From positions 1 to 40,833 of the forward strand of contig CAIQZX010000083.1 in assembly GCA_903876445.1 (NCBI GenBank): a DNA stretch of 40,833 nt. Reading direction: 5' to 3'. Both the position numbers and the translations under genes were made by a program. The first letter of the stretch is position 1. Each line of letters begins with the position of its first letter. Below are positions 1 to 40,833 of this stretch, piece by piece. The notes under the pieces were generated by a model that was not told the DNA's origin, ran no database searches, and saw only the letters and a list, made by a program, of their open reading frames with translations. The stretch comes from an uncultured Pseudomonadota bacterium. Its GTDB lineage: Bacteria; Pseudomonadota; Gammaproteobacteria; Methylococcales; Methylomonadaceae.

Positions 1-276
1 CAAGTATCAACACCTGCGGTAGCACAACAAACTGCAACAGCTGAAAAACCGATTGTCACGGCGCAAGTATCAACACCTGCGGTAGCACAACAAACTGCAA
101 CAGCTGAAAAACCGATTGTCACGGTACAAGTATCAACACCTGCGGTAGCACAACAAACTGCAACAGCTGAAAAACCGATTGTCACGGCGCAAGTATCAAC
201 ACCTGCGGTAGCACAACAAACTGCAACAGCTGAAAAACCGGTTTTAGCCGCAGAAGTCTCAATACCCGTGGTAGCC
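1..276 (+). repeat. 63-bp (21-aa) in-frame tandem repeats in fliK
   Basis: Units begin at 1, 64, 127 and 190, each starting CAAGTATCAACACCTGCGGT; a diverged fifth copy begins at 253. Copies 1 to 3 are identical except at the last codon (GCG, GTA, GCG). Copy 4 differs over its last 12 bases. The period is divisible by three, so gain or loss of a unit keeps the frame. The array runs off the left edge, so its full copy number is unknown. Near identity at DNA level points to recent expansion or homogenisation. Confidence 0.97.
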
Positions 277-1563
277 CAACAAGCTGAAAAGTCAGTTATC
301 CTAGCTGAAAAATCTGGGACTCAAGTTGTTAAAGAACAAACATCTGAGAAACAACCAGAAAGCGCAACGGTATCTGTAAAAATGGAAAAAAATGCAAATC
401 CGATTCCAGTTGTTCGCACTGAAGTAACAACTGAAGCAGAAGTTCAACCTGCATTAGTAGTGGCAACTAACACAAAAAGCATTTTTAAAGAAACTGATCC
501 GGAAAAACTGAACGACAACATGGTATTAAATGCGTCTGAAGGAGAAGCTAAAAAAGATGAACCAAAAGATACGCCTGTTGTCGAAGTGATTACACCAGAA
601 ATGGCAGCTCCGATTGTAGTCGCACAAGCAATACCTGTTCATGCAGAAGCAGAAAAAGCTGTTTTCAATTCCGAAGCAACTAAAAATGAAGCTGTAACAT
701 CCGAAAAACCCACGTTAACGCCGGCTAAAAATTTGCTGATGGACGCAATCGCAAATCGCAGTAATGCGAATGGTGACATGGGTAATAATAGTGGTAATAA
801 CACGTCTTCAAATCCCACGTTACAAGGTGAAGCACTTTTAAGTCACCAAATGGCAGACAGTAAACTTGGTAATGCAGAGACAAAAACATTTGCGTCTGTA
901 TTTGCAGCAGAAAAATCAGAGCCACTTAGTGCTACAGTGACCGCTCCAACCGCTGATAAATCGACACCTCAAGCGTCAGCGACAGCGGCTGTAAATAAAT
1001 TGGCACAAGACACAAAAATGGATGTTCCTGCAATGACACGACCATTAACGCATCCAGATTGGAACCAAGAAATGGGCGAGCGTATTGTATGGATGAATAA
1101 TCGTGGTATTTCAAGCGCGGAAATTAAAATGAATCCTCAAAATATGGGACCTATTACCGTTCGAATTGATATGAATCAAGATCAAGCCACAATCGCGTTT
1201 ACGGCTCAAAATAGTGATGTGCGTACTGCATTAGAGGCTTCAATTCCAAAATTGCGTGAGATGTTAAGTTCACAACAAGTCACTTTAGCAGACGTGAATG
1301 TATCACAACAATCATCAGGATCATCTACAAACGCAGATTCTGGACGGTCACAGCAACAAACTGCACAACAACAAGCACAAATGATGGCGGATGCGTCTGC
1401 AAGTAACGGACAAGATAATCGCCAAAATAATCCAGAATTTGATACTGACGGCAATGCTATTCGCGTTAGCAGCAATACCGATGAAATCGGCGTTGATGAA
1501 TTTGCCAACGGTCAAATCATTGAAACTAATGGTTCAAACGGTTTATTAAGTATTTACGCTTAG
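1..1563 (+). CDS. fliK: Flagellar hook-length control protein FliK, 5' end missing
   Basis: FliK is exported through the flagellar type III apparatus, measures hook length, and makes FlhB switch from hook to filament substrates. The frame is open from base 1 to the TAG at 1561 (520 codons), so the GTG start at 268 in the ORF track is internal and the true start lies outside the window. The N-terminal part is 21-residue repeats followed by low-complexity Ala/Glu/Thr/Val-rich sequence, as expected for the ruler region. The conserved FliK C-terminal domain (Flg_hook) lies near the end, with segments such as GISSAEIKMNPQNMGPITVRI and VRTALEASIPKLREML, then a Gln/Ser-rich tail. The Flg_hook core makes the family call firm. 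A bidirectional terminator follows. Confidence 0.9.
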   Translation, partial: QVSTPAVAQQTATAEKPIVTAQVSTPAVAQQTATAEKPIVTVQVSTPAVAQQTATAEKPIVTAQVSTPAVAQQTATAEKPVLAAEVSIPVVAQQAEKSVILAEKSGTQVVKEQTSEKQPESATVSVKMEKNANPIPVVRTEVTTEAEVQPALVVATNTKSIFKETDPEKLNDNMVLNASEGEAKKDEPKDTPVVEVITPEMAAPIVVAQAIPVHAEAEKAVFNSEATKNEAVTSEKPTLTPAKNLLMDAIANRSNANGDMGNNSGNNTSSNPTLQGEALLSHQMADSKLGNAETKTFASVFAAEKSEPLSATVTAPTADKSTPQASATAAVNKLAQDTKMDVPAMTRPLTHPDWNQEMGERIVWMNNRGISSAEIKMNPQNMGPITVRIDMNQDQATIAFTAQNSDVRTALEASIPKLREMLSSQQVTLADVNVSQQSSGSSTNADSGRSQQQTAQQQAQMMADASASNGQDNRQNNPEFDTDGNAIRVSSNTDEIGVDEFANGQIIETNGSNGLLSIYA

Positions 1564-1576
1564 AAATTGCAAGTTA

Positions 1577-1612
1577 AAAACCACTAAACCGCGATTAGGG
1601 TTTAGTGGTTTT
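1577..1612. terminator. Bidirectional terminator between fliK and cysS
   Basis: AAAACCACTAAACC pairs with GGTTTAGTGGTTTT across an 8-nt loop. The stem is flanked by A-rich sequence on the left and T-rich on the right, so either strand gives a stem followed by a U-run. It sits between the convergent fliK and cysS genes. Confidence 0.85.
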
Positions 1613-1632
1613 GAAACGCAATTTAACCATTT

Positions 1633-2988
1633 TTATTCTTTGCGCCAGCGTGTTAAACCATCTGGCGAATCTTCTAAAATTATGTTTTTCGCTTTCAATT
1701 CGTCACGAATTTGGTCTGCTAATGTCCAGTTTTTAGCGTTTTTGGCATCGATTCGAGCCTGAATTTGGGCTTCAATTTCAGCATCGTCATCGTTTTCACC
1801 TTTCAAAAAATTTTCTGGATTATCTTGCAATAAACCTAAAATAGCCGCGAGCGATTTCAATGTTGTTGCTAAAACTAACGATTTTGTTTTATTCAATTCA
1901 CGCGCTATGTCAAACAAAACAGCTAACGCAACGGGCGTATTAAAATCATCGTTCATCGCTTGTTTAAAACGACTTTTAAATTCTAAATCAATATCTATAT
2001 CAACGATTTCAACATCACGCAAAGCAGTATAAAGACGTGTCAAACCGGCTGCGGCATCATTTAATGATTCATCAGAATAATTTAATGGACTACGATAATG
2101 GCTCGATAAAATGAAGAAACGAATAATTTCAGGGCGATATTGTTTTAAAACTTCACGAACGGTGAAAAAATTGCCGAGTGATTTCGACATTTTTTCTTCG
2201 TTAATTCTCACAAAACCGTTGTGCATCCAAAGATTAACAAACTTTTCACCCGTCGCGCCTTCGGATTGCGCGATTTCATTTTCGTGATGGGGAAATTGTA
2301 AATCCATACCGCCGCCGTGAATATCAAACGAATTTCCCAAACAGCACGTTGACATGGCAGAACATTCAATATGCCAACCCGGGCGACCATTCCCCCACGG
2401 TGATTGCCAAAACGGTTCGCCTTCTTTTGCCATTTTCCACAACACAAAATCCATCGGATTCCGTTTCGCCAAATCGACATCGACGCGCTCACCGGCTTGC
2501 AAATCGTCTAAATTTTTACCCGATAATTGACCGTAATTTTTGAATTTATCGACCGCATAAAACACGTCGCCATTCGTGCCAACATACGCAAAATCATTTG
2601 CAATCAATTTTTCAATCATTGCGATGATGTCGTGAATTGACGAGGTGGCGCGAGGTTCAATATCTGGCGGCAAAACCGACAAAGCGCGTTCATCTTCGTG
2701 CATTGCGTCAATAAAACGTTCTGTTAATGCGTGATAATCTTCGCCATTTTCATTAGCGCGATGAATAATTTTGTCGTCAATATCTGTGATATTTCGAACA
2801 TAATTCACTTCATAATTTGAATAACGTAAATACCGTACAACCGTATCGAAAACCACCATCACGCGAGCATGACCAACGTGACAATAATCATAAACGGTCA
2901 TGCCACAAACGTATAAACCAACTTTTCCCGTAATGCGGGGTGTGAAAACTTCTTTTGAGCGAGTCAGGGTGTTGTAAATTTTTAGCAT
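1633..2988 (-). CDS. cysS: Cysteinyl-tRNA synthetase
   Basis: Charges tRNA-Cys with cysteine in the cytoplasm (class I synthetase). The 451 residues match the usual bacterial length (about 460). Visible motifs are the HIGH-type signature HVGH at residues 37-40, KMSKS at 266-270, and zinc ligands Cys28, Cys209, His234 and Glu238 at the positions known from the E. coli enzyme. The C-terminal anticodon-binding region is present and ends in GLTRWRKE. It is the last gene of the minus-strand run uma2-speA-EVE-gshB-tonB, 72 bp after the tonB-like stop, and is closed by the terminator shared with fliK. No strong Shine-Dalgarno is visible before the ATG. Confidence 0.97.
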
Positions 2989-3060
2989 TTTTTCTGTCGT
3001 TAGTTTTTAAAGATATAGCAATTTAACAATCACTCGTCGCTATTTCAAGTTATGCTCGTT

Positions 3061-3855
3061 TTAATCGCCGTAAAATTCCCACACGCGCGTGAAAGATAGC
3101 GAGTTAGATTCGTTTTGTAATTGAAAGGGGAAATCGGGATATGGCGCACTTGATCGAACCATATTTTCTACCGCTGCATCTAATTTAGAATTACCCGATG
3201 AGCGTGTAATTTTAAAATTAGTGAGCGAACCATCCGCGCTAATTTCAATTTTAGTTTCTAAAATTCCTGCTGGCAATTCGCCTCGGTCGTAAATTTTTTG
3301 TCCGATACGTTTAACTTTCACACTGAAATCATTGATATATTTATCACGGACATTCACTTGTTGTTGGCGGACTTCAGTGCCAACTTGCGAAATTTGCTGC
3401 TGTAACGATTCAAGGGATAAACGCGGTTTTTCTATTGGCAATTCGACGATTTTTTTAGGCGTTTCTTCTTTTGCTATTTTAGCGGGTTTGACCGTTTTCT
3501 CGACTATTGCAACATCAGATTTTTGCGTCGTAAAAATTTTCGATTTTGGCGTTTCTTTTTTTTGTACAATTAGCTGTTCAGCTGCTTTCACTATTGGTTT
3601 TTCAATTTGTTTTTCAACTTTTTTGACAGGCATTTTTTCTGGCACAATTTCAACCGGTGGAACATCGTAAATTTGTTTGCTTTCAGCGACAACATTATCA
3701 TTTTGTTTCGCCTTAATCGGTGCAGATTTTGTAATCAATGAAATTTCAATCACAGATTTTGGCGGTGATTCGTTCGGCGGTATTTTTAAATTTACATTCA
3801 TCAACACCGCAATATGCAACGCGATAACAACGGTTAATGTCCAAAAAAACGCCAT
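3061..3855 (-). CDS. TonB-family energy transducer
   Basis: The 264-residue protein has the TonB layout: one N-terminal membrane helix (FFWTLTVVIALHIAVLM), a long Lys/Glu/Pro/Val-rich periplasmic linker, and a C-terminal TonB-like domain. In that domain the segment ILETKIEISADGSLTNFKIT is followed by LDAAVENMVRSSAPYPDFP. Such proteins carry ExbB/ExbD proton-motive energy to outer-membrane receptors. Its ATG directly abuts the gshB stop codon with no spacer, so the two are translationally coupled; gshB-tonB pairing is familiar in gammaproteobacteria such as pseudomonads. No exbB or exbD is present here. Whether it serves the receptor at 11.4 kb cannot be told from sequence. Confidence 0.85.
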   Translation of the reverse strand: MAFFWTLTVVIALHIAVLMNVNLKIPPNESPPKSVIEISLITKSAPIKAKQNDNVVAESKQIYDVPPVEIVPEKMPVKKVEKQIEKPIVKAAEQLIVQKKETPKSKIFTTQKSDVAIVEKTVKPAKIAKEETPKKIVELPIEKPRLSLESLQQQISQVGTEVRQQQVNVRDKYINDFSVKVKRIGQKIYDRGELPAGILETKIEISADGSLTNFKITRSSGNSKLDAAVENMVRSSAPYPDFPFQLQNESNSLSFTRVWEFYGD

Positions 3856-4803
3856 TTATGCCACAGTTTCCGCAATGTGATTCATTAGAATTCCGGCAAT
3901 GTTCAACCCAAATTGCGAATCTAATTCTTGCACGCACGTTGGGCTGGTAACGTTGATTTCCGTTAAGGTGTCGCCAATAACGTCTAAGCCAACAAAAATT
4001 AAACCTTTCGCTTTTAACGTTGGGGCAACTTGGCTGACAATCCATTTATCAGTTTCTGTTAAAGGACGACCTTCAGCACGCCCGCCAGCCGCCAAATTAC
4101 CGCGTGTTTCACCTTGTTGTGGGATTCTTGCCAAAGCGTATGGAATTGCTTCGCCATTCACAACTAAAATCCGTTTATCACCGTCTTTAATCGCCGGCAA
4201 ATAGCGTTGCGCCATAATAAAACGTTGGTTGTAATCCGTCATAGTTTCCAAAATCACACTGATATTTGGATCATCCAACCGTAATCGGAAAATTGACGTG
4301 CCGCCCATTCCGTCTAAAGGCTTTAGAATAATATCGTGTTGTTCATGTAAAAAATGTCGAATTTGCTGTGAGTTACGCGACACAATGGTTTCTGCACAGC
4401 ATTGAGGAAACCAAGCCGTAAACAATTTCTCATTTGCATCTCGTAATGATTGCGGTTTATTGACGACATAAACCCCTGCGTTTTCTGCCTGTTCCAAAAT
4501 ATGCGTCGCGTATAAAAATTCGCTATCAAATGGCGGATCTTTTCGCATTAAAATCACATTTAGTTCATCCAACGGAATCGTTTGTTCTGCAATGAATTCA
4601 AACCATTGTGTTGGATTACGTTCAACTTTTAAAATTCGGGTTCTCGCAAAAGCGCGTCCATTACGCAAAAATAAGTCGCCCAACTCCATGTAATGCAATT
4701 CCCAGCCGCGTGATTGCGCTTCGAGTAACATGGCAAAACTGGTGTCTTTTTTGATGTTAATGTGGTCAATGGAATCCATGACCATTCCGAGTTTTATAGA
4801 CAT
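3856..4803 (-). CDS. gshB: Glutathione synthetase
   Basis: Joins glycine to gamma-glutamylcysteine using ATP, the second step of glutathione synthesis. The 315 residues match the family length. The N-terminus KLGMVMDSIDHINIKKDTSFAMLLEA and the segments HDIILKPLDGMGGTSIFR, ALARIPQQGETRGNLAAGG and FVGLDVIGDTLTEINVTSPT are classic GshB ATP-grasp motifs (glycine-rich loop, substrate loop, metal-binding end). It lies 38 bp after the EVE-domain gene and is coupled to the tonB-like gene (TAA directly followed by ATG). gshA is not in the window. Confidence 0.97.
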   Translation of the reverse strand: MSIKLGMVMDSIDHINIKKDTSFAMLLEAQSRGWELHYMELGDLFLRNGRAFARTRILKVERNPTQWFEFIAEQTIPLDELNVILMRKDPPFDSEFLYATHILEQAENAGVYVVNKPQSLRDANEKLFTAWFPQCCAETIVSRNSQQIRHFLHEQHDIILKPLDGMGGTSIFRLRLDDPNISVILETMTDYNQRFIMAQRYLPAIKDGDKRILVVNGEAIPYALARIPQQGETRGNLAAGGRAEGRPLTETDKWIVSQVAPTLKAKGLIFVGLDVIGDTLTEINVTSPTCVQELDSQFGLNIAGILMNHIAETVA

Positions 4804-4841
4804 AATGGTAAATTTTGAAGAAGTTAAAATTTAGGATGATT

Positions 4842-5297
4842 TTAGATTTGAAGCAAAATACATTCCCACTGTGTTTCGGTTACGGGCAAAATCGATAAGC
4901 GATTGCCACGTTGAACTAATTGAAAATCCGCCAATTCGGATTGTATTTTTAATTCATGTAACGTAATGGTGCGTTCAAATTTCCGCACAAATTGTACATC
5001 AACGCGCCACCAACGTGGCTTTTCAAGGGTACTTTTTGAATCGAAATACGGACTTTTTTCATCGAATGCGCTGTCATCAACATAAGCCGATTTTACGATT
5101 TTCATTATGCCAACAATGCCCGCTTCTTTGCAGTTGGAATGATAAAAAAACGCTAAATCGTCACATTCCATTTCCCGCATAAAATTTCGCGCTTGATAAT
5201 TTCGCACGCCTTCCCATGGCTCAATTTGATTAGGACGCGCTATTAAATCATCAATACTGAATACATTTGGTTCTGATTTCATTAGCCAGAATCGCAT
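4842..5297 (-). CDS. EVE-domain protein (Thy28-like)
   Basis: This 151-residue protein is a full-length single EVE domain of the PUA-like superfamily. It opens with RFWLMKSEPNVFSIDDL, then WEGVRNYQARNFMREM and DLAFFYHSNCKEAGIVGI, all characteristic. EVE domains are thought to recognise modified bases in DNA or RNA; the function of the stand-alone bacterial form is not settled. The ATG lies 2 bp after the speA stop, so the gene belongs to the same transcript. Family assignment is firm; the biological role is unknown. Confidence 0.92.
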   Translation of the reverse strand: MRFWLMKSEPNVFSIDDLIARPNQIEPWEGVRNYQARNFMREMECDDLAFFYHSNCKEAGIVGIMKIVKSAYVDDSAFDEKSPYFDSKSTLEKPRWWRVDVQFVRKFERTITLHELKIQSELADFQLVQRGNRLSILPVTETQWECILLQI

Positions 5298-5299
5298 CG

Positions 5300-7126
5300 T
5301 TATTTCGCCAAGTAAGTATAAGAATTTAAACCCGCAAGTAATTCACTTTCATAATTTTGTTTTTCTAAATCAGTTAAATCGCTAGCTGCTAATTTTTCCT
5401 GATACGCTTGCATCAATTCATCGCTGCTAATGTGAACGTAATCAAGTAATTCGGATACGTCTTCGCCTTCTTGCAAATCTTCAAAATGATAACCGTCGTT
5501 GTCCAACTTAATGTTAATCGAATGCGTGTCACCAAATAAATTGTGCATATCGCCTAAAATTTCTTGATACGCGCCCAACATAAAAAAGCCAATCAAATAC
5601 GGTTTTTCAGCATCTATTTCGTGAATCGGCAAGGTGTTTTCTAAATTTTGTCCATCAATATAACAATCAATTCGACCGTCCGAATCACACGTTAAATCTT
5701 GAATTACCGCACGGCGGGTTGGTGTTTCGTTTAAACGATGAATCGGCATAATCGGAAAAATTTGGTCAATTCCCCACACATCTGGCAACGATTGAAATAA
5801 CGAAAAATTACAGAAAATTTTGTCCGCCAATTTTTCATTTAATTCATCTAAAATCGTTTCTTCACTTTGATTTTGTGGATTTAATTGCGTTTGAATTTTT
5901 TGGCACAACAGCGCGTACATATTTTCCGCTTGCGCTAAATTTGCCAATGAACATTGGTCTTGAGCGAATCTTTCACGCGCTTGCGCTAAATCAAAATGTG
6001 CGTCGTGATACGCTTCGACAGGATTTTGAATAGTGAGTAATTTTTCCAATTCGGCTTCATTTCGATAAATCGATTCGATGTCTGTCACGTCAGTAATTAA
6101 CACAGCATGATGCGCGGTCAAAGCCCGTCCCGATTCTGTAAAAATATCGGGTTGCGGCACATTTTTTTCAGCGCAAACTTCAGCAAAACCTCGCACGATA
6201 TTAAGCGCGTATTCATTCAAACTGTAATTTATTGACGATTCGCGGCGCGATTTACTGCCATCGTAATCCACGCCTAAACCACCGCCCGTATCAACAATTT
6301 GAATTTCTGCGCCTAAACGGTGTAATTCCACATAAAACTGTCCTGCTTCTTTAAGGGCGATTTTAATATCGTGAATGTTGGCAATTTGCGACCCCATGTG
6401 AAAGTGCATCAATTTTAACGCACTCAACATATTCGCTTGTTTCAAACGTTCAACGAGTTGTAAAAGTTCATGCGCGTGCAAACCAAATTTTGATTTTTCT
6501 CCGCCACTGTTTTGCCATTTTCCCGCGCTGATACTCGATAAACGTACTCGCACGCCCATTTGTGGCATCACGTTTAATTTTGCGGCTTCGTCAATAATCA
6601 ATTCAAGCTCAAGCGGTTTTTCAATCACTAAATTGACATTCAAGCCCATTTTCAAACCAATCAACGCCAATCGAATATACGCGCGATCTTTGTAACCATT
6701 GCAAACAATCACGCCGTTTTTGGATTTCGATAACGCCATAATCGCCAATAATTCTGGCTTGCTTCCCGCTTCTAAACCGATATTTTCCGCCGCTAAAATA
6801 CCTTCAACGACTTTCCGTTGTTGATTTACTTTAATCGGATAAACAGGTGTGTAACTGCCTTGATAGTTCAACGTTTTTCGCGCTTTTTGAAATGCGGCAT
6901 CTAAACGTGTGGCGCGATCTTTTAAAATATCGGTAAAACGGACTAAAACAGGTAACGCTAAATTTTTATCATTCAACGATTGCGCGATTTCGTATAAATC
7001 AATTTCAATCGTTTTATCTGCGCTGGGTTTGACGCATACATTTCCTTTTTCATTGATTGAAAAATAACCATCGCCCCATGAATCGATAGCATAAGTTTTA
7101 GCGGATTGTTTAAGTATTGAATTCAT
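5300..7126 (-). CDS. speA: Biosynthetic arginine decarboxylase
   Basis: PLP-dependent conversion of arginine to agmatine, the first step of one putrescine/spermidine route. At 608 residues it is somewhat shorter than E. coli SpeA (about 658) but has the full fold-III architecture. YPIKVNQQ holds the Schiff-base lysine (Lys99). Other family segments are GLEAGSKPEL, MHFHMGSQ, VDTGGGLGVDYDGS, ESGRALTAHHAV and the C-terminal FFMLGAYQEILGDMHNLFGD. Its ATG overlaps the uma2 stop by 4 bp (ATGA), and the EVE gene follows after 2 bp. No speB or speE is nearby. Confidence 0.97.
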   Translation of the reverse strand: MNSILKQSAKTYAIDSWGDGYFSINEKGNVCVKPSADKTIEIDLYEIAQSLNDKNLALPVLVRFTDILKDRATRLDAAFQKARKTLNYQGSYTPVYPIKVNQQRKVVEGILAAENIGLEAGSKPELLAIMALSKSKNGVIVCNGYKDRAYIRLALIGLKMGLNVNLVIEKPLELELIIDEAAKLNVMPQMGVRVRLSSISAGKWQNSGGEKSKFGLHAHELLQLVERLKQANMLSALKLMHFHMGSQIANIHDIKIALKEAGQFYVELHRLGAEIQIVDTGGGLGVDYDGSKSRRESSINYSLNEYALNIVRGFAEVCAEKNVPQPDIFTESGRALTAHHAVLITDVTDIESIYRNEAELEKLLTIQNPVEAYHDAHFDLAQARERFAQDQCSLANLAQAENMYALLCQKIQTQLNPQNQSEETILDELNEKLADKIFCNFSLFQSLPDVWGIDQIFPIMPIHRLNETPTRRAVIQDLTCDSDGRIDCYIDGQNLENTLPIHEIDAEKPYLIGFFMLGAYQEILGDMHNLFGDTHSINIKLDNDGYHFEDLQEGEDVSELLDYVHISSDELMQAYQEKLAASDLTDLEKQNYESELLAGLNSYTYLAK

Positions 7127-7716
7127 TTTGTTTCCTGAGTTTTGGCTTGTAAAAATTCTAAAATATCTTCGTTTTGCACACGGTTATAAATCGTTTCAAC
7201 CGACAGCATTAACTCAATCGATTCAAAAGTTACGTCATCACCTAAAAAATAGCGTTCTGAAATCCAATTGTTGTTTCGACGACATACTTCGACTTCTGCA
7301 AAATCTTGTTCGATTAAAACGTATTCTTGCAAACTTGGTAGCGTTTTGTAAGCAACCATTTTGATAGTTTGATCTGTTTTGCGGGTATTTTTTGATAAGA
7401 CTTCGACAATGATAAGTGGCTTATCCGTGAAATCATTATGTTCATTTTCATCTGAACACAAAACAACAACATCAGGATAAAAAAAGCAGTCATTGGTTTT
7501 TACTTTTAAATCCGATGAAACGGCTGTGCAGCGTGTACCCTCTAAATGATTACCAAAGTGGCGTGATACGGTACTTGTAATGATATTGTGGCGAAGACTT
7601 GCCCCTGCCATTGCCCACACTTCGCCATCAATATATTCGTGTTTTACGTCGCTAATTTTTTCACCTTCCAAATACTCATCTTCGCTAATGTAATTTACCG
7701 CATATTTTAAATTCAT
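7123..7716 (-). CDS. Uma2-family (DUF820) PD-(D/E)XK nuclease-like protein
   Basis: The ORF track extends to 7854, but the better start is the ATG at 7716. It follows a clear AAGGA Shine-Dalgarno and gives a 197-residue protein beginning MNLKYAVNYISEDEYLEGE, typical of Uma2 proteins. The fold signature is visible: EYIDGEVWAMAG, then YPDVVVLC, IIVEVLSKNTRKTD and LQEYVLIEQD, containing the Asp and Glu of a PD-(D/E)XK site. Uma2 proteins are abundant in cyanobacteria and filamentous proteobacteria; their role is unresolved. It is the first gene of the speA transcript and its stop overlaps the speA start. Nuclease activity is not established. Confidence 0.85.
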   Translation of the reverse strand: MNLKYAVNYISEDEYLEGEKISDVKHEYIDGEVWAMAGASLRHNIITSTVSRHFGNHLEGTRCTAVSSDLKVKTNDCFFYPDVVVLCSDENEHNDFTDKPLIIVEVLSKNTRKTDQTIKMVAYKTLPSLQEYVLIEQDFAEVEVCRRNNNWISERYFLGDDVTFESIELMLSVETIYNRVQNEDILEFLQAKTQETK

Positions 7717-7865
7717 AATTTTGTCCTTTTTGTCAGCAGGTTTTGCGTGGAATTCTAACATAACACACCATTCAAGAATTTTTGACGACAGACGATAAAA
7801 AGTATAATGTTGTAAATAAGTTATTTGTTTTTGTAAATTAACAACTAAATTCATTATTTGTTGTG

Positions 7866-7905
7866 CTGTAACAAAGCCGTAACCAAAAAGACATAAAACT
7901 GTGAT
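7866..7905 (+). promoter_or_regulatory. Tandem Pho-box-like operator
   Basis: Four 7-mers are spaced exactly 11 bp apart: CTGTAAC (7866), CCGTAAC (7877), AAGACAT (7888) and CTGTGAT (7899), separated by A-rich 4-bp spacers. The known Pho box is two CTGTCAT-like 7-mers on this 11-bp pitch; the second pair, GACATAAAACTGTGAT, is the closer match. The array ends 52 bp before the porin ATG. A TTTAAC-type -10 could lie near 7922. PhoB control is an inference that fits the porin's family. Confidence 0.65.
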
Positions 7906-7957
7906 TTAATCTCTCTAAGCCTTTAACAAATTTTATTTTTCATTCAAGAGAAACGCC

Positions 7958-9637
7958 ATGAAATTATCTAAATTAACATTTGCGATTGCCACGACCTTAA
8001 CAGCAAGTGTCACAACGTCAGCATTCGCTATCGATTTATATGTCGATACAAAAACCAAACAAATTTATACCGAATCTGGCGCGGGTAGACAACGCTTAGG
8101 TTCTTTTGAACAAGTTCAAGAAGGCGTGCCAGTCAAAAGTGGCGGCGATGTTTCTGAATTACGCAGCAAATTAGAATTACAAGACAACCAAATCAAAGCG
8201 TTAGAAGAACACGCAAAAGCCTCTGAAGAAGAAGGCGTTGTTGAAATCAAAAAAGACGGCGGCATCGAATTCAAAAGCCGTGACGGTAATTTCAAAATGG
8301 CTGTAAACGGTCGTATGCAAATTGATTCGCAAATGAACGTGAATCAGGATTTAGCAAATAACTTTTTGCCAGACACAGCATTAGTTGCTGGTAATGATGC
8401 TACAGGTAAATCAGGTTCACCATTTTCTGCGGGTATGCCAGCGACATTAAACAATGGCGCAGCTCTTCGTCGCGCTCGTTTAGGTGTGGAAGGTACATTT
8501 TTCAAAAATACCGATTATAAATTTGAATATGATTTTACGCGCGGTAATGGTTTGAATGCTGGCGGTATTACGGATGCTTATGTTAGACAAAATTTCTCGA
8601 AACCATTTTCGATTAAATTCGGGGCGTTTAAAGAACCGTTTAGCATGGAAGAAGCAACCAGCAACCGTTACACCACGTTCATCGAACGTAACATGATGGT
8701 TAATACTTTTGTTGATAACTTGAATACTTACAAAGTGGGTGTTGGCGCGAACTATGCGGAAGAACGTTGGGGTGTAGCAACGTCTTTCCAAACAGAAGGC
8801 GTTGGTGGTTATAACAATGCCTATGGTTCGAATAATAAATTTGACTCCGCAACATCGGGCAGTGCAATTGGCGTGAATGGCGGTGTAAACCGTAATGGTG
8901 GTGGCGGTGATACAAGCTGGGAAGTGAACGCGCGTGTTATGGGTACGCCGTGGATGGAAAGCAAAACTAAATTTTTACACATTGGTGCGTCGGGTTCATA
9001 CGTTGACATCAATAATAACTACAAGTCAGATGGCTCATTCAGCAACGGCGGATTGGTTTTTGCTAACGGTATTGGCAGCAACGTAGACCGTTCAGGCATA
9101 TTAGGTACAGGAAATTTAACAGCCAACACAAAAGGTTCTGCTACATATCGTCAAGCTGATCACTTTACTCGCTTTGGTGCGGAATCGGCGTTAGTTTATG
9201 GACCTTTCTCAACACAAGGCGAATACATTCAAACCGATATTTCAGGTGCGGGTTATCATGATGAATCACTCAGTGGTTACTACACTTATGCGACTTATTT
9301 CTTAACTGGCGAATCGCGTGCTTATAAAAGTTCAACCGGTGCTTGGGACAGAATCAAACCAACACGCAATTTTGATATGAAAGGCGGTTGGGGTGCATGG
9401 GAAGTTGCAACAGGTTATGATTCAATCAACTTGAATGATGGCGTGATTAAAGGCGGTCGTGTATCAACCGCTAAATTGGGTGTGAATTGGTATCCAAACC
9501 CACACATGCGTATTATGGCTAACTATCTTCATGCGTTGGACATTAACACTGTAGGTTCTGCTGCTGGCGCACAAAGCCAAGCCTTCAATAACGCTGATTT
9601 AGACATCATCGAAACTCGTGTTCAGTTAGATTGGTAA
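7958..9637 (+). CDS. OprO/OprP-type (phosphate-selective family) outer-membrane porin
   Basis: The 559-residue protein starts with a signal peptide (cleavage after TTSAFA). A short mature N-terminus and a helical coiled-coil-like stretch (about residues 62-90, SELRSKLELQDNQIKALEEH) precede the OprP-type barrel. Family features are FKSRDGNFKMAVNGRMQID, ALRRARLGVEGTFFKNTDYK, PFSIKFGAFKEPFSMEE and the C-terminal LDIIETRVQLDW ending in an aromatic residue, as outer-membrane barrels do. Family members form trimeric anion channels; some take up phosphate or pyrophosphate. A Gly/Asn-rich loop of about 100 residues lies mid-protein. The upstream Pho-box array supports phosphate specificity. It is monocistronic with a strong terminator. 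Confidence 0.85.
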   Translation: MKLSKLTFAIATTLTASVTTSAFAIDLYVDTKTKQIYTESGAGRQRLGSFEQVQEGVPVKSGGDVSELRSKLELQDNQIKALEEHAKASEEEGVVEIKKDGGIEFKSRDGNFKMAVNGRMQIDSQMNVNQDLANNFLPDTALVAGNDATGKSGSPFSAGMPATLNNGAALRRARLGVEGTFFKNTDYKFEYDFTRGNGLNAGGITDAYVRQNFSKPFSIKFGAFKEPFSMEEATSNRYTTFIERNMMVNTFVDNLNTYKVGVGANYAEERWGVATSFQTEGVGGYNNAYGSNNKFDSATSGSAIGVNGGVNRNGGGGDTSWEVNARVMGTPWMESKTKFLHIGASGSYVDINNNYKSDGSFSNGGLVFANGIGSNVDRSGILGTGNLTANTKGSATYRQADHFTRFGAESALVYGPFSTQGEYIQTDISGAGYHDESLSGYYTYATYFLTGESRAYKSSTGAWDRIKPTRNFDMKGGWGAWEVATGYDSINLNDGVIKGGRVSTAKLGVNWYPNPHMRIMANYLHALDINTVGSAAGAQSQAFNNADLDIIETRVQLDW

Positions 9638-9657
9638 GATTACCTATTTTCTAGCTT

Positions 9658-9698
9658 AAAAAAGCCTCGCTGATAATTGTCGGCGGGGCTTTTTTTTG
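9658..9698 (+). terminator. Rho-independent terminator of the porin gene
   Basis: AAGCCTCGC pairs with GCGGGGCTT (one G-U pair) across a 12-nt loop and is followed by eight T residues, about 20 bp after the porin stop codon. Confidence 0.92.
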
Positions 9699-9787
9699 TT
9701 TGTGCAGATAAATGATGTTATGAATCTGGCAGGGCTTGCATTAAAATGTCACACCAAAATAATAATTAAATTAAATTTGAACACTTT

Positions 9788-10177
9788 ATGACTACAAAAC
9801 CTTCTAAAGAGTTAGAAACTTTTCCGAATCCAAAAACAGATCGTGATTACACTATTCGGTTTGATATTCCCGAATTTACTTGTCTGTGTCCAAAAACAGG
9901 GCAGCCGGATTTCGCCACGATTAAAATCGAATATGTGCCAGCGGAATTATGCGTTGAATTAAAATCACTGAAACTTTATATGTGGTCATTCCGTGACGAA
10001 GGGGCGTTTCATGAAGCCATTACCAACCAAATTTTAGATGACATTGTGCGCGTGATTGCGCCGAATTTCATGCGAGTTCGTGCAGATTTTTATGTTCGTG
10101 GTGGCATTTATACAACGGTTGTGGTTGAACATCGTAATCCTGCTTGGATTGTTCCTGAAACTGTCGCGTTGCCGTAA
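9788..10177 (+). CDS. queF: NADPH-dependent 7-cyano-7-deazaguanine reductase (short, unimodular QueF)
   Basis: Reduces preQ0 to preQ1 in queuosine tRNA modification. The 129-residue protein is the short YkvM-type Que[13 protein letters not shown] carries the thioimide-forming cysteine (Cys34) and the general-acid Asp41; [16 protein letters not shown] is the QueF signature; His75 and Glu76 in GAFHE correspond to the substrate-binding pair of the B. subtilis enzyme. Gammaproteobacteria such as E. coli usually have the long, two-module form, so the short type is a mild oddity. The next gene begins 6 bp after the stop. Confidence 0.94.
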
Positions 10178-10183
10178 ACATTT

Positions 10184-10462
10184 ATGTTACCGCCAAATTT
10201 CGCCGTCGCGCTTAAATACGACCATGAAAAAGACAACGCTCCGACCGTTACGGCAAAGGGCGCACGTTTGCTTGCGGATCAAATTTTAAAAATCGGGACA
10301 GAAAACGATGTGCCGATTTATAAAGATTCCGAATTAGTAAAAATGTTGTCGCAAATTCCGTTAGGTGATGAAATTCCACAAGAACTTTATCTTGCTGTCG
10401 CAGAAGTGATTGCTTTTGCTTATGGCTTGAGCGGCAAAACTATTCCAGAGAATCCCGCATGA
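10184..10462 (+). CDS. Stand-alone FlhB C-terminal (FlhB/HrcU-type switch) domain protein
   Basis: The 92-residue protein aligns with the cytoplasmic C-terminal fragment of FlhB/YscU export switches. The start PPNFAVALKYDHE resembles the sequence right after the autocleavage site (NPTHYAVALKYD in FlhB). NAPTVTAKGARLLADQI and VPIYKDSELVKMLSQIPLGDEIP then match the FlhB-CC core. It lacks the membrane part and the Asn of the NPTH site, so it looks like a pre-cleaved fragment. Such FlhB-like genes occur in many proteobacteria and in some species can partly replace FlhB-CC. It lies between queF (6 bp) and psd (ATGA overlap), away from any flagellar operon. Confidence 0.85.
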   Translation: MLPPNFAVALKYDHEKDNAPTVTAKGARLLADQILKIGTENDVPIYKDSELVKMLSQIPLGDEIPQELYLAVAEVIAFAYGLSGKTIPENPA

Positions 10463-11319
10463 CTTTAAAAAATATGATAGTCGAATTATCACAAACGCTT
10501 TTACCGCACCATTTGTTGTCGCAGTTTGTTAGTCGATTTACGCATTGTGAAACGGTTTGGTGGAAAAATTTTCTCACGCGCCAAATTATTCAACATTACG
10601 GCGTAAATATGGATGAAGCCGCAACGTCGGATTTGAATGCGTTTAAAAGTTTTAACGAATTTTTCACGCGAGAATTAAAAGTCGGCGCACGTCCTTTGAC
10701 AACAGAAGAGGGTGCAATTTCAAGTCCTGCCGATGGCGTTGTGAGTCAAGCCGGAAAAATTGAAAATGGCGATATTTTTCAAGCGAAAGGTAAAAGTTTC
10801 ACTGTTACAGATTTATTGGGCGGCGATTCGGAACGTGCTGAAAAATTCAATCATGGCGAATTCACGACAATTTATTTGTCACCAAAAGATTATCACCGTT
10901 TGCACATTCCGATTACCGGCACATTGCGCGAAATGGTTCATGTTCCCGGTCGTTTATTCAGTGTAAATGGCGCGACAACCGAAGCGGTAAATGGTTTATT
11001 TGCAAAAAATGAACGGGTTGTGGCGATTTTCGATACCGAAATTGGTCAAATGGCGTTGGTTTTGGTTGGTGCGATTTTTGTATCGAGTATTGAAACCGTT
11101 TGGCATGGTGTTGTAACGCCGCCATCGATTGAAAGCGTTAGAACATGGAAATATGAAACGGACGCGCCAACGTTGAAAATCGGTGAAGAAATGGGACGTT
11201 TTAATATGGGTTCAACAATTATCGTTCTTTTTGAAAAAGATAAAATGAATTGGAATGCGGACTTTATCGCCAATAAAGCGGTAAAAGTTGGCGAAAAAAT
11301 CGCGCAATTTACTGCCTAA
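10459..11319 (+). CDS. psd: Phosphatidylserine decarboxylase proenzyme
   Basis: Inner-membrane-associated enzyme making phosphatidylethanolamine; it self-cleaves to create a pyruvoyl group. At 286 residues it matches the type I family. The triad is present: Asp92 in SSPADGVV, His149 in DYHRLHIP and Ser252 in MGRFNMGST. The usual LGST is MGST here, but the Gly-Ser cleavage bond is intact. VLVGAIFVSSIETVWHG is the conserved core. The ATG overlaps the stop of the FlhB-like gene by 4 bp, so the three genes from queF form one transcript. Confidence 0.97.
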   Translation: MTLKNMIVELSQTLLPHHLLSQFVSRFTHCETVWWKNFLTRQIIQHYGVNMDEAATSDLNAFKSFNEFFTRELKVGARPLTTEEGAISSPADGVVSQAGKIENGDIFQAKGKSFTVTDLLGGDSERAEKFNHGEFTTIYLSPKDYHRLHIPITGTLREMVHVPGRLFSVNGATTEAVNGLFAKNERVVAIFDTEIGQMALVLVGAIFVSSIETVWHGVVTPPSIESVRTWKYETDAPTLKIGEEMGRFNMGSTIIVLFEKDKMNWNADFIANKAVKVGEKIAQFTA

Positions 11320-11380
11320 AATGTGAAACGTTAGTTTTGCCTAAATAATGTAAAAGAAAAAATACATAAATCGATGACAA

Positions 11381-13423
11381 ATGACTAAAATAAATCAAAT
11401 CAAATCATTTTTTTGGCTTGCTATTTTTACGCAAGTTATTCATGCAGAAAGCGAATTTACTGACGTGCCACTTGACCAGTTGATGGACGTTAAAGTTACG
11501 TCCATTACTAAAATGCCAATGTCGTTAAACAAATCACCCGTAACGGCTTATGTGATTTCACAAGATGAAATTTCTCGCAAAGGCTACCGTTTTTTAACCG
11601 ATATTTTGAAAAACATCCCTGATATTCACGTTGCGAATTTAGCATCTACTGAAAAAGCAGGCGTTGAAATTTATATTCGTGGCATTTTCGCTAACGATAA
11701 AATTACCGTTTTGATTGATGGTAATAAAATCAAAGCTCCCACAGGCGAACCCACCGCGTTTTTTCACACGATGCCGCTGCTTGATGTGAAACAAGTTGAA
11801 ATCAGTTTAGGTTCGTCATCGTCCATTTATGGCGGTGATGCGATGCTTGGTACAATCAATTTAGTCACTGAAACAGGCGACGGAATTAACGGCATAAAAG
11901 TTAAAGCAACAGGCGGCACGCAAGATACAGGGGAAGTTCAAGTTGCCGCTGGTAAAAAAATTAACGACGATATTAACGTGGCTTTATCGGGTAGTTTTCA
12001 TCGCAGCGCGTCAGAAGATTTAAAACAAAATTATCCCGAAATTTACGGCAAACTTGATAAAGTCGATTTAAGCGAACAAAACCACAACATTCATTTCAAA
12101 GCTAATTACAAAGATTTAACGCTGAATTATTACCGCATTTATAACAACGCAAATACCAGTACGTCGTTTAATCCGGCACAACCTATTAAATATGATTATT
12201 CGGGCAAAGCCTTTTTTGCCACCATCAATCAAATGGCAAACGCCACTTATAACTTAGAAATCAATCCATTTTGGCAAGCCAAATCCAGTTTGAGTTATGA
12301 AAGCACTGAATTAGAACCGGATTCGAGTTATCGTGCTTGGGGTGCAATCGCACCAACTTCTTGGATGGGCGATGCAATGCGTTTTTCTGAAACGGTTGCT
12401 TATTTAAAAGGCGACCTTAACTGGTTAAGCGGTATTGAATTGAGTTTTATGGATTCAACGCCTAAAAATAACACTGATCCCAGTTCACTGATTAAAAATA
12501 CCAGTTACGAAAATTACGCCGTTTATAGCCAAATAAATTACGATTTAACACAAACACTCGCGTTAAACGGGTCGTTACGAATGGATGCCGATTCACGTTA
12601 CACACCAAGTGTTAATCCGCGTCTTGGTTTTTCGTGGCAAGCGTTTAAAACCTTACGTTTCTTTGGCGCGTGGGGAACATCTTATATTGCTCCTTCGCCT
12701 TATTTGATTTATGAATCGTGGAATACACCAGCCGATCCCATTTATCACCGCGCAAATTTACATCTTCAACCTGAAAAGATGATGACTTCTGAATTAGGTT
12801 TGAATGCCGAGCCGTTCAAAAATAATGCGTTTAAATTATCGGGATTTTATACACAAGGCAAAGATATTGTGCGTGTCGTTAATAACGTTTTCACAGGCAA
12901 ACCGAATATCAATGATAATTTAGCCACGTCTGAAACGTATGGTCTGCAAGTAGGTGATTCACAACGTTTTGAAAATGGCATTAGTGCTGATGTGAATTAC
13001 GTTTACACGTTAGGTCAACAAAATGCCGAAAAATTAACCAAAATGGTTGGCATGACCAATGCGCCTGAAAATATGATTAAAAGTAACGTCGAGTATTCGC
13101 TTGATAAATTTACGTTTAGATTTACGGGACGTTGGTTTGATAAAGTCAGAACGCACGAATCGAATACGATTTATAAAGGTGAAAGAATGCACGGTGCAAC
13201 GGTCTTTGATTCAAATGTGCATTACGCTTTGCCGTTGCAATCGGCTGAATTCAGCATTGATTTGGGCGCAACGAATTTACTGGATACGAAATACTATAAC
13301 GTGAATATGAATGATAATTTTGCCGTCATTCCATTGCCGGATGGTAGCGCGTTGAGCGGTGGTTTACCACGTTTGCCACAGGAAACGCGCCGCCTTTATT
13401 TAACGGTTGGATTGTCGTATTAA
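11381..13423 (+). CDS. TonB-dependent outer-membrane receptor
   Basis: The 680-residue protein has a signal peptide (cleavage after QVIHA), then an N-terminal segment PLDQLMDVKVTSITKMPMSL typical of receptors that accompany YfiR/kinase cassettes. A plug domain follows (about residues 45-165; ISRKGYRFLTDILKNIPDI, VEIYIRGI, SSSSIYGGDAMLGTINLVT), then a 22-strand-type barrel. The C-terminus TRRLYLTVGLSY ends in an aromatic residue. No substrate can be read from sequence and no Fur box was seen in the short 61-bp upstream gap. It is the first gene of a signalling cassette and ends 46 bp before yfiR, so sensing or uptake of the inducing ligand is plausible. Confidence 0.92.
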   Translation: MTKINQIKSFFWLAIFTQVIHAESEFTDVPLDQLMDVKVTSITKMPMSLNKSPVTAYVISQDEISRKGYRFLTDILKNIPDIHVANLASTEKAGVEIYIRGIFANDKITVLIDGNKIKAPTGEPTAFFHTMPLLDVKQVEISLGSSSSIYGGDAMLGTINLVTETGDGINGIKVKATGGTQDTGEVQVAAGKKINDDINVALSGSFHRSASEDLKQNYPEIYGKLDKVDLSEQNHNIHFKANYKDLTLNYYRIYNNANTSTSFNPAQPIKYDYSGKAFFATINQMANATYNLEINPFWQAKSSLSYESTELEPDSSYRAWGAIAPTSWMGDAMRFSETVAYLKGDLNWLSGIELSFMDSTPKNNTDPSSLIKNTSYENYAVYSQINYDLTQTLALNGSLRMDADSRYTPSVNPRLGFSWQAFKTLRFFGAWGTSYIAPSPYLIYESWNTPADPIYHRANLHLQPEKMMTSELGLNAEPFKNNAFKLSGFYTQGKDIVRVVNNVFTGKPNINDNLATSETYGLQVGDSQRFENGISADVNYVYTLGQQNAEKLTKMVGMTNAPENMIKSNVEYSLDKFTFRFTGRWFDKVRTHESNTIYKGERMHGATVFDSNVHYALPLQSAEFSIDLGATNLLDTKYYNVNMNDNFAVIPLPDGSALSGGLPRLPQETRRLYLTVGLSY

Positions 13424-13441
13424 ATGCGTTATTGCGTCATT

Positions 13442-13479
13442 TCTACAATAATGAATCTTATCTACAATAATGAATCTTA
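13442..13479 (+). repeat. Perfect 19-bp tandem duplication containing a start codon
   Basis: TCTACAATAATGAATCTTA occurs twice back to back (13442-13460 and 13461-13479). Each copy holds ATGAATCTTAT, so there are two possible starts, at 13451 and 13470, out of frame because 19 is not a multiple of three. Only the second opens the YfiR frame; the first gives a 34-codon ORF ending at 13555. Neither has a good Shine-Dalgarno. Confidence 0.95.
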
Positions 13480-13997
13480 TCTCACGCATTTTACCTATTT
13501 TAATTTTACTGGTTGGATTAGTTCTTCCGGTCGCACCGCTTCGCGCGGCGGATGATATAACGGATAGAGAAAATAAAATCAAAATTGCGTATTTGTTTCA
13601 TTTCAGCCAATTTACTGAGTGGGCAATAAAGCCAACTGTTTTTACTTATTGTGTTTACGATGATGAACATTTCAGTGAATTATTAAAACGTTCTTATGTG
13701 AATAAAATGCTCGGCGAATCAAAAGTTAATGTCATTCCAATTGATGCACAATCAAATTTGGATAATTGCCAATTAGTGTATTTTCCAAATGCTATCTCAG
13801 CCGAGTTACTCGCGCGAATCCGAAAAAAGCCGATTCTTTCTGTTGGTGGACAAAAAAACATTCTTGAGCAAGGGATTATTTATTTATTTGAAGAAGACGA
13901 GAAAGTGCGTTTTTTCATCAATAATAGTTCTGCGATTGCAGCGGGCTTAAAAATCAGCTCGCAATTGCTGTCACTCTCAAAAGAGCCATCGTTATGA
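13470..13997 (+). CDS. YfiR-family periplasmic regulator (DUF4154)
   Basis: The 175-residue protein has a signal peptide (hydrophobic core [18 protein letters not shown], cleavage near RAA). The mature part is typical of Yfi[17 protein letters not shown] at the start, [11 protein letters not shown] and NCQLVYFP in the middle, and [19 protein letters not shown] and [22 protein letters not shown] at the end. In Pseudomonas YfiR is a periplasmic inhibitor that binds the periplasmic domain of the diguanylate cyclase YfiN. Here the next gene, coupled by an ATGA overlap, is a kinase with a YfiN-like periplasmic domain, its likely partner. Two cysteines (in TYCVYDD and DNCQLV) could form a disulfide. 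The start lies inside the 19-bp duplication. Confidence 0.9.
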
Positions 13998-16609
13998 TTT
14001 TGAAAAATAAATCAATTAAATCCAAAATTATTTTCATTACGGCATTAAGCAGTAGTATTGCGTTGATGACATTTAGCTGTATTTTGTTTTTTTACGAAAT
14101 CAATTTTGCAAAAGATGATTTAATTCGTAACTTACAAACGCAGGTCGAAATTATTGCTGAAAATAGTTTAGCGTCCTTAGCATTTATGGACAGCTCAACG
14201 ACACGGAAAACGTTAGGCGCGTTAAAACATAACAATGACATACTTTACGCGGGATTATATAGTCCGCAACAAGAGCTTTTAGATGCTTATCGAAAAGAAA
14301 CGTATCACGAAAAAATTACGTTTGCAGAAGGTCAAATTCAAAATTCTCCGCATTTAAAAAATACGGGAAGTTTTATTGAAATTATTCATCCTATTTATTT
14401 AAACGGTGAATTATTAGGTTATTTAGTTCTGCACGCTGATTTTTTATCGCTTGAACAAAAACTACTTGATTACCTGACAATTATTTTGTTTGCGTTTTGC
14501 GCGACGTTATTGATTGCGATGTTTTTATCGTTATATTTGCAATCTATTGTGTCACGTCCAATCATACGACTTTCTAATTTTATTCATGACATGACACATT
14601 CAAAAAGTTATTCCGATCATGTCGTTAAAGAAAATGATGATGAATTTGGATTGTTAGTTGATGCGTTTAATGAAATGTTAGTGCAGCTTAATTTCAGTTT
14701 TGAACAACGTAATGAAGCGGAACGCGCGTTGTCACATCATCTTACGCACTTGCAAGATATTGTTGATGAACAAACGCTAGATTTACAAAAAGCCTTAATT
14801 GCGGCGGATTCAGCTAATCATTCAAAATCCGAATTTTTAGCGAATATGAGTCACGAAATTCGCACGCCGATGAATGCGATTATTGGTATGGCGCATTTAG
14901 CACAAAAAACGACTTTAACGGAAAAACAACGTTCTTACTTAGATACAATCGGCAGCGCGGCGAATTCGTTATTGACGATTATTAACGATATTTTAGATTT
15001 TTCTAAAATTGAAGCCGGTAAATTATTTTTAGAAAATGCGGAATTTTTGCTGGATAAAGTGATTGCTAATTTGCTTAATATGCTGAAAGTCAAAGCCGAA
15101 CAGAAAAAAATACAGCTCAATGTCAACATTTCACCCGACACGCCTCGCTATCTTATTGGCGATTCACTGCGTTTAGGACAAATTTTAATTAACTTAGTTA
15201 ATAATGCGGTGAAATTTACAGAATTTGGCGAAGTAGTTATTGCGATTGAATCAAAAAAATTACACGGAAATTTTGTTGAATTGTGTTTTTCAATACGAGA
15301 TACCGGAATTGGCATGAGTGACGCGCAAATTGACGCATTGTTTCAGCCATTTTCACAAGCAGACTCTTCGACAACACGGAAATATGGTGGCACGGGTTTA
15401 GGCTTAACCATTTCAAAGCAACTCGTGGAATTGATGAAAGGCGAAATTACTGTGAAAAGTGTTTTAGGAAAAGGCAGTACGTTCAGTTTTAGTGTAAACT
15501 TAGAAACGGCAGTAAATCAGAATAATCGTCAAAATATCCAGAAGGTTAAAGAAGTTGAAATCCTGAATCCCAATATAAATTGCGGCATCAAACGGATTTT
15601 ATTGGTGGAAGATAATGAAATCAATCAACAAGTGGCGACGGAATTATTAGAGGAAATGAATTTCGAAGTTTCTATTGCGAATAACGGACAAGAAGGATTA
15701 AAACTTGCGTTGAGTGAAACTTTTGATTTGATTTTCATGGATATTCAAATGCCAATTATGGACGGACTAACGGCGACACGACTTATTCGCGCTGAACCCA
15801 AATTAGATGCCGTGCCAATTATCGCCATGACCGCACACGCTATGCAGGGTGATAGAGAAAAAAGTTTATCCTCTGGCATGAATGATCATTTAACAAAACC
15901 GATTAGTGTTGATAAATTAGTTAGCATTTTGAATCGTTGGTTAACGACAGATGAACAAATTGTTAAATCGTCTAAAACTTATTCCGATGTTCCGAATTAT
16001 TTACCGGCAGAATTACCACCTTTTGATTTAGTTCAAGCGAGAGAATTTACAGGAAATAATCCAAAATTATTGCATCAATTATTATTAAGTTTTGCAGTAA
16101 ATTATGGCAATTCCGCAAACGAATTACAGCAATGGTTATTGGACAAAGAGTTCACAAACATTAAGCAATTAGCGCATTCTATTAAAGGGATGGCTGGAAC
16201 ATTAGCGGCACACAATTTAAGGCAAGCTGCCGTAGAATTGGAGCTTGCATTGAATTACAAAAAATTTGAGAATCTCGACACTTTTGTGAATGACTTGAAA
16301 AAATGTTTAACGTCAGCGGTTGAAGCTGCCGCGTCATTGCCACCGTTACCCGAAAAAACAAATGAAAAAATAAGTCTCGATGTGAAATTGAATGACGAAG
16401 AAATGTTAGCGTTGTTAACACAATTTCATAATTCACTTAGCAGCAACCATTTTAATGCGGTTGTTTTATTCGAAAAATTAAAATTTGATTTGATATGTCA
16501 TGGTTTCGATAAAGAAGTTCAGGAATTAACGAAATTTTTAGATGCTTTAAATTTTAAATCCGCATTACCTATTTTAGACCGTATCAACTTTTCCTTATTT
16601 AAGGGTTAA
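13994..16609 (+). CDS. Hybrid sensor histidine kinase: CHASE8-like, HAMP, HisKA, HATPase, REC, HPt
   Basis: The 871-residue inner-membrane kinase has helices at about 13-35 and 157-180 flanking a periplasmic domain. Its [20 protein letters not shown] pattern resembles the CHASE8 domain of YfiN. A HAMP region (about 181-235) and a coiled coil follow. The HisKA H-box has phospho-acceptor His287 ([11 protein letters not shown]). The HATPase part shows [19 protein letters not shown] and [11 protein letters not shown] receiver domain carries Asp583 ([11 protein letters not shown]), and a C-terminal HPt domain has His728 ([10 protein letters not shown]). This is a complete four-step phosphorelay in one chain. 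It overlaps yfiR by 4 bp and is followed 2 bp later by the REC-GGDEF gene, its likely output. Confidence 0.93.
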
Positions 16610-16611
16610 TA

Positions 16612-17526
16612 ATGCAAAATTCCGAAGCGATTGTCCCAAGTATATTGATTGTCGATGATGATCCTAAAAACATTCGCTTGTTAGCCAGTCTTTTTGAAGA
16701 TGATTACGACATTTTATTTGCGACCGATGGCAAGAAAGCCTTAGAAATTGCGTTACATGAAAAACCGGATTTGATTTTACTTGATGTTATGATGCCTGAA
16801 ATGGATGGTTATCAAGTTTGTAAGACATTAAAAAACGACGCATTAACTACTGAAATTCCTATTATTTTTATTACTGCGAATTCGAGTGTTAATGAAGAAA
16901 TTCATGGTTTAGAAATTGGCGCATCGGATTACATTAGCAAACCTTTTTGTCCTGCGATTGTGAAAATTCGAGTACGAAATCAACTTGAATTAAAACAAGC
17001 GCGTGAAAAATTAACACGTTTGACGATTACGGATGGTTTAACGGGTATTGCAAATCGCCGTTGTTTTGATCAGCAACTCAAAAAAGAGTGGATTCGTGCT
17101 AGTCGAATGAATCAATCGCTTGCTGTAGTGATGATTGATGTCGATTGGTTTAAAAAATATAACGACCATTATGGGCATCAAGCCGGTGACGAGTGTTTGC
17201 GAAAAGTAGCACAAACGTTGGCTTATTCGGCTAAACGCAGCAGTGATTTTGTGGCGCGATATGGTGGCGAAGAATTTGCGCTAATTTTACCAATGACTCA
17301 CACACAAGCCGCCTTAATAGTTGCTCAAAATATCTGTGTGGCATTGAGTGATTTAAATTTACCGCATGAAAAATCGGATTTTGGCAAAGTAACGTTGAGC
17401 ATCGGCGTAGCAATCGAAATCCCTTCTTCAAATGTGCCTCCCGAGAGCTTGATTGATAATGCGGATAAAGCGTTATACATCGCAAAACATAGTGGTCGCA
17501 ATCAGGCTACTTTATTTACAGGCTAA
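16612..17526 (+). CDS. Response-regulator diguanylate cyclase (REC-GGDEF)
   Basis: The 304-residue protein joins an N-terminal receiver domain (IVDDDPKNIRLLA; phospho-acceptor Asp58 in LLDVMMPEMDGY; Lys in ISKPF) to a GGDEF domain. The catalytic motif is GGEEF at residues 218-222. An intact inhibitory I-site RSSD (209-212) sits exactly five residues upstream. DGLTGIANRRCFDQQL and IDVDWFKKYNDHYGHQAGD are standard, so c-di-GMP synthesis with product inhibition is expected. This is the PleD/WspR-like layout with a single receiver. The gene is 2 bp after the hybrid kinase, which is presumably its phosphodonor through the HPt domain. smc starts 28 bp after its stop. Confidence 0.95.
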   Translation: MQNSEAIVPSILIVDDDPKNIRLLASLFEDDYDILFATDGKKALEIALHEKPDLILLDVMMPEMDGYQVCKTLKNDALTTEIPIIFITANSSVNEEIHGLEIGASDYISKPFCPAIVKIRVRNQLELKQAREKLTRLTITDGLTGIANRRCFDQQLKKEWIRASRMNQSLAVVMIDVDWFKKYNDHYGHQAGDECLRKVAQTLAYSAKRSSDFVARYGGEEFALILPMTHTQAALIVAQNICVALSDLNLPHEKSDFGKVTLSIGVAIEIPSSNVPPESLIDNADKALYIAKHSGRNQATLFTG

Positions 17527-17554
17527 GTGGATTTTTTCTAACATTTTAATCTCT

Positions 17555-20500
17555 GTGAAACTCGAAAAAATAAAATTATCCGGTTTTAAATCCTTTGTCG
17601 ATTCAACCACAATTCCGATTCACAGCAATTTAACGGCTATTGTTGGTCCAAATGGTTGCGGAAAATCCAATATCATTGATGCGGTAAGATGGGTTATGGG
17701 GGAAAGTAGCGCGAAACATTTGCGGGGTGGCGCGATGACTGACGTTATTTTCAATGGCTCATCAACACGAAAACCGGTCAGCATGGCGAGCGTTGAACTT
17801 ATTTTTGATAATTCCGAAGGAAAACAGGGGGGGGAATTCGCGCAGTATTCTCAAATTTCAATCAAACGCCAAGTGAGTCGTGATGGGCAATCTAATTATT
17901 TTTTAAATAGTTCGCGTTGTCGGCGAAAAGATATTACCGATTTGTTTTTAGGAACAGGTTTAGGTTCACGCAGTTACGCAATTATTGAACAAGGGACGAT
18001 TTCACGGATGGTGGAAGCGAAACCCGAAGAATTACGGATTCATATCGAAGAAGCGGCTGGTATTTCAAAATATAAAGAACGTCGCAATGAAACCGAAACG
18101 CGCATGTCGAATACGCGAGAAAATTTAGAGCGATTAAATGATGTGCGCGATGAAGTCACAAAAAACGTTTCGTCATTACAAAAACAAGCGCAAAAAGCCG
18201 AGCAATATAAAGTTTTAAAACAACAAGAACGCCGTTTAAAAGCGGAATTGTTGGCGATGCGGTGGCGAAATTATGAAACGATTCTTCAAAAACTTGAAAC
18301 GCGCGTGCAATCTGTTGCTGCCGACCATAATCGTTTATTGATCGCGTTGCAGGATTTGAATGCGCGACTTGAAACAAATCGAATCGAACAAAAAAAACAA
18401 CAACAAAAACTGAATCAAACTCAAGGTCATTATTATCAAGCGGTGGCGGATGTAAATCGTTTGGAGCAGACGATTCAACACGCGAAACGCAGTCATGAAG
18501 AAACGGTATTAGAAATTGAACGGGCGAAAGAAAATGCGGCGCAGGCGGTAGAGCAGTTAACCGCCGATAAAGAAGTGATTGTCGAAATCGGCGCAGAATT
18601 GGAAACCAATTTAACGCAAAAAAACACTTTTGAAGAACAATTAACAATTTGCCTTGAGCAGCAAAAAGCGTTACAGAATCAGCAGCAAAATTGGCAAAAA
18701 GAATGGGAAAGTTACCGTTCGGATGTCACAAAAATACAAACGCAACAACAAACGTCACAACTTAAAATTTCTCAAATTAACCAGCAACAACAGCAAATTC
18801 AATTTCGATTAGAAAAATTACGCGATGAACACGCTGAATTATTGGCGAATGATTTGAATGATGAAATTATTGATTTAACTGAGCAATGCGAAGAAATTTC
18901 CGAACAACGCGAAACTATCACCGCGCAATTGGAATTTTTACAATGTGAAATTCAACGTTATCGCCAACAAATTCAAATTTGTCAGGGGACATTAAATTCC
19001 AAACAGGCAAAAAGTCACGACATACAAGGACAAATTAAATCACTGGAAGTTCTTCAGCAGCACGCGATGGCGAAAGATAATCAAACTATCAATAAGTGGT
19101 TAGCGCGACATAGTTTGACTGAAAATCCGCGTTTAGCAGAATTGATAACTGTCGAAACGGGCTGGGAATTCGCTATTGAAACGGTTTTGGCGCGTGAATT
19201 ACACGCCATTTCTGTCACGGATTTAACGGAAATTTCAGGTGATTTGAGTGCATTAACGAATGAATCTGTGATGTTCGTTGAAGTCGAAGAGTCGGCAAAA
19301 TTTATCGCCACATCTGAATTACCACGTTTGAAAGATAAAATTCAAACAAATTGTAAAATCGATGCGTTGTTGGCAGGCGTTTATTGTCTTGAAACATTGG
19401 AAGAGGCTTTGAATTTTCGACCAAAACTTCAATCGTATGAATCCATAATTACTCAAAATGGGATTTTAATTGGACAAAATTGGCTGAAAATCATCGGAAA
19501 AAACAATGCAAATCACGGCGTTTTGCAACGTGAAAAAACCTTGCGCGAATTGATACAAAAACAAATAGATTTACAAACCGAACTCACCGAATTGAATCTC
19601 GAATTTCGACAAATCAGCGACGCATTAGAACAAGCCGAATTACACCGCGAAGATTTTCAAGAAAATTTTAATAATATCACCGCTGAATTATCGGCGAAAA
19701 AGAGTGAACTCAGCGCACAATCCGCACGTTTAAGTCATCAAGAGCAGCGTTTGCAACAAGTCGAAGAAGAACAAGACGATTTTTATTTACAGCTAACCGA
19801 ATTAAGCGAAACGCTAGCGGAAATTGAAGAATTACGCGAACAAGCTAATTTGCAATCACAAATTTTGGAACAACAAAATGAAACCTTAGAAGCACGTCGT
19901 CACACGTTGCATTTTGAACAGCAGCAAATTGAACAAACGATTCAAACGGTGAAACAAAGTTTAGCGACTCAAAATGCAAAAATTGAAGGTTTGAAATCCA
20001 GCGAACAACTGTTAAATAAACAATTAACCCGTTTAGAGTTGCAGCATCATCAAGCCGTGATGCGAATTTCGGAACTAGAACAAAAAAAACTTCATGCAAA
20101 CGCGCCAATTGAATTAGAGCAATCCCAACTGATTGAAAAAATGGATTTACACGCCACTCTCGAATCCGAATTAAAAAAAGCGCGGGAATCTCTCGAAACA
20201 ATTGAAAAACAAATCACGCAAGATTTAGAGCAACAACTTCGGACTCAGCGTGATTTAGAAACAGAAAAGGAAAAATTAGACGCGCTGCGATTTGAATTGC
20301 AAGATTGCAAAGTGCGCCAACAAACCGTGAGTGAACAATTGAATGAACAGCCTATTGAAACAGCGGCGTTGTTAAAAACATTGCCAGAAAATGCGACGGA
20401 ATCTGATTGGAAAACGCAGGCGCAAACATTATCAGTACAAATTGAGCGTTTAGGTACAATCAATTTGACCGCGATTGATGAATATCAAATTCAAGCGGAA

Positions 20501-21064
20501 AGATTAACTTTTCTAACCGAACAATACGACGATTTAACGCAAGCGTTAGAAACATTGTCACAAGCAATTCAACAAATTGATAAAGAAAGTCGGTTACGTT
20601 TTAAGGCGACATTCGATAAAATAAACGTCGGGTTGCAAGAAAAATTTCCAAAATTATTTGGTGGTGGACAAGCCTATTTAGAATTAACTTCGACTGAAAT
20701 TTTAGAAGCGGGTGTCACGATTATTGCGCGTCCACCGGGTAAACGGAACAGTTCAATTCATTTACTATCCGGTGGTGAAAAAGCACTTACAGCGGTTGCG
20801 TTAGTATTTGCAATTTTTGAATTGAATCCAGCACCGTTTTGTTTGTTAGACGAAGTCGATGCGCCACTTGATGATGCGAATGTTGAACGTTTTTCTAAAA
20901 TGGTTGAAGTGATGTCTGAAACAGTTCAGTTTTTATATATTTCGCACAATAAGGTTACAATGGAAATAGCAAAGCAGTTAGCGGGTGTGACAATGAAAGA
21001 GCCGGGTGTGTCTCGCATGGTCGCGGTAGATATTGAAGACGCGGTGAATTTGGCGGAAGTTTAA
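17555..21064 (+). CDS. smc: Chromosome partition protein SMC
   Basis: SMC ATPase for chromosome condensation and segregation. The track ORF begins at 17453 inside the cyclase gene; the GTG at 17555 is the better start because it yields VKLEKIKLSGFKSFVD, the normal SMC N-terminus, and 1169 residues, the usual length. Walker A is GPNGCGKS (31-38). Long Gln/Glu-rich coiled coils flank a hinge region (about 500-650). The ABC signature LSGGEKALT is near 1071 and Walker B CLLDEVDAP has Asp1099/Glu1100. No clear Shine-Dalgarno precedes the GTG, so translation may depend on coupling to the upstream gene. The stop overlaps the zipA start by 1 bp (TAATG). No scpA or scpB is nearby. Confidence 0.97.
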   Translation: MKLEKIKLSGFKSFVDSTTIPIHSNLTAIVGPNGCGKSNIIDAVRWVMGESSAKHLRGGAMTDVIFNGSSTRKPVSMASVELIFDNSEGKQGGEFAQYSQISIKRQVSRDGQSNYFLNSSRCRRKDITDLFLGTGLGSRSYAIIEQGTISRMVEAKPEELRIHIEEAAGISKYKERRNETETRMSNTRENLERLNDVRDEVTKNVSSLQKQAQKAEQYKVLKQQERRLKAELLAMRWRNYETILQKLETRVQSVAADHNRLLIALQDLNARLETNRIEQKKQQQKLNQTQGHYYQAVADVNRLEQTIQHAKRSHEETVLEIERAKENAAQAVEQLTADKEVIVEIGAELETNLTQKNTFEEQLTICLEQQKALQNQQQNWQKEWESYRSDVTKIQTQQQTSQLKISQINQQQQQIQFRLEKLRDEHAELLANDLNDEIIDLTEQCEEISEQRETITAQLEFLQCEIQRYRQQIQICQGTLNSKQAKSHDIQGQIKSLEVLQQHAMAKDNQTINKWLARHSLTENPRLAELITVETGWEFAIETVLARELHAISVTDLTEISGDLSALTNESVMFVEVEESAKFIATSELPRLKDKIQTNCKIDALLAGVYCLETLEEALNFRPKLQSYESIITQNGILIGQNWLKIIGKNNANHGVLQREKTLRELIQKQIDLQTELTELNLEFRQISDALEQAELHREDFQENFNNITAELSAKKSELSAQSARLSHQEQRLQQVEEEQDDFYLQLTELSETLAEIEELREQANLQSQILEQQNETLEARRHTLHFEQQQIEQTIQTVKQSLATQNAKIEGLKSSEQLLNKQLTRLELQHHQAVMRISELEQKKLHANAPIELEQSQLIEKMDLHATLESELKKARESLETIEKQITQDLEQQLRTQRDLETEKEKLDALRFELQDCKVRQQTVSEQLNEQPIETAALLKTLPENATESDWKTQAQTLSVQIERLGTINLTAIDEYQIQAERLTFLTEQYDDLTQALETLSQAIQQIDKESRLRFKATFDKINVGLQEKFPKLFGGGQAYLELTSTEILEAGVTIIARPPGKRNSSIHLLSGGEKALTAVALVFAIFELNPAPFCLLDEVDAPLDDANVERFSKMVEVMSETVQFLYISHNKVTMEIAKQLAGVTMKEPGVSRMVAVDIEDAVNLAEV

Positions 21065-21870
21065 TGGACAAAGAATTATTAAGAATAGCAATTATTGGGA
21101 CGGGTTTAATCATCATGGTTGCGATGGTTATTTCGGCGTATCTCAAACATAAAGAATCGCAAGAAGACGAATTTGATGAATACGACGACGAAGACGAATT
21201 TGAAGAGGACTATGAGGACGAAGATGAGTTTGTTGAAAAGGAAGCGGAGATTGTAAAAAAACCATCGGTTGCTCAAACACTTAAAAATGCCGTTACTCAA
21301 AAAATACAGTCACGTCAAAAAGCACCTCCACAGATCAATCTCGACAAATACGACGATTTCGAACATGAGCATGAAGAGCATGATTATGAATTAGCTCATG
21401 AAGACGAACACGAAGACAAACACCTGCATGAACACGAAGAACCGGAACATCATGACGAAGAGCCGCCTCAACGTCCTTCCGTTTCACCGTCAATAATTCA
21501 ATTTAGTGTTATTACAAAAGCACACGATGATTTTAATGTCGCCGATGTTTTCCATGTGTTGGAAGGTTTAGGTTTGGAATACGGCAGCATGAAAATTTTT
21601 GAACGTATCGACGAAAAACGTTTTGTGCATTTTGGTGTCGCAAGTATGGTTGAACCGGGAACTTTTCCAGATAAAAATTTAGAAAAGTATTATTGCCCAG
21701 GCGTAGTATTTTTTATGCAAATGGATGGATTAGAAGAACCGCGAACTGTTTTTGATGATTATGTAGCGACGGCAGTTTTATTCGCACAGCAAATGGATGG
21801 TGTGGTTTTAGATCATCGTCGCCAACCACTTACCAATGAAATGGTTAATGCAATTCGTGCGGCAATGTAA
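21064..21870 (+). CDS. zipA: Cell-division protein ZipA
   Basis: ZipA anchors FtsZ to the inner membrane at the septum. The 268-residue protein has an N-terminal helix (LLRIAIIGTGLIIMVAMVISAYL), a long linker and a C-terminal ZipA domain (about 138-268; IIQFSVITKAHDDFNVADVF, GSMKIFERID, HFGVASMVEPGTFP, LDHRRQPLTNEMVNAIRAAM). The linker is unusual: an acidic run (about residues 37-62, mostly Asp, Glu, Phe and Tyr) and a His/Glu/Asp-rich run (about 98-137), instead of the usual Pro/Gln-rich linker. smc-zipA order is shared with pseudomonads, but ligA, which often follows there, is absent. Confidence 0.94.
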   Translation: MDKELLRIAIIGTGLIIMVAMVISAYLKHKESQEDEFDEYDDEDEFEEDYEDEDEFVEKEAEIVKKPSVAQTLKNAVTQKIQSRQKAPPQINLDKYDDFEHEHEEHDYELAHEDEHEDKHLHEHEEPEHHDEEPPQRPSVSPSIIQFSVITKAHDDFNVADVFHVLEGLGLEYGSMKIFERIDEKRFVHFGVASMVEPGTFPDKNLEKYYCPGVVFFMQMDGLEEPRTVFDDYVATAVLFAQQMDGVVLDHRRQPLTNEMVNAIRAAM

Positions 21871-21884
21871 TTTGAGAAGTGAAT

Positions 21885-22436
21885 ATGCGTGGATTATTAG
21901 ACCGTTTAAAAGATTTCGTTATTTATGATGCCGACGTGGAGTTTTATGCCAAAGTTTTTCCGGATTCTGTGGGGCGCAAAGAATTGATGCGTTTACGAAA
22001 AATGAATCGCTCGGATTTAGTCCAAGTCGTTGCAATTGAAAAATCCAGTTACAGTTTTCCATGGGGCGAAGATATTTTCCGAGATTGCCTAAATATGCGT
22101 TATCAATGCTGGGTTTGTGAATTAGCGGATGATGTTTTGGGTTATGGCATCATGTCGATGGCAGTTGGTGAAGCGCATATTTTAAATTTGTGTGTTTCAC
22201 CACGCGAACAAAAACAAGGTATTGGACGAAAAATTTTAGAACACTTAATTTCGATTGCACAAAATGAAGCAGAGCAAATGTTTTTAGAAGTCCGCCCAAC
22301 AAATTTCGGTGCGATTGCATTGTATGATTCGATTGGATTCAATGAAATTGGCATACGAAAGGCTTATTATCCTGCGGCAAACGGTGGACGCGAAGATGCG
22401 TTAATGTTTGCGTTGGAATTATTTAAGGGCGAGTAA
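21885..22436 (+). CDS. rimI: Ribosomal-protein-alanine N-acetyltransferase RimI, N-terminally extended
   Basis: GNAT enzyme acetylating the N-terminal alanine of ribosomal protein S18. The core is clear: IEKSSYSFPWGEDIFRDCL, AHILNLCVSPREQKQGIGRKIL (acetyl-CoA P-loop QGIG) and LEVRPTNFGAIALYDSIGFN with YYPAANGGREDAL. The ATG at 21885 follows a GAGAAG-type ribosome site and gives 183 residues; the track's GTG at 21879 is less likely. Normal RimI proteins (about 150 residues) begin near MRLRKMNRSD, so there are about 35 extra N-terminal residues, or translation starts at an internal ATG (for example 21987). It ends the smc-zipA transcript and overlaps the convergent sulfatase gene by 14 bp. Confidence 0.9.
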   Translation: MRGLLDRLKDFVIYDADVEFYAKVFPDSVGRKELMRLRKMNRSDLVQVVAIEKSSYSFPWGEDIFRDCLNMRYQCWVCELADDVLGYGIMSMAVGEAHILNLCVSPREQKQGIGRKILEHLISIAQNEAEQMFLEVRPTNFGAIALYDSIGFNEIGIRKAYYPAANGGREDALMFALELFKGE

Positions 22437-24195
22437 ATTGTTGACCAATAAACAAATCGTTACTTACTGTTTTCACCGCGTTCAACCACGTTAATGATTG
22501 CTGACATTCGGGCGAATAGGGCGGTTCTTTACAAACACCGATTCGTCCATCGCTAAATTCATCAAAATGCAAACCTACCAAGGGACGAATTCGCCGATTA
22601 TCGGGCGGTGTAGCAAAATCCATAATTGTTGGTTGATTTAAATGCAATAAACTCAAAATCAATTTTGGCACTTCGTACAACGGCAAACGCCCAACTTTTA
22701 ATGCCCCTTTTTCGCCGTCAATAATTAACAATGGTGTATTGACGTAGGTTTTAAACATGGCATCAGAAAAATCTCCACGACTATTTTTCAAAATTCCCGA
22801 TTCAACATAACCCGCAAAATGCTCGCCCAAAAAAGGTAAGTGATCGCCAAACGCAACGATAATTCCGTTTGGATCACGCTTTTGTAAAGCATTTATAAAA
22901 TCCACAAATTCACTCGATTTGTAAAACGTGGTATTTGCATACGCGGTTACTTCATCTATTTTTGAAGAGCTTGTTATTTGAGACGGACGATTTTCATTTA
23001 ATGGGTAATCCCAATGCCCAAAATAAGTAACGATATAATCCAATAAGGGTTTTTGTGTTGTCAGCGTGTCTGAGATTTTTTCTAAAACCTGACGATACAG
23101 CGAGCTATCGCCTAAAAATTCGCGGTTAATATCGTCCAAAATAAAATCGCTTTCCGACCAATAAGTTTGAAAACCAACACGATGATACGCATTTACGCGA
23201 TTCCAAAAAACGGGAACATTGGGATGTGAAACAACGGTTTTGTAGCCTTTATCTGCAAGTATGCGTGGCAAGCAGGGGACTTCATTCAGTAATTGCCGTT
23301 CAAATTTCACGGTGTTTTTCGTTACCGGAAAACCACATAACACTTCAAATTCTGAATTTGCGGTCATGCCTGCAAAAACAGGTACAACGGCTGTCGAATT
23401 GTTAGCACTTCCCCATAATTTACGAAAATCATCCGATAATGGATTTTTACTAAATGTCACTTTTGATAAATTATTCGCATCCCAAAATGATTCGAGTAAT
23501 ACAATATGTACGTTGCGTGGGGTAAATTCTTCAAAGGTACTTGAGCGTGAATGTTGCGCTAAAACACTGACCGCTTGTCGTGCCGCATCTGCATCGGGTG
23601 CGGTATCGGCAACTAAAAAATACCGTGCTGTTTCAAGTACGGAATGGATTGTTGCGCCTTGCCATAAATAATTGGAACGCTGATCCCATTCTTTTGTGCC
23701 GATGTAAGTATCAATCGGATAAACAATAGAATCCGGTTGATATAAAATTGTTAAAAAAAACATTCCACCAAAAACACCGCCAAGATAATTCTTCCATGTT
23801 CGCAAAGTGAAATTAAAAATCGCTAAAAATGCCAACGCAACTAATGGCAAGGCTAATGCAAAAAATTTCCAGCCTTCTAAAATCAACAACAAAGACCGCA
23901 ACGAAAAAATATCATCCGGCATTATCGGTCCGCCGAAAAATGCAATTTTAATCGGATTACCTAAATACAAAACGCTCATGATAAGCGTGTGCAAAATTAA
24001 AAAAATCCAATCACGCCGTGACACCAAAAACAACGCATACGCGAAAATTAGCTGTGCGATAAAATCATAAGGCACACGTTCCGGTATAATTTGTACATCA
24101 AACTGAAAAACACTAATGACATAGCAAAGCGCGTAAAGAAACGTCGTTGAATAAATCGGCAAAAATGGTGTGTGAAGAAATTTTTTTAAGGTCAT
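22423..24195 (-). CDS. LTA-synthase-like membrane sulfatase/phosphotransferase
   Basis: An alkaline-phosphatase-superfamily enzyme anchored in the inner membrane. The ATG at 24195, 7 bp after the pqqC stop, is preferred over the track start at 24282, which lies inside pqqC; it gives 590 residues. Four or five membrane helices fill the first 190 or so residues, followed by a periplasmic sulfatase domain. NVHIVLLESFWD holds the metal-binding Glu, GMTANSEFEVLCG the nucleophilic Thr, and VAFGDHLPFLGEHF the Asp-His pair. Gram-negative relatives transfer phosphoglycerol or phosphoethanolamine to glycans or lipid A; the substrate here is unknown. A Cys pair near the C-terminus (VCKEPPYSPEC) may form a disulfide. 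The 3' end overlaps rimI. Confidence 0.88.
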   Translation of the reverse strand: MTLKKFLHTPFLPIYSTTFLYALCYVISVFQFDVQIIPERVPYDFIAQLIFAYALFLVSRRDWIFLILHTLIMSVLYLGNPIKIAFFGGPIMPDDIFSLRSLLLILEGWKFFALALPLVALAFLAIFNFTLRTWKNYLGGVFGGMFFLTILYQPDSIVYPIDTYIGTKEWDQRSNYLWQGATIHSVLETARYFLVADTAPDADAARQAVSVLAQHSRSSTFEEFTPRNVHIVLLESFWDANNLSKVTFSKNPLSDDFRKLWGSANNSTAVVPVFAGMTANSEFEVLCGFPVTKNTVKFERQLLNEVPCLPRILADKGYKTVVSHPNVPVFWNRVNAYHRVGFQTYWSESDFILDDINREFLGDSSLYRQVLEKISDTLTTQKPLLDYIVTYFGHWDYPLNENRPSQITSSSKIDEVTAYANTTFYKSSEFVDFINALQKRDPNGIIVAFGDHLPFLGEHFAGYVESGILKNSRGDFSDAMFKTYVNTPLLIIDGEKGALKVGRLPLYEVPKLILSLLHLNQPTIMDFATPPDNRRIRPLVGLHFDEFSDGRIGVCKEPPYSPECQQSLTWLNAVKTVSNDLFIGQQFTRP

Positions 24196-24202
24196 GAACA
24201 AG

Positions 24203-24931
24203 CTATTTTTGAACGTTAAAATACGGCGGCATTTCATGAACATAAGCGAGATACATCGCATCAGCCATTGACCATAAAACATCGAGTTTAAACTTCAAAA
24301 TATCGACCATCCGATTTTGTTGTTCGCGCGTTTTGTACCAATCGAGTGTAATTTCTAAACCGTGTTCGACATCGCGTCGCGCTTCGGTTAAACGTTTGCG
24401 AAAATACGCATAGCCTTCAGGTTCAACCCACGGATAATGTGCTGGCCAATTATCTAAACGTTGTTGATGAATTTTTGGGGCGAATAATTCAGTCAACGAT
24501 GAACTCGCGGCTTCATGCCATTCTGCACGACGCGCAAAATTCACATACGCATCAACTGCAAAACGCACGGCAGGTAAAACGTGTTTTAACGAGGTCAGTT
24601 CTTCGCGGGTCAAACCCACTGCAATACCTAATTGAATCCATGCTTCAATGCCGCCAACATCAGTTGGACTACCATCGTGATCTAAAATGCGTTGTGTCCA
24701 TTTCGCGCGAGTTTCACGGTCAGGACAGTTCGCCAAAATGTTCGCATCTTTAATCGGAATGCAAACTTGATAGTAAAAACGATTTGCCACCCAACCTTGT
24801 AATTGGGCTTTCGTTAATTTTCCTTCATTCATTAAAATGTGATACGGATGATGAATGTGATAAAGATTTTCCATACCGCGTAATTGGGCTTCAAATTCTT
24901 CGCGTGTCCAAGGCGTATTGGTTGTGGTCAT
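24203..24931 (-). CDS. pqqC: Pyrroloquinoline-quinone synthase PqqC, orphan
   Basis: Catalyses the last step of PQQ synthesis, a cofactor-free ring closure and oxidation. The 242 residues match PqqC. The haem-oxygenase-like fold signature is well kept: [53 protein letters not shown] and the C-terminal [15 protein letters not shown]. The start follows an AGGAAA Shine-Dalgarno. No pqqA, B, D or E is nearby, so the rest of the pathway must be elsewhere. It lies between envC (64-bp gap) and the sulfatase gene (7-bp gap). PQQ serves methanol and other quinoprotein dehydrogenases, which fits a methylotroph. Confidence 0.95.
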
Positions 24932-24995
24932 GATGTTTCCTTTTTTAAAGTGGAATGAAAATAGAGTCTAATTTTTAGTCTAAAAAATGTACTGA

Positions 24996-26351
24996 TTAAA
25001 GTTGCGTCAAGTCGGAAAAATTATTTTTACCGGCAGTTTTACACCATTCTACGGGATTAAGTGCTTTACCTTTTTTACGAATTCCAAAATACAAACTCGC
25101 TCTATCATGACCACCACTTAAACCAACGGATGCAATGACATCGCCAGAATTCACGACATCGCCGACTTTTTTATATAAACTTTGATTGAACGCATACAAA
25201 CTAATATAACCTTTGCCGTGATCGACGATAATAATTAACCCATAACCGCGCATCCAATCCGCGTAGATGACTTTGCCATCCGTAATGGTGTGAATTTCAG
25301 TGCCTTCTGGCGCGGCAATAATTACGCCGTCTAATTTTCCTTCTTCACGCGCTGAACCAAATCGCTGCATCAAATCGCCTTGAACCGGCCACGGTAATTC
25401 GCCTTTTAATTTTGCAAAATCACCTTCTAATTGGGGAAAATTATCTTCCGCTAAGGGTTTGACTGGCGCAACAATCGGTGTGTCTTTTTCCTTTTCTTTA
25501 TGGCGCGTTATCAACATGGGCGATTCTTCATCATTCAGTTTTGGCGCGACGGATAAAACAATTTGTTCTTCGGCTTGTAATCGTTTTCTACGAAGCGTTC
25601 TCGCTTTTTCAATTTCAGAATTCAAATCACTGTTCGACGTTTGCAATGTCGAAAGTAAGTTTTTTAAAGCTGATTCGCTGTCTTTCAAGCGGTTGATTTG
25701 TTGTTCATTCGAAAGAAAATCCGGTGTTGCGTGTTTTAATAATTGAGCGCGTTGTTTTTTAATCGCTTCTACGGAATTTTGTTCAAGGTGCTTTTGTGTA
25801 AGATTTTGTTCAAGTTGCGAAGTTTCTACTTCATTTTGTTTTTTCAAATGTTCTAAATGCCGCAACGTTTCACTAGTGTGTGTTAATTGATTTACTCGCC
25901 GTGCATTCAAATAATCGTAATAAGCCATCATACGACTGGTTAAAATCGGGTCTTGTTGATTCAGTAATAATTTAATGCGCTCTTTATTTCCCATGGCATA
26001 CATGGTTTTTATTTGCCCAGCTAGTTCATCGTTTTGCTTTGTTATCTCCATCGTCATTGCTTGAATTTCAGCATGAATTTTCGCTAAATTTTGTTTTTGT
26101 TTAGCCGTTTGATTTTCTAAATTTTTTAACAGCGCAGTAGTGTTGCCATAAAGTTTATCAAGTTCAGAAAGCTGATTATTTAATAATGTTGCTTGCGCTT
26201 GTTTATCAACAGAAATGTTGGCTTCACGAGATGTTAAAAGTTCGGCATTTGCGGTGTTAAAAATAAAAAATAAGCCAATAAAAACGAGAAATGAGCGCGA
26301 ATGGTTACGCGCTCCCCAATTTTTTATTGTTGAAACAATTTGATTCTGCAT
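24996..26351 (-). CDS. envC: EnvC-like murein hydrolase activator (degenerate LytM/M23 domain)
   Basis: A periplasmic activator of AmiA/AmiB-type amidases during daughter-cell separation. The 451-residue protein has a signal peptide (cleavage after NTANA), long coiled coils (about 45-250), a linker and a C-terminal LytM domain (about 320-440). The zinc and catalytic residues of active M23 peptidases are missing: KLDGVIIAAP replaces the HxGxD segment and LYFGIRKKG replaces HLHFEIR, as in non-catalytic EnvC. It follows gpmI by 9 bp, the same gene pair as in E. coli. Confidence 0.92.
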   Translation of the reverse strand: MQNQIVSTIKNWGARNHSRSFLVFIGLFFIFNTANAELLTSREANISVDKQAQATLLNNQLSELDKLYGNTTALLKNLENQTAKQKQNLAKIHAEIQAMTMEITKQNDELAGQIKTMYAMGNKERIKLLLNQQDPILTSRMMAYYDYLNARRVNQLTHTSETLRHLEHLKKQNEVETSQLEQNLTQKHLEQNSVEAIKKQRAQLLKHATPDFLSNEQQINRLKDSESALKNLLSTLQTSNSDLNSEIEKARTLRRKRLQAEEQIVLSVAPKLNDEESPMLITRHKEKEKDTPIVAPVKPLAEDNFPQLEGDFAKLKGELPWPVQGDLMQRFGSAREEGKLDGVIIAAPEGTEIHTITDGKVIYADWMRGYGLIIIVDHGKGYISLYAFNQSLYKKVGDVVNSGDVIASVGLSGGHDRASLYFGIRKKGKALNPVEWCKTAGKNNFSDLTQL

Positions 26352-26360
26352 AAACTCGTT

Positions 26361-27899
26361 TTAGCGTAACAACGATTTGCCACTCATTTCAGCAGGTGGC
26401 GTTAAACCCAAAATTGCTAATATGGTTGGTGCGATGTCTGCTAAATTGCCACCATCTGCTAGTGTTCCTTCACCTTCAACGTAAACTAACGGCACGACAT
26501 TAGTTGTGTGAGCCGTGTGCGCTTGATGTGTTATTTCGTCCGTCATTTGTTCGATGTTTCCATGATCAGCGGTAACTAGCATTCGTCCACCTACTGATTT
26601 CAAGGCATCAACAACACACTGTAATGAATGATCAATCGCCTCAACGGCTTGAATTGCCGCCTCTAAATTTCCGGTATGACCAACCATATCGCAATTCGCA
26701 TAATTGCAAATAATCACATCATGATTTTCTTCGAGAATGTCTTTTACCAAATGGTAAGTTACTTCGGGCGCATTCATTTCGGGTTGCAAATCATATGTTT
26801 TCACTTTTGGCGAGGGAATTAAAATTCGGTCTTCACCTGCAAACGGTTCATCACGTCCACCATTGAAAAAGAAGGTAACGTGGGCGTATTTTTCTGTTTC
26901 TGCTAAACGTAATTGCGTCATACCAAGTTGCGACAAATAATCGCCCAAACTATTCTTTAAATCCGGAGAGGTGAAAGCAATTGGATAATTAAATTTTTCA
27001 TGATATTGCGTTAAGGTCGCAAAATATCCACGATGCGCTTCGTGATGACGTTCAAATTTATCAAACGTTGTTTCGGTAATCGCTTGGCTAATTTCGCGTG
27101 CGCGATCAGCGCGGAAATTCATAAATACAACGGAATCGTCTAAACCGATTGAAACCACAGATTCTGGTGTGTCTGCAATCAATGTGGGTAATACGAATTC
27201 ATCACTTTCACCGCGTTCATAAGCCGCGTCTAATCCTGCTTGTGCTGTGATTGAGAAATGCGGCGCGTTGGCTTTCATCAACATTTCGTAGGCTTGCGCG
27301 ACACGTTCCCAGCGATTATCTCTGTCCATCGCATAAAAACGACCTGTGATTGATGCAATTTTTCCTGCGCCACATTCACGCATTCTTTGTTCTAAAAAGA
27401 TAAATGAACTGTCGGCACTTTTTGGCGGCACATCGCGTCCGTCTAAAAACGCATGAACATAAATTTTTGAAAGTCCGCGTTTTGCCGCTAATTCGACCAT
27501 CGCCGCAATTTGTGCTTCATGGCTGTGAACGCCACCCGCTGAAAGTAATCCTAAAATATGTAAGGCGTTATCATTTGATTTCGCTTCGTCTACCGCTTTA
27601 CACAAAACGGCATTATCAAAAAAACTGCCATCTACAATCGCATCATTTACCAATGAAAAATCTTGTGGAATATAGCGTCCGCAGCCAATGTGTAAATGCC
27701 CGACTTCAGAATTGCCCATTTGTCCATCGGGCAAGCCCACAACGTGACCAGAACATTTCAAATACGTCATCGGATAGGTTTTTTGTAATTTGTCCCAACA
27801 CGGTGTTTTTGCCAGTGCAATGGCGTTATTTTCGGTTTCTGGTGAATAGCCGAAGCCATCTAAAATTAGTAAAACTAACGGTTTAATGCGTTGTGTCAT
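26361..27899 (-). CDS. gpmI: 2,3-bisphosphoglycerate-independent phosphoglycerate mutase
   Basis: Manganese-dependent glycolytic interconversion of 3- and 2-phosphoglycerate. The ATG at 27899 follows AAGGAA and gives 512 residues, the family length (E. coli 514); the longer track start at 28010 crosses the divergent promoter region. Motifs are LLILDGFGYSP, LPDGQMGNSEVGHLHIG with the phospho-serine (Ser64), HAFLDGRDVPPKSA, FMNFRADRAREI and VTADHGNIEQM with the metal-binding Asp/His. First gene of gpmI-envC-pqqC-sulfatase, divergent from the HIT gene. Confidence 0.97.
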   Translation of the reverse strand: MTQRIKPLVLLILDGFGYSPETENNAIALAKTPCWDKLQKTYPMTYLKCSGHVVGLPDGQMGNSEVGHLHIGCGRYIPQDFSLVNDAIVDGSFFDNAVLCKAVDEAKSNDNALHILGLLSAGGVHSHEAQIAAMVELAAKRGLSKIYVHAFLDGRDVPPKSADSSFIFLEQRMRECGAGKIASITGRFYAMDRDNRWERVAQAYEMLMKANAPHFSITAQAGLDAAYERGESDEFVLPTLIADTPESVVSIGLDDSVVFMNFRADRAREISQAITETTFDKFERHHEAHRGYFATLTQYHEKFNYPIAFTSPDLKNSLGDYLSQLGMTQLRLAETEKYAHVTFFFNGGRDEPFAGEDRILIPSPKVKTYDLQPEMNAPEVTYHLVKDILEENHDVIICNYANCDMVGHTGNLEAAIQAVEAIDHSLQCVVDALKSVGGRMLVTADHGNIEQMTDEITHQAHTAHTTNVVPLVYVEGEGTLADGGNLADIAPTILAILGLTPPAEMSGKSLLR

Positions 27900-28011
27900 G
27901 ATTTTTCCTTTTTCTAAAATTATGATGTTGCTAAGGTGTGAATTGCCGTGCATTATAGCAATACACACGGTCGTTACTTCAAATTCTATTCCACAACGGA
28001 GTTTTCGCAAT

Positions 28012-28425
28012 ATGATTCGTTTTCAATTACATTCGCAACTCGAAAAAGATTGTTTTATTTTAGGTGAATTTGAACTTTGCCAAGTTTTATTGATGAATGA
28101 CAGCCAATTTCCGTGGTTTATTTTAGTGCCAAAACGTGCTGATATTCGTGAAATTTATCAACTTTCTGCTGATGAACAAGTCATATTGATTCAGGAATCG
28201 AGTTATTTGGCGGAAAAATTAGTGACTATTTTTAATGCGGATAAATTGAACATTGCGGCAATCGGCAACATTGTGCCGCAATTACATTTACATCATGTTG
28301 TGCGCTATCAAACCGATAAAGCGTGGGCGATGCCCGTGTGGGGAAAATTCCCTGCTATTCCCTACACTGAGCAACAATTAAATGACTTAAAAGCAAAATT
28401 AACGTCGATAGAATTTATCGCATAG
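28012..28425 (+). CDS. HIT-family (histidine-triad) hydrolase
   Basis: The ATG at 28012, after CGGAG, gives a 137-residue protein; the extra 42 codons in the track ORF lie in the divergent promoter region. Features are WFILVPKRADIREI, LNIAAIGNIVPQLHLHHVVRY and TDKAWAMPVWG. The triad region reads HLHHVV: the first two histidines are present, but a valine occupies the third position of the canonical HxHxHxx, a variant familiar in this gammaproteobacterial HIT subgroup. Such proteins act on nucleotide phosphates; the substrate is unknown. It converges on gspD with a 4-bp gap. Confidence 0.88.
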   Translation: MIRFQLHSQLEKDCFILGEFELCQVLLMNDSQFPWFILVPKRADIREIYQLSADEQVILIQESSYLAEKLVTIFNADKLNIAAIGNIVPQLHLHHVVRYQTDKAWAMPVWGKFPAIPYTEQQLNDLKAKLTSIEFIA

Positions 28426-28429
28426 ATTT

Positions 28430-30559
28430 TTAATTCACCGCCTCATTTTCATAAATTCCACTCAACTTGCGCTTAAATTCGTCTGTAATCATGCCAGCAT
28501 CTTGTCTACTTTTTACAACACGCGGCGTAATTAAAACGACTAATTCCGTTTTGTCCTGATTCTTTGTTTTATTGCCAAACATCGCACCTAAAACAGGGAT
28601 TTGATGTAAAAATGGCACGCCACTATCGCCCGTTGTGTTGTTATCTTTAATCAAGCCGCCTAATACGATGGTTTCACCACTTTGAACAGCAACAGAACTG
28701 GTAATTTCACGGGTTAAAATTGGCGGATTTCCACCATCTGAAGGAACTTCTCCGGGATCTTCAACACTTTGTGTGACTTCCATAGTAACTAATCCGTTTG
28801 CATTAACGCGCGGTTTGATTTTTAGCTTTACACCTGTTTTACGTTGTTGTTGCTGGCTAAAAACATTATTCGTGCTGCCGGTTGTGTTGTTATTTAGTGA
28901 ACCCATCGACCCTGTCATCAACGAAATTTCTTTACCAACTTGCATACTGGCTTCTTGATTATTTAGCACCATCAACGACGGAGAGGAAATGACATTGACA
29001 TTATTATTATTCGCTTCGGCATTTAAAATCGCGCCAATATCTTTGGCATTACTTAAAAATGAATAACCAAATCCACCACTTGCCGCGCCAGCCGCAATCG
29101 CGCCAACATTGTTGGCTTCCATCAGATTTTGACCGCCATTTTTGTGGGAAAAATACCATTGAATACCATATTTCAATGTATCGGTGAGTGTGACTTCAAC
29201 AATGGTTGCATCAACTAAAACTTGTAATGGCATGACATCTAATTGCGTTAATATCGGACGAATAATTTCATATTCTTGCGCGGTTGCAACGATAACTAAT
29301 GAATTATTTGCTTCATCAGCGATAATTCGCACATCGCCGACATTGGAAACTTTTGCATCGCCTGTATTGCCGTTTGATGTCGTGCGGGAGGCAGTTTTTT
29401 TCGTTTCAGAAGACTTGTCTGTTTTATTGGTTAATTCTCCTGCTTTTTTACCGCTAGCAAGTTTCGGTGCTTTTTCACGACGTGATGTGCTGCCGCTAGA
29501 ACTAAAAATATCATTCAATGTATTTGCCAACTCTACTGCGTCAACGTGTTGAACTTTATAAACATTCACTCCACCGCCCGTTGTCGAATTTGCTTTATCT
29601 AAACGTGTAACCCATTGTTCAATATCTTTCAAATAACGCGCTTGATGTGTAATCGCTAAAACCGCATTTAATCGTTCAATTGAAATAAACCGAAAAAATT
29701 GGTCTTCGTCACTTTTGGCTTTTTTATAAAAAACTTCGTCGAGTTCTTTAATCAACGTTTCCGCATCAACGTGTGCGAGTGGAAATAAAGCAAACGAACG
29801 TCCTTTTAAAACATCAACATCGAACGTATTTACCATATCCATAATGCGTGCTAACTCATCAGCCGCTCCGGAAACGACTAATAAATTGCGTCGTCCATCA
29901 ACGGTTAATAACGTTTTTTCATGTAAAAGGGGTTTAATCAAATCAGCAATGTCATTTACCGCCACATTTTTAACGGGAATAACACGCATTTGATAACCCG
30001 ATTTTCCACCGCGATTTGAACTGAAATTCGCGCTGTATAACGCTTCATTTAAGGGTTCAATATGATAAATATCGCCATCTTTTATCAATGCGGCGTTATT
30101 CATACTTAATACCATTTCTAACGTAGGCAATAATTCTTCTTTGCTCAAAGCGTGTGTAGTTTGTAGCGTCACTTTACCGACGACTTTAGGACTGAGAACA
30201 TAATTTTGCGCCAAAATGTCACTCAAAATCACTTTTGCGACCTCACCTAAATCCGCATCGTCAAAATTTAGACTAAATTCGCCTTTTGTTTTTTTTCCGG
30301 TGTTATTTTGTGCTGCTTGCTCGGTTGCCGGAGGCAGTGCGGTCGCATAATCTGAACTGGGATATAACTCACTTTTTGGTTTTTGTATGTCAGATGACAC
30401 AGTTTTGTTTTGTAATTGCGGTATCATTTCGCTTGGCATTGGTGCGTGTGACGTAATGGGCAATTTAGGATGTTTCGGGTTAAGTAATTCACAGCCCGAT
30501 AACGTTGTTAAACTTAAAATGGCAGAAGCTAGAGCAGTTAATTTTTGGGTTGAGTTCAT
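28430..30559 (-). CDS. gspD: Type II secretion outer-membrane secretin GspD, predicted lipoprotein
   Basis: The ATG at 30559 gives 709 residues; the track start at 30637 lies inside gspC. The N-terminus (hydrophobic stretch ending TLSGC, lipobox Cys23) predicts a lipoprotein, unlike most GspD proteins and like the self-piloting liposecretin HxcQ. The N0 domain begins FSLNFDDADLGEVAKVILSD. N1 and N2 follow, then an N3 repeat split by a Ser/Lys/Thr-rich insertion (about 390-435). The secretin core follows with VDATIVEVTL, TGVKLKIKPRVN and GVPFLHQIPVLGAMFG, ending TELVVLITPRVV. It follows gspC by 31 bp. Confidence 0.95.
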   Translation of the reverse strand: MNSTQKLTALASAILSLTTLSGCELLNPKHPKLPITSHAPMPSEMIPQLQNKTVSSDIQKPKSELYPSSDYATALPPATEQAAQNNTGKKTKGEFSLNFDDADLGEVAKVILSDILAQNYVLSPKVVGKVTLQTTHALSKEELLPTLEMVLSMNNAALIKDGDIYHIEPLNEALYSANFSSNRGGKSGYQMRVIPVKNVAVNDIADLIKPLLHEKTLLTVDGRRNLLVVSGAADELARIMDMVNTFDVDVLKGRSFALFPLAHVDAETLIKELDEVFYKKAKSDEDQFFRFISIERLNAVLAITHQARYLKDIEQWVTRLDKANSTTGGGVNVYKVQHVDAVELANTLNDIFSSSGSTSRREKAPKLASGKKAGELTNKTDKSSETKKTASRTTSNGNTGDAKVSNVGDVRIIADEANNSLVIVATAQEYEIIRPILTQLDVMPLQVLVDATIVEVTLTDTLKYGIQWYFSHKNGGQNLMEANNVGAIAAGAASGGFGYSFLSNAKDIGAILNAEANNNNVNVISSPSLMVLNNQEASMQVGKEISLMTGSMGSLNNNTTGSTNNVFSQQQQRKTGVKLKIKPRVNANGLVTMEVTQSVEDPGEVPSDGGNPPILTREITSSVAVQSGETIVLGGLIKDNNTTGDSGVPFLHQIPVLGAMFGNKTKNQDKTELVVLITPRVVKSRQDAGMITDEFKRKLSGIYENEAVN

Positions 30560-30590
30560 GTTTTTTTCGATTTTTAAAATGGCGTAGTAT

Positions 30591-31277
30591 TTACTGTTGA
30601 ATGGGTTCAACGCTTTCGTCAGCAGGTGGCTCAACATTTTGCGATGCGTCCGGTATTTGCAAATTTTGTGGCGGCATTCCTTGTTGTAAACTTTGTTGTA
30701 AATTTTGCTGTGGAATTGGCGGTTGTTGTAGCGGTGGAATACGATTATTACCGTTCATTCCCATTGGTAAAGGCATTTTATTTTTCACTTTTCGTAATAG
30801 CAAAATTTTTGTTTCACCGGCTTGCGTTAACGTCACGTTATCTGTATGAATGTCACTGATTTTCCAGCCATCTAACTCATCACCTAATTTTTGTTTGCGA
30901 TAATTATCTTTAGGCACTTTCGTATTTATGCGACTAAAAAAAGCGGTTGAGCCTTTCGGCGTGACAAAAATTCCTGTTAATTCCCAAACAAACGCCTCAA
31001 CTTTTTTAACAGCCGCAACGGGAACGGTTTCTGGTATTGGTTCATCAACGGGTTTTCGTCCTTTTATAAATAAAGGGCGTTCGACTAAATCGCTGTAACT
31101 GTCTTCGCTTGTTTCGGTCAAATCCAAACTGGGCAATTCTTCGCCTTCAGTTTCATCAGTTTTTGATGGGGATTGTTGGATGTTAGTAGTTTCGCTTTCC
31201 GCGTACCATTCACCAACTAAAACGACCGCAAATAATGTATTTAAAGCAATCAAAACAAAAAGAGTTGAACGATTCAT
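30591..31277 (-). CDS. Type II secretion GspC/GspN-like inner-membrane protein
   Basis: The 228-residue protein has one N-terminal membrane helix (LFVLIALNTLFAVVLVGEWY), an acidic linker, the motif LVERPLFIKGRKPV, and an HR-like domain (about 90-165: VWELTGIFVTPKGSTAFFSR, KLGDELDGWKISDIHTDNVTL). A Pro/Gln-rich tail replaces the PDZ domain of classical GspC. HR domains contact the secretin N0 domain, which fits the next gene, gspD. The ATG overlaps the gspM stop by 4 bp. Databases may call such proteins GspN or GspC; the exact name is uncertain. Confidence 0.75.
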   Translation of the reverse strand: MNRSTLFVLIALNTLFAVVLVGEWYAESETTNIQQSPSKTDETEGEELPSLDLTETSEDSYSDLVERPLFIKGRKPVDEPIPETVPVAAVKKVEAFVWELTGIFVTPKGSTAFFSRINTKVPKDNYRKQKLGDELDGWKISDIHTDNVTLTQAGETKILLLRKVKNKMPLPMGMNGNNRIPPLQQPPIPQQNLQQSLQQGMPPQNLQIPDASQNVEPPADESVEPIQQ

Positions 31278-31858
31278 GCGGCAGGTTTTTTCATAAAACT
31301 AATGGCTTGGAAGTTGACACTTAATTCATTGCTGGGATCAATTTGATGTGTGACTTTATTTCGGACACCACGCATAGGACGAATGTCGATTTGTTCAACG
31401 ACAACAAGCGGTGTGGCAGTTTCGATTTTATGTAATACCGCGCGTAAAACCTCGCTATTTCCCGTCATACGAACGTTAATAGGAATACGATTGAAATTAT
31501 TTTTTGTAATGACGGGTAATCCTTGAGTGCTGCTTAGTTGACCGCCTGATTCAATAATCGCTTGTTTAATCATTTCTTGTAATTCTGCGGACGCTAACGC
31601 GCTCGTATTTTGTGTGCTTAAATAATTTTGGTCAGTTACTTGGGTTTTTAACGTTTCCATTTCGTTGAGAACGCTTTGTTTGCGTGACAGAATTCGTTGA
31701 TATTGTTCAAAACGAAAACCTAACGCATTTTTTTCTTCATGTAAGGCTAATCCTTGATTTATTAACGGTAAAATAATGATAAAACTTATAAAACTCATCA
31801 CAGCTAACAACAAACCAACCGCTAGCCAACGTTCATTTTTGTTATTCTGGCGTACCAT
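31274..31858 (-). CDS. gspM: Type II secretion GspM (GspMb/PilO-like)
   Basis: The ATG at 31858 is preferred; the track's start two codons earlier is a TTG. The 194-residue protein has a membrane helix (WLAVGLLLAVMSFISFIIILPLI), a coiled coil, and a periplasmic ferredoxin-like domain (LQEMIKQAIIESGGQL, IPINVRMTGNSEVLRAVLHKIE, PLVVVEQIDIRPMRG) typical of the GspM type-b/PilO family. It pairs with GspL in the inner-membrane platform. The reading frame overlaps the gspL end by 17 bp. Confidence 0.85.
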   Translation of the reverse strand: MVRQNNKNERWLAVGLLLAVMSFISFIIILPLINQGLALHEEKNALGFRFEQYQRILSRKQSVLNEMETLKTQVTDQNYLSTQNTSALASAELQEMIKQAIIESGGQLSSTQGLPVITKNNFNRIPINVRMTGNSEVLRAVLHKIETATPLVVVEQIDIRPMRGVRNKVTHQIDPSNELSVNFQAISFMKKPAA

Positions 31859-33065
31859 TTTCAATCACCACTTCTTCAGTTGTTACGTCCTCAACCGTCG
31901 TTTCAGTTGACGTTTCGTCAATCGATTCGTTTATCGGTTCGACAGTCTTTTCAGTTGTCACGTCACTGTTTTCAGTATTGGCGGGTTTTGTAATTTCAGC
32001 CGTAATTTGAAAACGCTCCATGCCGCTGGCTTTATCTTGCGTTACTGGCGAGGCAAAACTGGCTTTGGCAAAATAGTCTGACGCTTCCAAATCTGCAAGC
32101 AAATTAGATGCCGTTGGTGATTCGCCTTGTAATTGCAATTGTCCATCGCTGTATTGTAAATAGGAAAGCCAACTATCATTTTTTAATAAAACACTGATTT
32201 CATTAAGAATCACAACAACCGGTGGCACCGCAATTTTTTCGTTAATAAGAGCCTGATTTTCTTCTCGTATGGAATCCATGTCGGCTTGCAATGTTTTAAT
32301 CGCTTTCACTTCTTTTTCAATTTTGGAAATTTGCGTTTGTAACGTTTCAACCGCTTGATATTCCAGCCAAACCGGTAAGGCTAAACTGGTTAAACTTAAA
32401 ATTGCCAGCAACATCAATAATCCACCAACAATCCAACGCGAGGTATTTGTTGTTTTGGGTTGTAAATGCGTTGGCAATAAATTATAAGCGGAATGCAGTT
32501 GTTGCAAGTTATTCGGGCAATTTTCAACGTCAACAAACTGCGGTGTTATTCCGAGCGTTTTACAATTCGTATAAAGCGTTTCCAATAATTTGCGCGGCAC
32601 AAGTAATAATTGCGCGACAATTTGCGCGGCTTCCGTATCGATACGCTCGAGGCGAGTGGCAAAATAAACGTGGTCAGCTTTAAATGGACTGTAACGATCT
32701 AATTCGTAACTTACAACTTGAGAAATGTTGGATTGCGCGGCAAGCGGTAAGTTTAATGTTTTGTTTAGCGCGTCATGATTTGATAAACGCAAAATGAAAA
32801 TTGCATTTTTAAAGCGTTCGGCATTAAGGATATTTTTAATTGTTTCTACGCTAGAAATATCTCGCGCCACAGTCGTTAAAAATTCTTGATTCCCGTTGAT
32901 TTCATAACTCAATTCGAGTTGCGCGTTAATCGGACGAATAATAATCGCGGCATTTGGTGCGTAGAAAAACTGTCGGATTTTAATTGGAACGAGAAAAGAT
33001 AATTCCCGCCCCCACCATCTTAGAAAAGGTTTGATTTCAATTGTAAGGTTTTTGTTTAAATTCAT
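31842..33065 (-). CDS. gspL: Type II secretion GspL (PilM/PilN-like)
   Basis: The 407-residue protein combines a cytoplasmic PilM/GspL-like part (about 30-200; LNLPLAAQSNISQVVSYELDRYSPF is the recognisable core) with one membrane helix (about 213-235, WIVGGLLMLLAILSLTSLALPVWL). A coiled coil and a PilN-like periplasmic domain follow (VVVILNEISVLLKNDSWLSYLQY), then a long Thr/Glu-rich acidic tail. GspL links the GspE ATPase to the periplasmic platform. It is the first gene of a gspL-M-C-D set; gspE, F and the pseudopilins are not in the window. It is divergent from ilvA across 182 bp without other genes. Confidence 0.88.
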   Translation of the reverse strand: MNLNKNLTIEIKPFLRWWGRELSFLVPIKIRQFFYAPNAAIIIRPINAQLELSYEINGNQEFLTTVARDISSVETIKNILNAERFKNAIFILRLSNHDALNKTLNLPLAAQSNISQVVSYELDRYSPFKADHVYFATRLERIDTEAAQIVAQLLLVPRKLLETLYTNCKTLGITPQFVDVENCPNNLQQLHSAYNLLPTHLQPKTTNTSRWIVGGLLMLLAILSLTSLALPVWLEYQAVETLQTQISKIEKEVKAIKTLQADMDSIREENQALINEKIAVPPVVVILNEISVLLKNDSWLSYLQYSDGQLQLQGESPTASNLLADLEASDYFAKASFASPVTQDKASGMERFQITAEITKPANTENSDVTTEKTVEPINESIDETSTETTVEDVTTEEVVIENGTPE

Positions 33066-33247
33066 TGAGTTAAAAATTTTAGGTTTATCACATCAATCGA
33101 TGGGTTAAAAAAGTTTTGTATTAAGCATTTGTTCATAAGAAATCGGTTTTACAATTTTTGATTTTTTAGTCGCAAGCAAAAGTAACTCGCGTCGCTTATG
33201 TGATAATAGTGCATTATTCTTCCACTTATCAGCGAATTTTTAATTTT

Positions 33248-34789
33248 ATGCCTTTACGCTACATCGAAAAAATCTTACGCGCATCTGTTTATGATGTCGC
33301 CATTGAAACGCCTTTAGATTTCGCCAAAACACTTTCAAGTCGAACAAAAAACAAAATTTTTCTAAAACGCGAAGATTTACAATCCGTATTTTCGTTCAAA
33401 TTGCGTGGTGCGTACAACAAAATGGCGTTACTCAGTCATGCTGAAAAAGCTTTAGGCGTAATTGCGGCTTCTGCGGGAAATCACGCACAAGGTGTGGCAT
33501 TATCCGCACAACGCTTAGGTATCAACGCTTTAATCGTGATGCCAACGACAACTCCTGAAATTAAAATTCAATCGGTTAAAGCAATGGGAGCGCAAATCGT
33601 TTTATTTGGCGATTCTTATAGCGAATCTTACGAACACGCTTACGAATTAGCCGAAAAATCAGGGCGCGTTTTTATTCATCCTTACGATGACGATGACGTT
33701 ATTGCAGGACAAGGTACCGTCGCAATGGAAATCTTACGCCAACAAACGGGGAAATTAGAAGCAATTTTTGTTCCGGTAGGTGGCGGCGGATTGATTGCCG
33801 GGATTGCAGTTTATGCAAAATTTGTCCGTCCGAACATTAAAATTATTGGTGTTGAACCTGAAGATTCGGATTGTTTAAATCGGGCTTTAAAAGCCGGTGA
33901 ACGGGTTATTTTAGAACAAGTTGGTTTATTTGCGGATGGTGTGGCGGTTAAGCAAATCGGCGCAGAACCGTTTGCATTAGCCCGAAAATATGTAGACGAA
34001 GTGATTACGGTTTCGACAGATGAAATTTGTGCTGCGATTAAAGATATTTTTGATGATACGCGCTCAATTGCTGAACCGGCTGGCGCGTTGGCAACAGCCG
34101 GTTTAAAAAAATATGTCGAGCGTGAAAATATAACTGGTCAAACGTTAGTCGCTATCGATAGTGGCGCGAATATCAATTTTGACCGTTTGCGTTATGTGGC
34201 GGAACGCGCACAAGTGGGCGAATATCGAGAAATTTTATTAGCTGTTACCATTCCAGAAATCGCCGGTAGTTTCTTACGTTTCTGTCAATTATTAAATGGA
34301 CGCAATATCACCGAATTTAATTATCGTTATTTTGATTTATCCAATGCTCAGGTTTTTGTTGGTATTTCGAGTAGCGGCGAATTTAAAGATCGTGCGGCAT
34401 TGATTGCCGATTTACAAGAAAAAGGGTTTGATGTTGTCGATATGACAGCGAATGATTTAGCGAAAGAACATATTCGTTACATGGTCGGTGGTCACGCACC
34501 TTGCGAATTGAATGAACTTATTTATAGCGTCGAATTTCCCGAACGACCAAGTGCGTTACTTAATTTTTTAACGGAATTAGGTGGGCGGTGGAATATCAGT
34601 TTATTTCATTATCGCAATCACGGTGCGGCATTCGGCAAAGTATTGATGGGATTGCAAATGGAAACTACGCAGCAAGCCAATTTTCATGCTTGTTTAAATG
34701 CGCTGGGTTTTAGTTATCATGAAGAAACCCATAATCCAGCGTATCGATTATTTTCAGGTGGAAAAAGTGGTGTTACAACCGACTTTTAA
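33248..34789 (+). CDS. ilvA: Biosynthetic threonine dehydratase
   Basis: PLP enzyme deaminating threonine to 2-oxobutanoate, the first committed step to isoleucine. The ATG at 33248 gives 513 residues, matching E. coli IlvA (514); the track start at 33200 is too early. FKLRGAYNKM carries the PLP lysine (Lys51), SAGNHAQG the substrate loop, and VPVGGGGLIAGIA the phosphate-binding glycines. Two C-terminal ACT-like regulatory domains (about 330-505; AGSFLRFCQLL, GGRWNISLFHYRNHG) predict isoleucine feedback control. Its 3' end overlaps the convergent fchA by 17 bp. Confidence 0.97.
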   Translation: MPLRYIEKILRASVYDVAIETPLDFAKTLSSRTKNKIFLKREDLQSVFSFKLRGAYNKMALLSHAEKALGVIAASAGNHAQGVALSAQRLGINALIVMPTTTPEIKIQSVKAMGAQIVLFGDSYSESYEHAYELAEKSGRVFIHPYDDDDVIAGQGTVAMEILRQQTGKLEAIFVPVGGGGLIAGIAVYAKFVRPNIKIIGVEPEDSDCLNRALKAGERVILEQVGLFADGVAVKQIGAEPFALARKYVDEVITVSTDEICAAIKDIFDDTRSIAEPAGALATAGLKKYVERENITGQTLVAIDSGANINFDRLRYVAERAQVGEYREILLAVTIPEIAGSFLRFCQLLNGRNITEFNYRYFDLSNAQVFVGISSSGEFKDRAALIADLQEKGFDVVDMTANDLAKEHIRYMVGGHAPCELNELIYSVEFPERPSALLNFLTELGGRWNISLFHYRNHGAAFGKVLMGLQMETTQQANFHACLNALGFSYHEETHNPAYRLFSGGKSGVTTDF

Positions 34790-35402
34790 CCAGTTCGTAA
34801 ATTTCTTGGCTGGCAATTTCTGCATTATCCAAAATGGCGGTTAATTCGGCGATTTTTGCATCAGCAAATTCTCTATCTTTCAAACTCGCGGCATTGATAT
34901 AAACATTCAATGCCGCACTTTTTAATGCCGCATAACCCGACATAACTGCCACGCCAGCATCGCTAACCACAGCAACACTGCCTTTTTCTGCCGCGCAACG
35001 ACTGAGTGTAATAATTTCAGCACAGGCTTTTGCACAAGCGAGCGGTACATCAGTTGCGTCTTTTAAAACCAATTGAATCGCCGCACTACGCGCAGTTTTT
35101 TCATCGTCAGTATCTTTTGGCAAACCATAAGTTGTCATTAAACGATTAAAAACCTCTATGTCAGCTTTAATCATATTCGTTAATTTTTCGCGCAAGGTTT
35201 CGGACTTCTCAAGCAAATCCAACATTTCAGTTTCAATTTCTGCATATTTCGGTTTTCCAATCGTTAAATTACAAACCATGCTTGTTAATGCGGCGGCTTG
35301 TGCGCCCATTAACGCTGCTGCACTTCCGCCGCCGGGTGTTGCCGATTTACTTGCCAATGTGTCGAGATAATTTTGCAACGAGTTGTCTTTAATTTCTGTC
35401 AT
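34773..35402 (-). CDS. fchA: Formimidoyl-THF cyclodeaminase / methenyl-THF cyclohydrolase family (FchA-like)
   Basis: The 209-residue protein is a stand-alone FTCD_C domain: SATPGGGSAAALMGAQAAALTSMVCNLTIG at the N-terminus, then ADIEVFNRLMTTYGLP, DATDVPLACAKACAEI and VVSDAGVAVMSGYAALKSAALNVYIN. In methylotrophs such proteins (FchA) hydrolyse methenyl-H4folate to formyl-H4folate; elsewhere they are formimino-H4folate cyclodeaminases of histidine degradation. No hut genes are present, which favours FchA, but mtdA is not here either. It is divergent from the ATP-grasp gene (95-bp shared upstream region), which in methylotrophs would fit pterin/folate C1 chemistry. Confidence 0.8.
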   Translation of the reverse strand: MTEIKDNSLQNYLDTLASKSATPGGGSAAALMGAQAAALTSMVCNLTIGKPKYAEIETEMLDLLEKSETLREKLTNMIKADIEVFNRLMTTYGLPKDTDDEKTARSAAIQLVLKDATDVPLACAKACAEIITLSRCAAEKGSVAVVSDAGVAVMSGYAALKSAALNVYINAASLKDREFADAKIAELTAILDNAEIASQEIYELVKSRL

Positions 35403-35497
35403 ATTTTAATTGAAGTTTAAGTTAAGGATTTTCTGGATATAAAACTGGACTTAGTTTTGCTATCATTCAAAGCAACATTATCGCAGAATCACAACTT

Positions 35498-36394
35498 ATG
35501 ACTATTCCAAAAATTGCTATTTTTACCGATGACGCTGGCTGGCACGGCAAACAATTACAACTCTCTTTCAAAAAATTAGGTTACGACAGCGTATTTATTT
35601 CACTAACAGAATGTCGATTTAATCTTGAAAATCAAACACTACCACTTTTTATACCCGAATTTGAAAATCAATTACCCATTGCAGTCTTTGTGCGTGGCGT
35701 TCCGGGCGGCTCGCTAGAAGAAGTCATTTTATATTTAGATTTTTTACACGCATTAAAACATTTAGGAATTCCGGTTTATAACAATGCTAACGTGATTGAG
35801 CGCAGTGTTGATAAAGCGATGACCAGTTTTTTATTACATAATGCAAAATTGAAAACGCCACCTACATGGGTTTTGCGTGATAGAAATACCGCATTAGATT
35901 TAGTTAAAAATGAACTTTTGAAAGGAAATTTTGTTATTAGTAAGCCGCTTTTTGGCTCACAAGGTGAGGGCATACGTCGCATTGAAAAAATGACCGATTT
36001 ACCTTGGTTGACAAGTAGTCGAGGGGTTTATTACTTACAACGTTTCGTACCGTGTGCAGGGGACGGATTTTCAGATTATCGAGTATTTGTCATTAACGAC
36101 AAAGTAGTGGCAACAATGCGCCGTCGTGGTAAATCATGGCTAAATAATGTGGCAAAAGGTGCTTCATGTGAGTACATTGAGCCAAGTGCAGAAATGATTG
36201 ACTTAGCAATTCAAGCGACAAAACTTTTGAATATGGATTATGCCGGTGTTGATATTCTCGAAGATAATGAGGGGAAGTTGAATGTAATTGAAATTAACAG
36301 TGTTCCAGCATGGAAGGGTCTGGAAAGTGTTTGTGATATTGTGATTTCAGAATTATTGGCAGAAGACTTGGTGAAACGCTTGATTCGGAAATAG
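35498..36394 (+). CDS. RimK-like ATP-grasp ligase, possibly tetrahydromethanopterin-related
   Basis: The 298-residue protein is an ATP-grasp enzyme of the RimK/MptN type. A pre-ATP-grasp N-terminal domain (IAIFTDDAGWHGKQLQLSFKKLGY) is followed by the ATP-grasp core (KTPPTWVL; VISKPLFGSQGEGIRRI as the glycine-rich loop; YLQRFVPCAGDGFSDYRVFVIND; DYAGVDILED; LNVIEINSVPAWKGLE with the metal-binding Glu/Asn). RimK relatives add glutamate to proteins or to cofactors such as tetrahydromethanopterin or F420. Divergence from fchA suggests a role in C1-carrier biosynthesis, but this is inference. It converges on tRNA-Ser 8 bp downstream. Confidence 0.8.
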   Translation: MTIPKIAIFTDDAGWHGKQLQLSFKKLGYDSVFISLTECRFNLENQTLPLFIPEFENQLPIAVFVRGVPGGSLEEVILYLDFLHALKHLGIPVYNNANVIERSVDKAMTSFLLHNAKLKTPPTWVLRDRNTALDLVKNELLKGNFVISKPLFGSQGEGIRRIEKMTDLPWLTSSRGVYYLQRFVPCAGDGFSDYRVFVINDKVVATMRRRGKSWLNNVAKGASCEYIEPSAEMIDLAIQATKLLNMDYAGVDILEDNEGKLNVIEINSVPAWKGLESVCDIVISELLAEDLVKRLIRK

Positions 36395-36402
36395 GTATTT
36401 GG

Positions 36403-36494
36403 TGGCGGAGAGTGAGGGGTTCGAACCCTCGATGGGAGTTAAAGCCCATACTCCCTTAGCAGGGGAGCGCCTTCAGCCTCTCGGCCAACTCTCC
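36403..36494 (-). tRNA. tRNA-Ser (anticodon GCU)
   Basis: On the minus strand this 92-nt gene has acceptor arms GGAGAGT/ACTCTCC, discriminator G and an encoded CCA. The D-arm is TTGGCCGAGAGGCTGAAGGC and the anticodon arm CTCCCCTGCTAAGGGAG has anticodon GCU. A long variable arm (TATGGGCTTTAACTCCCAT region) and the T-arm GAGGGTTCGAACCCCTC follow. It reads serine AGC/AGU codons. It lies 11 bp downstream of csrA on the same strand and may share its transcript. Confidence 0.97.
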
Positions 36495-36505
36495 GAATTT
36501 ACTTG

Positions 36506-36706
36506 CTAGTCATCGGTTTGATACGAAGAAACAGAATAAGTCTGTTCTTTTTTAATCCTGTCGTAAATTTCTTCACGGTGAACGGAAACTTCTTTCGGTG
36601 CATTTACACCAATACGCACTTGATTGCCCTTAACGCCTAAAACAGTGACAGTCACTTCATCACCAATCATCAACGTTTCTCCTACTCTACGAGTCAAGAT
36701 AAGCAT
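36506..36706 (-). CDS. csrA: Carbon storage regulator CsrA
   Basis: RNA-binding post-transcriptional regulator of motility, biofilm and carbon metabolism. The ATG at 36706 follows GGGAG and gives 66 residues beginning [18 protein letters not shown]; the track start at 36760 is too early. The RNA-contacting residues of the first strand (LTRRVGE) and of [10 protein letters not shown] (Arg44) are present, and the dimeric beta-strand core is intact. The C-terminal tail differs between species as usual. csrA followed by tRNA-Ser is conserved in gammaproteobacteria. Confidence 0.97.
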
Positions 36707-36773
36707 AACTAACTCCCTATAATGTTTAGATACTTCACTGTGCGATACAGCAAATAACAATCAAGACCCAGCT

Positions 36774-36782
36774 ATTATAACA
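36774..36782 (-). promoter_or_regulatory. Extended -10 promoter of csrA
   Basis: On the minus strand TGTTATAAT is a perfect extended -10 (TGn-TATAAT), 67 bp upstream of the csrA ATG. No good -35 is found at 17 to 18 bp, which is typical of extended -10 promoters. Confidence 0.65.
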
Positions 36783-36872
36783 AAATATCAAAAATAATAA
36801 AGTCTAAATCGTTTTTTTAACGGATTGTGCGGAATTTTCAATCAGTAGTCGAAGACTTTAGATTGATTTAAC

Positions 36873-37307
36873 TTACCGTGCGAAATTCCACACCCAGAGC
36901 TGATAGGCTTGGGTCGGGATGGATAGCACTCCTTCTGCGAAGCGGCTTTTGATTTTCTTATTCATAATATAAAATTCCCGTGCGCTCACATTGTTTGTCA
37001 TCGAAAACCAAGAGGCTGACAATATGTGAAAAGCAAACCTATTTGCTATCTAAACCAATCTTAGTTAGATTGTGCAACTAATTTGAGGCGGCAGGTTCTG
37101 TCGTGACTGTAAAGCGTTCCCCAGTCTCTACACGAGTCAAAGCTCGTGATACTGCGAAACGTATTGATGAAAATATCAGTACGGGTCGGTCGAAGCCACC
37201 ACTAGAACGCGATAGCGTTTAGTGGGGGTAGTTCACAATACGTTCTTAATGCGAGCTAATTGAAACTATGACTCAAATATGATGATTTTCAGTGGCAGGT
37301 AGTTCAC
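36873..37307 (+). mobile_element. Decayed or miniature IS200/IS605-family element without intact tnpA/tnpB
   Basis: This block fills most of the roughly 600-bp gene-free stretch between the csrA promoter and the ahpC terminator. TTAC (36873-36876), a typical IS605-group target tetranucleotide, is followed 15 nt later by an imperfect hairpin (36892-36914; ACCCAGAGC / GCTTGGGT, one bulge, loop TGATAG). The right side has a long hairpin (37196-37228; 14 pairs with one mismatch and one bulge, loop GATA) followed at once by TAGTTCAC, an ending I recall from TnpB-type elements. A second AGTGG..GGTAGTTCACA copy lies at 37291-37308. A 45-codon open stretch (37084-37221) could be a TnpB C-terminal remnant. 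No transposase ORF remains. Exact ends are uncertain. Confidence 0.55.
37122..37236 (+). ncRNA. Structured RNA candidate resembling the 3' scaffold of an omega-RNA (reRNA)
   Basis: Three hairpins lie in series on the plus strand. The first is CAGT...ACTG enclosing the perfect stem CACGAG-tcaaag-CTCGTG (37122-37154). The second is GTATTGAT-gaaaat-ATCAGTAC (37161-37182, one G-U). The third is the large stem at 37196-37228, followed by TAGTTCAC. TnpB omega-RNAs have such 3' structures ending at the element's right end, with the guide taken from flanking DNA (here AATACGTTCTTAATGCGAGC). Without tnpB it may be silent, or act in trans. Expression is unknown. Confidence 0.4.
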
Positions 37308-37310
37308 ACA

Positions 37311-37349
37311 AAAAAGCACGAATTGCATTGATTGCAACTCGTGCTTTTT
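37311..37349. terminator. Terminator downstream of ahpC
   Basis: AAAAAGCACGAATTGCA pairs with TGCAACTCGTGCTTTTT (one mismatch) around a short TTGAT loop. A-rich and T-rich edges make it bidirectional. It lies 17 bp beyond the ahpC stop on the minus strand. Confidence 0.9.
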
Positions 37350-37365
37350 GAAAGGGAAATTTATT

Positions 37366-37971
37366 TTACAATTTGTCAGCGTTGCTGGTTAAGTATTCTG
37401 CAACTCCCGCTGGATTTGCATTCATACCTGCATCACCTTTTTTCCAACCCGCTGGACAAACTTCACCGTGTTCTTCGTGGAACTGTAACGCATCAACCAT
37501 ACGAATTAACTCATCAATGTTACGACCTAATGGTAAATCATTAACAACTTGATGGCGGACTTTGCCTGTCATGTCAATTAAAAATGCACCACGATATGCC
37601 GCACCAAATCCTTCAACTTCAACGTCATAATCTTTGACGATTTGATGATTTATATCCGCTGCCATTGTATATTTTACTGCACCGATACCACCTTGATTAA
37701 CAGGTGTATTACGCCATGCGTTGTGTGTGAAATGTGAATCAATAGAAACTGCAACAACTTCAACGTTACGTTTTGTGAATTCATCCATGCGGTGATCTAA
37801 CGCAATCAATTCACTTGGGCAAACAAAGGTGAAATCTAATGGATAGAAAAAGATAATTGCATATTTTCCTTGTGTGGCTTCTGCAAAATTAAATGAATCA
37901 ACAATTTCGCCAGTGCCTAAAACGGCGGGAACAGTGAAATCTGGGGCTTTTTTACCAACTAAAACACTCAT
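37366..37971 (-). CDS. ahpC: Alkyl hydroperoxide reductase C / typical 2-Cys peroxiredoxin
   Basis: Reduces hydrogen peroxide and organic hydroperoxides in the cytoplasm. The 201-residue protein has the peroxidatic cysteine Cys51 in DFTFVCPSE and the resolving cysteine Cys172 in GEVCPAGW, with the C-terminal arm of the Prx1/AhpC class. GGIGAVKYTMAADINHQI and AYRGAFLIDMTGKVRH contain the GG(V/I)G and YR-type motifs linked to overoxidation sensitivity in this class. A strong AGGAG precedes the ATG. It appears monocistronic, and no ahpF is nearby, so the reductant (thioredoxin or AhpD-like) is unknown. Confidence 0.95.
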   Translation of the reverse strand: MSVLVGKKAPDFTVPAVLGTGEIVDSFNFAEATQGKYAIIFFYPLDFTFVCPSELIALDHRMDEFTKRNVEVVAVSIDSHFTHNAWRNTPVNQGGIGAVKYTMAADINHQIVKDYDVEVEGFGAAYRGAFLIDMTGKVRHQVVNDLPLGRNIDELIRMVDALQFHEEHGEVCPAGWKKGDAGMNANPAGVAEYLTSNADKL

Positions 37972-38108
37972 GAATAACTCCTAAAAAATAAAAATGAAAT
38001 GGTGCCGTGAGAACGACGCAATGATTCTACACTAAAACGGTAATGCCATTAAGTTAAGACAAAAACGAGGTGAAACCAACTATTATCAAACGATTGTATG
38101 TTTTGTAT

Positions 38109-38152
38109 TAGTCGAAAAGCTAACAATTGGTTTTATCTTCAGCTCTCGACTA
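38109..38152. repeat. Inverted repeat upstream of the CorA-like gene
   Basis: TAGTCGAAAAGCT (38109-38121) is nearly complementary to AGCTCTCGACTA (38141-38152) across a 19-nt spacer, in the 255-bp gap between the divergent ahpC and CorA-like genes. It could be a leader hairpin or an operator. Nothing else was recognised in this gap. Confidence 0.4.
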
Positions 38153-38226
38153 TCATTTGTTTTCGGAAGTGCAAATTCAAGTGGTTAAGGTAAAAATAAT
38201 TTTCAATTTAAATCGGTGAAAAAACG

Positions 38227-39540
38227 ATGAATAATCATGACGACAACCAAAACCAAGAAACGATTTTAAACGTGCGCGGCGTATTGGCGCGGCATCGTTT
38301 GGTTGAAGATTTAGTACGCAAACAAAATTTAGTGGAATTACAACGTTTGCTTGATCAGCTTGATACCGAAGCAATGGTGCAAATGTTAGAAGTTTTCTCA
38401 CATGACGACAGACAAATTGTTTGGGAGTTAATTGCGGAAAATCGGAAAGAGGCTATTTTGACTGCGATGCCTTATGACACAAGGGTTGAATTAGCGGCAA
38501 ATTTTCGTCCTAAAAATCGCAATATGGTGATTCGTATTTTTGATTTGCACGAAGGATTATTGCGGCAAATTCCCATTGAAACGAAAGCCGACTTACAACA
38601 CGCTAAACCGATTTGGATTGATTTGGTGATGCCAGAAGATGAGCATTTAAATTGGGCGCAAGATGTTTTTAGTGTGGAATTACCAAATCCAACAGAATTA
38701 ACAGATTTGGAAACGAGTGCGCGGTTTTATGTTGAAGATAATGGTGAAGTGCATTTACATTCGGATTTTTTATTGGATAGAAAGGATGCTTCTCGTAACG
38801 TCGCGGTCGCGTTTGTACTGAAAAAAGACACGCTTTTTTCAGTCCGAAGTGAAGAATTACCAGCATTTCGTTTGCAACGATTACGCGCTCGCGCGGAATC
38901 GGATTACATCTCAGATGCGAGAGATTTGTTACTTGATTTATATGCCGCCGATGTCGAGTATTCCGCGAACGCATTGGAAGATATTTACACGGAATTAGAA
39001 GGCGTTGGACGACAAGTTTTTAAATCTTACATGACGGATGAAGAGGCGGCTAAAATTCTTGCTGCTATTGCGGAAGAAGAAGATCTAAACGGACGAATTC
39101 GACGAAATGTATTGGATACTCGTCGTGCGTTATCATTTTTGATGCGTGGAAAATTCTTATCTGAAACGCAACACGAAGATGTTCGAGAAATTTTGCGCGA
39201 CATTGAATCTCTTGATGGTCATACCTCGTTTTTGTTTAATAAAATTAACTTTCAATTAGATGCAACGGTCGGTTTTATTAACGTAAATCAGAACAAAGAC
39301 ATTAAACGTCTTACTGTCATTAGCTTGGTATTTATGCCTTTGAATGTGTTGGCTGGAATTGGTGGAATGTCTGAATTTTCAATGATGACACAAGGCATTC
39401 CGTGGCAAATTGCGTATGGTTGCTTTGGCTTTGGAATGTTACTAGTGAGCTGGATAACGTTTCATATTGTGCAATTTTTTGAACGGCGGAAAGTGAAACG
39501 TTTATCCATTGAAAATAAAAAAGTTTTACAGCGAACGTAA
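38227..39540 (+). CDS. CorA-family divalent cation transporter with N-terminal MgtE_N-like domain
   Basis: The 437-residue protein starts with an MgtE_N-like helical domain (about 25-100; LVELQRLLDQLDTEAMVQML, AMPYDTRVELAANF). A CorA cytoplasmic domain follows (about 120-360; YISDARDLLLDLYAADVEY, EILRDIESLDGHTSFLFNKINF), then two C-terminal membrane helices. The loop between the helices reads GIGGMSEFSMM where classical CorA has YGMNFxxMP: the Tyr is Gly and the Asn of GMN is Ser. This GGMSE variant is, as far as I recall, shared by a proteobacterial CorA subgroup, so transport of Mg2+ rather than another metal is uncertain. SD-like GGTGAAAAAACG precedes the ATG. It converges on rlmKL with a 4-bp gap. 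Confidence 0.85.
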   Translation: MNNHDDNQNQETILNVRGVLARHRLVEDLVRKQNLVELQRLLDQLDTEAMVQMLEVFSHDDRQIVWELIAENRKEAILTAMPYDTRVELAANFRPKNRNMVIRIFDLHEGLLRQIPIETKADLQHAKPIWIDLVMPEDEHLNWAQDVFSVELPNPTELTDLETSARFYVEDNGEVHLHSDFLLDRKDASRNVAVAFVLKKDTLFSVRSEELPAFRLQRLRARAESDYISDARDLLLDLYAADVEYSANALEDIYTELEGVGRQVFKSYMTDEEAAKILAAIAEEEDLNGRIRRNVLDTRRALSFLMRGKFLSETQHEDVREILRDIESLDGHTSFLFNKINFQLDATVGFINVNQNKDIKRLTVISLVFMPLNVLAGIGGMSEFSMMTQGIPWQIAYGCFGFGMLLVSWITFHIVQFFERRKVKRLSIENKKVLQRT

Positions 39541-39544
39541 GCGT

Positions 39545-40833
39545 TTAGGCTTTGACAATTTTCCAGCAATAATGGATTTTCATATCGCGGGAAAAATCTT
39601 CAGCGATAGTTTGCGCGGTTATTTCAGTGATATTTAGATTTTTAAATTCGCTCACATCAAACTTAAATTTTCTAAAGTTTGTTGAAAAATACAGAATCCC
39701 GTCTTTTGTGAGTAGCTTTGTCGAATTTTGAATCAATTGAATATAATCGCGCTGGACATCAAAAACATCATCCATTTTTTTAGAATTTGAAAAAGTCGGC
39801 GGGTCTAAGAAAATCAAATCGTATTGACGTGCGGCGGTTTTAGCTTCTTTTTCCAACCATTCCACACAATCCGCTTGAATAAACTCATGTCGCCCTGTTG
39901 TTATATTCAACGCCAAATTATTTTTTGCCCATTGTAAATAAGTGTTCGACATATCCACAGTGGTTGTAATTGTCGCGCCACCAACAGCGGCATGAACCGT
40001 GGCACTTCCCGTGTAGGCGAACAAATTTAAAAAGCGTTTTCCTTTGGCTTCTTTTTGAATTTTTAAACGAATCGGACGGTGATCTAAAAATAAACCTGTG
40101 TCTAAATAATTTTCAAAATTCACCAATAATTTACAACCACCTTCGATGATTTCATGAAAAATTTCAGATTCCGCCTGTTTTTCATATTGGTCTGTATTGC
40201 GTTGTTTGCGGCGAATTTTTAATAAAACCTGCGATTTCGGAACATTCAAGACGCTTGGAATTTCAGCCAACAACCCCGCCAAACGCGCATCGGCTTTTTC
40301 TTGGTCAATACTTTTTGGAGATTGATATTCTTGAACGTTTACCCATGTTTTTTCGCAATGATAAACATCAACGGCGGCTGCATATTCGGGCAAATCTGCA
40401 TCGTAAATTCGATAAGCAAACACCTGATTTTGCTTTGCCCATTTGGATAATTTTTTTAGATTTTTTTGCAACCGATTTGCAAACATTGGCGCGTCGAATT
40501 TTTCGGTATTTTCATCAACAATTTCAGCTTGCGCGATTTCAATAATTTTTTCGATTCGTGGCTTAATCAGTTCTTCAACAGGTTGCTCAATTCGCGGCTC
40601 AAAAAGTTTTTCTTTCGGAATAAAAAACGCTTTTTCTTCAATCGACAAACGCAACAATCGACATTCCAACGCGCCGTTAAACAACGTAATCGGTTTATGG
40701 GAACGAATTCCCAAACGAAAACCTAATTCGGGATTGCTGATAATTAACGCGGCTTGCCAACCGACAAAATTAGTTTTTAAGGTTTGTCCAAATTGTTCGT
40801 ACAAAATTGCCGTTTCAGCTTCATCGCCTAATC
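39545..40833 (-). CDS. rlmL: 23S rRNA methyltransferase RlmKL (bifunctional), C-terminal part
   Basis: RlmKL methylates G2445 (RlmL part) and G2069 (RlmK part) of 23S rRNA. The frame stays open past the track's TTG start (40804) to the window edge, adding LGDEAETAI before LYEQFGQTL, so the gene is truncated here. Visible parts are the end of the RlmL Rossmann domain (ELGFRLGIRSHKPITLFNGALECRLL), a linker, and the complete RlmK domain. In RlmK, FLDHRPIRLKIQ, FLNLFAYTGSATVHAAVGGA is the SAM-binding loop, and FLDPPTFSNSKKM carries the DPP(T)F catalytic motif. The two-domain layout excludes the similar but shorter RlmI. Confidence 0.93.
   Translation of the reverse strand, partial: LGDEAETAILYEQFGQTLKTNFVGWQAALIISNPELGFRLGIRSHKPITLFNGALECRLLRLSIEEKAFFIPKEKLFEPRIEQPVEELIKPRIEKIIEIAQAEIVDENTEKFDAPMFANRLQKNLKKLSKWAKQNQVFAYRIYDADLPEYAAAVDVYHCEKTWVNVQEYQSPKSIDQEKADARLAGLLAEIPSVLNVPKSQVLLKIRRKQRNTDQYEKQAESEIFHEIIEGGCKLLVNFENYLDTGLFLDHRPIRLKIQKEAKGKRFLNLFAYTGSATVHAAVGGATITTTVDMSNTYLQWAKNNLALNITTGRHEFIQADCVEWLEKEAKTAARQYDLIFLDPPTFSNSKKMDDVFDVQRDYIQLIQNSTKLLTKDGILYFSTNFRKFKFDVSEFKNLNITEITAQTIAEDFSRDMKIHYCWKIVKA

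Follow-up and report, generated by a model that had tools for sequence, protein, structure and literature searches.

The Locus and the Extent of the Element

The window analyzed here is a stretch of 40,833 nucleotides from an uncultured gammaproteobacterium of the Methylomonadaceae, in which a structured block next to csrA had been predicted, from the letters alone, to be a gene-free relic or miniature of an IS200/IS605-type element at 36820–37308. No protein gene fills this block and it is without a transposase, as had been claimed, while its boundaries were drawn too wide, since the copies share only ~36866–37236. The element itself is 365 bp long and occupies 36872–37236 on the plus strand, reading from C(TTACCGTGCG) to (TAG)TTCAC, limits that are given by the sharp ends of its copies and by empty sites.

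The assembly that contains the window is a MAG from a genus of Methylococcales (G000; 2.81 Mb, 223 contigs). In a search of this assembly ~40 places matched window positions 36780–37340, most of them at 80–95% identity, and the full-length matches started near 36866 and stopped at 37236, so that the check named in the original prediction, multi-copy occurrence with sharp ends, came out in its favor. The aligned copies end sharply with unrelated flanks on both sides; their left tip reads TTTAACTGACCGTGCG... and their right tip ...GTTTAGTGG(T)GGTAGTTCAC, and the two tips have no inverted repeat in common. In the same assembly 33 left ends and 38 right ends were read, and additional right ends that the nucleotide search had not scored were recovered by a protein search. 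Thirty-two of the 33 left ends continue into the middle of the miniature and one (contig C192) into tnpA, hence at least 32 miniature copies are present, a lower bound in that contigs with a right end only may belong to the same copies as the left ends. Many contigs of the assembly terminate within the element; in MAGs of this kind such elements account for many of the contig breaks. Over the 117–140 bp of right end that they contain, eight contigs match the RE2 consensus without a difference, which points to recent spread, and of the expression "relic or miniature" the second term holds, while the first holds only in part. The copies adjoin many different genes and are mostly intergenic, which makes the location beside csrA, on which the prediction had placed weight, incidental.

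Anatomy of the Miniature

The left end (36872–36958, plus strand) is common to tnpA-bearing elements, with 96% identity over 92 bp to left ends of the congener G008 that enter tnpA. It harbors the predicted bulged subterminal hairpin (36887–36919, plus strand; arms 36887–36896 and 36910–36919), which corresponds to helix 1 of the copy alignment and is paired in 91.7% of cells. This hairpin is perfect in most copies and mismatched in the window copy, and the left end of the window copy does not fold outstandingly (z −0.9) because its left stem has mismatches that are absent from most sister copies. The TTAC that had been taken as the end of the element (36873–36876) reads TGAC in most copies, the fixed motif being TTTAAC. 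In two further copies (L027:1–271, minus strand; L048:1002–1182, plus strand) the left-end hairpin has its inner part in the opposite orientation, with AAGCCTATCAGCTCT in place of AGAGCTGATAGGCTT, as though its loop had been turned over.

The middle segment (36959–37079, plus strand) is specific to the miniature, without a convincing match in the autonomous copies, and comprises two small hairpins and the inner inverted repeat that had been noticed at 36986–37029, with TCACATTGTTTGTCA at 36986–37000 and TGACAATATGTGA at 37017–37029. Its helices 3–6 covary or are kept, and helix 3, formed by the inverted repeat, shows A-U 23 versus G-C 9 and G-C 22 versus U-A 9. A promoter-like site lies within the element at 36995–37023, at chance level (two such sites in the stretch against 1.8 expected).

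The right end (37080–37236, plus strand) corresponds by homology to the final 157 bp of the autonomous element (86% identity to L077, 1222–1376), and its greater part, ~37085–37236 on the plus strand, is the presumed omega-RNA scaffold, on the evidence of right-end homology, folding (z −3.8) and covariation. Position, size (~152 nt) and stems are those expected of the omega-RNA of a TnpB, which is where the prediction had placed such a segment. In the same stretch a leftover C-terminal frame of TnpB persists (37085–37222, plus strand), reading EAAGSVVTVKRSP...PPLERDSV followed by TAG and matching residues ~366–413 of the intact TnpB P0001; in the miniature this frame is not evidence of a protein. 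The serial hairpins that had been described are located between 37088 and 37188. The subterminal right-end hairpin (37199–37225, plus strand; helix 13, 95.4% of cells paired) is also present and is followed by TAGTTCAC as stated, although it consists of 8 + 3 pairs with a bulge and not of 14 bp. A 16-nt guide, AATACGTTCTTAATGC, is predicted in the flanking host DNA at 37237–37252 (plus strand) from the anatomy of the ISDra2 reRNA (PMC8612924).

Insertion Target and Pre-Insertion Sites

The insertion target TTTAA lies on the left side only (36867–36871, plus strand in the window), as seen from the left ends of the window's assembly, 30/33 of which show TTTAAC, and from congener sites; it is also the expected TAM of the cognate TnpB. 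As had been anticipated, empty sites exist, the element being absent at orthologous positions in congeners that have pre-insertion sites of the TTTAA type. CAAAACA directly follows the copy L026, and the empty site (insertion point marked by a slash) is GGTTTAA/CAAAACA in the congener G001 and GGATTAA/CAAAACA in G008; likewise GATGTTGG directly follows the copy L029, with TTTTAA/GATGTTGG in G012, and G003 has TTTAAT at the site matching the left flank of the copy L031. From these pre-insertion sites it follows that the target is TTTAA, that the first base of the element is C and its last bases TTCAC, and that insertion occurs without target duplication. TTTAAC was thereby replaced by TTTAA as the target, and TTAC was rejected as it is not conserved among copies. 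ISHp608, an element of the IS605 group, has TTAC as its target, whereas in the present family only a minority of copies have TTAC. The moaC/ubiG interval was discarded as an empty site, gene order there not being conserved.

A copy of G001 between gpmI and a rhodanese gene (L070, contig C3) is missing from congeners, which mostly have TTTAAT on the left side of the insertion. This site is unclean, in that ~50 bp are absent to the right of the copy: in congeners ATTAA stands directly before the right flank, ~50 bp from TTTAAT, and the stretch between is lost in G001, as though an adjacent deletion had made use of a second target-like site. The empty site of L026 is not clean either, its left flank being rearranged and carrying a palindrome-bearing sequence, CCCCGCCGTTCAGGGCGGGGAGGATGTCAAG, which is probably another dispersed repeat, since partial matches to it occur at several places in the congeners tested.

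The Parent IS605-Type Element

Both ends of the miniature are of the predicted IS605 type, being shared with an element that carries Y1 tnpA and tnpB. A tblastn search with a congener TnpB identified two intact TnpB frames of 417 aa in G001 (C66 = L077, frame at 117–1361; C35 = L079), of which the last residues, EAAGSVVTVKRSPSSKRVKARGDVKGTDILSSGQSKPPLERDSV, are the peptide still encoded by the right ends of the miniatures. In Pfam this TnpB comprises OrfB_IS605, Cas12f1-like_TNB and HTH_OrfB_IS605; the RuvC and zinc-ribbon families are intact upstream of the same right end, and its best natural relative of solved structure is the TnpB of ISDra2, homologous across residues 1–365 (E 1e-60). JAQTOX010000009.1 (Methylococcales bacterium isolate STB_102) begins with the sequence of contig C66. 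The right ends of the miniatures are 97–100% identical to those of TnpB-bearing copies.

Left ends leading into the 3′ portion of a Y1 tnpA were found in G001 (C138, C147), in G008 (three read) and in C192 of the window's assembly, and in all three genomes tnpA points towards the left end. On C66 and C35 tnpB is immediately preceded by the 5′ end of a tnpA that points away from it. Pieced together from the contigs of G001 and the broken C192, the layout of the parent appears to be that of IS605; an autonomous copy complete on one contig was not seen among the contigs read. For the TnpA fragment encoded on C192, the nearest relative of solved structure is the transposase of ISHp608, which itself has subterminal hairpins and divergent genes.

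C192 is the only gene-bearing copy in the window's assembly, and both its genes are broken: ~30 internal residues seem to be missing from its TnpA in comparison with other Y1 proteins, and tnpB is incomplete as well. An intact TnpA or TnpB of this clade was not found in that assembly, and the present driver of the miniatures may sit in unbinned, collapsed contigs. A TnpB of another clade is encoded in the same genome on the minus strand of L058 (contig C170, 2124–3831), adjoining an apparent IS607-type serine recombinase gene, and several further TnpB fragments occur there.

RNA Structure of the Right End and the Search for Selection on Its Stems

The right 152 nt of the window copy fold at −57.7 kcal/mol, against a mean of −41.7 kcal/mol (z −3.8), beating all 200 dinucleotide shuffles, and the right 152 nt of the parent have a z of −2.3. 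Across the copy alignment a 75-pair structure is formed in 95.6% of cells; as this structure was taken from one copy, the percentage is biased in its favor and double changes are the stronger evidence. Pair-keeping double changes number 83, compared with 37.8 ± 4.4 in shuffles and 0–39 with slid partners, and the clearest compensatory case is helix 10, where one subfamily has CAGT/ACTG and the other CATCT/AGATG. RNAalifold gave only 16 pairs on the mixed alignment of full and partial copies, because half-copies add gaps, and the stated structure was counted instead. In L038, L044 and L045 the right ends are mosaic, the first hairpin being of RE2 type and the second of RE1 type, hence whole hairpins seem to have been swapped between subfamilies. 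The deletion copy L025 is among those whose right-end segment is not intact.

Selection on the stems or on the leftover frame of individual copies was looked for in the window's assembly and not found. Private substitutions in its right ends amount to 0.0126 per cell where columns are paired, against 0.0159 where they are unpaired, those within stems keep the pair in 18/57 cases (20.2 expected), and there is no clear codon-position bias in the leftover frame. Since private mutations mostly show no stem selection, the covariation is most simply inherited from the source lineages, and copies seem to drift and decay after insertion. Preserved stems with lost coding capacity, which the prediction had singled out, are thus a property of the family and are not shown for individual copies.

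Two observations in congeners are no more than suggestive of stem selection. G009 has a separately deleted miniature (L190, C74, 1–179), in which 47 bp of left end are fused to the tnpB tail and right end, and in three miniatures of G001 the loop at alignment columns 320–341 varies and the frame is altered, while the stem is perfect, kept once via a compensatory change. Template-switch correction of hairpins could also produce compensatory changes without selection.

Classification and Proposed Mechanism

The element occurs in many copies with sharp ends, including recent identical ones, inserts without duplication 3′ of TTTAA, has no transposase gene of its own, carries subterminal palindromes in place of terminal inverted repeats, and shares its ends with a gene-bearing element that encodes a Y1 (HUH) TnpA. 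It is therefore very likely a non-autonomous, PATE-type derivative of the IS605 group that is moved in trans by TnpA. The family is new and its kind is already known, because PATEs and PATE-like elements are direct precedents. The PATEs of Haloquadratum walsbyi are transposase-free, reach high copy number and arose from IS605-type elements by deletion of the core, and the present element resembles them in that its palindromes are near-terminal while terminal inverted repeats and target duplication are both lacking (PMC3119063). It differs from the PATEs described there in its bacterial host and in that the whole tnpB-3′/right-end (omega-RNA) segment is kept in nearly all copies, the PATE work, of 2011, predating omega-RNA (PMC3119063). 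The PATE-like element of Halanaerobium hydrogeniformans, in which a left-end hairpin is joined to the final 58 nt of tnpB and a complete right end of 160 nt, has the same anatomy, but is single-copy, in contrast to the dozens of copies with a middle segment found here (PMC7290912).

Two other classes of explanation fare poorly. A host-maintained cis-regulatory RNA, leader or terminator of csrA would fit the strong structure ~165 bp upstream of the csrA start, yet dozens of copies adjoin unrelated genes, the element is absent upstream of csrA in six congeners, and the structured strand is opposite to csrA. Rfam gave no match in 36820–37308 either, including its IscB/HEARO omega-RNA model, with which a search had been proposed. 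As an account of the whole family the csrA reading is already refuted, and it is extremely improbable. Equally improbable is a classical MITE of a DDE transposase or a REP/RAYT repeat: the element is short, palindromic, multi-copy and mostly intergenic, but terminal inverted repeats and target duplication are absent, the ends are those of an IS605-type element with TnpB, and the associated TnpA is nearest to ISHp608. As for a REP/RAYT system, what was observed is an ISHp608-like TnpA associated with a 365-bp unit that has fixed tips.

In the PATE-type reading, the parent carries, from left to right, the left end, Y1 (HUH) tnpA directed towards it, and tnpB directed towards a right end that overlaps the 3′ part of tnpB; of this parent the miniature has kept ~87 bp of left end and 157 bp of right end, with the middle segment between them. 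TnpA acting in trans probably binds the two subterminal hairpins in single-stranded DNA and moves the element by peel-and-paste, with cleavage 3′ of TTTAA and 3′ of TTCAC. If a cognate TnpB were available and the right end transcribed, the latter might yield an omega-RNA whose guide would come from the downstream flank and whose TAM would be TTTAA. In ISDra2 of Deinococcus radiodurans TnpB binds an RNA of ~150 nt that spans the 3′ end of tnpB, the right end and ~16 nt of flank, and its TAM is identical to the insertion target (PMC8612924). The target is TTTAA here and TTGAT in ISDra2, and the miniature lacks both tnpA and tnpB. TTTAA is the known TAM of ISAam1 TnpB (PMC12908284, PMC12433972) and thus the same as the target here, a comparison of the motif alone.

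Passenger or Guide RNA

The omega-RNA segment is probably a passenger, retained because the end points of the deletion fell upstream of it by chance, its stems stemming from tnpB-bearing parents and without use by TnpB. This reading accords with private substitutions that are not clearly rarer in right-end stems, with stem substitutions that keep the pair no more than expected, with the broken tnpB of the window's assembly and with the chance level of the promoter-like site. It is harder to reconcile with two independent miniatures, the type of the window and that of G009, that retain the whole segment, as far less should do for transposition; with the copies of the window's assembly, among which those without the whole right-end segment are few exceptions; and with the three G001 miniatures whose stem is perfect despite changes in loop length and frame. 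That the right ends are instead working omega-RNAs, used in trans by autonomous TnpB so that empty donor sites are recut and gene-free copies retained, is rather unlikely. Position, length (~152 nt), folding and the identity of TAM and target agree with the ISDra2 reRNA (PMC8612924), right ends are nearly identical to those of TnpB-bearing copies, and subfamilies covary; against this, the window's assembly is without an intact cognate TnpB, and ongoing stem selection is not seen within its own copies. The segment is structured, combines the 3′ end of tnpB with the right end and runs to the right tip, and an intact cognate TnpB is present in the congener G001, while collapsed repeats may be missing from the window's assembly.

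The most far-reaching version, in which dozens of dispersed trans-acting omega-RNAs, each programmed by its insertion site, would be loaded by a single TnpB of an autonomous copy for retention or drive-like spread of the gene-free elements, is unlikely. If true, it would account for the two independent miniatures that keep the whole right-end segment. A search of largely open-access literature returned no paper on TnpB-less omega-RNA elements, which is weak evidence. TnpB is thought to guard its own transposon against loss, and a gene-free family of high copy number in which the guide-RNA segment is complete offers a natural way to test whether this protection extends to non-autonomous relatives. 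For a direct assay, the analysis provides the precise ends of the element, its target TTTAA and, from a congener, an intact partner TnpB.

The csrA Neighborhood

The upstream neighbor of csrA is lysC in all six congeners examined. In the genome of the window this order breaks at ~36820, ~50 bp from the element, and a search of its assembly did not find lysC. Between the break and the element lie ~47 bp of unrelated DNA (36820–36866). An effect on csrA or a role of the element in the rearrangement is possible. On the other side, the second TAGTTCAC (37300–37307) that had been included in the predicted block is outside the element; it falls within CAGTGGCAGGTAGTTCAC (37290–37307), which resembles the last 18–20 nt of the right end and is perhaps the tip of an older, decayed copy. 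The inverted repeat AAAAAGCACGAATTGCA/TGCAACTCGTGCTTTTT at 37310–37349, 3′ of a peroxiredoxin gene, is probably the terminator of that gene.
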